From: Absidia repens
Lineage: Eukaryota; Mucoromycota; Mucoromycetes; Mucorales; Cunninghamellaceae
Reading direction: 5' to 3'
Length of the DNA: 64,000 bases
Assembly: GCA_002105175.1 (NCBI GenBank)
Contig: MCGE01000001.1
Location: 1,054,001 to 1,118,000, forward strand
The translations under genes were made by a program, and so were the position numbers. The stretch's first letter is position 1. Every line of letters starts with the position of its first letter. Of this stretch, positions 1-64,000 are shown piece by piece. Under the pieces are notes generated by a model. It ran no database searches and had not been told where the DNA came from. It worked only from the letters and a program-made list of their open reading frames with translations.

Positions 1-1317
<1,317 letters not shown>

Positions 1318-1955
1318 GTTGACTGTGCTGTTGAGTGTTTATAGTAAAAAGTGAGAGTATGAAAAGATCTAGTCCTGTTTTCAAAGAATAAAAATAAACA
1401 AAATAGTGTGTTAGTAAAATCCAGGCCCATGTAGCCATATAGATGAGGGCGGCGTAACGTGCTCTTTATCACTACGTCTTTTTTGTGTGTATACATGTTA
1501 CTGTTATTAGTTATTACCTGTTCGTATTTCCCGAGCAGATGTGTTGTAAAATAAAACCACGAGATATAAATTAGAGTGTTGAGACGGGACAAAAAAAAAA
1601 GCTTCCCACCCAAAAATATAATATGAAGAAAGGAAGAAGAAAAGGGAGGGGGATAATCAATGAAGGGTCGTGTATATGTTAGGAGAGATGGTGGGTAATA
1701 TAACGATATGTATATATATATATAACCCGAATGCCGTGTATTAAAAATAATGGAATGTATAAAAAAGTGGAAAAACAGGTGGAAAAAAAAATAGTGGAAG
1801 ATAAAAAAAAAAGCGGGCGGTGTTTTAACATATCAGAAAGGAAAAATAAGGATCAATTTATTATAAAAAACATGAGGCGGGTAAAATGTATATAAACTGT
1901 AGTAAAATAAAAATAACTAATCTAATGGGATAAAATAAAATAAATAAAACTATTA
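1318..1955. other. Intergenic, no gene seen
   Basis: AT-rich spacer between the start of GEM1 and the 3' end of the zinc-cluster gene. It has short poly(A) runs and a small TATA alternation near 1710-1725. No open frame here has protein-like composition or splice-consistent structure. Confidence 0.5.
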
Positions 1956-4333
1956 CTAATTCTGCTGTTGATTCATTCTATTGAGGTAGTATGTCCATTC
2001 GCTAACATCAAAGGAAGACGGAACACCAAAGAAGGCAGTTCCTAAAGGATCAAATGGTCGGTCACTGTCCAAAGTAGCATTAGCTTCCATTGTGGGTCTA
2101 TCAAATAAAACAGAAGATGTCGAAGGTGACCGAGAGCTGGTACTGAGGCGATCGTCCATATAACTATCCATGGCACTTGGTGTACTGCTGCTGCCAACAT
2201 AAGAATATGGAGGGGGAACATGATGTTGATGTTGTTGTTGCAGTTTTTGCTGCTGTGGTGATTGTTGTGTCTGCTGTTGCTGCTGCTGGGGTCGTCGTTG
2301 CTGAATGGTTTCAAAACCGCCGTTGCCTTTAAGAATAGGAGAGCTGGGTACCGCAATCGATGGTGCAAATTGTTGCTGTGGCTGTTGTTGTAAGGGCCGT
2401 TTTTCGTATTCGTTCACTGTTTCGAGGTTGATATCCCGAAGACCGGCTAATTCACCAAGGATGTTCGAATGGCGGGCTGAGGTAATCCACGTTGTTTCCA
2501 CTGCATTCATAGCATGAAGAATTTTGTTGATGCTGATCTTCGCTTCAAATGCGTCCATCGTATTTGTTGATGAGGCATCGTTGATAAAAATGATACCGGC
2601 AGTAAACATAAAGTACAAAGTGTAGTTGTTAACATTTTTGAGTCGCCCTTCCTTCATCAATGACACCACAATATCCAAAATCTTGTTGGCAGCGTAGGAG
2701 CATATTTCACTTGATGGGAATACAGATGGTGCTTCCTTTTGTGTCGGTCCAGGAATAAAAGGTCGGTGTAGCAGAATCAAGGTGGTATAGTAAAGCATGT
2801 GTATTTGACAAAGGGCAAGAGATGGAGCTGGAGCTTCTTCCGCCATACGAGCACTGGGAGGTCTGTACCGCACTGCCGAAGGTAGTTTTGCCATCCAGTT
2901 GTTCAACGCCTTGTCCAGTTTTGCAATGAGCGCATCCGGAGAAGACATCCGTTTCAACTGATGCCGCCCCCTAACGGAATAGATATCCCTCAACACCGCA
3001 CCAAGCAAGTCGCATAACTTTATCAAAGCGTGAAAATTGTCCATAATCTTGTCCACACCTTTGCCTTCATCACACGAGTCGTTGTCTTGAGGATAGGGTG
3101 TATCACAGTCGCGTTCATCAATCACAGGAATACGTCCATGCATAGCACAAGCAAGACGGTCGATAGCAAAACAGCAATAGAATACACGTTTTCGCTCTTC
3201 TTTTTCTTCGTGCGTCAAATCCCAGTTGTCACAATTACAATGTAAGCCGAGATTCTGACTCATCCGAAATGCCTATTGTTGTAAAAAGAAATAAAAAAAA
3301 AAAGGTCAGCGCTTATGGAAGACAATAAACCTCATCTTTATTCCTCTCCCAAACTTACCATGCCACTGTATATCCAGCCACGAATGCTTTTCAATGCACC
3401 ATTTTGGTGACTACTCATCAGGAGAAGCGATTGTACGGTAGACACTTTGAAGTCATCATATTCAAAATCCAAGAGTATCCGAGCACGTTCAAAAAACACG
3501 TCGCCAGCAGTATTGGGTTGATCGGGAGTGGTTCGCACACGTTCATCAGAGCATATACGGGAAGCAACAGCATAGATGGCGTTCAGCAAAAGTCGAGAAG
3601 GAGGATTCGTCGTGCTTTCGTATGATTTCCAAAATGAGTCCTTGTGTACGATGGGTAAGAGAGTGTAAAAATGAGCAAAGTAAAGATCCAATAAGGTTTT
3701 TGATAAATCAGCTGGAGGTAGTTCGAATGGATCGATAATCAGTTGTTCCAATGATTGCGATCTACTAGTATCATCCCGGTATCCCTTGGAGTTGAATCGA
3801 AAGGCACCATTCCGAAAATTTTGACTGTTTCGAAGCATATAAAACCCAGATGATTTGCCATAATACCGTAATTGCCCACTTTCATCCACTGACAAATTTC
3901 CAAGACTGTCGCCAGTTTCCCCTTGATCATCGATGTTGTCGTTGGTATTGCTGGTGTTGTTCCCTGAGGATTCGGCCATGTAAGCACCAAATGAACCAGG
4001 TTCCAATTTTGTTTGCCGAAGTATGGTGTCTTGCTGTTGTTGTTGTGATGACGATGAAGAAGATTCTAGTCCAGGTAATAAACCTGAATGTTGTAGTTCT
4101 GAGGGCGTAGTAGGTGAAGAAGTTACATCCGGGGTATCGTAAGAAGAAGTAACATTGGTTGGCTTTCGTGGTCTGATCAATTCGCCTGAAGAGGTCTGGA
4201 GGGGTGCATTTAATTCAGTCAATATAGCCTGGAACCGAGGATCATCTTCTTGTATAATGCTACCAATCAATGCTTCTAGTCGTTGTAAACGCCCTTCAAT
4301 AGCTTCAATATATCCCTTTGGTGGCCCACGCTA

Positions 4334-4374
<41 letters not shown>

Positions 4375-4713
4375 ATAAACTTGAATTAGAATGAAGTTTG
4401 GAGATGACAACGTACACGTCTTCGCAAATATAATTTGCCACCACTAAAATTAATATTATTACCTTCTTTGTAATAGCCTTGTAAGTACAATCAATATTTT
4501 GTGATCTGCATATGCCGCAAATTGGCTGGTCTCCGTCACATTTCGTCTTTTTGCTTCTACATTGTTCACTATATAAAAAGATAAGAAAACAAAAAAGTAG
4601 ATCAGCACTTACATATAGCACAATAGTATTCCATCCACTTTTAAGATGCGTTTCATTACTACTTACCAAGCTTTCGATACGCGCTGGCGTTTATGGTGTT
4701 GATCAGCCTCCAT
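1956..4713 (-). CDS. Zn2Cys6 fungal-specific transcription factor
   Basis: Nuclear regulator of about 813 aa. Exons 4667-4713, 4463-4568, 3359-4330 and 1956-3272 join in frame. The binuclear zinc cluster is rebuilt across intron 1 as ACEQC..KKTKC..ICGIC..DC (CX2CX6CX6CX2CX6C), directly followed by RGPPKGYIEAIEGRLQRLEALIG, the linker and dimerisation helix often seen in this family. The middle third is the fungal_trans (PF04082) region: LDLYFAHFYTLLPIVHKDSF, then SGMAFRMSQNLGLH and an RVFYCCFAIDRL stretch. The C-terminus is rich in Gln runs and Ser/Pro. Intron 2 ends in a 40-base homopolymer (poly-A as written, about 4334-4373). The target genes cannot be told from sequence; many relatives control carbon-source use. 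Confidence 0.92.
4334..4373. repeat. Homopolymer run inside an intron
   Basis: About 40 consecutive A on the plus strand (T in the sense of the gene), forming an extreme polypyrimidine tract directly before the acceptor of intron 2 of the Zn2Cys6 gene. The exact length may be unreliable in the assembly. Confidence 0.9.
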
Positions 4714-5004
4714 GAGAAAAAATATATATCGAGTATGGAAAATGAAAAATGAAAAAAAAAAAAAAAGATTTCATCCTTTTTGAATTGAAACAAATTTTTA
4801 TTTTTAGAAGTCCGTCCTCGGAATACCGTGCTGAGCGAGTGTTCTTCATATCACTGTGCCGATCCATATCATTGCCGAAATGAATTCGTTGAAATGAGGA
4901 AATTTGATAAAAACAGGACACAAATCAATAATATTAATAACATTCGATTTCGGATGGAGGTGTTGACATCTGCCAAGCTTTGTTTTTTTTTTTTTTTTTT
5001 TTTG

Positions 5005-5216
5005 TTACTGAAGAATCCCAACCACACAGCGGAAGAGTTCCTCGGATAAATATATAAGCTTTTGTAAAAGATCAATCACACATTCGAGCCTGCCATTTGC
5101 CATCGCGGTTATGATAGAGTGACGATTTACTATAAATAGAAATTAACGATAACGATTATCCAACGTATCTCTTGCATTGTCTTACCTTGTTGTCTGTGCA
5201 TCAAAAGTATTCTCAT
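5005..5216 (-). CDS. Candidate small spliced ORF, 51 aa
   Basis: Not recognised. Exon 1 (5186-5216, 31 nt) and exon 2 (5005-5129) are separated by an intron starting GTAAGACA and ending TTATAG. Joined, they give an uninterrupted 51-codon frame (MRILLMHRQQ..., ending VVGILQ) with a strongly helical, leucine-rich segment (VIDLLQKLIYLSEELFR). The canonical splice signals and clean frame argue for a real small protein or the remnant of one. It lies upstream of the Zn2Cys6 gene on the same strand, so it could also be an upstream ORF of a long leader. Other frames here give weaker alternatives. Confidence 0.3.
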
Positions 5217-6229
5217 CTTCAATGCCTTGCGCCATATATTAACGAATAGTTAGACTTGCATCTATAAAGAGTCCCTTTTATGGCTTTGAAATTTTTATAA
5301 TGCAAGCAGTTCAAGTGTGATTGTTCATAGCCGATGATTTGATACATACATAAAATGTACTTTTCAAAAAAAAAAAAAAAAAAAGATCTACGTGCCATAT
5401 ATAGATATAAATATACTGACAGTTTCCTTTTTACCGGTCTTCTGATATTATTGACATGGTATGGTGCAGATCAACAAGAACGTTAAGCAATTTCCGATTT
5501 ATAAAAGATTGATCTGATGGGTGTCAGGGGGAGGGTATGTTGTTAAAGTGTGACATTTGATGAATAAGCACCCCTCCCCGCCATATTGCATCTTAATGAA
5601 CGCCCCTTTAGGGGCTCAAATAGCTTTAGTTAGGACATTTTCATTTTTTTATTATATCACATGCAAAAAAACAAAACAAAATAAAAAATAAAATGAAACA
5701 AGAATAACAACAGGATATATAAAATATACCCAATCTAGTGGGGGATAGATTGGCGGTGCGGCCTAGGTTGATTCATGTGAATGGTAGAGCGGGAATACCG
5801 CCACGTTTCATATGGAATAACCCAGAAGAGTCAACCAGTCGCTCATTCTCAAGGAACGGAACAGGTAGTCATAGTATGATAAAAAGTGTGGGAAGTGCTC
5901 TACCGTATAGTACAGCGTTGGCTACATGCACGGTACAACCTAGCTTTATTTTTCTGATCGATCAAAAATATGAATAATTTTGAGAGTGGGTGACCTCAGA
6001 TTGACATCCAGCTCCTGAAACACAGAGGGGGGCATGAAAGTAGTCATAGTGGATGAATTAGAGAGCAAGTGTTGCGTAGGACACTCACAAAACGGCTACC
6101 ATAACAACACTATTCATTATACGATGGGTCAGAGCACGACTACTAAAAAGGTATAGCTTATAAAGCATATTGCCATATACTAAACCTAAAGGCGAGAGTT
6201 TGTTCAAGGGATCTTATGGAAGGATCTGT
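5217..6229. other. Intergenic, no gene seen
   Basis: Spacer with a poly(A) run near 5368-5384 and a palindrome-like stretch CGCCCCTTTAGGGGCTC around 5600. No convincing coding exon. The open stretch at 5738-5977 has no plausible start context or protein character. Confidence 0.4.
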
Positions 6230-7030
6230 TGGAGGAGGCAATACTGAAACTTAAGTGAGATCTGAAGAATAGTCTGCACTAATCTAAAGGAACGATTGCA
6301 AAAAGGGAGCTAATATACCGTACAAGGTAGACAAGTTATGACATTTTATTAAAGCATGATAACGGTTAACACTAATCAAAAAGAGTGATGGTTGTAAAAA
6401 AGTAAAGATCCATTGTACAAGGCTGAGAGAGACTTATGGGACATTTTTCATTGTAGCAAGTGAAAAGAGACATATTTTATTCATATATATAGGCGAAACT
6501 AACACTAACCAAGCTAATGAAGGCTCCAAAAAGCCAACTGATGGAGGTTCTAAATCTTAGATCCAAAATGAAAAGGTTTCCCCATGCATCTTGTAATCCC
6601 TGAGCTGAAAACCCTTCTAAACTAGTTCTGACACTAATCTAAGATCACCATACCCCATAGGAGCCATAATTGTGAAGAAAATGAAAGAAAAAGCGGCGGG
6701 GGATTGGGAGTAAATAAAAATTCATGTGGTCGGGATTTAAAAAATCTTCTGTGAATCTTTTTCTTGCGTTTTTTTTTTTTTTTTTTTTTTTTTTTTTGGT
6801 GGATACAAAAAAGGTACACACCCTTTTTTTTTTAACAAAAATCAACACCATACGACAACATCAACATGATGATTACTTTCTTACAAAGGTGACACCTTTC
6901 AACATTGCCAACATGGTTGTTATCTTCCTTTGACGTCTTTGCAGACAACATAGAGCAATTCGGTCTAGCTTAGTTAACCCCCTCACTGTAGAATAGCTTA
7001 CTCTCGCTTATTCTACAAAAAAATAACCGA
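6230..7030 (+). repeat. Interspersed repeat family, copy 1
   Basis: About 0.8 kb resembling the segments at 25990-27030, 36730-37500 (inverted), 38540-38900, 39905-40080 (inverted) and 59030-59560. The best-conserved core is around 6540-6650 and contains CCCCATGCATCTTGTAAT and ACCCTTCTAAACTAG. Left of the core are two degenerate subunits ending in GAGACATATTTTATTCA. Right of it are a CATGTGG/CACGTGG motif, a poly(T) tract and an ACAACATCAACATGATGATT block. No coding capacity. Likely a non-autonomous mobile element; class unknown. Confidence 0.75.
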
Positions 7031-7069
7031 TAATCTCACCCCGCACACCATTAACTGCCTCACATTCAG

Positions 7070-7290
7070 CTACGTGTCATAGTATCATCATCAGACCAGT
7101 TTAGTTTAGTTGTCATAGCTTGTATATACATATGATTAGAATATATCTTTTCTTCTCACTTCCATATCGTCTCTTATATGTTTGATTTGTCATGTCAAAA
7201 GGGTATATTTACATTCTACAAAATATAATGCATGTGCGAGTAGAAAAACAACAATATGATGTATGTGTGCAAAAAAAGAGGGTGTCAAAA
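7070..7290 (+). repeat. Diverged repeat, partner at 35975-36170
   Basis: Shares blocks with 35975-36170 in the same order and orientation: TAGTTGTCATAG, a TATATnAGAATA segment, a CATATG/TCTCTTATATG segment and a terminal GTGTGTGNAAAAA. It follows directly on the copy 1 repeat, so it may be a flank of the same element. Confidence 0.45.
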
Positions 7291-7570
7291 GATAGGGGGG
7301 CTAAAGAAACTTCTTGATTGGTTTTAAAAAATGACAGTGGTGAACGCATGAAAAAAAAGACAGTGCAGCATAAATACAATGATGGAAACGCACTAGAAGG
7401 TATTTAGTTTACCCGCATAACATCTTTTTTTTAGGTAAACGCTTTTGATGTTGCAATTCATTAACCGTTCAGTCAAAACCGACGTACTTCAACCGTCTCC
7501 GGCGTTTTTAATACATATAGAAAAACATCAACCCAACAACGTCACATTGTTTTTTTTTAAAAAGTTTTTT

Positions 7571-7920
7571 TATTGCCAAGTAACAAGAATATCCTTAACA
7601 CTTTCCGTGGTGTCCCAATATTTTTTTATGATCTGCTGAACTCCGCCATATGACAGGTAGCTGATCAAATGGCTATCATTCTGAAAAAACAAATGCGCTG
7701 CTGCAAAGGTTTCGCAGAGCCATTTTCAAGTCACACACTATCATATCAATTTGTTTGGGATGTGGCTGAAATACTTGGCTGAAGAACACTCCAGCTGTGT
7801 GTTCTGTACACGTTATTACTGTTTCAAAAAAACAAATCACTTGCACAAATAGCGGTGTTTGAACCGAAGACAAGAACTTTGCTTTAACTAGTAAAGACCA
7901 TCCATCGATTCGATAGAAAA
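7571..7920 (-). pseudogene. Gene relic, C-terminal fragment of unknown protein
   Basis: Two protein-like stretches in a minus-strand reading. The first (about 7676-7920) contains MDGWSLLVKAKFLSSVQTPL and a Cys/Phe-rich helix-like segment. The second (about 7571-7675) contains SYGGVQQIIKKYWDT and TESVKDILVTWQ and then stops. The junction reads TTTGTTTTTTCAG, which could be an intron acceptor. No start, upstream exons or matching donor are visible. This fits the last exon or exons of a gene whose 5' part is lost. Family not recognised. Confidence 0.4.
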
Positions 7921-8154
7921 TTAATTAAAAAAAAAAGAAGACTAGCGAAGATGGTACAAGATTTTATTTTTTTATTTTCAATAGATATATTTATATATAT
8001 GAGGAAAAGAATAAAAAGAAACGAATAGAAGGGAGGGGGAATAGATGATAAAATATATACTAATAGAGAGAGGGTGAATAAAAGTACAAGAATAATAAGA
8101 ATAATAAAGGGACCACATATAAACTAAAACTATATAATACATCAGATAAACCAC

Positions 8155-9110
8155 CTATCTTCTTGAGCCAGCAGCGCACATCCACATGAAGAGTCTCCAA
8201 ACAACGGCAATACCGGCCAGTGCAGTGACACCAATCCCACCATATAATAACCCATCATGTACCACCTTGCCACAGATTGAATCACAAGGATTCTCATCCA
8301 CACCATAAGAAGCAGCCTTTTCCGCGGCCTCGCCACATTGTGAATTGCACTTGTCGGTAATCACCTTTGATGCGATGATCAACGCTACACCAGCAGCTAA
8401 GAAACCGAGAGAGATAAGGAAGCAGAAGCATGAGCAGCAAGTCATCGCAGGATTGTAGCAGCAGCAGTTGCAACCACCACCCCGATGTTCTTCCCGTTGG
8501 TACTTCTTGGGCCGATACGCCTCGGCTTCATCTTCGGGAGCCATCATTGGTCCACCGCCAGCGTACTGTTTCTTGTAATTGTTTCCATGTTGTAATGAGG
8601 ACTGAGGTGGAGCCTGGACCATAGGTGTATGTTGATTGGCCAAGTCGGGTTCGTCATGATAGTCCACGTAGTAGCCGCCATGTTGTTGTTGCTGTTGCTG
8701 TTGTTGATAATGGGCGCCTTGGTTCCCAGCATTATATAAGTGTTCCTGCTGTTCCGTTTGTCGGTATTCATTCATAGTCACTGCATGGGGATCCGTGGTG
8801 CGTCCGTACTGTGTCTTGGGTTCGTTCATCGGCACTGATTGAAATGCGGAGGGGTCTTCATAGCCACCATGATGACCAGCTGCTGCTATTTCATGTCGAT
8901 CAGTCAAGGGATAGCTGGTGATGAGTGAGGTGGGTAGGATTGCTGATGGGCAGGTGGAGTGTATGTCTGTTGTGGAGATGGAATATAAGCGTTTGAGCCA
9001 GGCACGGGTGAATTGTATCCACCATTACTGTTTCGGTGCTCGGTTGCTATAGGTGGTGGTGGTGGATACTGGTTGGCATACGGATCAGGGTGAGGATCGT
9101 TATGATACAT
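8155..9110 (-). CDS. Two-helix membrane protein, Pro/Gln-rich, with apparent frameshift
   Basis: Starts at the ATG at 9110 (MYHNDPHPDPYANQYPPPPP). The first frame ends at 8904-8906, while the next frame is open from about 8910 to 8155 with the same Pro/Gln/Tyr-rich composition. No GT donor is available at the junction, so one missing base in the CCC run near 8908-8910 explains the break better than an intron. The rest has a Gln tract, a dense cysteine cluster (CNCCCYNPAMTCCSCFCF) leading into a helix (LISLGFLAAGVALIIASKV), a Cys-containing loop (CNSQC...NPCDSIC) and a second helix (GGIGVTALAGIAVVWRLFM). The cysteines next to the membrane suggest palmitoylation (inference). Function unknown. 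Confidence 0.7.
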
Positions 9111-9709
9111 TGTAGGTGTAGACAGGGAAAAAGAGGAAATAAAAGTATAAAGATAGTGGGAAGAGAAAAAAGAAGCAAAGAAAAAAAAAATGAAATAATC
9201 TTAAATGAAAAAGTCTAAAAATAGAAGCCTAGCTAAATCAAAAAAGGGGCTATGATGATCCCAAAAGAAAAACAGTATTAAACTGGAAGTAGGATCAACG
9301 CCAAGCCGGAAATTTGGTATGATTTTCGAAACGGTAAGTTCTATCAAAAAACCAAATCGTAATTAACGTATAACTCTTTCACAAAAAAAAAAAACGAAGA
9401 TTTTGTGGTCTTTGTTATGTATCAATCCTATATAAAGTTTATTAAATAAATACAACTAGTCCAAAACATCAGCCAATGACAGAAGCCTTCATTCAATCAA
9501 GGATAAACTCAGGGCGAGTTCGACTTTTATAAATATGATCCAGACATTCAAGACTAATATGATACATAGTAAATAAATTGGTTTTTTATTAAAACATCAG
9601 TAAATATATAAAGTAAGGGGATGAAATAAAACAAATGTAATAATCTATGTGTGAAGTACAGGTAAGAAAAGAAAAGTGAGGGATACGAAAATAGCTATAC
9701 TATTGAGGT
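9111..9709. other. Intergenic, no gene seen
   Basis: AT-rich spacer upstream of the membrane-protein gene and downstream of the DnaJ gene. A-rich tracts at 9180 and 9383 are the only features seen. Confidence 0.5.
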
Positions 9710-11239
9710 TCAATTCTTCTTTTTGATCAAGGTATCAGACACAGGAGCATCCGCTTCCACACGCTTGTAAATATGGCCGACCAATCGTAGAGCTTCAGCA
9801 CGCTTGTAACGGACTTTGCTAGATACGGTCTACAAAATATGTATATAAGTATATAAGTGTCATTGTTGGCAATTTATCATATATAACATTCTCTTACCTT
9901 ATCTTGAAGCACCGAGTCACATACTTGTCGCAAAGTTCCTTCAACTTCAAACTTTGATGTTTGCCATAAAGCCTTGTAAACCTAAAAAAAAAAAGTAAAC
10001 AAAAATGAGCCCCAAAGAAATCTGCATGAATCTAAACGGACAAATAATCAAGACTCTTACCTTGTTGCTGACTTCTTCTTCCAGCTTCAACTTTTCAGCT
10101 TGATCCATTCCATCCTTTTCAGCCTTCTCGACCATTTCAGCAGCATTTTGAATATCCATAGCAGATCGGATGGTAGTCCAGAGTTCCTTGACAATGTGTT
10201 TCTTTTGTTTGATGCTTTGGAAGATACTTGGTAATTCACCACCTTTCAAGCCAAGATGATGACGGCCTTTGCTGCTGTAAACATAACCAATAGCATGTAG
10301 CAGTTCCAGCCCGTAGCTTTCTTCCTTAAGCTTTTCCGCCTCCACAATGATTTGTTCCTGGAATGCCAATGCTGCAGCTTCATCACCAGCACTGTCCGTA
10401 TAAAGAGAGAGTTTATGGATAAGATTTTCTGATAGTTTCTTGATTCGTTCTTGTTGTTGCGCCTTGAGTTTATCCATTTGTTCCTTTGTCATTTGCTGCT
10501 GTTGTTTTTTGTTGGCGTCACTGCCGGCTTCAGTTCCATCTTGACCGGATAAAGATTCGTCCATGTTTTCGCTGAACATTTCACCCATAGCCAAATCACC
10601 AATCATGCCTATATACAAAACAATTGTTGTTTTTCAATATCTATATAACATATACATACTTCCATATAAACTACCATACTTACTCCGGAATGCATCACCA
10701 CCAAACATTTGAGAAAAGAATTCCTTAGGATCCGAGAATCCACCGCCGGGAGCTAATTCCTTGTCTTTACCATACTTGTTGTAGTAAGCACGGAGTTGAG
10801 GATCGGAAAGTACCTGATAAGCTTCAGAGATTTCTTTAAACTGTAAGTTTCCAAGAAAAAACGGGAAGAAAGAAAATGTTAGATTTAATCATATATGCAC
10901 TATTCTTATATAACCCTTACCTTTTCTTCGGCACCTTCGCTTTGGTTTTTGTCAGGATGATATTTCTAACAATAAAAATAGTTATATGATCAGTATATTC
11001 ATGTATAGACCAGCCCAATCCTTCTACACCTTACAATGGCAAGTTTTCTACATTTTTAACGGAAAAAAGGAAAAGACCAGGAACTTAGTATACCGCTGTT
11101 CGTGATGTATTTTTGTGTTTCTTTTGCAGGTTTACCTGTAGGACTTTTTGATCTGAGCAGCATCAGCATTGATAGGAATATCTAACAAGTCATAATATCC
11201 TGTTTCAAGAGGACTTTCATCAGTGCCAAGACGTGACAT
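9710..11239 (-). CDS. DnaJ/Hsp40 co-chaperone with DnaJ-X domain (Caj1/Djp1 type)
   Basis: J-protein that stimulates Hsp70 ATPase. The start ATG at 11237-11239 gives [21 protein letters not shown]. The J domain is split over at least three exons: [17 protein letters not shown], then [15 protein letters not shown], which includes the essential HPD. Then come [22 protein letters not shown] and [21 protein letters not shown]. The long remainder (about 9947-10618 plus two 3' exons) is Lys/Glu-rich and matches the DnaJ-X region of the Caj1/Djp1 group: [20 protein letters not shown], then [18 protein letters not shown]. It ends [10 protein letters not shown], with TGA at 9710. No zinc-finger or C-terminal barrel domains, so this is a class C J-protein. 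In yeast, Djp1 helps peroxisomal and mitochondrial import; the role here is inferred. Confidence 0.88.
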
Positions 11240-11282
11240 ATTTAAAATAGGAAAGAAAAAGAAAGAGAAAGAAAAGAAAAGA

Positions 11283-11583
11283 AAATTTGAATGTCAGCTT
11301 ATTTTATTTTTTGCTGAAATCGCACCCAGCACTGAAACTCAAAAAAAAAAAATCGAAAATAATAATGGCATTTGATCATACTAGTATATTGTATCGATCG
11401 ATTATATATTGTTATTATGAATCTTATCAAAAGAATATACTTTAATTCAACATAGTTGTCTTTATTGTCAACACATTCAAAAACTTGGTTTTCGGCTGGT
11501 TCGGGGTTTTTTTTAACCTTTGAACCTGGAGAAGGGTCCTCTGTCCAATAGAGACTTGTCTTGATCTCAACTAAAATTTCCAT
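11283..11583 (-). CDS. Small hypothetical gene or gene remnant
   Basis: Open from the ATG at 11583 (MEILVEIKTSLYWTEDPSPG) through KNPEPAENQVFECVDNKDNYVELK, which looks protein-like. The frame then runs into AT-rich sequence that is probably an intron (possible donor GTATATTC near 11445, possible acceptor TTTTTTTTGAG near 11342), with a short terminal exon before about 11285. It lies on the same strand, some 45 bp upstream of the DnaJ start. Not recognised; the 3' structure is unsure. Confidence 0.35.
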
Positions 11584-12614
11584 ATTATAGTTGATCGTAT
11601 GATTGCACTGTGGCTAGCTATATATAGAGAGACATGATAGATATGAGAAAAGTACAATCATATGATTAGGTTGTGCTAGTGATGATGACTCGCAGTATGA
11701 TGATATATATAAGATAAATTTATAGAGTCAGCAAAGCAAAAGTGAAAAAAAGAATGTTATAAATTGTGTGCTGTGTGCACATTGAATGCGTATTTCGAAT
11801 TTTCAAAAAGTCTATTCAATTGAAAATACCCAAAATATCATGTTTTTGCCTTCAAACGCTCAGTAATATTCCAATTATTCCCTTCATATAGGTGTCGCTC
11901 AAAACTATACAGAAACCAATCACCAATGGCTCTTCATTAAGGTACTCTCAAGACCCATTCTGAATATACGAACATTAATATGCCGTAATCATATTCTAAT
12001 TAACATACATCCCTTCACCCGACAACCATAACCAACATTTTGCTATATTTTGCAATAGAACGATTCGTTTATTTCGTAATCAAATCAATACAAACATGCA
12101 TTGAAGAATAAAATCAATGTAAAACAGAAGTGCTTGTCAAATTCAATCTACCACAATTAGCTATAACAGTAAACTAATAACTAATCATCTAAATCTCTAC
12201 ATCATATGATCGTCGAAGACACTTGATTGTTGTGAAACATGCTGATAATACTGTAAAATAGAGTAAAATCGCCATTCAGACCCTCTTTTCACTGGAAGAG
12301 AGACCTATTCAGGCTAAAATAAAAGATCAGATAAGTAGATACACCTACCGAAATTTGTTGGAATTACACAAAACATTATGTGAGCACTTACCTACTGTAG
12401 ATTTCATAGACTGCCCCCCCCCATCAAGCCCATACAATGACGGCAGGTCGAGTAATTGTTTTCATAAGTTATCATCACCCATTTGATTCAATGCCATCGA
12501 GACGACAACCTACAATGCACACATGCAGTATATACGAAGATAAATGAGGGAGTGAGGTAAAATTCAATCATTGAGAACACTTTATTGACAAAACTACATA
12601 AAAGCTATTCTAAA
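11584..12614. other. Intergenic, no gene seen
   Basis: One kilobase of AT-rich DNA between the small gene and the 3' end of CWC25. It has a C homopolymer near 12415-12423. No tRNA-like fold, open exon or repeat similarity was noticed. Confidence 0.45.
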
Positions 12615-13524
12615 CTATCGCCTGCTTTTACGGTCGTCACTAAGGTCCCTTGATGATCGTTTCCGGCGGTCAGAGTGTGATGATGAAGAAATTGAAGACG
12701 GTTTCCGCCTTCGTTCGGTATCCAATGGTGATGGTGATCGTCGGTGATGATGATGTCTGCTATGGCGATGATGACGGTCGTGATTGTCCTTGATGTCTTT
12801 CTTTTTGCTTTTCTTGTCCTTCTTGTCCTTTTTCAATTTTTTCATAAGGAGGGGATTATCCACGATCGATTTCAATGCTGATTGTTGCTTTTGTTTGATG
12901 GCAAATAAGGGATCTTCCCGTATCTTGGCTTGAATGTCTCGTTCCGTATTGGCGTTGGAGTTGGTTAAAGCGAATCGTTCGGTGGCATCAGTGGTTGTCT
13001 AATGAAAATAATGCAAATGAGATTAGAAATCAAATAGTAATAGCTGTCGACAACCAGAAGAGGGGACTTTACCGTTTCATTAGCAGCCTTATTCTTTAGC
13101 AAATCGTCCACATTTTTTTTACCAAGCAAAAAGTCTTCCATTTCACTACCACCGGCTTTCGGTCCATTCGAACTTGGTGCTGCGTACATCCAATCCAATC
13201 GATCTGATCGTTTCCTATGAAAATAAAAATCAGCGCTTTCCAACTTACATAGTATCATCCTATCCCATATTACCTTGAACCAGCGTCCTCTTGTAGTCGT
13301 TGTAGCTCAAGTAGCTGACGTTCTTCTTGAAGCTCCTTCTTCATCTGTTCAATTTTGGTTTGTTCTTCGGCATGTTTCTTCTCCTGTTTCCATAATCGTT
13401 CTTGGTTTTTAAATGTTGAAGGATGCCAACTTTTCTTTAAATTCAGATCACCACCACCTATATGATAAATAAAAAGTGTTAATAGCGGATTCACGATCAT
13501 GTAGTATTTCTTGTATTTACCCAT
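12615..13524 (-). CDS. CWC25: Pre-mRNA splicing factor CWC25
   Basis: Spliceosome step-one factor that acts after Prp2 remodelling. The coding start is split: the first coding exon is only ATGG (13521-13524). It is followed by an intron with a GTAAATAC donor and TCATATAG acceptor, giving MGGGDLNLKKSWHPSTFKNQ, the invariant Cwc25 N-terminus. Next come ERLWKQEKKHAEEQTKIEQM and LQEERQLLELQRLQED (coiled coil), then RLDWMYAAPSS and MEDFLLGKK..VDDLL, all family signatures. The C-terminus is a basic Lys/His/Arg/Ser region (KKDKKDKKSKKK, DRHHRHSRHHHHRRSPSP, RS-like) ending at TAG 12615-12617. Length near 275 aa is normal for fungi. Divergent from the LEU5-like gene, with about 450 bp between starts. 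Confidence 0.93.
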
Positions 13525-13970
13525 TGCTTATATATTTCTGTTTTTTGAGGGAAGAGTGAAAAAATTTAGAGAATCAAAAAAAAAAAATTAAAAACCCGTC
13601 GATTTCATCTCCATGCCGTCCATGAGGTGTCACAGTCACTCCTTTTCGTTATAACCAGCTGAAGGGAAATATGAGGGATTTGGTATGTCATCAATTTCCA
13701 ACCAAAAATTCATCTTTCGCCTAAAAGTGTACCCTTCAGTTATCAATCACATGCAATGATTATCAGCAAATGAAATTCGAGCATATACTTGTTAATTTTT
13801 CCCACAGTCGCCTGGTCTGAAGAAATTTTCAAGCTCAGGCTCTTATAATATTTTCTTGTCCTTTTTGTTGCTTTCTTTTTCTGGTTTGTCACCTTTTATC
13901 TTTTTGTTGTTTTTTCATTCCCTTTATATTTACCTTTTTTTTTAAAAAAAAAAAAAAAAATATCCCTTCA
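13525..13970. promoter_or_regulatory. Shared intergenic region between divergent CWC25 and LEU5-like genes
   Basis: Head-to-head spacer of 446 bp presumably holding both promoters. It contains T-rich tracts close to the carrier start (13850-13960), common in fungal core promoters, and a poly(A) run just before the ATG. No specific operator was identified. Confidence 0.4.
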
Positions 13971-15586
13971 ATGCAAAGTCAGCGATCTCTGTCATTACCT
14001 GACTTGTCTTCTGCCTCACTGAATGACACTAACTCAAACGGTACGACAACATCTAAACCTTCAGCAACAGTGAGTCAACAATCACAAGGACATGACAGCG
14101 AAATAAAGAGAACTCAAAACTGGGACTATGTTGTTCGTTCTGGACTTGCCGGTGGGATAGCTGGCTGCATGGTAAGCAAATAGGACGGTTGGACAGAATA
14201 GGAAGGAAATCATACAAATGTAATTATATAATATCGTATTAACATTCTGAACTGCTTTTTTCTAAAATATATATATACTTATAGGCTAAAACGGCTATTG
14301 CGCCCTTGGATCGTGTCAAGATTCTCTTCCAAGCCCGGAACCCTATTTTTGAAAAATACGCTGGTAAGATATTCAAGTGAAATGAACACATTGTTACAAA
14401 GCACAGTTGCGATTACTAGTTATTAATAGTAATATTTACTTTACCAATAGGAACTTTTACTGGTGCCTTTTATGCTGGACGGGATATTTTTAAAAGTAAT
14501 GGTTTGCTTGGATTGTTTCAGGGTCACTCTGTTACTCTGCTACGTATCTTTCCTTATGCTGCCATTAAGTTTGTTGCTTATGAGCAATACCGTGCTGTAA
14601 GTTGAAGGACAAGGAAGAAAAATAGGGAGGGCGATGGGATGTATTATTTGGCTGACGTACGTATTCTTTGGATGTGTTATATAGTTGTTAATGCCGACAA
14701 AAGCTCATGAAACGCCCAGAAGACAATTCCTTGCTGGATCATTAGCAGGTAAGTTATACATGCATCCATTAGCGAACGAGTTGTGACATGTAATAAAAGC
14801 TTCTGATAATGACTCAATTTTTTTTTTTATGGATTGATGACTTATCTAGGTGTAACATCAGTCTTGTTTACGTATCCCTTGGATTTGGTACGGGTGAGAC
14901 TTGCGTACGATATCAAACAGCCTGGCAAACAACGACCCACCTTGATGGGCACACTTAAGCAAATATACAACGAACCTGCAGCGCGCAAACGACTGGGCGG
15001 ATTACATATATTGAACTATTATCGCGGATTTTTACCGACAGTGGCCGGCATCATCCCTTACGCTGGTGTTTCTTTTTGGACATATCATCTTATGACGAAA
15101 TTTGCCCGATTTCATCCTTCGGCAGCACCTTATGCTCGAGCTCCTATCGATTTCGATTTTGATCCTACTGATGACGACTTGACCCCTACTCAACAGCGGT
15201 TGGTGGATAAACCTCCTTTGAAAACTTGGGCTGAGCTGGTTTGTGGTGGCATTGCTGGTTTGGTGGCTCAAACAAGTAGTTATCCCTTGGAAGTAAGTTT
15301 TGATGAATGATTTTGAGACTTTTTTTGGCTGACCCTTTTTATTAAAAAAAAATTCCGTGTGGTAAATGAAAAATGATAGGTTATTCGTCGTAGAATGCAA
15401 GTAGGTGGTTTGCTAAAACCTGATAAATTTGTTGGATTTATTGATACAACCAAGGAAATATATAAAGTCAAAGGTCTCAAGGGCTTTTACGTGGGTCTTA
15501 GCATTGGGTATCTCAAGGTGACCCCTATGGTAGCGGTCAGTTTTGCGGTATATGAACGAATGAAACAAGCATTGGATATTGATTAA
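13971..15586 (+). CDS. LEU5: Mitochondrial coenzyme A transporter, Leu5/SLC25A16-42 type
   Basis: Inner-membrane mitochondrial carrier, 379 aa, thought to bring CoA (or a precursor) into the matrix. Exons 13971-14171, 14285-14363, 14451-14596, 14685-14748, 14850-15292 and 15380-15586 join in frame. Three carrier repeats are visible, with signature motifs [21 protein letters not shown] and PLEVIRRRMQ, and matching second helices. [21 protein letters not shown] and [18 protein letters not shown] are typical of the Leu5/Graves-disease carrier subgroup. A 50-residue Ser/Thr-rich N-terminal extension precedes repeat 1. The loop [20 protein letters not shown] between repeats 2 and 3 is acidic. Confidence 0.9.
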
Positions 15587-16297
15587 GGTAAGACAACTAC
15601 GAGGAAGAAAGGAAGATAACGACTTACAAATGAATTTTATTTTATTTCGTTTGAAGATGCTTGTCCACTCACCACTGTATGAACAACTCGTTATATGTAT
15701 ACCCTTTTCAACTTTTTGTTTTGCCTCCTTGTCACCTTTATCGACTCCTTCGTTATGTGTATTATAGAACCTTTTCCCCTCTTCACTTCCAATCATTTTC
15801 TTCACTTTAGATTTTTCTTTTTTGGGCCGTTTGTTTGCACGGGTTTATATATATTGTAGTTTTAGTAAAAAACCAAATAAATTATGATTACTCTCTTCGT
15901 TTGGCTTCATTAACAGTATTGGGTTAGTGGTTTTGATTCAATTGGTGATATCTTGCACAATACGGGGGGTGGGAAATGATATAGAATTGGGTTAATGGAA
16001 TGGGGAAATGTTATGTAGAAAAAGGTTGAGGTAATAGTGTAATTGTAGGTTGGACTAGTTTCATGGAATGGGGGAAATTGAGCGTCACGAAAAATGATAC
16101 AAGGGCGACATGCCGCGCGGGATGGGGGAGTCCAGTGAATTAGATGAATATGTATCTTCTAAGGAAGTCATAAAGCACCATCTCAAACTGGAAAACATGA
16201 ATTATTTGGCTTCTTTCAACCAACACTGTTTTGCTTGAATTCATTGCTGCGCAAGAGTCAAGCTTTTGTCATGGGACCGTCGCAGTATCTAACTCAG
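15587..16297. other. Intergenic with G-rich direct repeats
   Basis: Downstream of the carrier gene. Between about 15960 and 16090 there are loose direct repeats of a TGGAATGGGG(A)AA-like unit. No coding exon was seen. Confidence 0.4.
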
Positions 16298-17140
16298 GTA
16301 CAGTGTTTCCACGTTGACTTGTCGCACTTCCCGAAATCTGTGCCGCACTTCTACAAACTAATTGTCGGGCTATTAAATATGGGTGGCGTTTTTTCCAGAA
16401 ATGGATATTGGGATTTCACATTTGGGCCTGTCGCAGAGCTTAAAAAATAGAGACCACAATGTGGAATTTTTCCACAAGTTCTGGAATCATTCCACAAAAA
16501 AAAAAATTCAAGGTAAAAACAGCAGTTTTTATTGGATGTGATAATATTGGAATACAAAAAAAAAAAAAAAAAAACAATGGAAAAATAAACTACACTAAAT
16601 AGGGGCACCATTGAGACAATCATCGAAGCAGGAGATAGAGTGACGGATATATCCATGGAGATTTTTGTGAGTAACCATATTACAAGCTTCCGCTATTCTT
16701 GAAGAGAGCGTGTCCACATCCAGCAGTTCTTCCCTCTTGATAGTATACTTCACCTTGGACCAAAATTGTTCAGTTGGATTCAGTTCTGGAGAGTACCGCG
16801 GGAAATAAACACATTTGTAGCCACATTCAGTAACAATCAGTTCATTATTCTTCGACATGTGGATGGGAGCGTTGTCCATAACCAAATAACAATCCTTGAA
16901 TTGAGGGTGTTTGTCCATAATGTCCATTGTATCCTTCAAAAACTTGATGTAGTGGTTGGCATGATGACAAATTCGGAGACGGTTCCTAAAAAATATATAT
17001 ATGGGACTTCCGATTAACTTCCATGATTTGTTTCCAGGAACTTTCACAAACTTACAACTATAACAAAACCCACTCCCTGAGGATGGACCCAAAGGTACAT
17101 TGCAATCTATGAACTCGAGCGGGAGTAGCGTACGCAACAT
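16298..17140 (-). mobile_element. Degenerate Tc1/mariner-type transposon remnant
   Basis: The minus frame 16595-17140 encodes the C-terminal half of a DDE_3 (Tc1/mariner/IS630-like) transposase: YLVMDNAPIHMS (second catalytic Asp), PRYSPELNPTEQFWSKVK (the PE.NP.E motif with the third acidic residue) and a terminal RHSISCFDDCL. The first third of the catalytic domain is not in frame, and no in-frame ATG is present, so it is a broken copy. The sequence starting TACAGTGTTTCCACGTTGAC at about 16297 looks like a transposon terminus, but a matching opposite end was not found. Confidence 0.7.
16410..16500. repeat. Short palindromic GTGGAA/TTCCAC cluster
   Basis: GTGGAATTTTTCCAC forms a 6-bp stem hairpin, followed by another ATTCCAC. 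It lies between the putative transposon end and the transposase stop, so it may belong to the element terminus. Confidence 0.4.
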
Positions 17141-17169
17141 AAACAGTAATCATTTGCATTGATGACCAA

Positions 17170-17560
17170 AGTCAACGTTACTTGGAGCCCGATTATCGAG
17201 ACCATCGGTACCAAACATCGTGCTCAAGGCGACAATGATTGGATTTCCTTGCTACCACCCACTCGAGCATTGAGTTCAGACCGCAAGATCATCGATATAT
17301 ACATATATATATGATAGAATAAAAAGGTGAGTAAAATAATAAAGTAACCTAAAAGACGAATATGATATTGACTTACCAAGTACACCAGAGTGATTTGTAC
17401 CATCTTCCGAGTTGGTATTAGCATGCGCAAAAGAAGACATTGATGATACTATGCATTGTATACGTCAGTGCACTTTCACTTGGGGCCCAATTATCGAGAC
17501 CATTGGTACCAAACATCGAGCTCAAGGCAACAATGATTAGATTCCCTTGCTCTTACCAAC
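17170..17560 (+). repeat. Two-copy direct repeat (about 17175-17245 and 17480-17550)
   Basis: Both copies contain CCCRATTATCGAGACCATYGGTACCAAACATCG.GCTCAAGGC.ACAATGATT with few mismatches. They read as ETIGTKHRAQG on the plus strand. The duplicate suggests two copies of an exon or element end flanking an insertion. Confidence 0.6.
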
Positions 17561-18971
17561 AAGAAATTTTTCATACAAAGTGGTGTGCTTATGAGGGGAT
17601 GAAAAAAAATACGGAAAGAATATTTGTTCACACACGAATAAATATGAAAACGCCAGATGACGTGTTTTTTTCAACCCCTATTTTTTATTACAGTGGTAAA
17701 ACCCAAAATATCCGTCCCATTTTTTTCTCTTTATTCTTCATTCTACTTCGTACCTCTATTATGTCTGACTTGGCCAAAGGTACAAACACTCACAAATGGT
17801 ACATCTCAATCACCTACTAATATCTTTTTTTTTTTTTGACAATAGCATTCAAAGATTTCCTTGGACACTAAAACCACCCTACATTGTCAAACTTTGTATT
17901 GGAAAACAAGACCTTATTATGAACTGCGTTGATGGCAATGGGCGCGTGTTACACTGGTAAGTGATATAAAAGTATACCATATCTACATTATTGACCTGCC
18001 TGCCACTCACACAACTTTCTTATTTATTTAGGGGAGCCATCCGGATTTGTTTGCTGATAAGAGCCGCACATCATTTAACAAATGGTGCTCAACAAGAAAT
18101 ACCGAACTACTGAAGATACCAAGCTCTTCGCCCCGGTGGCTGTATATATCTCACTCGACAACAAAACATGCGATATGCGATTGGATACTGGGAAGTCAAG
18201 GCCTGTGACACCGAGGACAACGTTGATAGTATCCATATTGACCTCTTTCGATTGGCAAATTTCTGCAAAAATTCCATTGATAAAGGTTATATCAAGGCGT
18301 TGATGGCAATTCAAGTCGTAGGTAGGTCATTCAATACGTGGGTTATGTGGGAATGGGAGGGGAACACACTTAAATTCACAACTTTTTTTTTTTTTTGCAA
18401 TTAGGGAAAACACTGACTACTCTATTGTGGTAGACTGTTCGACACACCATTCTTTTATTGGTTTGAAAAGCCTATAGTGATATACTACTTTTGGCAGGCT
18501 CCGCGGTCGAGATATTCCCGATTTATTGAATTTTTAGGAGGGGTGGCGGGCACCTTTGGGGTGAGTAAGGGGGATATTGGAAGAAACAAAGGTATGGTGA
18601 GGAGGCGAATGTGGGTAGGGGGACGGCTCCAAGTAAATTTTGATGTTCAAGTAAATGTGTGTGTGTTTGAAGGGTGGGCTATAGCGTAGAGGCGGTTATT
18701 ATGGCTGTAGGCTCTAAGTTAACTTGTTTTCGTTAGAATCAGCAGGTCATTATGTTATGTTTGAAGTAGGACGATTGGATGCTCCGTTGACATTTGGAAG
18801 TTTGCCGCAGTTTATCATGAAGTCGGACTTTTTGAAAAAGCTCTCTGCAACCTACAGCTCAATAGTGGGATGCAAGCGACACTCAATTGACAAGACGACA
18901 TTCAATGAAATCATCAATCCTAGCAGCCCAACCTCAAAAAAAAAAACGAAAACAGCCCTTCGCTTCCATTA
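17430..18971 (+). pseudogene. Decayed multi-exon gene of unknown family
   Basis: Several plus-strand stretches look like exons of one protein. They are: about 17845-17950 (RFPWTLKPPYIVKLCIGKQD, MNCVDGNGRVLHW, then a GTAAGTG donor); about 18032-18320 (GSHPDLFADKSRTSFNKWCS in one frame, YWEVKACDTEDNVDSIHIDL and KALMAIQVV in another, then GTAGGTC); and about 18737-18971 (SAGHYVMFEVGRLDAPLTFG, ending in Lys-rich sequence and a stop). The frame change inside the second block and stops between blocks mean it cannot be translated as one protein. I do not recognise a domain; similar sequences seem to be repeated in Mucorales genomes (recollection, not checked). Confidence 0.5.
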
Positions 18972-19117
18972 GCTCCCGTCACGAAACAACCTTTTTTATA
19001 TGTATATACTTCCTTTTTATTAGTCCCATTATTCCATCATTATTACATATTTGATCTTCCAATAAAAACAATATTTTTTTACCTTTTTTTGTTTGTTTTC
19101 TTTTTGTGTATGTTTGT

Positions 19118-19136
19118 GTGTGTGTGTGTGTGTGTG
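19118..19136. repeat. GT microsatellite
   Basis: About nine GT dinucleotides in a row in a T-rich stretch upstream of the Fanzor-carrying element. Confidence 0.8.
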
Positions 19137-19216
19137 TTTTGCTGGCGACACCTTGATACCGACAAGCCCAAACCGAAAATGCGACATTTGAACCTCCGCC
19201 TTTATTTTTTAGAATG

Positions 19217-19301
19217 GGATTGCTAGGGGCACAGGGTGTTTTACACTAGAAGTCGGGAAAGAAGATTACTAGGCGCACAGTGCGTTTAGGAAGTCGGGAA
19301 A
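19217..19301 (+). repeat. Left terminal repeat with tandem second unit
   Basis: Two diverged units, 19217-19260 and 19263-19301, share GATT(G/A)CTAGG(G/C)GCACAG and end with (G)AAGTCGGGAAA. Only the outer unit matches the right terminus over its full 21 bp. Confidence 0.6.
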
Positions 19302-19319
19302 TAAAAGATATTTTTACAG

Positions 19320-19458
19320 TGGTTATTTTCTATCTACTGCTCTGGTAGCGGATGCAATTTTGTACATTGATGAACTGCCGTATGTGTACGTTTTCGTTGA
19401 AACGGAATCCCATTTGCCATTGATTGGAGTAGATAGTCGCAAACAGGGATATTATTAA
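19320..19458 (+). pseudogene. Orphan terminal exon, unknown protein
   Basis: Starts right after a TTTTTACAG acceptor and is open for 45 codons (YFLSTALVADAILYIDELPY, then VFVETESHLPLIGVD and RKQGYY stop). It has clear protein character but no upstream exon. It lies inside the inverted-repeat-bounded segment, in front of the Fanzor gene. It may be a relic of a host gene or of an element gene. Confidence 0.35.
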
Positions 19459-19680
19459 AAAAGTAAGTTTCACCAAGGGTCAAGAAAAAAAAAAGGAAGA
19501 CAATAGGAAAGGAAAATTCATGTCATTGTGTATGAATCTGGAGTAATGGCGTTTTTGAATATTATTTAAAAAGTGGGAAGGTTACGTGGAACTCGTGAAT
19601 AACACCGGAATCAATAAATGAGGATGACCTGTATTGATTAAAAAGAGAAACCAATATACATATATATATATATTGATTTA

Positions 19681-19700
19681 CTGTACTGTACTGTACTGTA
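19681..19700. repeat. CTGTA microsatellite (4 units)
   Basis: Four CTGTA pentamers directly in tandem, about 130 bp upstream of the Fanzor start codon. Confidence 0.85.
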
Positions 19701-19826
19701 CGGGTTTGACTTGTTCCTGCAATGAAAAGAGAGCGGTGTTTCAAATCAATGAATGTGTCCTATTTTTTATTATTATCTTTCTTTTCTCTTTATTTTTATT
19801 TTTACTATATTATTACACCTTTGATC

Positions 19827-22800
19827 ATGAATGATGTCTTCGACCAAGTTATTTCCCCATCGCGACTTACCAACCGACAAATAATCAACAAAATAAAGCA
19901 GGACAAGGCTTTAAGACTTTCCTCGATCCAAGCGTCCTCTGGTAAGTCCAAATCATTAGTGATCATAGCAAGCCATACTCACATATTTTGTGCATCTTTG
20001 CGTTTTTTACAGAACCATGCAACTCATGTGGCAGAACAAATCATAAAAATGCAACCTCCCCATTATGCCCCAACCACTCACAGCCACGGTCAGGTAAGAG
20101 ACACGTGCATATACTAAAAGCAGTTCCTTCCTAATCGTTTTATGGTTTATCATTTATAGACTCGCCTAGAAGAGCGAAGCGAAAATCAACCGCTGTCTCA
20201 AAAAGCATAGCGAAGCAAGCAAGAACCGAGGGCTCAAAAGATCTGCGATCGAAATATCGTAATGAAGATACTCAAAAATGCCCAGGGTGCGTGAAGAAAA
20301 AAATCTATGACCCAGCAAACCCTCACTCCAGCGCAGCATCATCACTATGTCCTGATCATATTCTGAATTTTTCTGAATTCAAGAAAACAATTTACGGCGG
20401 GTCAGAACAAATAGCTACACGGAAAGTTACTCTGGACAAATTTCTTTCTCTACGTGGTGAAAAAAGAGATCGATTCAAGGCGAACATTTTGACTCTGGTG
20501 ACTTATGTACGCGAAGTGGCCATCAAGACGCAACTCTTCATGAATTATTACTTCCTCAAGCAATTGGAATTCCAAAATAGCCTTGCTTCAGATACTGATA
20601 GACAACAAGAAGGTGCTCCCGGTGATCGTTTGGTTGAAGCAGCAGTGACATCATTGCAAGTTGAAGGTGCTCCCGGTGGTGATTTGGTTGGCACAGCAGT
20701 GGCACCGTTGCAAGTTGAAGGTGCTCCCGGTGGTGATTTGGTTGAAGCAGCAGTGACATCATTGCAAGTTGAAGGTGCTCCCGGTGGTGATTTGGTTGGC
20801 ACAGCAGTGGCACCGTTGCAAGTTGAAGGTGCTCCCGGTGGTGATTTGGTTGAAGCAGCAGTGACATCATTGCAAGTTGAAGGTGCTCCCGGTGGTGATT
20901 TGGTTGAAGCAGCAGTGACATCATTGCAAGTTGAAGGGGGCGCCCGCGGCAATCGCATTGGTTTGACTGAATCACTAGTAGAAACAACACAAGACATTCA
21001 AAATGAAGACGTGATGATGGAAGGGAATATGATGCATCCTGGTGATCTGCGAACTTTTGGAAACATTCTTATTTCTGGAGGTCTTATGGCTACTGGCAGC
21101 GTTTGGTCCGGGAAACATATCAATGTTGGTGGAAATGTTAGATCTTCCGGCGATGTGGTTGCCCAAGAAAACCTTGCTATTGACGGAAACTTAACAGCCA
21201 GCGGTGATGTTTTAGCGGGTGAATCGATAAGCATTACTGGGAATGTGAACGCATGTGGTCGTGTTGGTCTCTCTGCTGGTCAGAACCTCGACGTTGGTGG
21301 AAATATACAAGTAACCGGTGATGTGTCTGTCGGCGGAAACCTATCCATTGTTGGAGATATACTTTCCACCGGAAAGGTAGAAATAGGAAAGAAGTTAATC
21401 AAGTCTGCCAGCTCTGTCATCGTCTCCTCTGATATTTTGGAAAACATGGTACAAGATATACCGGAACAAGATATTGAGCAAACTCACGATGATCCTCAAC
21501 ATATTGGCAACTCGACCGTACTTCCCAATGCTGGACCAGTTGATGAAGATGACATTGATGACCATTTTCCTAGTTTTGTGTTTGACGACCTTCTTCAAAG
21601 CCTGGGCGAAATGGAAGCTCAAGTCGATGCCGACGTTGGGGAAGTTGTGGAATACCAGGGTGCTATGGATGATTTGGTTCAGGAAGCTCATGTCGATGCC
21701 GATGTTGGGGAATACCAAGGTGCTATTGATGACATGCTTCTGGATGATGATGTCGTCCGTGATATGAATTACTCTGGTGACGATGGTGCAGTTGATCTTC
21801 AAACAATGCGTGGTGTCAAACCGATTATGTTTTCAGACAACTTCGTCTATTCTTGCATACAGTTGGTGACTGGAAAGAAAGTGACAAACGCAAACAAAAA
21901 ATTACCAGTGGACTTGATGGAAAAGACCTTTGCTGATTACAAGAAAGAATTTGCTGACAACGACAGTGATATGGACAGATGCATGGTGCTTCAAAAACCC
22001 AAGTTTGGGACCGCGGCGGCTTTGGTTGGATTATCAACTACAATATCTACATCGATGAAAAACTGCGTAGTGGAGCATTTTGAAGGACACTGTATAAAGT
22101 ATCTTGAATTTCAACTAAGACAACAAATGAAGGTAAAGTAAAATAAAAAATCACAGCAAGGAGGTTATTATTTGGACATGTTTACTTATGTATGTTGTAC
22201 ACTTTTTATAGGATATCAAGACAGAAGACGTGAAAAAACTTGGACTATATTTGTATGATCGTTTAGCTGGTGCGAAGAATGTGGTGTTCCCTTACAGTGT
22301 CGACCTTACAAATGATCTACAGCAATGCTTAGATAACATATACGACAACACAGACCTAGGTCCTCGTCCAATTACTCTACGATCTTTAGTATCAAACATA
22401 TGCGACTATCAGATGGTGTTATACAAGATCCTCCAGCACTACGAAAACAGCAATGCGGTCGACTCCCACCAAATTGCAACTGAAGTAACATATTTCTGGG
22501 TGACTCGAAAGCTGGAAACCTTCGACTTGTCTTCGTTATCCAAAACCCAAAAACGAAAACTCGCTCACCAAACACGCCAAGCTATGAACAACAAGAACAG
22601 CAAAGCAACATACATCTCAATGCCTATACCAAACGAGCTACTGTTGAAGATTACTGAACTTATTGAACAAACACGAAGTCAAATCAAGAACTCTTTGGAA
22701 TACAAGGCTGGTGCGACAATTCCTGTTGATCAATGTTTTAATCCATCCCGTGCAAGTCTTCAGGCCGACCACCGTCTTTTTTCAATTTTTCCTAATCGAC

Positions 22801-24289
22801 ATTTGGGAATGCCTTTTGTGGATATTTCTTTCCTAAGTTTGCTGTCTCTCAGAAACCATTCCGTGGATTTCAAGGACGATAAAATCGTAGCGCCGAAAAC
22901 AAAAGGGAAACATCGAATACGGGACGAATGCCGAATATTCCATGAAATATTTGACTTTAGAAAAGTGGGTCTTCAATCAAGGTAAAAGAAAAAATTATCA
23001 ATAGGATAGCAATATCTATACTAATACATATACATATATATATATATATATATTTAAATTTAGTTTGAAGAATGTGGACCAATACGATGAAATAAACGAA
23101 AATGAGGGTGATGATTTGGATGAAACAGAACAAAATCAACAACAACATCGCCGCCCTATATTTGGAAATCATATTCGGACAGACGGACATACAGTTGACG
23201 TTTTGCTAGTACGCCAAAAACGTCACTCAGAATTACCAGACCTCTCAATGGACGACTTCACATCAAACGAACTTGATCAGCATTTTCAACTCTGGGGCGT
23301 TGATCCAGGCATCAAGGATATATTTACAGCTACGGACGGTGCAGGACAATATCGGCGGTTCAGTACCAAGGAATGGCGATCCAAGTGCGGCACTACTCGT
23401 AGATTTCGATTCCAGCAAGAAGAAAAACGACGACAGGGAATTATGAAGATCGAAAGCTCTATACCTACAACAAGAACAACATCTTCAACAAAACTCATGG
23501 CGGCCGTTAAATACCTTATCAACAACCTTCCAAGACTGACGGAATTCTATAGTATGGTCCATTGGCGAAAACATCGGCTGCATGCCTACTCAGGTCGACA
23601 GAAACTGGACCAAGAAATGACAAACGTGTTTCTGGATGGTGGTGAAAAATACAACCGCAAACCTGGAACTCAATCTCGAACATCGCTCCATGCAAAGTAA
23701 GGGAAAAAAATAAAATAAAAAAAGATAGCATTCTCATTTCACTTATTTTGTCACTCCTCTTTAGTCGTTTCAGACGTGAACCTTTTTCCGTCCACCGAAA
23801 AATACCTCTGCTAGCAATTGGTGATGGTTTCTTTCAAATGACCATGCGTGGCACAGTACCTGGAATGGTCGCTCGTCTCCGGCGAACTTTGAAGAAGGCG
23901 GAACAGAAGCATTTACTGGTAATGGTGCAAGTCAATGAAGCGTACACATCCAAGGTATTTTGTTTTAAAAAAAAAGAAAGCAATATCCTCAAAAAAGAGA
24001 AATTTGACATTTTTTTTTATTTTGTGATTAGGTTTGCTCGAAATGTTACACGAAGAATATGGTAAACAAGAAAATTGATGACGGTGACTATCGATTACAT
24101 TCGGTATTAGTCTGCTCCGACTGCAATACTACCTGGAATCGAGACGTCAATGCCTGCAACAACATCCATCACCTTGCCATATGTCTCAGTCAAGGTGCGG
24201 ATCGTCCGTCCATTTTCTGTCGATTAACCACTTCGAACCCAGCAACATCCCAACAACAATTACAGCGGCTAGATAAAACTATCCAATGA
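19827..24289 (+). CDS. Fanzor (TnpB-like eukaryotic RNA-guided endonuclease)
   Basis: Exons 19827-19941, 20013-20093, 20160-22132, 22212-22981, 23064-23696, 23765-23954 and 24032-24289 join in frame to about 1339 aa. From the N-terminus: zinc motifs CNSCG..LCPNH (aa 40-60) and CPGC..LCPDH (from aa 106); six 18-residue repeats (aa 216-323); a bactofilin-like repeat block (aa 360-480); an acidic region; then the core. RuvC-I is WGVDPGIKDI (Asp about 1060). IGDGFF sits where TnpB has the RuvC-II Glu. VNEAYTSK supplies a Glu at about 1249. A CSKC..CSDC ribbon (1256-1285) is followed by RuvC-III, NRDVNACNNI (Asp about 1292). The core fits the published Fanzor pattern with a shifted catalytic Glu. 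All key residues are present, so it may be active. The family uses a non-coding guide RNA usually made near the 3' end; none could be defined here. Confidence 0.9.
20609..20932 (+). repeat. 54-bp coding tandem repeat (6 units) in the Fanzor gene
   Basis: Six consecutive 54-bp units, each encoding EGAP-G-DLV-(EA/GT)AV-(TS/AP)LQV. Two unit types alternate (A B A B A A), so the array also has a 108-bp higher-order period. A seventh, strongly diverged unit starts at 20933. Units of one type are nearly identical, pointing to recent expansion. All units keep the frame. Confidence 0.95.
21040..21400 (+). other. Bactofilin-like beta-solenoid repeat block within Fanzor
   Basis: About 120 residues of short repeats of the pattern GN(I/L/V)..(S/T)GDV..G..(I/L).(I/V)GG: GGNVRSSGDVVAQENLAIDG, NLTASGDVLAGESISITG, VGGNIQVTGDVSVGGNLSIV. 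Glycine/asparagine turns with alternating hydrophobic residues are the hallmark of right-handed beta-helices such as bactofilins and some phage fibre domains. Such a domain is unexpected in a Fanzor protein; it may be for self-assembly (inference). Confidence 0.7.
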
Positions 24290-24379
24290 TCGAAGGGGTA
24301 AGTGAGACAAAAGTGGAGGAAAAATTTTATACTAATTTTTTTTTATATATTATGAACGACCCTGTGCGCTTAGCAATCC

Positions 24380-24410
24380 GTGGCTTTTCATTGGCTGAAT
24401 GAAAAGCCAC
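24380..24410. promoter_or_regulatory. Perfect 13-bp inverted repeat just outside the Fanzor element
   Basis: GTGGCTTTTCATT, a 5-nt loop GGCTG, then AATGAAAAGCCAC. It begins at the base after the right terminal repeat and lies 80-110 bp upstream of the RPP2 start. The loop side contains ATTGG, an inverted CCAAT box. It may be a promoter element of RPP2 or a structure linked to element insertion or its RNA. Confidence 0.5.
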
Positions 24411-24489
24411 TGAAAAACTTCGAACCAAAACCTGTTTTTTTATTTTTTTTTTTTTCTCTTCCTCTTACTTTTTATATTCATCTTATATC

Positions 24490-25028
24490 ATGAAGTTCCT
24501 CGCTGCCTACCTTCTCCTCGTCGCCGGTGGAAAGACCGAACCCTCTGCCGAAGATATCACCAAGCTTTTGGGCTCTGTTGGTGTCGAAGGTGATCAAGCT
24601 CGCTTGACCTCTTTGCTCAAGGCCCTCGAAGGCAAGACTGTCGAAGAAGTAAGTGCCATCTTCAATTCTATTTTTTAATCATATCATAAATATATGTGTA
24701 TATTCAATATATAAGGTTACTGTTACTCATTCTTCTTCGTTTTTGTACTTGTACAGGTCATCGCTGAAGGTTCTTCCAAGCTCGCCTCCGTCTCCTCTGG
24801 TCCCGCTGCTGGCGCCGCTGCTGGTGCTGCTGCTGGTGGCGCTGCCGCTGATGCTCCTGCTGAAGAAGCCAAGGAAGAAGAAAAGGAAGAATCCGATGAT
24901 GTAAGTGAATTATCATTATTATCATTATCTGCATAGATGAATGACGGGGAAATGATCATGATATGACTTTTTTTTTCTCACACGTGCCTTTTTTTTTTTA
25001 GGATATGGGTTTCGGTCTCTTCGACTAA
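24490..25028 (+). CDS. RPP2: 60S acidic ribosomal protein P2
   Basis: Stalk protein of the large ribosomal subunit that recruits translation GTPases, 109 aa. Exons 24490-24648, 24757-24900 and 25002-25028. It shows [40 protein letters not shown], an Ala/Gly hinge, an acidic tail and the invariant end [10 protein letters not shown], whose last residues sit alone in exon 3. MK(F/Y)LAAYLLL marks P2 rather than P1. The T-rich leader (24430-24480) fits a strongly expressed fungal gene. The Fanzor element ends 110 bp upstream of this start. Confidence 0.97.
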
Positions 25029-25989
25029 ACTTCTCTAGTTTAAATCAAATCATCCACCTTTGTCGTCCCCTTTTTCATTTTATTCCAATCTCTTTGTAGT
25101 CATTAATAAATAAAAAGTACCTTGACTGATTATTTTTGTATGATATTGTCTTTTGTGTTGTGATGCGTAGTAAATATGGCGTCTCCCACTCTCACTTCAC
25201 TGGATTTTTAAATCAACCTTTATATCTCTGATTTATAGATTGCACGGCTCTGCGTACTTGCACTCTCAATATTCACCATGAGCATTGACGGCAACTGAAC
25301 ATATTTTTGTGGCTCTCTTAATAGTTTCCTTTAGTACAACCACGCTTTCTTCCAAACGTATCACATAGACTGCACAAATGTAATCTATTCAGACCTGAAG
25401 ATGCTACACTAGGCACACCGTCGTATTCCAGGTGCGCCAACTCCCAAATGGAAGAGTCGCAAATAAAAATCACTCAGAACCATTCGAAAAGGATATTACA
25501 TTTTATAGTTATAGAAATTATTATGATATCCACTTCCACTATTTTTTTGAATAAAATCCAATTTACTTATCACTCATTTACTTTGCTGTCTGTTGTTTGT
25601 CTGTGTTGCCCTTATTTATTTGTCTGTATATTTATTCGATCGTAGTAGAAAAAAAAATCGTAGGCGAAAAATGAATTGTGTTTCATTGTCAACATACTAG
25701 AGACAAAAAAAAAGATTACCCACTATGTATACTAAAATAAAAATAAAAACTTTGTTGGGAAATTCATCGATACTGGAGGTATATTGAAGCTTGCTTGCAA
25801 GGAACGTCAACTAACGAAGTGATGTTGATTGTTCAGAAATTCACGTCTCCTTCTTGGCGACACCGAAAACATCGCCGTATGTGGCATCATATCTTAGCAT
25901 GCGGCAAAAAAAAAAAAAAAAAAAGGTATATTTTATTGAAGCATAAACATAAACTGCGAAGGTCAACAGCAATCAAAGAATCTAATGGT
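25029..25989. other. Intergenic, no confident gene
   Basis: The RPP2 3' region with an AATAAA-like signal near 25105, then AT-rich DNA. A minus-strand stretch near 25270-25350 reads VIRLEESVVVLKETIKRATK, but it has stops on both sides and no splice support, so it is not called. Confidence 0.4.
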
Positions 25990-27030
25990 GCTAACATGAG
26001 GTAGACTGATGTGAGATTTGAAAAATGGTCAACACTAATATAAAGGGACAACTGTGAAATGGGAGCTAATATAATGTACAAAACGTGAGAAAAGCTGAAG
26101 GTGTATCTGTTATTGAAGCCTAGACAACAGTCAACACAATCATAAAGTGGGTGAGGTAACAAAAAAGGAATCTATTGCACAAGTCGTGAAAGAGGCTATT
26201 GGGACATTTTTCATTAAAGCAAATAAAATGAGATACATTTTATTCAGATGTAGAAACAAACTATGGACAAACTAACACAAAATTAATCTAAAGATGACCC
26301 CCCCAAACTAATGATAGTTCTAAATCCTGAATCCTGAGTGAAAGGGTTTCCCCATGCATCTTGTATTCCCTGTTCCGAAACCCTTCTAAACTAATCCTGA
26401 CACTATTCTAAGTCCAACATGACATCAAGGAAGTTGAATGATGGAGAAAAAGAAGAAGAAAAAAGAAAATGAAAAGAGAGCGACAAAAATAAAAACGGGG
26501 AAAAATAACTATTCACGTGGGTGGAATTTGAATTATCATCTTTCTTTTGGTCCCTTGTCAGGATTGTGGTCGTGGTTTTCTTTTTATTGAACACCACAAA
26601 TAAGGACCCCTCCCCTCTTTTTTTTTATTTCTTGTTTGCTTGCCTTGCTTTTTACAACATTCAATAGCAAACAACACGGTCAACATGATAATTCTCTTAT
26701 TATGACAACAGCTCCATTATTCAAAAGCGGATCTCTGTTCTCATGACAGTTATCGGCAGTATGGTGGCTCTAATTTTTTTTTTTGTTTTTTTGTTACAGG
26801 ACCGTGCGCCACTCAACAGCGGTAGCATGGTGGTTAGCTCTATTTTTCTTACAGCAACCAATATCATTCAACATCGGCTCATGAACGTTCTCCCTTCTCG
26901 TGATACAATTCTCACGGTGTCTCCGCACCCCCTTCCCCTTTGCAATTTACAATATTTTACCACACATCGTAGAATAGCCTATCTGCCCACTGTAGCATAG
27001 TTTGTCACTCACCCTAAAATTATCTACCCC
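25990..27030 (+). repeat. Interspersed repeat family, copy 2
   Basis: Longest copy in the window. It has a left part with two degenerate subunits (GGGAGCTAATATA..GTACAA..GTGAGAAAAGC and CAAGTCGTGAAAGAGGCTATTGGGACA). The core at about 26330-26430 contains CCCCATGCATCTTGTATTCCC and ACCCTTCTAAACTA. The right part has CACGTGGGTGG, a T-rich tract, TCAACATGATAATTCTCTTA and GTAGAATAGC. Same order as copy 1. No intact ORF. Confidence 0.75.
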
Positions 27031-27914
27031 CCCCCTAGTTTATCTTATCTTACGTTTATTCTCCAATAAATTTTTTTTACTCCATATGCCTTCAATGAAT
27101 GCCTTTGATACTTCATTGCGTATAACACAGTGTTTTGATGAGCGTTAAAAAAGAATGAACGAAGTTGACGTATCTCTGAATTTACGAGGCTTGCAGTTAT
27201 CAAATATGTTTTTTTTTTATTTCGATAATTGATCCTATTTGCGTGAATGTAATAAAAAAAAAACGATGACTTCAATGGTTTTTGGCCAGATTTGGTTATA
27301 TGTTTTGGCAGTATTTATTATTATATATTATTTTATTCTATTACGTGTACAGAAGGCAACAACAACTGATGACATATACAATTTTTGACCAGATTTGGTT
27401 GCAGGTTTTGATGATTGCATTTATAGTAACATGGTACGAGTGGTTTTATATTTTTTGGGAAGTTTGGGGGGGTGTTGAATTGAGACAGAGGAACAATATG
27501 GACAATTGTTTTCTCTCAGCGAAATCATTTTTCCAGCCAAAGATGATGACAGGCATCAATTATGATATCATATCGGCGCATGAATCAAATTGACGAGAAA
27601 AAAATCATTTCCTAAATTGGATATACGTATTACTAAAAGATCGTCATTATTGGACAACATAATGTATGCTTTGTAACCGTACAACAACAGCATCCATACC
27701 ATAGTGTAGTTGATGTATTGAAAAAAAAAAAAAAAAAAAAAAAAAAAAGCACATTATCAAACAAATGTAAAAATGTGAAACAAACACGATGGATGAATAA
27801 AAAAAGTATAGACTTTATTATGAATAACAATAAATGTGGCAGTTCATAAAGAATGAAACTTGGGGGGGATAATGGAGATAAAACAATACAAAGACTATTC
27901 AGATATTTCCTAAC
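27031..27914. other. Intergenic with poly(A) tract
   Basis: Contains a 28-base A run (27721-27748). A short plus-strand hydrophobic frame at 27282-27593 has no ATG start and is probably chance; AGATTTGGTT occurs twice there as a loose direct repeat. The catalase terminator region lies at the right end. Confidence 0.4.
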
Positions 27915-29767
<1,853 letters not shown>

Positions 29768-30562
29768 AATGTAACGATAAGAGGTGGGGGTTGGGTGAAA
29801 TTAAAAAAAAAAAAAAAAAAATCGGAAGAAGACAATTGGAAAAATAGAGAAAATGCTTTTTATATCTATATTTTTTAGTTTGGTGTGGGGGAAAGAGCGG
29901 AAGATGAATTATGAATTTTCACACGTATGAAGAACAAAAAAAATTGTCATATCACCCAATCAGCAATCGATTATACCCTTTTTATTTCTATTTTTTTACC
30001 CATCAATCATGGATGATTTCAGCCAATCAATTCGTTTGAATTATTTGTTAGTAAGCTATATTGAATCACCCCACCCCTTAATTTTAAATCAATGGTTGTG
30101 AACTTGTACGACAACATAAACACCTAGAAGATCATCATCACGAGCACCAGCATCACCATCGCTTTATCAGCGTTAAAAAATATGCTGTATTAAATTTTAT
30201 TACTTGGGTGGGCTCAGTCAAGGGACCCCTTTCAGCCAAATGAGGGGGGTCTTCGGGCTTTTAAAATGGATCATCAATTTTTTGCCCACTTCATTGAATA
30301 CCAACGACGCCTTACTCTTTTTTTTTTTTTTTTTTTTGCTGTTGTTGTTATTAGTATTCTACTCTCAACCGAAATCCTTACATCAACCTGTGGTTTATCA
30401 CTCTTTTTTATTTCAGAAATACCAAATTTTTATTTCATCCCACTACTACTAGTACTACTACTACCGTTTGACTTAGTCTATCGCTTCTGAGATCTCTCAA
30501 TCTCCGTGCTGGGATTATATGCATTGTGTTTGACTTCTTCCATACAATTCTCTAACCAAGCC
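29768..30562. promoter_or_regulatory. Divergent promoter region between catalase and F-box/WD40 genes
   Basis: About 800 bp between two gene starts. It has an A run (29803-29821), two CCAATCA motifs (29957, 30023; CCAAT-type boxes) on the plus strand, and a poly(T) run at 30319-30336. No stress element was identified with confidence. Confidence 0.4.
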
Positions 30563-32969
30563 ATGAATTCTACAACATTACAAGATGACACCACTGCAAT
30601 GCCTCTCCAAGAAGCTGTGTATCCACTTTCCGCTGTTGCCACTCCTCCTAGTGTCAAATACTCATCTTTCGACTCTTCTATATCAAACTTGAGGGGAACA
30701 CATTCAAAGGTAAATCTCATTATAATGTATATTGCATGAGCAACCTTTTTACAATACTAATACTTTTTTATTTTCTTCCATTTCCCGGTAGGCATGCTGC
30801 CTCTCCTTTTCTGGACACCAAGACCGAAGTTTACGGAAGCGATCTGTTACTTGCGACGATTGCAACTCGCCATTCAACACTTCCTTCAAGCGTGCTCGTA
30901 CTAAAAGCTCCAACAACAGCCAAAGCATCATTGACATTCAAAACGATACCCCATATTACTACTACAATACCACAGCATTTCCATCACCTTCACCTACACC
31001 AATATCACAACATCCACATTATCATCAAGATCAAGAACACTCGGCACTATCCGTTCACCACCAACAAAACATCAATGACCAACCACTGTTGAACGCTCTT
31101 TGGAATATGCCCAATATGATTGATACATTTGATACCTTACCGGCGCACATGAAAACGTATATGCTCTTCCAGCTCCTGAAGCGCTCCACTACCAGCTCTT
31201 TGAAGTTTGTCAACTCGCTTATCATGCCGGTCATCAAACGTGATGTGCTATCCTGTTTACCTCATGAATTGGCTCTTCAGGTGATTCGGCAATTGGATGT
31301 CCGCTCTCTATGTCGTGCCGCCACTGTCAGTAAAACTTGGCGTCAGATTGTAGACCATGACCAGGCGACCTGGAAAAGACTGTTATGCAAGGATGGATTT
31401 CTGGAGAATGATGACAATGAAGAAGACAATGGATCATTTGTAGCGTCTGGAACAACAATGACATCGCCAACATCGGTCCACGAATGGTTGTATGACAATG
31501 ACAATATCAAGATGATTGACACCAAGAATAACGACGACGATGATGGGGATCCTATGGACATAGATGATGGTGATGATGATAATGATGATGATGGTACACG
31601 TGGCAGCTCAACATACAACAAGGAACAGCCTCTTCTACGCATAGATAATCCTTACAAGCAACATTACCGTGAACGACATACCTTGCGCGAAAACTGGCGA
31701 CATGGCTGCTTCAAACGGACATGCTTCCAGGGTCACAACATGGCGACGCAAAGTGTAGTGACATGCCTTCAATTTGACGAGGACAAGATTATCTCGGGGG
31801 TGGACGACCGCGTGATCAATATTTACGATATCAGGTCTGGGCGGCATATCTCCACACTACGGGGCCATGAGGGTGGCGTCTGGACATTGCAATATATCGG
31901 GAATACGCTTGTCTCGGGATCGACCGATCGTACCATACGTGTTTGGGATATTGAACGAGGAGTGTGCACTCATGTCTTTTTCGGTCATATGTCTACCGTG
32001 CGTTGTTTACAAATTGTGATGCCCACGATGATCGACGGTCAGCTCAAACCTGCACATCCCCTGATTATCTCTGGCTCTCGGGACTCTACTATACGTGTGT
32101 GGCGTCTTCCTGATCCTCGCACCGATGCTCCTTTTGACGGCAGAGACCGGGTGAATCCTTGGCATCTACATACCTTGACGGGTCACAGTCTTTCAGTACG
32201 TGCCATTACGGCTCATGGAAATACCTTGGTCAGTGGAAGCTACGACAGCACGGTGGGCGTTTTTGATCTGGAAACGGGCCGCTTGGTACATCGAATGGAA
32301 GGTCATGCTCAGAAAGTTTATGCTGTGGTGATTGATCCTCAACGCAATCGATGTATGAGTGGTAGCATGGATGGCTCAGTCAGAATATGGGATCTTGCTT
32401 CTGGTCAATGTCTACAAATCTTGGATGGTAAGCGAAAGAAGAAGGGAGAAAAACTGATAGCATAGCACCGGACTCACTGGCGGAGGGTTTTTTAAGGTCA
32501 TACTATCTTGGTTGGATTACTTGGACTTTCAAAGAATCATATTGTATCTGGCTCGGCAGACGCAACTTTACGAATATGGTCTTCGGATACGGGGGTTTGT
32601 CAACATGTCCTCAGTGGCCATCAAGCTGCCATCACCTGCTTTCAGCACGACGATCAAAAGGTGATATCGGGTTCTGAAGGCGGATTGAAAATGTGGGACG
32701 TCAAAACTGGGAAACATATGAATGATCTTATCACTGGAGTTGATGGCATTTGGCGTGTTGCTTTTGATAAACGTCGATGCATTGCTGCCGTATACAAGTA
32801 AGTTGAAAACCCCGTATCATATACAATGAGGAGACATCGCTTCCTTCCCTAATTTTTTTAATACTTATATTGAATTGTTTTAATTAGGAATGGAGTGACA
32901 TCGTTTGAAGTATTGGACTTCGGTGTGCATGGTTTGGAAGCCTCGGGTGGACAATTGGATCAATTGTAG
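30563..32969 (+). CDS. F-box/WD40 protein, Cdc4/Fbw7-like substrate receptor of SCF
   Basis: Ubiquitin-ligase adaptor of 721 aa. Exons 30563-30709, 30792-32427, 32497-32797 and 32888-32969. The N-terminal 200 residues are low complexity (Ser, His, Gln, Tyr) with a CDDC pair. The F-box is LPHELALQVIRQLDVRSLCR..VSKTWRQI. A long Asp-rich insert (DDDDGDPMDIDDGDDDNDDDG) sits between F-box and propeller. The propeller has seven to eight WD units such as LVSGSTDRTIRVWDI, ISGSRDSTIRVWRL, LVSGSYDSTVGVFDL, MSGSMDGSVRIWDL and VSGSADATLRIWSS. The order and the HRERHTLRENWRHG-like linker fit Cdc4/Fbw7 and Pop1/2, which bind phosphodegrons on cell-cycle and nutrient regulators. The substrate is not predictable. 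Confidence 0.92.
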
Positions 32970-33678
32970 CTTATATTATTATTATTATTGTTATATACAC
33001 ACCTGTCTTTTTCTCCCATTATATTCCTTTATATTTTGCCTAGCTTACTCTTCCTCCCTTTTCCCACCAACATTTATTGCTATCTGCGTGTTTTATTATT
33101 ATATGTTTTGCAATAAAAATACGATATTTGTTTTTTTGCATACAATTGCTTCTTTTTAAAAGGGTACTGCGCAAAATCTGGTGACATATAATATCGGAGC
33201 AAGTGTATATGTCGAATGTTTTATAGGTCTTTGATGGAGTAGTATGATCTTGTGGATAGCCCCAAAAGTGTCGCTATATGGAAGAGCTGTATATTATTTA
33301 ATGAGTCTTGGCTTGATAAAATATGTTCCTTTCATTCAAACAATAGGATATAGTTGACAAGTTAGACCATCTAACAAGTAATGGGATTGGTGCGGCGCTT
33401 ATAATAATAAGGGAGGGAAGGCTGATATTTTTTTTTTTTATTTTTTGTCTTTTTCTTCTCCTATTTTTTTTTTTTTTTTTTTCTCTGTCTTGCTATTGGT
33501 TTTTTCTTTTTTTTTTTTTTTTTTTTTCCTTCTTCTTCTTCTTCTTCTTCACTCATTTTACTATATCTATTCGTCATACTCGAATATACCCTGTACTGTT
33601 TGATCCAATCATCTCATTAACATCACACAAAAGAAACCACCTGCCCTCATCTATTTATACAGCATCATCCTATCATCT
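32970..33678. other. Intergenic, T/C-rich promoter region of the MAP2K gene
   Basis: Poly(T)/CTT tracts at about 33425-33550 (including six CTT units near 33531) precede the MAP2K start and fit a fungal pyrimidine-rich promoter. No coding exon. Confidence 0.45.
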
Positions 33679-35334
33679 ATGTTAGCTAAAGGACCTTTAC
33701 GAAAAAAACGTAACTTTAAGAACTTGAAGCTCACGGATTCACCGGTGGTTGTCCAGCCAGCAGCAGCGTCTACTACGGGTGATACCAACAACAGCAGCAA
33801 CAACAACACTGATGTTAACCAGACCAAAGATGATTATGGAAAAGTATGCAATCAATTGAACGACTTGGAAATTGGCCTTGAACTACGATTGGACCTACGA
33901 CCTGAAGATTTCGACACTGTGGATGAACTGGGGCGTGGTAATGGTGGAACTGTATGCAAAGTGCTTCATGTCCGTACTCAAACTGTTATGGCTCGAAAGG
34001 TAAGGAGGGTGTTGCCGTTGAACAGTAAATATATTATATGCATATAATTTACATATTCTTGATTATCGTTAATTTAATAGATCATTCACATTCAAGCCAA
34101 TTCCACTGTGCGAAAACAAATCATGCGTGAAATGCAATTCCTACATGACTGTAACTCCAAACACATTGTCAGTTATTATGGGGCTTTTATGCAAGGCGAT
34201 GACATCTCTATTTGCATGGAATACATGGAAGTTGGGTAAGAATAACTCTTTTACTTTCCACATTGGGTGTTGAAGGATTTTGACTCACTCTATTCACATT
34301 ATGTCTGTCTAGATCATTGGATGCCATTTCCAAGAGATGTGGACCTATTCCTCTACCTGTTCTGAAAAAAATATCCTTTGCTGTAAGTAACTAAAGAAAT
34401 CAATCGAAAAGGAAACACGCAGATGATAATCTAAATCATTCTACTCTTTTATTAACCTGCTTGTATAGATTGTGGATGGCTTAATATATTTGTACGACGC
34501 TCATCGGATTATTCATCGAGGTACGGTGGAGAGGGGGGGGGAATAGCACATTTATGTCGGAATGGCTGCTCAATATTTGCCATCTTGTTTCGTTTTTTAT
34601 TTTTACTCTATAGATTTGAAACCGTCGAATGTATTGGTCAACTCGCAAGGACAAATCAAATTATGTGATTTTGGTGTATCAGGACAATTGATCAATTCAG
34701 TAGCAGATACTTTTGTTGGTACAAGCTCCTATATGAGTGTAAGTTTATTCAACCGGTTATCTTTATCTGACTGTCTGTAGTGTGTGTGTAAATCTAACAA
34801 TGAATTCAATATAATTTTTGTAGCCTGAACGTATCAGAGGATCCCCATATTCTGTCAAATCGGACGTCTGGTCATTAGGGATTACGATTATGGAATTGGC
34901 ATTGGCAAGATTTCCTTTTCCGGCTGATGGTACTCCTCTCTCTATTTTTGAACTGTTACAGCATATTGTCAATGAACCGGTGCCAACATTCCCGCCCGAT
35001 AGATACCCCCAAGAGTTGACTACATTTGTGGAACAATGGTAAGGAAAAAAGAAAAGGGGCATCTTGATAAAAGAAGTGGCATACTCAATGATTTGCTTTT
35101 TCTGTATAGTTTGATTAAAGATGTTAATGCTCGAGCCACACCAAGTGATTTGATGGTAAACTATGAAACATGTAGATTGCAAAGAGGATACTAATGCATA
35201 TATATTATATTACATAGAAACATGAATACTTGGCCACCGCGAAGCATGAAAAGGTGGATTTGGAACGATGGGCTCGTCAAGTATCCAGCAAGGCGACTGA
35301 TCATAGGAAATCAACTGCTAGGCCTTTTCAATGA
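33679..35334 (+). CDS. MAP kinase kinase, Ste7/MEK family
   Basis: Dual-specificity kinase of 366 aa that phosphorylates a MAP kinase. Exons 33679-33999, 34081-34235, 34313-34382, 34469-34520, 34614-34738, 34824-35038, 35110-35155 and 35218-35334. The glycine loop is [15 protein letters not shown] is replaced by MARKIIHI with the ATP-binding Lys in ARK; the catalytic loop [10 protein letters not shown] is split by intron 4; DFG is CDFGVSGQL. The activation segment is [20 protein letters not shown] with the phosphorylatable Ser and Thr of the MEK class. The N-terminus carries a basic [14 protein letters not shown] motif resembling MAPK-docking/MEK starts. Ste7 and MEK1/2 are the closest types by motif (pheromone or filamentation pathway, inferred). 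Confidence 0.94.
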
Positions 35335-36729
35335 ACATTTAATCCTCCCTTTTTACTCTTAGATTATTATCCCCAACCCATTCATTAGGTAGTGTTGTTG
35401 ACCCTCTCATCTTTTTCCTTTCATCCCCGCCCTCTCCCTCTCTCGCTCGTCCTTTTTTATACACTTTTTTTTATTTCCTTTTGTATATAAAGAACCATAT
35501 TTGAATAAAAAATCTATTTTATCATGTGTTTTATCATTTATTCTTGTGGTAATTTTTCATTATACTGCAGAAAAGGGCGTCAACACTTCGTTTTGAAATT
35601 TATCTTTGTATGTCTTCAATGATTTTGTAACACAATATTAAGCGTTAATCTCACTTCATTCTCATAAACTACATTCAGTGGGTGCAAGGTCTTGGACTAA
35701 AAGAAGAAAGTGGCAGACAATAGATGATTTTGTTCGCTGCAATATGCAAAAAAAAAAAAAAAAAAATGGATGACGCCAAGATTCACAGTCCGCCCACGTG
35801 GTTTTATTTTTATTTATATCATTCCCTTTTGTCTTCTTCGAAGAGATGTAGGACTTCGATTATATTAGAACTTGGATCAGATGAATTTTGAAAAACGCAA
35901 TACGGACATTATATGGAACCTATTTCATGTTGTCATCGTGATTTGAGACCAATATTAGATTACCCTCATCTTACATAGTAGTATCACAATCGTCATTAGT
36001 TTAGGTGTGTGCTAGTTGTCATAGTGTGTATTTATATCAGAATAAAAATATGTTTTGCCACTTTTTATCGTTAGTCCCTCCGCCATATGTTTACATTATT
36101 ATTTTTGTGTAATATGTTTACATATGCATAGAAAAAAATTAGTGTGTGTGTGTAAAAAAAAAAAAAAAGCTACTACGAAGTATCTTGCCATCGCGTCTTT
36201 GTAATTCGCACTTTGTAGGAGTGGCTTTGATGTGAAGGCATAAAATAATCTTCGATTTATTGGGAGTTATTTTTATTTTATTTTATTTTTTTTGTAAAGA
36301 GTGATTTTTGATGGGATGGGATTAAATGTCTCCAACATTTCACATTATGGTAGACAGTCTCTTGTGACCCAACTGCCGTTGATCAGTACTCTGTCTGAAA
36401 AAGGAAGTAATATAAATGCACGGAATACTTTTATTGGGAGGTAATAAAAACCGAAGTTGGTTTTTAAAGTATGCCGAAATTTATTCTTCATATATAATAA
36501 GCACTGTACTTACAGTGTTGTACAATGAAGTTGCATTCATTCAACATAAAAAACTAGAAGTATGAGAAACAATGTAAAATAAAAGAGACAGTACAAATTT
36601 TATTAAGGTGCAAATATATAATATGACAACTAAACTAAACATGCCTAATGATAATACTTTGACGTCTAACTAGAATTGAGATAAATTTGGAGAGTGTGTA
36701 GAGTGCGAGAGAGAATATTTTGCTGTAGT
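35335..36729. other. Intergenic with partial repeat
   Basis: The MAP2K 3' region (AATAAA near 35504), then a region with a CCCACGTGG motif at 35794-35802 and an A run at 35749-35766. The segment 35975-36170 is a diverged partner of 7070-7290, probably a fragment of the interspersed repeat. No gene. Confidence 0.45.
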
Positions 36730-37500
36730 ATAAACAAAACGTCAGATAAGTTAGTCTAATTAAAGAGGGTAAGTTGTCCTATTGTGTGTGAGAAACTACT
36801 CGACTGTAAAGGGGAACCAAGCCGAATTGCCCCACCAAGAGAAGAGAATAACCATAATTACAATGTCGAATTGTGATAGCTTCTACCATGAGAAGGGAAC
36901 CATCATGTTGATGTTGCTGTATGTTGTTGATTGTTGTAAAAAAAATCACAACCAAATTGTCACTGGAGACATAAAAAAAACATTTCAAATCCCGAACACG
37001 TGGATTTTTATTTACTCCCAATTTTTTTTCCCCACGTCCTCCCTCTCCCTCTCTGTCTTTCCTTTTCAATTTCTTTTCTTTCATTTCATTTTTTCTTCAT
37101 CATTCAACTTCTATGGTGTTATGCTGGACTTAGAACAGTGTCAGGACTAGTTTAGAAGGGTTTTTAGCTCAGGGATTACAAGATGCATGGGGAACCACTT
37201 TCATTTTGGATCTACGATTTGAACCCATTAGTTGGCTTTTTGGAGTCACCATAGCTTAATTTAGTCATAGTCAGTCTATACTTTGTATCTATATTGAATA
37301 AAATATGTCTCTTTTTACTTCTTCAATGAAGACTGTCCCATTAGCCTTTCTCTCATGTCTTGTGCAACAGATCTCTGTTTTGTTGATTTTTTTATTACCG
37401 TCGCCCCTTTTAATTAGTGGTGACCGTTGTTGTGCCTCAATAATAGATGCTCCTTTACTCGTTCCCGTGCCTTGCACAGTATACTAATGTCCTACCAAGC
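36730..37500 (-). repeat. Interspersed repeat family, copy 3 (inverted)
   Basis: Reverse complement aligns in order with copies 1 and 2. The core at 37130-37250 reads AGTTTAGAAGGGTTTTTAGC, ACAAGATGCATGGGG and CATTTTGGATC. Also present are AATAAAATATGTCTCTTTTTACTTC, CTTGTGCAACAGA and, toward lower coordinates, GAACACGTGGATTTTTATTTAC and CATCATGTTGATGTTGCTGT. Confidence 0.75.
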
Positions 37501-37789
37501 ATTGATTTTTAGTTCACCCACTCATCTAACTCCCGATGCTGTGAAACTAACCGTGTGTCTTTTAAATTGCAGTGAGGTATGTCTCAATGAGGTAGAGAAA
37601 TACACACCAGCATTATTTTTTTCCGTTTTAATTGCTTCCTGATCTATCAAAGATGGACCACAACGTATCTTCAACGTTTCTATATTGATTCCATGTCTAT
37701 TTGAGTAAAATTTTAAAATGGAGGCCATTTTTCGTTGAAGATGAATTGTAGTTACACAAATATTACTTTCCCATCATTGCTACTCTACA

Positions 37790-38545
37790 TAACCCACCTA
37801 GGCATGAAATACAGAGGGGCTAACAAACTAAATATTATGTACTGGATTTTTTCTTACGCAAACACATGTCTATTTTTTATTCTACGTTCAAATGTATACA
37901 TGAGGTTGTGGACGAAGTCGTCTTAGTATCCAGCATGTTTCCTTTCCACACATCCAAACACACCAATATATTTCTATGTGCATGTATACCCATTCGCCAA
38001 AACAAGCAATGTAAACTGATAACAGAGAGACTAACGATAAAAAGAGACAAGCGTATTTTATTACCATATATTAAAGAAGGAAATGGATCGTAAGAAAACT
38101 CGGTTATAGTAACTTTAATTTCGCTCTTCTGGCCCTCCAACTTTTTTTTTCTGACCCAGCGCTGACGCCCTGTCCACCATAGGAGCCGTCCATCCTTTAT
38201 TTTTTCAATCGCTGCCCATCCATAGTGCCAAATCACAGAATCTTCCATCCCCATCCCATCAAAACCCACACTTCAGAAACCCCCCTGCCACCCAGTAGCT
38301 ACATAATTAATACTATTCTCAAATTTGCTCTTCAATATCCCCACCGCAACAAAATACACTGTAATAGCTATTTTTTCACACAAACACATCCCTGTTTTCT
38401 TTTCTACGCACAAACTTATAGAGTTGGTGGAAGAAGTCTCCATAATACTCAATCCGTTCCTTTTTCATATATATATAGACACACTTTTTTTTTCTATACA
38501 TATGTAATACACATTCGATGAAGCTCATCATGAAACGTATAACAG
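37790..38545 (+). repeat. Diverged tandem duplication (about 37790-38080 and 38290-38545)
   Basis: Both halves share, in order: CAAACACAT..CTGTTTT..TTCTACG..CAAA, GTTG(T)GGA(C/A)GAAGTC, a TATATA/ACACAC stretch and AACAGAGAGACTAA..ATTTTATT. The second half runs straight into repeat copy 4. Probably two copies of one element's left part. Non-coding. Confidence 0.5.
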
Positions 38546-38900
38546 AGAAACTAATTATATTAAAAAAAAAACATATTTATTCAGACGTAGATACAGATGA
38601 TGACAAACTATTACTAAACTATTGACTGCTAATCTACTGTCGTTCCCAAATCCTTCATCCAAAATGAAAGCGTTTCCCCATGATGTTTGTTTTGCGTTTT
38701 TTAAAACGCCCCTAATTCAAGTTCTAACACTAATACTAGATCACCAGTACCCCAATGAGCCTTGCCATCATATCATTCAGACTATCATGAAGGAAAAAAA
38801 TAAAAAAGAAAGAAAAAGGGTGAAAAAAAAAATGAGGGCCAAAAAAAAATAGAAATCAAAATGCGGAGCCTGAATCATCCAGCTTTTTTTTTATGTCAAA
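38540..38900 (+). repeat. Interspersed repeat family, copy 4 (truncated)
   Basis: Starts AAACATATTTATTCAGACGTAGATACA, then AATCCTTCATCCAAAATGAAAGCGTTTCCCCATG and TTCTAACACTAATACTAGATCACCA as in copy 1. The right part is A-rich and degenerate. Confidence 0.65.
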
Positions 38901-39261
38901 AAATGAAGGAAATGCAAATAAAAATTAAATGAAGGAGCCATCGCCATAATTACCATAGTGCATAATTCGTTTTATCTTCCAGTGGAAAGGCTGTTGCAAC
39001 TCATACATAATTAAGCTCTAATCTCTCTGACGCCTTTCAAGTAAGCTATTATTTCAGCACACAAAAAAAACCCATTGACGACGCGCTGAGCACGACGGTT
39101 GGGACCCAAGGGGCTGCCCACCAAAGTGCGAAATGGCGGAGGCTCTAATCCTATCCTATCAAGACCCACACTAAAAAACTGGGACATTCGATATATCGAA
39201 AGATTTCCAAAAGCTCCAGTGGGACGCCGGAGTGTTTATTTTTGAAAATAATACTTCACAA

Positions 39262-39450
39262 TTCGAACTTTTATCTATTGTTTCTATTGGATTATAGAAA
39301 TCTTTTTTTATTTTTGACTACGATTCCTTTTTTTACTGTGTGTTATACACTATATTCTTATTGGACCAACAAAGGTCAATACTTTTTCTTTTTTATTTTA
39401 TTTTACTCTTACAAGTTTATTTTTTATAAACTTTCTCTATTGTTTTTTTT
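39262..39450 (+). repeat. Truncated LTR remnant
   Basis: Matches the internal part of the gypsy LTRs further on: GTTTCTATTGGATTATAGAAA, ACTGTGTGTTATACACTATAT, CAACAAAGGTCAATACTTTT and TTTATAAACTTTCTCTA. The LTR start and end are missing, so it is an old fragment. Confidence 0.7.
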
Positions 39451-39509
39451 GTGCATTATTAGGTTGTTCGTAAAATGCCGATTTCCTATTTTGTCATGGT
39501 GCTCGATGT

Positions 39510-39690
39510 GGAAATTTGCATATTTATCTAATTCCTAACTTGCCTTGTTTTGAAATTGGAAATGTTGCTTCTTTATCTATTTCCTAGTTTGCCTTTGTTC
39601 TCAAAGTGTAAATTTGCTCTTTTACTTATAACTTGAAGTGGAAATGTTGTATCTTTTATCTGTTACCTGAAGTGGAAATAGTACTTTTGA
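39510..39690 (+). repeat. Degenerate tandem repeat
   Basis: Four to five units of roughly 35-55 bp beginning TGGAAATNTTGC and containing TTTATCTATTTCCTA and (G)AAG. Non-coding; units vary in length. Confidence 0.55.
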
Positions 39691-39904
39691 AAAATTTAAT
39701 TTGTTTTAGACTTCTGTTTCTGCCTACGCTAATATAAGTGATATCTGGGTGTACCAATCATATTTCGAACGCCGCTCCCTCTTTTTTTAAAAAAAAGCGG
39801 TGTCGGCATTATTTTTCTCTATCTTTCTCTTTCTTCCCTTTTTTTTTAAAAAAAAAAATATGCTCTGTTTTTGTCTCTTTCTGTACCTGGTGGCCTTGGC
39901 TTTC

Positions 39905-40080
39905 TATTAGGACTAGTTTAGAAGGGTTTTGAGAATAGCGATTACAAGTTGCATGGGGAAACCCTTTCATTTTGAATTCAGGATCTTGGAGATGTCATGA
40001 TTAGTTTAGGCTGTATAGTACTGTATGTCTGTTTCAATAAAACATATCTTTACCTCAATAAACGTACATTTTACTTCTGT
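39905..40080 (-). repeat. Interspersed repeat family, copy 5 (inverted, short)
   Basis: Holds the conserved core AGGACTAGTTTAGAAGGGTTTTGAG, ACAAGTTGCATGGGGAAACCCTTTCATTTTG and TCAATAAAACATATCTTTA. Confidence 0.7.
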
Positions 40081-41440
40081 GAATTACAGTATGTCTTTGC
40101 ATGAATGAAATTATCCTTTGCTTAACATTGTGTTGTCGCTTCAATGATGAGCAATTCAACAGCAGTTGCAGATCCCCATTAGAGATCCCTGTTAGAGATC
40201 CCGCTTAGAAATCTACGTGGAAGATCCCCGTTAATATACATTGTCCTCTCCTTCTCTTGACAGTACCCTCTTTCTTTCTTTTTTAAAACTTCCACTTTTT
40301 ATTCTACCCATCACCTTCCTTTTTTTTTTTTATGGCACCCTCTGTTTATTACAACCACCGTCTTTTTTCGCATCCGCCTTCTCTTTTTCTTACCAGCAAT
40401 CGATCGTTTTTCTTATCACCTTTCTATATTTTTTTTTTACAGCCACCCTCTCCTTTCTAATTACCACCATTGTTATTTTCGCTGTCACCATCTTTTTTTA
40501 TGACCACTCTCTCTTTTGTTTATAACCACCCTTTGGTGTCTTGGAATCACCGTTGACTGCTCTCCTCATCTCACCGACCATAGAGCATTGATCTCTCTCC
40601 TCATTCCTCTATTCCCAAAAATACAACGTCAGATTTATCGTTTTCTAGGCGCAAATTGCATCATTCAACGTTGGGCACCCCACCTTTTTAATGCTCACAG
40701 TACGTCAGTAGAATAGACTATAGATTAGCTTAATATACTATAATGGTTTATTACCCATGGTAGAGTATGTTGGAAAATAGAAATAAAAATAAAAGCTTTT
40801 TTATTGTATCATGACAGTCAATACTATGCAAAGGAAAGAAAATATAAATAAAGGTCAATAGTAGTTGATAGAGGTACTAGCCTAGAAAAATGGTGTTAGA
40901 AAAAAAAAAGTCAGAGGAATGAACGGTGTATAGAAAAGGGATCTCAAAGTGGGATCTGTAAACTTACTTCTAATGAAGCGCTCTTCAATAAAGCAAAGAC
41001 ATGCGTTATCAAGTCAAATGCATGTTTCCTAAAGCAAAGATATTGTTGTTGTTATTTTTATTGGGGTTTGTTTGTACAGTTGGACTTTATCTACAATGTG
41101 ACGGAAGGAGCAGAGTTTACCTGGACCTGCTGCACGCTCAGTTGTGGTTTCGTGGGCGAGGCATGAAACATTATAAAAAATTAGTATAAATACCATTAGT
41201 AAGATTCAGAAAAAAAAGGAATCATTATCTTGGAATTTTTATTTATCTTTGATCACAATCTTTATTTTATATTTTTTTTTAAATTCATTATTAAGGTTTT
41301 TTTAAACCTCTCAACTTGTTGGCTACCTATTATTCCACACTTTGGAATACTTTTATTATATTTTTTGACAGCTGAGTCTGAATCTTGCTTCACTTTATTT
41401 TTTTGACTTGATCTAAGTCACTACTTATTTTATCGACCTT
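40081..41440. other. Repeat-rich intergenic, no gene
   Basis: Includes a short tandem array AGATCCC(C/T)(A/G)TTAGA at 40168-40230 and a pyrimidine-rich degenerate array with ACCACC/TCTCC units at 40240-40560. A 19-base piece of the LTR (ACAGTTGGACTTTATCTAC) lies at 41078-41096. Open frames here are low-complexity artefacts. Confidence 0.5.
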
Positions 41441-42217
41441 GTCGAGGATCGGCCTGAGGCCGCTTCCAACAACAGTGAACTTGCAGCCGCCTTTGCAATT
41501 TTAGTGATTAAAGACACGACTGTACTACCCTCTGACCATCTCTTAGCCTCTGAACACCTCTGATCGAGTAAGGCTGACCTCGGTCCAAACTTTGGTTCCT
41601 GGATCACTTTTTGCCCCTTCTTTTGCCACGCCTTGTCTACGATCACCTTCTACCTCTTCTCCTGTCACACCTCGTATCCGACCAACCTTATTTTCTTATT
41701 TTTTTTAGTATAAATAGCCCACCGTTTTTTATTATCCTTTTTCTTTTCTCTTTAGTTTTCTTCAGTTTTCTCAATTTATCAAATAAAACTTAGACAAAGG
41801 TTATTACACCACCAAATTATCTACTGTTTCTATTGGATCATAGAAACCTCCTTTTATTTTTGACTACAAGTTTCTTTATTTTTACTGTGTGTTATACACT
41901 TATTTTTATTGAACCAACAAAGGTCAATACTTTTCTTTTTTATTTTACTTTTACAAGTTTATTTTTTATAAACTTTCTCTACAGTTGGACTTTATCTACA
42001 AAAGTTCTGGTGCTCACTACTATCAATTCTATTTTTGTCTGATTCAGGAACAAGTTATTTCAAATTCCGCCCAAGGAACAAATTTATTTTTCAAGCTCTA
42101 AACAAGCAAAAGCTATACTAAAGGATAACTCAAGACATCCTATACAACCCAGAAAAACATAAAAAACCTACAAAAACACAATCCAGTTGGACTAAAATCA
42201 CAAATTTAGCCGCAACA
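41441..42217 (+). repeat. Old solo LTR 1 (gypsy family)
   Basis: Starts TGTCGAGGATCGGCCTGAGG like the young LTRs (TGTCGAGGAACAGTCCGAGA) and ends GCCGCAACA. It shares TATAAATA, AATAAAAC, the TGTGTTATACACT block and the TGGTGCTCACTAC motif. Many substitutions; no internal domain attached. Confidence 0.75.
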
Positions 42218-42962
42218 CTACAAAAACACTACTCTGTTACAAGTGTTGAAGATCCGATGCAAGTTGATGCAGATAGTGAAGATCCAATGCAAGTTGACTC
42301 AAGTAATGCTGAAGTCGAAGACGTATTTGCAAGTGCTTTTAACACACGTGAGCTCATAGACTGGGCACTCTCGAATTAAAGTTCGATCCCAAAACACTCT
42401 GTCGATTTTGACAATGGTGAATTCGAACGACCCTTATATTTTAACTACCTCTTGCTTTCGACCACCCTTTTTTGATTAGTATAAATACCCCACCTTTCCC
42501 CCATCAATTCTCTTTTTTTCTTTAGTTAATTTTTATTATATTATTATCTCAACCCTTTTTATATAAAATTCAGTACAAAGGTTTTTAACCACCAAATCAC
42601 TGTCTTATTTTTATTTTGTTTCTATCGTCTATATAGAAACTTTCTCTTATTTTTTTGTGACTACAAGTCCTCTTTTTATTTTATTTTTACTGTGTGTTAT
42701 ACACTTATTTTTATTGAACCAACAAAGGTCAATACTTTTCTTTTTTATTTTATTTTACTCTTTCAAGTTTATTTTTTTTAAACTTTCTCTACAGTTGGAC
42801 TTTATCTACAAAAGTTCTGGTGCTCACTACTATCAAATCTATTTTTGTCCGATTCAGGAACAAAATATTTCAAATTCCGCCGAAGGAACAAATTTATTTT
42901 TCAAAGCTCTAAACGATCAAAGCTATACTAAAGGATAACTCAAGACATCCTATTCAACCCAG

Positions 42963-43688
42963 TGTCGAGGAACAGTCCGAGACTGCTTCCAGTGATGGCG
43001 AGTCCGAGGACGGGTTTAATAACGTCTTCAGCTCGCAAGAGCTCCGTGACTGGGCTTTGAATGAATGAAGCTTGCCCTGGTCCAGATCTTGGATCTCAGA
43101 TCACTTTTTACTTTTTTTCTTGTTTCGCCTCGCTTCAGTCCAACTTTATTTTCTTTTATTTTTTTAGTATAAATATCCCACCTTTTTTTATCCTTTTATT
43201 TTTTTCTTTAGTTTTTTTCAAGTTTTCCCAATATATTAAATAAAACTCAGTACAAAGGTTATTATACCACCAAATTATCTACCGTTTCTATTGGATCATA
43301 GAAACCTCCTTATTTTCTGACTACAAGTCCTTTTTTTATTTCATTTTTACTGTGTGTTATACACTATATTTTTATTGAACTAACAAAGGTCAATACTTTT
43401 CATTTTTATTTTATCTTACTTTTTCAAGTTTATTCTTTATAAACTTTCTCTACAGTTGGACTTTATCTACAAAAGTTCTGGTGCTCACTACTCTATATTC
43501 TATTTTTGTCCAAATCAGGGGCAAGATATTTCGAATTCCGCCTAAGGAACAAATTCATATTCAAGCTCTAAACAAGCAAAAGCTACACTAAAGGATAACT
43601 CAAAACATCCTATCCAACACAAAAAAAATATAAAAACCTACAAAAACACTACTCTGTTACAAGCTTCCTACCCAAATTAGCCGTAACA
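42963..43688 (+). repeat. 5' LTR
   Basis: TGTCGAGG...CGTAACA, 726 bp, bounded by TG..CA. Carries a TATAAATA box at 43168-43175, an AATAAA polyadenylation-type signal near 43238, and an internal TGGTGCTCACTAC at 43479-43491. Confidence 0.93.
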
Positions 43689-43694
43689 TATTTT

Positions 43695-43712
43695 TGGTGC
43701 TCACTACAGGGG
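43695..43712 (+). promoter_or_regulatory. Primer-binding site for tRNA-Ile(AAT)
   Basis: TGGTGCTCACTACAGGGG is the exact 18-base complement of the 3' end of tRNA-Ile(AAT) plus CCA, and that tRNA gene is at 50855-50928 in this window. It starts six bases after the 5' LTR. Confidence 0.93.
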
Positions 43713-43849
43713 ATATCTATTAAACTTTCAAGCAAATCACACCAAAAATCTTATAAACAATTCCAAAACAACGCTCTTATTTTTCCAAACCAAATCTCAG
43801 ACTTACCTACCAAGCTTTAGAAGCATATAAACAAGAAATTGAAAACAAG

Positions 43850-44917
43850 ATGAACGAACAAACTGTGTTGGCAAACGGACCTATCTACCAACCAAAAATG
43901 AAGCTAATGCCCTTTTCTGGATTCGAAGGAGAAGACTTCAGAAATTTTAAACAAACATTGGATAACTACTTTGCACTCTCAAACATCAATGATGAAGATC
44001 GCAAGCTGATTATACTCAAGACACAATTGTACCACGCTGCTAGGACTTTTGTAAACAAATTGCTAAAAAAAACAAAAGACCCACTTTCATACTCCGAAGT
44101 CATGAAAAAATTAATGGATCAATATATCACCCCTGAACTCATACAAACATATGAGTATGCCTTCAACAACATGGTACAAGGTATTGACGAACATCCACGA
44201 ACATTCTACGCAAGACTGTTTGAAGCTGCTGAACTTGCCGAAATTGATTCCGAATCAATGATTCAAAGCCGATTCCGGGCAGGAGTACATCCTATCATAC
44301 AACAACATTGCATATCAATTGGCTGTAGAGACATTGAAGCATGGCTCAAAGCCGCCGAAGGTTATTGGACTGCACATAACCCTCAACAGGTTACAATGGC
44401 TGACAATCCCTTCCACCCACGGCGTATTGCTCATCCAGCAGATACTATTCAAATGTCCCCTTATCAAACCGCTACAAACTCACCCAGTTTGAACGCTATC
44501 ACTTCATCAAACCCAATGGATATGAAAGATATACAAAAATCCATCAGAAGTATTATCAAAGAAGAATTCAATAACTTCTCAAAAAATCAAAATGGGACAT
44601 ACAACCAACCATCCAACCCTCGATACAATAACCCACGTCATCAACCCCGACAATACAATGCGCCCCATTATAATCAAAACTCGTATCATCACAATAATGG
44701 TCAACGCAACTACAATAACCAAAATCAAGACCCAGTCTTTGATTCTAACTACGGTGACTACAATGGTTATCATCCATCACCACCCATGAATCAAAATCGC
44801 CGTCCCAATTACAATAACCGACGCCCATACAACAATCAACAGTATCAATATAATCCACAATACCAACAACATCAAACACAACAACCCACTCAACAAAATC
44901 AACAGTCAAAAAACTAG
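43850..44917 (+). CDS. gag: Gag-like capsid polyprotein of the gypsy element
   Basis: 355 aa, ATG preceded by AAG. The first 190 residues match the retrotransposon gag (capsid) fold by pattern: FSGFEGEDFRNFKQTLDNYF, DRKLIILKTQLYHAARTFV, DQYITPELIQTYEYAFNNM, and a QGIDEHPRTFYARLFEAAEL helix region. The C-terminal 110 residues are extremely Asn/Gln/Tyr/Pro-rich. No CCHC zinc knuckle is present, so RNA binding may rest on this region. Ends at TAG 44915-44917, just after a slippery heptamer that should shift some ribosomes into pol. Confidence 0.9.
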   Translation: MNEQTVLANGPIYQPKMKLMPFSGFEGEDFRNFKQTLDNYFALSNINDEDRKLIILKTQLYHAARTFVNKLLKKTKDPLSYSEVMKKLMDQYITPELIQTYEYAFNNMVQGIDEHPRTFYARLFEAAELAEIDSESMIQSRFRAGVHPIIQQHCISIGCRDIEAWLKAAEGYWTAHNPQQVTMADNPFHPRRIAHPADTIQMSPYQTATNSPSLNAITSSNPMDMKDIQKSIRSIIKEEFNNFSKNQNGTYNQPSNPRYNNPRHQPRQYNAPHYNQNSYHHNNGQRNYNNQNQDPVFDSNYGDYNGYHPSPPMNQNRRPNYNNRRPYNNQQYQYNPQYQQHQTQQPTQQNQQSKN

Positions 44918-44960
44918 CACGGGCAACTGCAGTTGATGGTCAGTTGGAAAACCCGCCTAA
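44908..44960 (+). promoter_or_regulatory. Predicted -1 ribosomal frameshift signal (gag to pol)
   Basis: Slippery site A AAA AAC (44908-44914) lies in the correct zero frame (TCA AAA AAC TAG). After five bases follows a possible stem: CGGG pairs with CCCG, and CAACTG pairs with CAGTTG. The -1 frame is open through this point into pol. Confidence 0.8.
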
Positions 44961-47862
44961 CAAATCCACACATAACCAACCACATAAAGATAACAAAAAC
45001 AATACTCAACAACAAACCCATAACCTAACCACCATGGATATTCGAAACAAGTATAAAGATAAAAATAAACATACTAACCTTTTATTAGAAGATGAAGAAG
45101 ATATAGATTTCTACGTTGCTACCAGAAAAGACAGACCACCTGATGTCCTACATGATCCAAAATCAGCAAAGAAAAGAAGAACCAATGGATTGGAAGACAC
45201 ACCATCCTCATCAACACAACCACCACAACAAAATATTCCTACACAAGAAACGGTTGAAAAGAAACAAAGATCAGTACCTACACATCCCGCTATTAAATAT
45301 AGTATCGCTGAAGATGTCCTTAACCGTAAAGCCGATATTGAAGTTGGAGATCTACTCGAAGCATCACCATACCTAAAGAAACAGCTACGTGATGTCTGTC
45401 GACCCAAAAGAAGAAAGCCGCCTATAACATTGAACGCCATGGAAGAAGGCGAAGTGGTGACAACTGCCGCATATGCTGAAGTATATATTGGTGACAGAAA
45501 AATCAAAGCCCTGATAGATTGTGGTGCCGCCAAATCATGTATGTCAAGAACCATGATGAAGATGCTGGGAATGGAAATCGATACCCCATCTACCAATGTA
45601 TTTACCCTTGGTAATGGAACCAGACAACCTACCCTTGGAATAGTCCTTGATGTCCCTATCAAAATAACTGAAGGCATTAGTATACCCACTAATATGGAAG
45701 TACTACCGCAATGTCCATCGCACCTAATCCTAGGAATCGATTGGTTGAATCATGCACAAGCCATTATCAACATCAAAATGGGAACACTAACTGTGACCTA
45801 TAAACACAAGAAGATGATTATTCCTATCACATACATCAAAGCATCATCAAAGCCGGTTACCTTGAAAGCATCCCATGTTATCTATGAAGAAGAGAATCCA
45901 CCACCAAGACAACCAATCCCTGTTAAACCAACACCAATAATGGACGACCAAGATACAAGTGATGAAGATGAAATCACCGATGAAGAAACAGAAGAAGAAG
46001 AATGGGAACATGATGACAAAGAAGAAGAAGATGAAGATCAAGAATTGTGTCAAATCACACCTGCTGAAGACCAAGACTACGCTTTCCGAATAGACCATGT
46101 ATCGGACACAGAAGTAACCATCAGTACCAAAGAAAATGGATTCACCCTTCCACCATACACCATGTGCACCGTTGACTTGAGTACACCCAATGAGAATGCT
46201 CTACCAACTATTATCCACATGCAACCAGATGCTACCTACGAAAAATATTTGCAAGACGATCAGTTCATAGATATCAACATAACGGACAATGACAAAAGTT
46301 ACCCACCAAACACTATTATTGCGCATCGAATGACAAAGTTTGAAATAGAAGAAGACGACGAACAATCCACAGGATATGAATTAGCACAAATGGAGATAAA
46401 AGACGACGACGCCATACAACCATTACAAGAATTGGACCCTACAAAAGAAGAAAAACTACAGTTAGGAGATGTACCGCCTGATATACGCAAGTCCTTTATA
46501 CATCTACTTACAGAATTCCAAGATGTATTTGACTGGCACAATGACAGAATGGGCAAGACGACGCTATTGGAACACGAAATTATCCTGAAAGAAAATACAC
46601 CACCTATCCGACATAGACCATACCGAATGGCACCCGCAGAACAAGAATACTTGAAGCAAGAGTTGGACCGATTATGTGACCTGGGAATCATCAAACCAGC
46701 AAGTACACCATATACCGCTCCTATAATATTAGTCAAGAAGAAGAATGGTGACTACCGAATGGTTGTTGACTATCGCAAACTAAACGCTTTAACCAAAGTT
46801 GACGCTTACCCTTTGCCAAAAATTGACGACCTAATTGATGAACTAGGCAGTTCAAGAATATTCACAGCGCTGGATTTACGTTCTGGTTTCCACCAAGTAC
46901 CATTGAAACAAGAAACCAAAGAATTGACTGGATTCGTGACAAAGTTTGGAACCTATCAATACGAAATGCTGCCTATGGGGTTAGTAAATAGTCCTGCTAC
47001 CTTCCAACGCCTAATAGACCTATGCTTTGGTCCATTACTAAACAAGTGCCTTGTTGCTTACATTGACGACCTAAACATCCACTCCAAAACCTATATACAA
47101 CACATGCGGGATCTACGACAAGTATTCATGTGTGCACGACAAGGAGGATTATTATTCAACATCGACAAGTGCGTATTCTTCAAAGACGAATTGAAATTTT
47201 TGGGCTACGTGATAACAAAAAATGGAATAAAGACGGATGAAGAAAAAATAAAAAAAATTCAGGAATTCCCTCCACCAAAAACCCTTAAACAAATCAGGGG
47301 CTTTATTGGATTGGCCTCTTACTATCGGAGATTCATAAAAAACTTCGCTGCCATTGCAAGACCATTACATGAACAAACCAAGACGACAAAAAATATTACC
47401 TGGAACCAAAAAGCAACAGATGCCTTTAACCTTTTGAAACAAAAATTAACACAAGCACCTATACTTCGACGTGCTGATTTTTCGAAACCCTTTATTATTG
47501 TGTGCGACGCCTCTCAAAAAGGAATTGGTACTATCTTATCGCAACTAGACGATGATGGTAAAGAACACCCAGTGATTTATGCAAGTCGCGGATTAAAAAA
47601 TAGTGAACAAAACTACGGTGCTACCAAATTGGAATGCCTCGCCCTAGTATGGAGCCTACAAATATTCAGACCTTATTTACTCGGCAAGAAATTCACAGTC
47701 ATATCAGATCACTCACCTTTACGATGGTTGGTACAATCACCCAAAGTATCTGGCATTGTAGCAAGATGGATCCAATACCTAGCTGAATACGACTTCGAAA
47801 TCAAGTACCGAAATGGACGAAAACAGGAAGCTGCTGATTTCCTATCCCGTCTGGGATACTAA
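44908..47862 (+). CDS. pol: Pol polyprotein: protease, reverse transcriptase, RNase H
   Basis: No ATG start fits; expression most likely comes by -1 frameshift from gag. The N-terminal linker is hydrophilic. Protease: KIKALIDCGAAKSCMS (active Asp, with Cys where Thr/Ser is usual) and HLILGIDWL. An acidic linker follows. RT: LDRLCDLGIIKPASTPYTAP, KKNGDYRMVVDYRKLN, FTALDLRSGFHQVPL, GLVNSPATFQRLID and the catalytic YIDD. RNase H: IIVCDASQKGIGTILSQ, KLECLALVWSLQIFRPYL and ISDHSPLRWL. It stops after AADFLSRLGY, before the integrase, which begins 148 bp later in another frame. Confidence 0.93.
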   Translation, partial: KKLARATAVDGQLENPPNKSTHNQPHKDNKNNTQQQTHNLTTMDIRNKYKDKNKHTNLLLEDEEDIDFYVATRKDRPPDVLHDPKSAKKRRTNGLEDTPSSSTQPPQQNIPTQETVEKKQRSVPTHPAIKYSIAEDVLNRKADIEVGDLLEASPYLKKQLRDVCRPKRRKPPITLNAMEEGEVVTTAAYAEVYIGDRKIKALIDCGAAKSCMSRTMMKMLGMEIDTPSTNVFTLGNGTRQPTLGIVLDVPIKITEGISIPTNMEVLPQCPSHLILGIDWLNHAQAIINIKMGTLTVTYKHKKMIIPITYIKASSKPVTLKASHVIYEEENPPPRQPIPVKPTPIMDDQDTSDEDEITDEETEEEEWEHDDKEEEDEDQELCQITPAEDQDYAFRIDHVSDTEVTISTKENGFTLPPYTMCTVDLSTPNENALPTIIHMQPDATYEKYLQDDQFIDINITDNDKSYPPNTIIAHRMTKFEIEEDDEQSTGYELAQMEIKDDDAIQPLQELDPTKEEKLQLGDVPPDIRKSFIHLLTEFQDVFDWHNDRMGKTTLLEHEIILKENTPPIRHRPYRMAPAEQEYLKQELDRLCDLGIIKPASTPYTAPIILVKKKNGDYRMVVDYRKLNALTKVDAYPLPKIDDLIDELGSSRIFTALDLRSGFHQVPLKQETKELTGFVTKFGTYQYEMLPMGLVNSPATFQRLIDLCFGPLLNKCLVAYIDDLNIHSKTYIQHMRDLRQVFMCARQGGLLFNIDKCVFFKDELKFLGYVITKNGIKTDEEKIKKIQEFPPPKTLKQIRGFIGLASYYRRFIKNFAAIARPLHEQTKTTKNITWNQKATDAFNLLKQKLTQAPILRRADFSKPFIIVCDASQKGIGTILSQLDDDGKEHPVIYASRGLKNSEQNYGATKLECLALVWSLQIFRPYLLGKKFTVISDHSPLRWLVQSPKVSGIVARWIQYLAEYDFEIKYRNGRKQEAADFLSRLGY

Positions 47863-48010
47863 TCGACCATCAATAACAAACAACAGATACATATTTTTGC
47901 TGCTCAATACAATACAAAAACTTAATATACCAAAAAAAAAAAAAAAAAATGCGACCAACTAGTGCGACGTCGTAAAAAGCTCAACTATCACAATAGAAGA
48001 AATTATCAAC
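47863..48010 (+). other. Spacer between pol and integrase with PBS-like motif and poly(A)
   Basis: Contains ACATATTTTTGCTGCTCAATAC (47888-47909), resembling the LTR-end/PBS junction, and an 18-base A run (47932-47949). The integrase ATG follows. Confidence 0.6.
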
Positions 48011-49342
48011 ATGGACGAACGAAAGATCAATCAAATCAAATACTACTTAAAGAAATTGCAATACCCAGAAGACGCCACAGATCGCGAGAAGCGATACCTA
48101 AATCGACACTCATCTAAATACATAGTCGAAAAGGAAATACTATTTTACTTCAACATCACACAACAAACGAAACGAAAAGTCCTAAATCAATCTCAAGCCC
48201 AAGATGCGTTATTAATGCATCATGCACATCCCATGGGAGGACATATGGGCTTCAGAAATACACTATTCAAAATATCTCAACAATACTACTGGGATACAAT
48301 GTCCAAAGATGTCCAGAAATACATCAGAAACTGCCCACGATGCCAAACAAGTGGACCAAAGAAATTAAAAGAACTATTACACCCGGTACCAGTAGGATCC
48401 AAACCGTTTGAAAAATGGGCTATCGATGTGAAACATGTCCCTACCTCTAAAACTGGTGCACGGTACATCATAGCGGGAATCGAATATTTAACAAAATGGA
48501 TCGAAGCACGAGCCATCAGGTATCAAACCTCTGCAGAAATCGCTAGCTTCATCTACGAAGAAATTATTACTCGACATGGTTGCCCTCATATCATTATTAC
48601 GGACAATGGAAGACCGTTTATAAATGATCTAGTCAAGCAAGTATGCTTCCATTACAACATACATCACCAAACCATCTCAGTCGGCAATTCACAAGCAAAT
48701 GGACTTATTGAAAGACTAAATGGAACAATGGGTGAAATAATTAAGAAAAATACAGCTGAAGACAAAACGTCTTGGGATCAATATTTACCAGCTGCTCTAT
48801 TTGCATATCGGACGATCAAACAAAATACAACTCAATATTCACCCTTTTTTCTCACTTATGGATATTATCCAAAAACGCCCTACGAACAATCCCATCTCGA
48901 ATACGATCCAACTTCTTACAAATATCAATACCAATTGGACCAACGTGCTCGTCGGGAGGTGCATACACTAAACCAAATCAGAAAAGATGCACAGGACTTC
49001 ATCAAACGATCACAAATCACACAGAAAAAGGCCATCGACAAGAAAATAAATAATGAACTTCGACAATGGAAACCACCATTCAAACTCGGTGACCTGGTAA
49101 CCCTTTTCGTTGGCATTAAACCCAATTCTTGGACTGGAAAGATATCCGATAATTGGGAAGGTGTATATATCATCCATCAAACATTAGGAAAAGGTACTTA
49201 TACGATCAAGCCGTATAAAGATGAATCTAATCGATTGAAAAGAATACATGGAAACCGACTGAAACTCTACTCCCTACCCAATGTATTTTGGAAAAGCGAT
49301 GATCAACGAATATCAGCGGAGTTATATTCCACACTAATATAA
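48011..49342 (+). CDS. Integrase of the gypsy element, separate ORF
   Basis: 443 aa from the ATG in AACATGGACG. N-terminal zinc domain HHAHPMGGHMGFRNT..NCPRCQ (HHCC). Catalytic core: WAIDVKHV (first Asp), IIITDNGRPFIN (second Asp) and QANGLIERLNGTMGE (Glu). Core end LTYGYYPKTP. The C-terminal GPY/F-like domain is FKLGDLVTLFVGIKPNSWTG, KGTYTIKPY and HGNRLKLY; no chromodomain follows. All three catalytic acids are present. Its own ATG and separate frame mean it needs re-initiation, splicing or a subgenomic RNA. Confidence 0.92.
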   Translation: MDERKINQIKYYLKKLQYPEDATDREKRYLNRHSSKYIVEKEILFYFNITQQTKRKVLNQSQAQDALLMHHAHPMGGHMGFRNTLFKISQQYYWDTMSKDVQKYIRNCPRCQTSGPKKLKELLHPVPVGSKPFEKWAIDVKHVPTSKTGARYIIAGIEYLTKWIEARAIRYQTSAEIASFIYEEIITRHGCPHIIITDNGRPFINDLVKQVCFHYNIHHQTISVGNSQANGLIERLNGTMGEIIKKNTAEDKTSWDQYLPAALFAYRTIKQNTTQYSPFFLTYGYYPKTPYEQSHLEYDPTSYKYQYQLDQRARREVHTLNQIRKDAQDFIKRSQITQKKAIDKKINNELRQWKPPFKLGDLVTLFVGIKPNSWTGKISDNWEGVYIIHQTLGKGTYTIKPYKDESNRLKRIHGNRLKLYSLPNVFWKSDDQRISAELYSTLI

Positions 49343-49415
49343 CAAACAATGCATATATACTTTGGTACATACTTTTATTTTAGTGCTCACGTAACATATT
49401 TATATTTTTGGTGCT

Positions 49416-49416
<1 letters not shown>

Positions 49417-49460
<44 letters not shown>
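49417..49460 (+). repeat. Poly(A) tract inside the element
   Basis: 44 A directly after TTTTTGGTGCTC, between integrase and ORF3. The length may be imprecise. Confidence 0.85.
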
Positions 49461-49462
<2 letters not shown>

Positions 49463-49574
49463 ATAAAAACTCAAATAATTTCTAGAGTCATTTTACTTCT
49501 TTCAATATCAACCCTCAACCTCCAATTACTTCATCTACAAAGCAGATTTTTTCACTCAACCTTACACTACAACA

Positions 49575-50072
49575 ATGGACAATCAAATCAACCACCTTCA
49601 AATATTCGAAAGTAACTTCAACCAAAGCTGGACTAACCAAACTACCGACCGATTAATTTCATTGGACGAATTAATTAAAGAAAAACAACTGGCTTACCAT
49701 GATCTTCATTATGAAGAAAGAAGGACACACTGGAAGAAACAACAGACCCTAAAACAAGAATTAGTACCAGCTTTCATTACGTATGCCCATGACTTGATCG
49801 GGGTATGCCCACAAATTCAACACTATCAACATATGCTCCGGTCCCTGTTTAACTACCGCTTTGGACAACTAAACACAGTAGGAATGCGCCGTATTATCTT
49901 CCGACAAATCCAGCAAACTGATCCGTGGTGGACGACTGGCGGCCAGTCTTCTCATTGCCCCGGGGATGTCGAGGAACAGTCCGAGACTGCTTCCAGTGAT
50001 GGCGAGTCCGAGGACGGGTTTAATAACGTCTTCAGCTCGCAAGAGCTCCGTGACTGGGCTTTGAATGAATGA
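49575..50072 (+). CDS. ORF3 of the gypsy element, unknown function, ends in the 3' LTR
   Basis: 165 aa from ATG (MDNQINHLQIFESNFNQSWT). A helical, charged middle (LDELIKEKQLAYHDLHYEER) is followed by aromatic/basic stretches, then a Ser/Glu-rich tail EEQSETASSDGESED and GFNNVFSSQELRDWALNE. The last 35 or so codons lie inside the LTR (from 49967). The same tail is kept in diverged form at the start of old LTR 2, which suggests constraint. No signal peptide or membrane helix, so it is not an envelope gene. Not recognised. Confidence 0.65.
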   Translation: MDNQINHLQIFESNFNQSWTNQTTDRLISLDELIKEKQLAYHDLHYEERRTHWKKQQTLKQELVPAFITYAHDLIGVCPQIQHYQHMLRSLFNYRFGQLNTVGMRRIIFRQIQQTDPWWTTGGQSSHCPGDVEEQSETASSDGESEDGFNNVFSSQELRDWALNE

Positions 50073-50692
50073 AGCTTGCCCTGGTCCAGATCTTGGATCT
50101 CAGATCACTTTTTACTTTTTTTCTTGTTTCGCCTCGCTTCAGTCCAACTTTATTTTCTTTTATTTTTTTAGTATAAATATCCCACCTTTTTTTATCCTTT
50201 TATTTTTTTCTTTAGTTTTTTTCAAGTTTTCCCAATATATTAAATAAAACTCAGTACAAAGGTTATTATACCACCAAATTATCTACCGTTTCTATTGGAT
50301 CATAGAAACCTCCTTATTTTCTGACTACAAGTCCTTTTTTTATTTCATTTTTACTGTGTGTTATACACTATATTTTTATTGAACTAACAAAGGTCAATAC
50401 TTTTCATTTTTATTTTATCTTACTTTTTCAAGTTTATTCTTTATAAACTTTCTCTACAGTTGGACTTTATCTACAAAAGTTCTGGTGCTCACTACTCTAT
50501 ATTCTATTTTTGTCCAAATCAGGGGCAAGATATTTCGAATTCCGCCTAAGGAACAAATTCATATTCAAGCTCTAAACAAGCAAAAGCTACACTAAAGGAT
50601 AACTCAAAACATCCTATCCAACACAAAAAAAATATAAAAACCTACAAAAACACTACTCTGTTACAAGCTTCCTACCCAAATTAGCCGTAACA
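49967..50692 (+). repeat. 3' LTR
   Basis: 726 bp, reads identical to the 5' LTR. TATA box at 50172-50179 and internal TGGTGCTCACTAC at 50483-50495. The usual polypurine tract before it is weak (CGGGGA only). Confidence 0.93.
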
Positions 50693-50761
50693 CCAGAAAA
50701 ACATAAAAAACCTACAAAAACACAATCCAGTTGGACTAAAATCACAAATTTAGCCGCAACA

Positions 50762-50854
50762 CAAGCTACATACCAAATTGGCCGTAACACGAGCTAACGT
50801 AGGGAACAAAATGGAAACCCAGTTGCAAAAAATGGGAAGAAAGGGCAAAAATAA
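50762..50854 (+). repeat. Short LTR-end fragment before the tRNA
   Basis: CAAGCTACATACCAAATTGGCCGTAACACGAGC repeats the LTR terminus pattern (CAAGCTTCCTACCCAAATTAGCCGTAACA), so a further remnant lies between the old LTR and the tRNA gene. Confidence 0.55.
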
Positions 50855-50928
50855 TGCTCACTACAGGGGTCGAACCTGTGGCCTTGGCGTTATTAGCACC
50901 ACGCTCTAACCAACTGAGCTAAGCGAGC
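50855..50928 (-). tRNA. tRNA-Ile (anticodon AAT)
   Basis: 74-nt cloverleaf on the minus strand: acceptor GCTCGCT with AGTGAGC (one G-T pair), D arm AGCTCAGTTGGTTAGAGC, anticodon arm with loop CTAATAA (anticodon AAT), T arm ACAGGTTCGAACCCCTGT (B box GGTTCGAACCC), discriminator A. No intron. Its 3' end is the exact partner of the retrotransposon PBS. Confidence 0.96.
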
Positions 50929-51420
50929 TTCTATGTCTATGGAATCGGGAATTTCTATATAAGCCCAATCGCTCATTCCAGCCAATCAGAGCTCTTCTTT
51001 AGTTAGAATACAGGTATTTTCCCTTTTTGTGTGTTTGTGACCCCTGACTAGTAGTACATAGCTTCTTTATCACTTGTAGCAACTTTATTTTCTTTATATA
51101 TTTTTTGGACATGAATGACTGTCTTTATTTTTTTTGGTTGACTCAATTGACCAGTTTTTCGTTACATCGACGTAACATGTCTGACAAATTGGATAAAGAT
51201 ATATATTTTGCGACAAAGCGGAGGTACAATATTATTCGGCCCGTATAATTTGGAGGATGAATTTTTTCATTTCTACCTTTATTTTTCTTTTCCCTTTTCC
51301 CCTCATTCGTTTTTGACATTGTCTCAGTTCCCATTACTTTTTTTTTTTTTTACTTCTATTATCCAAAAATTTCACAATAATTGATAACAAGTCCCATTAA
51401 TTCAATAATATAACAAACAG
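50929..51420. other. Intergenic upstream of the tRNA, no gene seen
   Basis: Contains a TATATAAG motif and a CCAATCA box (50957-50987). The rest is AT-rich with a T run at 51339-51350. It might hold the missing 5' exons of the relic that follows, but none was seen. Confidence 0.4.
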
Positions 51421-51689
51421 GAGCAAAAAAAGGACCAGCAGCAGCACCAACGTCGACGATCGAATCACAATTGAAGATGATGACTTTGAGGATATTGAGC
51501 TAAGTGACATCATAATCAAAATTACAAAAGTTTACTGATTTTATACAATGTTATTTTATTTTATATTATTCTCATAGCAATGTCCCCAATGATGCAAAGA
51601 CTCCACCAGCCAGTGAATCGGATGACGTTGAAATAATGACTCCCCTTGGAGCATCAATCGCCAAACGCAGAAAATTAGACTCAAATTAA
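51421..51689 (+). pseudogene. Relic of a small acidic protein gene (3' exons)
   Basis: Exon-like stretch after an AACAG acceptor: SKKRTSSSTNVDDRITIEDD and FEDIELSD. A second follows a CTCATAG acceptor: NVPNDAKTPPASESDDVEIM, TPLGASIAKRRKLDSN, stop at 51689. The KRRKLD end looks like a nuclear localisation signal. The available GT donor does not join the two in frame and no start exon is seen, so this is either a broken gene or an incomplete model. Confidence 0.4.
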
Positions 51690-52458
51690 ACCCAGCACAC
51701 CTGCATTTTTTTTTTCCTTTCTTTCCCTTTTGTTATAAAATTCCACGTTTTCCTTCTCTTCCGTCTTTTGGATTTTTTTTTTTTTTTTTGGCATTCATCT
51801 GTTTTATTATTCACCGTACATTCTCAACCTTTTCTTTTTCTTTTTTTTTTTTTTACTTTAGTGCTCATCTCCATCATCCCCTCTCCACACCAGTGAACTC
51901 ATTATTTTAATGTGCAAATCATTCCTATCATTTGCCCATTCACCTTAGTATCCTCTTCATCTCTCATATGTTATTATATATTGTCTTTTATTTTACTATT
52001 ACTGTCTATTTTATCTTCTTATCACTGCAATAAAGAAAATCACTTCTGAAAAATATTTATGTACATTGATTTTGTGGAATACGAGTGTTGTTTTTGTGTT
52101 AAATATATTATTCTTTGAAGGATATGTGTTGTTTACCTATTGTAGGGTATGTGTTGTGTTGTTTTGTAGAGTATGTGTTGATTTGTTTTGTAGGGTATGC
52201 ATTACTGTATATTGCTTTTTGTAGGATATAGTAGTGTTGTATTATGGACGAGAAATACTTACAGTAGACATGTTGTATTTGTGAATACTCGTATGAACGG
52301 GGAAGATGGGTTGTTGTAAAAAGATGACTCATACAATATCTTCATCCTTTACCTGATTGGGGAATCTTTGTAAAACTATACATCAATTGAATCTTCCGTT
52401 GACATAGGCGACATGATCATCACTAATAAATCAAAATGTATCAACTTCAATCACTGTA
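51690..52458. other. Intergenic with a short degenerate repeat
   Basis: 52120-52240 has four to five units of (T)GTAGGGTATGTGTTG spaced by TTG-rich sequence. T-rich runs occur at 51775-51855. No gene. Confidence 0.45.
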
Positions 52459-52605
52459 TCAATCTGGATCAATTTCAGGCGATGCTTTTGATTTAGATTG
52501 ATTCACCAATTTTTTTTCCACTGTGATGCGAAAAGGAAGGATTCTAAGACATAGATTTCCATTTTTGGCTGTTGCTGAAGCAAATACTGGTCCACCGAGT
52601 AAAAC
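52459..52605 (-). pseudogene. Orphan terminal exon of unknown gene
   Basis: Begins right after a GACATTAG acceptor on the minus strand and is open for 48 codons to TGA: VLLGGPVFASATAKNGNLCL, RILPFRITVEKKLVNQSK, ending EIDPD. Composition and conserved-looking glycine/hydrophobic pattern suggest a true last exon, but upstream sequence (52606-52760) shows no in-frame exon. Family not recognised. Confidence 0.35.
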
Positions 52606-53376
52606 CTAATGTCAAAGACAATGAAATATTTTATCACCACGAAAGTATGATAGACAGTATAAAAGGATGTGAAATATATAGTTTCTTTAATAAGGTTATG
52701 ATATGCAAAAAGTGCGGGACATATGATATGAGGTGATCCATGAACACCCCCTTTTTTTCCCTACCCCTGAAAAAGTGTCATCGCTAGTTGCAGTGTTTTT
52801 GCTGCAGTTTATAGATTTCTTTGTTCAGAAGCCAGTCATATGTGCCATGTTTTATATAAATCAATGCCATAGTATGACATGTATCAACTACATTCCGTCA
52901 AAACATATAGTAATTCTCACCGGACATAGCATTATATGCGTAGTATAGTTAGTTGGTGATTCAAAAGCACTTTTATATAAAACAGATCGTTCTATCAACT
53001 AATACAACATTTATTGTTTATACTATTACTATTTATTTAATCACTTTGGGAGTCAGAAAGAGATAGAGAAATCAGAAGCAAATAGTTTTGAATCCAGCAC
53101 GCATGAACGAGCATCTTACCTTACGCCTTTTTTTTTCCTGTTTCTTTTATGAGAAATAGAACAGGGGTAAGGGGGGATGATTGAGTTGTATATCTTAAAA
53201 AAGCAAATTAAAAAAAGACTGCAGCTCCCCTTTTTCATGTCCTCAGAGAACAATTTTTATTTTTGCTCCTTGTTTTTGTTTCAAGCCAATCACGATTGCC
53301 CCTTAAAAAAATCGGTCACCACCTATTTTTTTTTTCTTTTTTTTTCGTTTTCCTTTTTTTTTTTGTGTATGTTGAC
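52606..53376. other. Intergenic, promoter side of the C2H2 gene
   Basis: AT-rich; T-rich tracts at 53322-53363 run directly into the C2H2 start. No other feature found. Confidence 0.4.
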
Positions 53377-54181
53377 ATGACCTCTTCTTGCATTGTAACT
53401 TCGAAACAATCTTCCATGAATACTTACGAGCACAAACCAAACGATCCACCGACAGCAACGACGCCTCGCCCTCCCCCTTCATCTGGCAACCATCACTCAC
53501 CCTATCCTTCTCCTTACTATAAATACAATCATCACCATCATCCTCTCCCGCAGCAGCAGCCTCACCCTCAGCACTCGCCACTTCCTCATCCGCGACAGCT
53601 TCCTACTGGATCGGTTTATGCCTATTACACTTCACCTGGCTTGCGTACATCGTCTCCTCCGCCGCCTCCTCCTCCTCAATTATCAGCAACTACCATGTCA
53701 ATAGAAAGAGCAACTGGTTCTCATCCCCACAACAATCATCACACTTTACCACCACTAACATCTACTACTCGACAGGTCTCGCCACCTTCTCCTACTATAC
53801 CCAGCTCAGCCATGACGAACCGCCGTCGCCCACCTATCCGAGCAAGCACTACTCGTACGAATAAGGAAAAGCGAACATTTGCCTGTCAAGTGGAAGATTG
53901 TGGGAAAGTATTCAAGCGATCGGAGCATCTCAAACGACATATTCGGTCCATCCATACCAACGAAAAACGTAAGTAAATTAGTTATGATGGAATGGGATAG
54001 TATGGGTGGTATACAAAGTGAAATGATTGATTTATGGTGGTGCACAGTGATCTCATTTTTTTTTTATATAGCTTTTGAATGCCCTTACCAGCAATGTCAA
54101 AAAAGGTTCTCAAGATCCGACAACCTAAATCAACATATACGCATCCATCGTCACTCTAGCAAGGAATCCACTACTCCCTGA
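53377..54181 (+). CDS. C2H2 zinc-finger transcription factor (Msn2/4-like finger pair)
   Basis: 233 aa; exons 53377-53968 and 54072-54181. About 165 residues of Pro/His/Ser/Gln-rich, probably disordered, activation-type sequence precede two adjacent fingers at the C-terminus: FACQVEDCGKVFKRSEHLKR..HTNEK and PFECPYQQCQKRFSRSDNLNQ..HRH. The intron falls in the TGEK-type linker. The recognition helices (RSEHLKR, RSDNLNQ) match the Msn2/Msn4/Seb1 group that binds CCCCT stress elements (family knowledge). The short C-terminal tail HSSKESTTP ends at TGA. Confidence 0.92.
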
Positions 54182-54479
54182 TCTGTTTGTTTTCCCTCTC
54201 TTTTAGTTTTTATATTCCCTTAGCTTCTTATATGCATTCCATTTATTAGTTTATTTCTTTGTGTGTGTGTGTGTGTGCCTTTTTTTTTTCCTTTTACACA
54301 TTTGTTTTTATCATCAATACCCTCTTCTTCACTTTTTAGTATAATCCACCTCACCCCTGACATACAATATATTCCCCAAAAATAAAATAAAACAAAGGCT
54401 GTTTTAGTTGATGATGATAAAATGAATGATTGATTGGTTTTATTACAAAAGGAAAAAAAAATATTGATGTGAAGAAGCA
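54182..54479. other. Convergent 3' spacer
   Basis: Between the C2H2 gene and the minus-strand coiled-coil gene. GT microsatellite (TGTGTGTGTGTG) at about 54263-54278. Confidence 0.5.
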
Positions 54480-55238
54480 TTAGACAGTGGGGATCATTAG
54501 TGTGGCACGTTGGTTTGACATTTGTGATTGGGTTGTGGTGTCGTGGATGTGATTCAAAAAAAAATCAAATTCATCAGCACACGAAGAAGAACTAGGTTTA
54601 GATTGTTTTAAAGCTAACGCTGATGATGATGACCGTATTTTTTTGATTTGATGGACAAAGTGTTCCCGTTCTTTGGCTATGGAAATGGTTATTTGTTGGT
54701 ATCTTGACTTGGCTGAAGATAAAGACAGCAGTTGTTTTTTAGGGTTGGATCTGTGTTGCATATGATACATGTTTTGGATGACTTGATTCATTCTGGTTTG
54801 ATTGAGTGACACCCATTCTTGTTCTGTGTGACGATAATCTTCCATTCGATCGAGCAATTGTCCAGTTTGATCAATAGCGGACAATAACGATGATGATGAT
54901 TGCTTTTTGTCGGCGTTAGAAAAATAGTGATCTACACGTTGATTATCCCATCTTGGTGGAAATCGGTCTAAAATGCCTTCTAACTCCAATGATGATGATT
55001 CCATATATCGAGGTAAACATTCATCTTTTAGTTCTGACTTGTATGGAGGAGGAGGAATGCATGATTCTTGCTGAAAAGAATTGCTTAACTATAGTAGTAA
55101 ACAAAAATGAGTTAGTCATTAGCAGGACGCACTTTTTTTTTTTTTTTTTTTTTTAAAAAAAAGCAAACTTACCTCTTTGTGACATGGTAATGGCATAGAT
55201 GTTTTACTCAAATGTTGTTGTGATGATGAGTTTTGCAT
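54480..55238 (-). CDS. Hypothetical coiled-coil protein
   Basis: 224 aa; exons 55173-55238 and 54480-55088 with an intron containing a long T run (about 55134-55154). The N-terminus is Ser/Gln-rich, followed by CIPPPPYKSELKDECLPRYM. A helical region LLSAIDQTGQLLDRMEDYRH..EWVSLNQTRMNQVIQN..AKSRYQQITISIAKEREHFV..IKKIR predicts coiled coil. The C-terminus is DEFDFFLNHIHD and TLMIPTV. No known domain recognised. Possibly nuclear or cytoskeletal; function not inferred. Confidence 0.75.
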
Positions 55239-57779
55239 ATTTCTTGGTTTATTAGATGATTTAGTGATAAAAAAAAAAAAAAGTCCCGAATGGTTTCCTA
55301 TTTATATAAAAGAAAAAAAGTTTATTCCCGCTACCATTGCCAGCTATAGTAACAGAAAATTCCCTTTATTTTATTTTACTTGTACTCTCTCCTTGTTCAA
55401 TACATTCAATAAATATTTGATCCTCGTTTAACCCCACATTTTTATTAGGAATTAACATTATCATATTCAACATGCCAAATGATTTTTTTTTTACTGTTGT
55501 TCACCTGGTTGACATTTTTTTCTCCTTACATCCCCCCTTTGTTTCGCATTTTGGTTTCGCTGTTTACTGGTCCTATTTTTTTTTTATCTTTGTCCCTCCC
55601 CCTTTTTCTTCTTCTCGAAATCATTATTTTTATGTCTCCTGGGCATCTCCTCCAGCTCTCTTTTTTTCAATCCCAAAAGTAAAATAATCACTCCGCAAAG
55701 CATGAATTTTTATCACGCAACTACAAACTCCGAATATTTTCAGGTACGCTAATAAGGTCATCTTGTCGCGAAAGCAAAAACATAACTATTAAATCAAAGA
55801 CAATACCATTCTATTTAAACCCATAAAATTAATTAAATAAATGGATTGATTAACACGGATCGTTTTCACAACAATGAAAACGAAAGCACACAATGCGAAT
55901 GATCCCTGTTTCGTATCCATTCTTTTCGTTTTACAAAAAACACTCCCTATTCCCTTGACAATATACTATAAGATGTAGGAGATATGGTTTACTTCAAAAC
56001 AATGAATAATATTTTCTATTGAATAGGAGTTTAATTGCCTAATCTATAAATGAATCTCCTGATACAAAATGAGACGCCACCATTGATAGCACAAATTCCG
56101 TCAACAAATCATTGACACACAAAATAATACTACGTGAATTTTATTATAAATAAATAAATAGTATATGAACTGATATCAATAATAAAATCAACTATGATAT
56201 GCAAATAACTACATAAAATATAAAACTATATATATAACTGTACTAAATTAGTCCATGGTCAGTGGTGAAGGTTTGGTGAATTGGCCAATGATTCATTTTT
56301 GCTCCTTGATCGGACCATCTTTGTAAGGTTTGGTGTTCGAAAGACGTACTTGCATATAGCCCCAAGATTTCCGACTAATTCACGAATATGACCCATCCGG
56401 CTTGACCCATCAATTAGTTAGACAGAAGTGTTTATCTATAAAAAATAAAAATATCCATTTTCATCAGTATATAGCATTTGAGTCTAATTTTTTTATTACC
56501 CATATTAAGAGCGTATGTTGGATGATCGAAGATTATTTGTGAATACAAAATGGGTGACAACTAAGGATGATTCGTTTGGTGACAATGTGATTTCCACACA
56601 TGTATTTCTATAGCCATGCCATTCGACACCAAAATAGGTCCTATCAAATCAATTCAGATAAAAGGACAAATTAACAAAAACCATACCATGCATGTATCTG
56701 TTTTCGATTGTTGTCCTGTCAAAAATAACAACAACAATAGCAACAGCATCACCTATTTTGTATTTTCATGTTGTTTCACATCGCAGTATTTCCTTTTTTG
56801 TGTTATTACCGTTCACATCACCAGTCTCCTTGTAAAGCAAAACAAGGCACCCTTTTCAAAAATAACAGGGACACAAGCTGTTGCCACCGATGCCTTTTCA
56901 TTTGTAAGCACCCTCCATACCTGCCTTCGTTACTGCCGACATCGTTGATGGTGCTTTTTTGAAAAAATTGGATTGATCTTGTACTTATGGAATTTCAGAT
57001 GAAGAGTCATTGGTTCCTATACGTATAAATGTCGAAAGTGCCATTTGATTCATTAGTATCTGTTCATTTTATCCCTTTTAATTCACTTTTTATTCTTCCT
57101 CCCTCCTTTCAAACTCCTTTCTTACCTTGGATGGGATTGGATCATCTAGGCATTGTCCCGAGCAACCTGAGGATCCAGCAGGGATGATTTATTGGTCATA
57201 TTGTAAAAGACTAAAAATGATATAGGAGCGACTCTTGTTAGCCATTGCTATAACGGAGAGAGTAACAAAGTAAGTATCAGGATACATATTTCACCAGTGA
57301 TTTGCTCCTATATTGATTTCCTTTCATTTAACTCACCCTAAAATCCCTTTACTCTCTCCCTCTTTCTTTCTTCTTTTCACTTCCAGATTCGCCATACACT
57401 TACCTTTAGATTACATTTTGATTTCATCAAGTAGTACGGACCACCTAGATTTGCGTCTTTGCAACGTTGACCTAGCCAGCAATACGCAAGCATAATTTTT
57501 CAGATCGGAAGATACGCTATACTGCATTGATAGAAACCATAACGAGAGGCAGGAAAGGATAGACAACCCCGATATTTTGCAATTCGTTCCCCCCGCCGGC
57601 ATATGCATTGGTATGTCAATTCCATCACGGAGCACCATAATAATCTTCATTCCATCAGGGAGCACCACAATGATCTTCATTTCTTCAGTTTTTTGTTATT
57701 AATAGCCTAATATCTATTGACAATAATAATAATGATAATGATCGTTGATCAGTAAACCAGTTTTTTTCATGTCTCCTTT
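55239..57779. other. Long intergenic region, no confident gene
   Basis: 2.5 kb of AT-rich DNA. Noted: CGTTTTCACAACAATGAAAACG hairpin at about 55861-55882; a 33-bp direct duplication with CATTCCATCA(C/G)GGAGCACCA at 57620-57680; a mixed microsatellite near 57720 (AATAATAATGATAATG). Plus-strand open stretches at 55472-55687 and 56616-56948 lack start context and coding character. Confidence 0.45.
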
Positions 57780-58911
57780 ACCCCCACCCCTTTCCTTTAC
57801 CGTACCCTTCTATCAGTCTTTTCACAAAATAACCCTGAGAGCGTATATTTAACTTACTGCCGTTGGTCTTCACGTTCCACCTTGTTGTTCCTATTGGCTT
57901 GACCATATTGTAATTCTTTATAATGCCATTATAGTACATATTCAAATCGGATAGAATCTTCGTAGCCGTCATCACCAAAAATTCATGTCGTTTTGGTAGT
58001 CTGGGAGTACTTTCCGGAGATACGCCCCACACAACGCCGCCGATCTACCAGATGTAAAAAGAAAAAGAAAAAGTGAAAAAATAAGATTTTAAATAGCAAA
58101 AAGAAATATTCAAACATTGAGCCAAAATGCAAATGACTTACCCTCAGCTTCAGCCAAATCTTCTTCGGTGTGCCAGGGCTGTCCGGTTTTCATAAAGATC
58201 AAGTGTGTTTCCGCCACTAGACCATCCATGTTCTTCAGACCAAGGAATATATATACTAGAGAGATGTGGACTTGCAGAGCGTTATGGTTTTTGTTGCAAT
58301 AAAATAGTTGCTGCCACCATGATTTGTTGAATTCAATAGGCACCGTAGTTTTGAAGATCTACCAAACGGTTGGTGAACTGATTGGTACGTACATATCCTG
58401 CAACTATGGGCAATCCAGTCTCCAATAAAGAAAAAAAAAAAAACGTAGTAATGAGTCGATTGTTCGAAGGCAATTATCATGGCATGTCCTTACTCTCTTG
58501 TCTATCTTGCCAACCAAAATTCAAAGTCGCGCCAAAAACGGATATAGGATCAATGGCCATTGAGCACAGGTGTTTTTGTGTAGGGGAAGAAGAGCTGTAG
58601 AAGGAAGGAGCCTATGCTCTCCGGATAGTCACCTTATTGCTGTACCGTATAGTGAAAATTGGCCATAGAAAAATGTTCACCCTTCGCGGTATACAAATAA
58701 CGATGTCCATCCATTTTATCGCCACCAGTACAAGGAGGCAATACAAAGCACCATTGTTTTGTTTTGGGAGCACCATGATGGATGTCAAACAATAAGTGCA
58801 CACGTGTAATGTTCATTTGCAATTGTTTCAAAATGACGCTTTCGTGGTAGTCAAGAATGAATAGATTGTTGAATGGTGCATAAATCCAGCGCGGGTTTGT
58901 TGCGAAAGTCT
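57780..58911 (-). pseudogene. Decayed multi-exon gene of unknown family
   Basis: Minus-strand blocks in order: 58911-58635 (NPRWIYAPFNNLFILDYHES, TRVHLLFDIHHGAPKTKQWC, GGDKMDGHRYLYTAKGEHFS), 58343-58143 (GLVAETHLIFMKTGQPWHTE, EDLAEAE) and 58045-57778 (IGGVVWGVSPESTPRLPKRH, EFLVMTATKILSDLNMYYNG, RSQGYFVKRLIEGYGKG). Splice-like signals surround the blocks (acceptor TTTAATAG at 58911, donor GTAAGTC at about 58140, acceptor CTGGTAG near 58046). Blocks two and three do not join in frame, and stops lie between the first two. Probably inactive; the family is not recognised. Confidence 0.5.
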
Positions 58912-59029
58912 ATTAAAGTAAAGACGAGAGAGAGAGAGAGAGAGGTCAATAAAAAGAGAGGAAAAAGAGAGGAAAAAAAAAAAAAAAAAAAAAGAGTCAA
59001 CAAAGAGAGTCAACAAAAATACAGAATCT

Positions 59030-59560
59030 ATGCCAATTAAAGAGGTGAGGTGGTAGATAAGAGATCTATTACACAAGCCTTCAGAAAGGATAATGAAACA
59101 TATTCCATTGAAACAAGTAAAAAGAGACATATTTTATTCAGGTATAGAGACAAGCTAACACTAAACTAAGCTGATGAAGTCCCCAAAAGGCCACCTAACG
59201 ATGGTCCCAAATCCTAGATCCAAAATGAAAGGGTATCCCCATGCATCTTGTAATACCTGAGCTGAAAACCCTTCTAAACTAGTCCTGACACTATTTCAAG
59301 TCCAACATAACACCATAGAAGTTGAATGGTGAAGAAAAAAATGACGGAAAAAAAAATAATCAAAAAGAAAGAGGACCGAAAAAATAAAAAAGGCGAGAGA
59401 GAGAAAATAAATATTTCACGTGGTCGGGTTTTAAAACCCTTCGTGAACCTACAATCCGAGCATTTTCCTGATGAAAAAAACCAAAAGGAAAAAAGAAGGC
59501 AGCAAAATGTCGCTGTCTTTCTATATATAGCATGGATACACATTCGAATAGCGATCTCAA
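59030..59560 (+). repeat. Interspersed repeat family, copy 6
   Basis: ACACAAGCCTTCAGAAAGGATAATG, AAAAGAGACATATTTTATTCAGG, the core CCCCATGCATCTTGTAATACCTGAGCTGAAAACCCTTCTAAACTAGTCCTGACAC, then CATAACACCATAGAAGTTGAATGGTGAAG and TTTCACGTGGTCGGGTTTTAAAACCC. Best-preserved core of the six copies. Confidence 0.75.
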
Positions 59561-59927
59561 TTATAATAACGATTTAATTTCGTTTTCCTGTTAGTATCGT
59601 TATCGTGGGCTCCTATTGTATGTGCCTACCCTAGAGTCGCGTATCATATTATAAACCTCCAGAATATGAGGAACTTGTATGCGAAAAAAAAAATTCCGAC
59701 ACTTTTTTTTTTTTTTTGCATGAGGGAGCCTGTTGCGTACTTTCTGTGATGTATGATTAATATCCTATTTTTTGTCTTTCTATTGTTTGTTATATTAGAA
59801 AAGAATAATTTATACACCATCCAAAATTGAATTGATTTTTTGATACATAGTGTTCGAAGCTAGCGTTGTATGTATTTTTAATTCTCTCTTTCCCATCAAT
59901 AGTAATATTTACTGGATTGGCATCGAT

Positions 59928-61732
59928 ATGGCGAGCATGGATGCTAACTTAAGCCCAGCCGATGCTTATTTTAGTTCCGAAGAATTTTATCGTTTGCAAA
60001 AGGCGCGACTTGCGACAGCTCTCATTTCCCTCTCATTTGATTTCATCGCCATCTCAGTTTTTATCTACCTGGTTATTTACTACCGAGCTCAAGTGAACCG
60101 ACCTTCTATAAGATTGGCTGTATTTTGTTGCTTAGCCAATTTTTTGGAAAGCGTGCTTTTTGTAGTGATGATCAAAGTCGAAGGCCCCTCCCTCTTTTGC
60201 CTTGGATTTTCATTAACTTCTCAATACTTGGCTGTTCTCGGTGTTACTTTATTGGCAATCATTGGTATAAATCTCGTCCTTGTGTACGTGGTGAATGTTC
60301 GCCGGCGGCATATATTGGAATATTATTATTATCCCTTGTCGATATTGTACAGTGCCTTTGGAATAATAGGACCCATTCTCCAGCATTTCATTAATAAGAA
60401 ACGAAACCTTTTCCATGCCCATGAGACATGTTGGTATATTTCTGTCATAAAATCTCGATTTGTGCAACCTTTAAATTTCGTAAGGAATTTCAAACAGCGA
60501 CAGCATAAAAAAAACAACCTGTAATCATTAATAACATTATTAGATGTGGTTCTATTGTTGCATTTTTTTTGTAACTATGGTAGCCTTTCTTTGTTCAACT
60601 ATAGCTATCATCAAATTGATGAAAGATTTTCGTACAATACAAAATTTATTCAAATCTCGACGACAAGTTGTCTCCAAACAAGTGCCGGTCTATTCTCAAG
60701 TGGTTGTTCGCTGTCTTTTATATCCAATCGGTAAATATATGCATATTATATATACAAATGATACCTTTTTAACACATCTTTTTTCTTGATTTCTGGTATC
60801 TTAAAGTGCCGCTTATTAGTAATTTCTGTGGATTTTTGGAACAATGTATCATAATAACAGGCAACTATCCACCATATTCTTTAAATTTGGCAAGTAGTAT
60901 CTGTCATGGGCTCTCTGGATTTCTTGTCGCGCTTATTTTTTTAAATGACCCAGTCATTACCCAGATTTTTTCAGGGTGGTACGACCATTACTTTTGCAAA
61001 CATGTAATTGAATATTCTGTGATAGAAACAAACCAAGACCATTACATCCGCATTATCGACGAAACTGGTGCTAGCAGCAATACTGGTGAAGATAGAGCTA
61101 CGGTTCTTGTCTCTTTTCCTCCTTGTAAAGGATATTTAAAATTCAAATCCCGATTTCGCTTAAAATCAGAATGCAGGTGTACTGCCCCACCATATTGTAT
61201 TGGTGGCAATATCAGAAAACAACACCGGTCACGAAACAGATTGCATAATAATCAGTGTAATAATAATGATAATAGAGATAACATTATTCTTGGAGTCGAT
61301 TGTCCTGATGCCGTCGAGCCTGCTATTATTAAAAATGAAACTGCCAACACTATATACAAGATACCCGTGCGTCGTTTAAAACTATCTTCCACTGCTGTCA
61401 ATCAGTACATTGATAAACGACATTTCACCCCTCATATTTCGCTCAAACGATCGTTTTCTCGAAATATAACAGTAGAAGAATCAATCAATGGCTATTCAAT
61501 CATTATTGGAGATGATGATGAATCCGCTAATTACCTCCTTATCCCCTATCCCTCCGTGTATTATGCTAAATTTATTCGCTGGCTGCTCAATAGCTCCATA
61601 GGCCGAGCACTACACAGATCTTCAAATGCTTTGATCGATGTCGCTATCATAGGCGAACCTTTACAGCACATTCAACATCTTCATCGCCGTAGTCAATCAA
61701 TATCTTCAGGTAATCCTGTCGGGGAGCTGTAA
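59928..61732 (+). CDS. Seven-transmembrane receptor-like protein
   Basis: 554 aa; exons 59928-60479, 60544-60730 and 60807-61732. Seven hydrophobic helices: LATALISLSFDFIAISVFIY, LAVFCCLANFLESVLFVVMI, LTSQYLAVLGVTLLAIIGIN, YPLSILYSAFGIIGPILQHF, MWFYCCIFFVTMVAFLCSTI, VPLISNFCGFLEQCIIITGN and SSICHGLSGFLVALIFLNDP. The CWY in the loop before helix 5 resembles Git3/cAMP-receptor-like fungal GPCRs. A long cytoplasmic tail follows (about 260 aa) with a Cys-rich patch ECRCTAPPYC and basic segments. Start chosen at MASMDANLSPADAY; an upstream in-frame extension has no ATG. Ligand unknown; signalling through G proteins is inferred. Confidence 0.8.
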
Positions 61733-61959
61733 TTCTTAGCCATCCTTAAACTATATATATATAGATATATATAATCCTATATCCTAAATTGTATTCCCCC
61801 GCACAAAAAAAAAAAAGAGAAAAAAGAAAAACAGTCGTATGGGTCGAACGATGAGCATAGTAGTAAGAGAAAAGGAATGATTTTTATTGTACAAGTAATA
61901 TAAAAATAAGTAAATATCAACTAAGGGTGTAAAACTAAGTAATATAATTAAACTATAAT

Positions 61960-63369
61960 CTAAGAGGAGTTTTGCATCAGGCGGTCATAAATAATGTGTC
62001 GCATATTTTCGTCGTAATCTTCATCATCGTCATCGTCATTGTTGTCATCATTGCTGCCGGATACAGAAGTAAAGTGAGGGTATCGATGAGTTGACCGAGA
62101 AGACCATGTTGCCACAGATTGAGCCAAGGATGCCACATCGTCATCGCCCGGAATGGATTGCCGTCGGGATAAGTGTCGAGATCTATCGGAAGAGTGATGC
62201 CGCAGAATGCCATGAGGTGATGAAAATGTCGAGTTGCTTCGGTGCTGTCTATAAGAGAATGTCGATTGCTTGCTTCTTCCACTTGCCCCACTGCTATAGC
62301 TTTCGCTTAACCCATTGTATCTATTGCTAATGCTACTGGTATTGTTGTTATTGCCGGGTGATGCTGTGATGTTAATTGAAGGTGTTGGTGTTGCCGCCTG
62401 ATTTAAATGATAACCCATTTGATTGAGAATAGCTGCAAGATGCTTCATGACGTCCAAATATTCTTGTTCTGTTGGAGCATGTTCACTAAACCGAGCCTTT
62501 TCGTATCCCTCCAAATATATTCGACCAAAATCAATATCCATTAGTTCTTGCTGCATCAAAAATTCGATATAATGTCGAATGGCGATATAGGATGGTCTTG
62601 CATACATGTCATTGATTTCAATCGCTGCCTTTTCTAGAATAGTAATATGATAATATGGTTAGCATATCAGCTTTTTTTTTTTTAATGGAAGTTTACTTAC
62701 CAATAATGGTTGGTGTTCTAGCGATAGCACGTTTAAAGTCTACACCTTCAAAAGTTCCAGTACCCGGCTTTGCCCAGCCCAATTGGCGAATGTCATTTGG
62801 TAATGGTTCAGCAGCTTGGCGAATGTATCCCACCAAATGAAATCCACGTTGCACCTGAAGAGTCACCCTCTAGAATAAAATAAGTTACAAAGTCAGTTGA
62901 TTTTTTTCCCAAAGAAGCAATCAACATAACATGCTTTCATTGAGCCTTATTTCCGAACCCTACCACACTTCTTTTTTCTAACTGTCCTATGCTCTTACCC
63001 TGGGTAGATAACCTGTTGGTGTATGACTTTTGGGAATATTGCGCAACGATCTTCGTACATTGATGAGTCGACTACAGGAGAGCAATAAGGTAGCAATGGC
63101 CTAAAAAAAGAGGAAGAACGCCGAATATGTTAGTATGCATCAATTGAAATCCGTTCCTTTATAGTTCTTTCTCATATTCTTACCAAAGCAACATAACTAG
63201 CACCAACTACAGCCATTCCCCGATAGTCAAAAATACCCGATGCTGTTCGATCTGATAGAGCCTGGATGATCACATCAACTGCTGATATTGCGACGCAAAC
63301 TGCCGTCAAAAAAATCAGAAAGAATAACGAGGCAGTGTAAAGATAATGAGTTGTCCGAGATGATTTCAT
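61960..63369 (-). CDS. DLT1: Dlt1-like membrane protein (defect at low temperature 1)
   Basis: 376 aa; exons 63184-63369, 62999-63100, 62701-62869 and 61960-62633 join in frame. Two N-terminal membrane helices: YLYTASLFFLIFLTAVCVAI and YRGMAVVGASYVALAIATLL. Then RRSLRNIPKSHTPTGYLPR, GTGTFEGVDFKRAIARTPTI, and RPSYIAIRHYIEFLMQQELM with YLEGYEKARFS, which fit the fungal DLT1 family layout as I know it. The C-terminal third is Ser/Asn/His-rich, with an Asp run (DDNNDDDDDEDYDE). Yeast mutants grow poorly in the cold; the biochemical role is unknown. Confidence 0.8.
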
Positions 63370-63886
63370 AACGACAGCTGTATAAAACCTATATAGTCTT
63401 GTCAAAGAGACAAGAAAAGAGGATTGATAAAATTGATAATTAGATAAAAAAAAAATGAAAGAAAGAAAAGGAAAAATGATCAGTCGGCATTCAAATCTCC
63501 CCTTTGTTAATTTTTTTTTTTTTTTGACGAACCCTCATTTTCAAAAAAAAAAAAAAAAAAGAGTACAAGCCGATCCGTTCCCGAATCTCAAGCGAGATAG
63601 ATATTCGAGACAAAAATGGACTACTACAGACTGATGGAAACAAGCCAAGATAATTTCAGGCACATAGCCAGGTATTGCAAATGTTTTTATTTTATTTCAG
63701 GCTTAAATAAGGTCTGGGTAGGCACGGAAGGGTTACGCGGGAGGGGTGGGGGAGCTACAGCACTCTCTGGGAATTGGTCAGCTGCGGGATTTAAATTTGC
63801 GTGATTTTTTTTCGCTCTCCTTTTTTTTTAAAAATTTCTTTCTTCTTCTTTTTTTTCTTTCATTTATTCATTGCTCAATCTAAACA
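63370..63886. promoter_or_regulatory. Divergent promoter region DLT1/RTG2-like
   Basis: 517 bp between two start codons, with T runs (63510-63525, 63820-63860) and an A run (63543-63560). A short open stretch 63616-63804 is not supported as a gene. Confidence 0.4.
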
Positions 63887-64000
63887 ATGACAAACATTAA
63901 CGAAGGCCCTATCGCCATTATCGATATGGGATCCAATGGCATCCGATTTGGCATAGTCAACAACCTATCCCGGCATTTACCTGTGACTTACGAAGAACGT
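63887..64000 (+). CDS. Ppx/GppA-family protein, Rtg2-like, 5' part only
   Basis: The first 38 codons are visible: MTNINEGPIAIIDMGSNGIR then FGIVNNLSRHLPVTYEER. IIDMGSNGIRFGIV is the phosphate-1 motif of the actin-like ATPase fold in exopolyphosphatase/GppA proteins. In fungi the typical member is Rtg2, sensor of mitochondrial dysfunction in the retrograde pathway. The gene runs off the window. Confidence 0.85.
   Translation, partial: MTNINEGPIAIIDMGSNGIRFGIVNNLSRHLPVTYEER

Follow-up and report, generated by a model that had tools for sequence, protein, structure and literature searches.

A predicted 1,339-residue Fanzor1 gene with a solenoid-like insert in a DNA transposon of Absidia repens

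Within a 64,000-nucleotide stretch of the Absidia repens genome (contig MCGE01000001.1, positions 1,054,001 to 1,118,000; hereafter the window, whose numbering we use) we found an apparently intact Fanzor1 gene, on the forward strand at 19827..24289, that sits in a DNA transposon extending from 19217 or about 19263 to 24379. We put the probability that this is a transposon-borne Fanzor1 gene at roughly 85%, and by analogy we regard RNA-guided cutting by this particular copy as somewhat probable. The kind of element is already known, as published descriptions of Fanzor1 transposons in Mucorales date from 2013 (PMC3627910). What appears to be new relative to the descriptions we consulted is the predicted protein itself, which at 1,339 residues against about 600-860 bears out the original prediction of a length beyond most described Fanzors, and which has N-terminal zinc motifs as well as an insert of ~400 residues that is absent from the relatives compared. 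The inverted repeats, the broken relatives, the insert with its solenoid-like pattern and the 2013 publication were not part of the original prediction.

Gene model and nuclease core

The predicted gene has seven exons (19827-19941, 20013-20093, 20160-22132, 22212-22981, 23064-23696, 23765-23954 and 24032-24289) that join into 1,339 codons and one terminal stop (4,020 nt), as had been predicted from the letters alone (seven exons and ~1339 codons in frame without a stop). The splice pattern predicted from sequence joins these exons through introns that all have GT-AG ends (6/6; 66-82 nt) and a GC content of 15-35%, versus 41-48% in the exons. We compared codons with eight relatives, seven of which aligned at the DNA level; differences were found at 205 of 1,036 third positions and at 225 of 2,079 first and second positions, with more of the differing codons being non-synonymous (211) than synonymous (142). 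The excess of third-position differences supports the frame and the surplus of non-synonymous codons counts against it, so that constraint on the reading frame across the relatives appears partial, which is expected with broken copies in the comparison.

Every motif named in the original prediction was located in the C-terminal part of the joined protein, and the predicted set of catalytic acids and zinc ligands is complete (D1060, E1249, D1292 and four cysteines). The RuvC-I motif DPG (23302..23310, D1060 in WGVDPGIKD) aligns with VIDPN of SpuFz1, and RuvC-III is represented by D1292 (24143..24145) in the NRD that begins at 1290 (NRDVNACNNI). Between them lies a C4 zinc ribbon (24035..24124; C1256 and C1259 in CSKC at 1256, C1282 and C1285 in CSDC at 1282), which is covered by the PF07282 match. 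The sequence IGDGFF had been placed where TnpB has its RuvC-II Glu, and this holds: IGDG (residues 1209-1212, 23817..23828) occupies that site, where family B, the genome's second Fanzor family and a closely similar Fanzor1 family with 12 loci, has FGDA. The Gly-Asp is also found there in proteins P0002 and P0003, and P0001 is without that stretch. The Glu of VNEAYTSK (E1249, 23937..23939), proposed as the shifted Fanzor Glu, lies six residues ahead of CSKC, the distance from the zinc ribbon at which the Fanzor RuvC-II Glu is placed in the published text available to us (PMC10711439), and its column aligns with DEYKTSSVC of SpuFz1. When the protein was shuffled 2,000 times, the motif order DPG...E-x6-CxxC...CxxC-x(4-8)-D, with spacings freed, never arose. 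The protein combines DPG at RuvC-I with a Glu six residues ahead of the zinc finger, as Yoon et al. (2023) describe for Fanzor1, and its spacings (186 and 22) lie outside those these authors print for TnpB (120-160 and 12-18). The Fanzor1 pattern of Bao and Jurka (2013), D-X(125,275)-[TS][TS]XX-[C4 zinc finger]-X(5,50)-RD, is also present, with 191 residues separating D1060 from the TS pair at T1252 and 5 separating the final Cys from RD.

Database comparisons covered Pfam, NCBIfam, PDB and Rfam. The joined protein matched PF07282 above the curated cut-off (8.2e-11) and the NCBI TnpB model below that model's cut-off (5.2e-9), so the significant profile match expected of a Fanzor or TnpB was obtained. 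A six-frame scan of the genome with PF07282 gave 13 matches that did not include this gene, because exons 6 and 7 each encode part of its domain. Among solved chains a single-sequence search gave SpuFz1 of Spizellomyces punctatus (PDB 8gkh; 4.4e-4), the best solved-structure match, and a profile built from the 1,339-residue protein and three homologs again ranked SpuFz1 first (8.7e-12), followed by the TnpB/Cas12-like chain LaTranC (3e-7), GtFz1 (2e-4), TnpB-like L79 (3e-4), PpFz1 of Parasitella parasitica (PDB 9cf0; 3.1e-3) and other TnpBs (4e-3 and weaker), a ranking of similarity made without phylogeny. On the motifs and profile matches taken together we classify the C-terminus as Fanzor1; the place of LaTranC ahead of GtFz1 and PpFz1 counts against this. 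Used alone, residues 622-1074 matched no solved chain at an E-value of 10. A protein search with residues 640-1339 of the full-length sequence gave no homolog at 1e-3 among the 8,000 best-ranked candidates scored, which were limited to about 740-2,340 residues, and among 840 candidates from a search with a 615-residue core query four proteins matched residues 330-614 of that query.

N-terminal zinc motifs and insert

Two zinc motifs precede the insert. The first, CNSCGRTNHKNATSPLCPNH (residues 41-60, 20018..20077), is partly kept in A. repens protein P0004; the second, CPGC...CPDH (residues 106-132, 20279..20359), aligns with family B (phmmer E-value 1e-5 over 115 frames), and residues 67-122, which overlap it, align with the relative at C11:379k. 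The insert itself lies ahead of the conserved core and consists of three parts: six young copies of a 54-bp (18-residue) tandem repeat with 90% matches (20609..20937), an older hexapeptide beta-solenoid-like region of about seven 18-residue turns (residues 360-485, 21041..21418), and an acidic stretch with 27% D+E and a net charge of -33 (residues 491-621, 21434..21826). Our genome search found no second copy of the insert, and it is absent from family B. A protein search with residues 330-530 found no homolog at 1e-3 among 430 candidates.

Same-residue matches within the solenoid region were periodic, with the observed level reached in 0/2,000 shuffles at lag 18, 0/2,000 at lag 12 and 1/2,000 at lag 6. 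The repeated residues shared codons no more often than chance (26 of 76, 24.9 expected), from which we conclude that the pattern is old and maintained at the protein level; the same observation led us to reject a recent minisatellite origin of the solenoid. Bacterial beta-solenoids such as bactofilins, the MinC C-domain and FapA likewise consist of repeating G-[DN]-[VIL]-x-x-x hexads. Residues 330-530 alone scored 6.6e-5, 1e-4 and 3e-3 against these families, all under curated cut-offs (23.5 bits against the 27.9 of bactofilin, PF04519), and with the full protein as query the E-values for the solenoid families weakened to 0.39 and 0.049. Hexads can also arise from simple repeats, as in family B, where the antisense strand of a short tandem repeat reads as GNISVGG repeats and matches the solenoid (9e-7 among 115 frames); the weak bactofilin scores therefore prove no common descent.

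Known Fanzor1 proteins offer a partial parallel. SpuFz1 has the same RuvC order with the Glu ahead of the zinc ribbon; as described in the published text available to us (PMC3627910) it has 633 residues in one frame, compared with 1,339 residues, seven exons, zinc motifs and a solenoid-like insert here. PpFz1, also a Fanzor1 of Mucorales, indicates that Fanzor1s do take up extra domains: its fusion chain has 1,259 residues with the tag and, by subtraction of chain lengths, about 860 without it. The extra domain is described as one of ~100 residues, inside RuvC, that binds cyclophilin (PMC11423790, in the part available), whereas the A. repens insert has ~400 residues and lies ahead of the conserved core. 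The portions we had of the descriptions of MCi-2 and other Fanzor1 elements of Mucor circinelloides, Rhizopus oryzae and Phycomyces blakesleeanus (PMC3627910) mention no solenoid insert; going by those descriptions, MCi-2 (11 copies, a 6-kb 99% identical 3' region and a variable 5' part) resembles family B.

Transposon ends and relatives

We place the gene in a transposon because inverted repeats flank it and the right end recurs at broken relatives. The right terminal inverted repeat (24348..24379) pairs with an outer left copy at 19217..19248, and a tandem copy of the left repeat starts at 19264, 46 bp further in, so that the true left end is ambiguous between 19217 and about 19263. The C11:577k relative begins to align only at the inner copy, and with 19150-19300 as a DNA query of the genome we matched only its own locus. 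DNA similarity to C11:577k and C16:21k stops at 24379. A 20-bp repeat pattern with up to two mismatches was found at six places in 47.4 Mb (its reversed control at none), two being the element's own ends, two adjoining Fanzor fragments (C11:577k and C16:21k) and two being extra (C56:1990010 and C1:3773597). With the right repeat also present with three mismatches at C12:897k and C1:2877k, the right end was found again at four broken relatives, and of the 10 loci counted in the element's own family (family A), nine of which were read (all but C5:391k), five show the repeat; the stretches examined at the other four, C78, C25, C36 and C11:379k, did not reveal it.

The published portions describing SPu-1, the element carrying SpuFz1, give it inverted repeats, a guide RNA located in the interval from stop codon to right end, and no gene other than the Fanzor (PMC10432273, PMC3627910). 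No convincing target-site duplication, whether of 9 bp or TA as in MuDR or Mariner transposons, was seen at the A. repens element, the TA being a point of contrast with SPu-1; for the bounds tried in two elements no shared word of at least 5 bases went beyond chance length, with TA judged by eye only. A reading of the list of open reading frames showed no transposase inside the element. In the corresponding lists for 3 kb at each of C56:1990010 and C1:3773597 we recognized no partner transposase, and neither place had a protein match to the Fanzor. A DDE_3 reading frame at 16595-17149 was rejected as the partner, as a search allowing five mismatches placed no copy of the repeat near it.

Guide-RNA region and competing readings

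The 90 nt that follow the stop codon and reach the right end (24290..24379, forward strand), the last ~45 bp of which are similar at five loci, would be the place of a guide-RNA scaffold if the arrangement in SpuFz1 carries over; the available text on SpuFz1 describes a guide RNA that lies past the stop codon and ahead of the right repeat, while 14-15 nt of the guide fall outside (PMC10432273). The predicted fold of 24230-24379 was no better than those of shuffles (z +0.64), an alignment of five 3' ends gave three pairs, none covarying, and Rfam had no match in 19000-25500. Abutting the right end, our hairpin search found a perfect 13-bp inverted repeat with a 5-nt loop (24380..24410). A Helitron2, with a hairpin beside a subterminal repeat, is not supported, as no such hairpin stands beside the four other copies.

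The lack of a guide-RNA signal in those three analyses fits the most serious competing reading, to which we give about one chance in three: that this is a recently dead Fanzor1 whose frame is still open, which is unexpressed or without a working guide RNA and whose insert arose by neutral expansion of repeats. Such a reading accepts our identification and denies function, and it gains from the remaining family-A matches that were found being broken or partial and from the young 54-bp repeats showing slippage within the gene. Set against it are the 1,339 codons without a stop, the six introns with consensus ends, the retained zinc and catalytic residues, and the solenoid amino-acid pattern that persists despite scrambled codons. 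We think it improbable that the host has domesticated an immobile Fanzor, in which case its location a short way upstream of a ribosomal P2 gene would carry weight; the P2 start codon lies 111 bp past the right end, only this one of the family-A loci found matches every exon, and a target-site duplication was not found, but both inverted repeats are recognizable and the right one recurs at broken relatives elsewhere. A misjoining of an upstream solenoid protein with a shorter downstream Fanzor, suggested by an insert seen nowhere else in the genome search and missing from family B, is very improbable given that a single intron-free frame of 668 codons (20135-22141) runs without interruption from zinc motif 2 across the insert into the first part of the conserved core, residues 622-722, to which family B has a match.

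If the transposon-borne Fanzor1 is functional, the protein would bind an RNA transcribed from the 3' end of the element, the last ~15 nt of that RNA would be supplied by flanking DNA, and matching DNA would be cut by the RuvC site D1060/E1249/D1292; a transposase acting in trans would move the element, and the cut would then help it to retain its copies. More tentatively, the N-terminal zinc motifs may add nucleic-acid binding and the solenoid may serve as a spacer or self-association module. It is a long shot that a Fanzor1 lineage took up the in-frame hexapeptide beta-solenoid and that this lets the nuclease self-assemble, for example to join transposon ends or keep multiple guide complexes at a single site, with the adjacent 18-residue repeats, of the same period, being new turns in formation.

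Fanzors, a group of RNA-guided nucleases from eukaryotes related to CRISPR-type DNA cutters, have potential for editing, and a 1,339-residue Fanzor1 that carries a solenoid-like insert and additional zinc motifs would show how far fused modules can be accommodated by the scaffold. It makes it possible to test concretely whether these modules alter targeting or assembly, and the 12-locus family B in the same fungus lends itself to the question of what Fanzors contribute to their transposons.

Gene model and nuclease core

The seven exons at 19827-24289 (+) do join in frame as originally predicted: the joined window sequence reads as one frame of 1,339 residues with a single stop at its end, and all six introns start with GT, end with AG, are 66-82 nt long and have a GC content below that of the exons. 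Exon 3 lies within a 668-codon open frame (20135-22141) in the ORF list.

Judged by sequence, the C-terminal third of the protein is a Fanzor1. The anticipated match to Fanzor/TnpB profiles was significant, with Pfam PF07282 (Cas12f1-like TNB) above its cut-off at E 8.2e-11; the NCBIfam TnpB model gave 5.2e-9, yet this is far under its cut-off. As a single sequence the window protein matched the solved structure of SpuFz1 (8gkh) at 4.4e-4. A core profile of window residues 928-1339 and three homologous database proteins (P0001-P0003), run against solved-structure chains, matched 23 chains with E up to 1, the best being SpuFz1 (8.7e-12), followed by LaTranC (3e-7), GtFz1 (2e-4), a TnpB-like protein (3e-4) and PpFz1 (3.1e-3), with TnpB and Cas12 chains also present. 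In the profile alignment to SpuFz1, D1060 falls on VIDPN, E1249 on DEYKTS, and the NRD motif on WNRD. E1249 stands exactly six residues ahead of the zinc ribbon's first Cys; a Glu in that place is what the available text of PMC10711439 gives for Fanzors, which bears out the shifted RuvC-II Glu of the original prediction. At the window protein's IGDG site a Gly-Asp is also found in P0002, P0003 and family B (a second Fanzor family in this genome, read in locus L054), and the stretch is absent from P0001. The protein search with the core query traced P0001 to Chlamydoabsidia padenii and also returned P0004 (A. repens BCR42DRAFT_468136), 174 aa of which are 100% identical to locus L059 on C11.

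Element ends and related copies

On either side of the gene stand 32-nt inverted repeats (19217-19248 and 24348-24379) with 78% complementarity. A 20-base repeat pattern with up to 2 mismatches occurs at six places in 47.4 Mb (reversed control, 0): two are the window element, two (on C11 and C16) have Fanzor fragments next to them, and the last two show none. Allowing up to 3 mismatches, a 28-base version of the repeat matches three places in the genome (control, 0). DNA similarity to both C11:577k and C16:21k ends at 24379, and at C12:897k and C1:2877k the repeat, with 3 mismatches each, lies past the last stretch similar to the window. Ten loci were counted in family A, the window gene and its relatives in this genome. 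Over the nine that were read, all but C5, the repeat was seen at five (window, C11:577k, C12, C16 and C1:2877k) and not seen at four in the stretches examined. The left end is uncertain because a second repeat copy starts at 19264, the C11:577k alignment begins only there, and a genome DNA search with 19150-19300 matched nothing except itself. We saw no target-site duplication beyond chance.

Two kb left of the element, 16595-17149 (-) is a DDE_3 transposase fragment (Pfam E 1.7e-16), which we take to be of Tc1/IS630 type. On the right, a perfect 13-bp inverted repeat with a 5-nt loop occupies 24380-24410, its first base directly after the element. It is the sole perfect hairpin in the 64-kb window with arms of at least 12 bp and a loop of 3-12 (0 in 5 simulated windows), has no second occurrence in the genome at up to 3 mismatches, and has no counterpart beside four other element copies; it may mark a palindromic target or a scar left by repair, or serve the P2 gene as a promoter site. 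That gene (24490-25028; three exons, 109 aa), whose start codon is 111 bp past the element, presumably encodes acidic ribosomal protein P2, named from its C-terminus.

The window protein matched at least 52 stretches of the genome, a lower bound because 35 of 66 candidates were scored; these sort into at least ten family-A loci, at least twelve family-B loci and at least two others. Among the matches listed, no family-A locus except the one in the window matches all exons of the gene, the others being broken or partial. Across seven relatives, which are mutually non-independent and several of them dead, our own sums gave codon differences at 205 of 1,036 third-position sites and 225 of 2,079 first- and second-position sites, with 142 differing codons synonymous and 211 non-synonymous (L061, an eighth relative without a DNA alignment, is uncounted). 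Two solo fragments, L060:3535-4126 (C78:256k) and L030:1607-2201 (C25:389k), are 96% and 92% identical to 23704-24293, start at the intron 5 A-run and stop just past the stop codon. They are nearer to the window gene than the fuller relatives compared, and share ~15 bp of 3' sequence absent from the window. Two more Fanzor-like fragments (L057 at C34:1923k, L058 at C67:576k) are ~38-40% identical and ambiguous as to family.

Family B, ~34% identical in the TNB part, comprises at least 12 Fanzor1 loci (L054, L055, L056 and nine more). It looks recently active. Over the longest match in the stretches compared, identity to L054 was ~95.6% or more in 10 of the 11 others and ~92% in C79, and the 3' ends are close to AAGTTGA...AAGCTGTA. 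By description it resembles MCi-2 of Mucor from Bao and Jurka 2013. An upstream frame in L054 resembles, by eye, an LTR-retrotransposon RNase H.

The insert and its beta-solenoid pattern

Most likely, from sequence comparison, the window protein gained ~400 residues ahead of its core. In L054, phmmer over 115 frames matched zinc motif 2 (residues 106-132) at E 1e-5 and, downstream of it, residues 622-722 at E 2e-5, but gave no match to residues 208-630 on the sense strand. At C11:379k residues 67-122 and 733-971 are just ~100 nt apart, in a broken copy that has perhaps lost the rest. P0001-P0003 start within the core and are uninformative here. A weak sense tblastn match in L054 to residues 534-671 (E 0.006) runs through stops and out of order and was taken as chance, and antisense matches to the insert came from a short tandem repeat.

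The insert comprises six copies of an 18-aa repeat (DNA 90% matching), about seven 18-residue turns of G-[DN]-[VIL] hexads found by a period test, and an acidic stretch of net charge -33. Over residues 356-486, identity at lag 18 was 0.28, equalled by 0 of 2,000 shuffles; the observed identity was reached by 0 at lag 12, 1 at lag 6, 2 at lag 36, 81 at lag 24 and 515 at lag 30. Where residues were identical at lags 6, 12 and 18, the codon was shared in 26 of 76 cases (24.9 expected). Because the repeat DNA is 90% matching and codon sharing in the hexad region is near chance, the 18-aa repeats are, on this sequence evidence, young and the turns old, although both have the same period. Residues 330-530 alone matched bactofilin (6.6e-5), MinC_C (1e-4) and FapA (3e-3), all three below curated cut-offs; in the whole protein bactofilin and MinC_C gave only 0.39 and 0.049, and the best solved structure for the solenoid region was at 8e-3. 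No further copy of the insert was found in the genome or protein searches. By its pattern, the region is a candidate beta-solenoid.

Possible mechanism and relation to known Fanzors

In SpuFz1, according to the available text of PMC10432273, the RNA scaffold takes up ~75 nt as far as the right repeat, and the 14-15 nt of flank that follow act as the guide. In the window element 90 nt separate the stop codon from the right end, and by analogy a guide RNA would arise from this 3' end with 24380-24394 as its guide part; folding and covariation gave no support for it there. The protein would then cut matching DNA via RuvC, for example the empty site that transposition leaves behind. In the ORF list no transposase was seen within the element; if none is hidden there, it would have to be supplied from elsewhere. 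Any role of the N-terminal zinc motifs and candidate solenoid in the nuclease is putative.

In the accessible parts of the sources, most Fanzor1s have 600-700 aa and PpFz1 carries a ~100-aa insert within RuvC (PMC11423790), Fanzors reach ~800 aa (PMC10711439), and Bao and Jurka 2013 (PMC3627910) describe four Fanzor1 families for Rhizopus, three for Phycomyces and ten for Mucor, some of which have MuDR-like ends. In the literature searched, no paper mentioned Fanzor together with Absidia or with bactofilin; because many journals and the supplements lay outside this search, a long Mucorales Fanzor could already be in a published list. Fanzor and Mucor do co-occur, in two papers, and the one co-mention of Fanzor and solenoid, in the text available, concerns archaeal elements. 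Mucorales Fanzor1s are known already, and the window gene is a variant of them.
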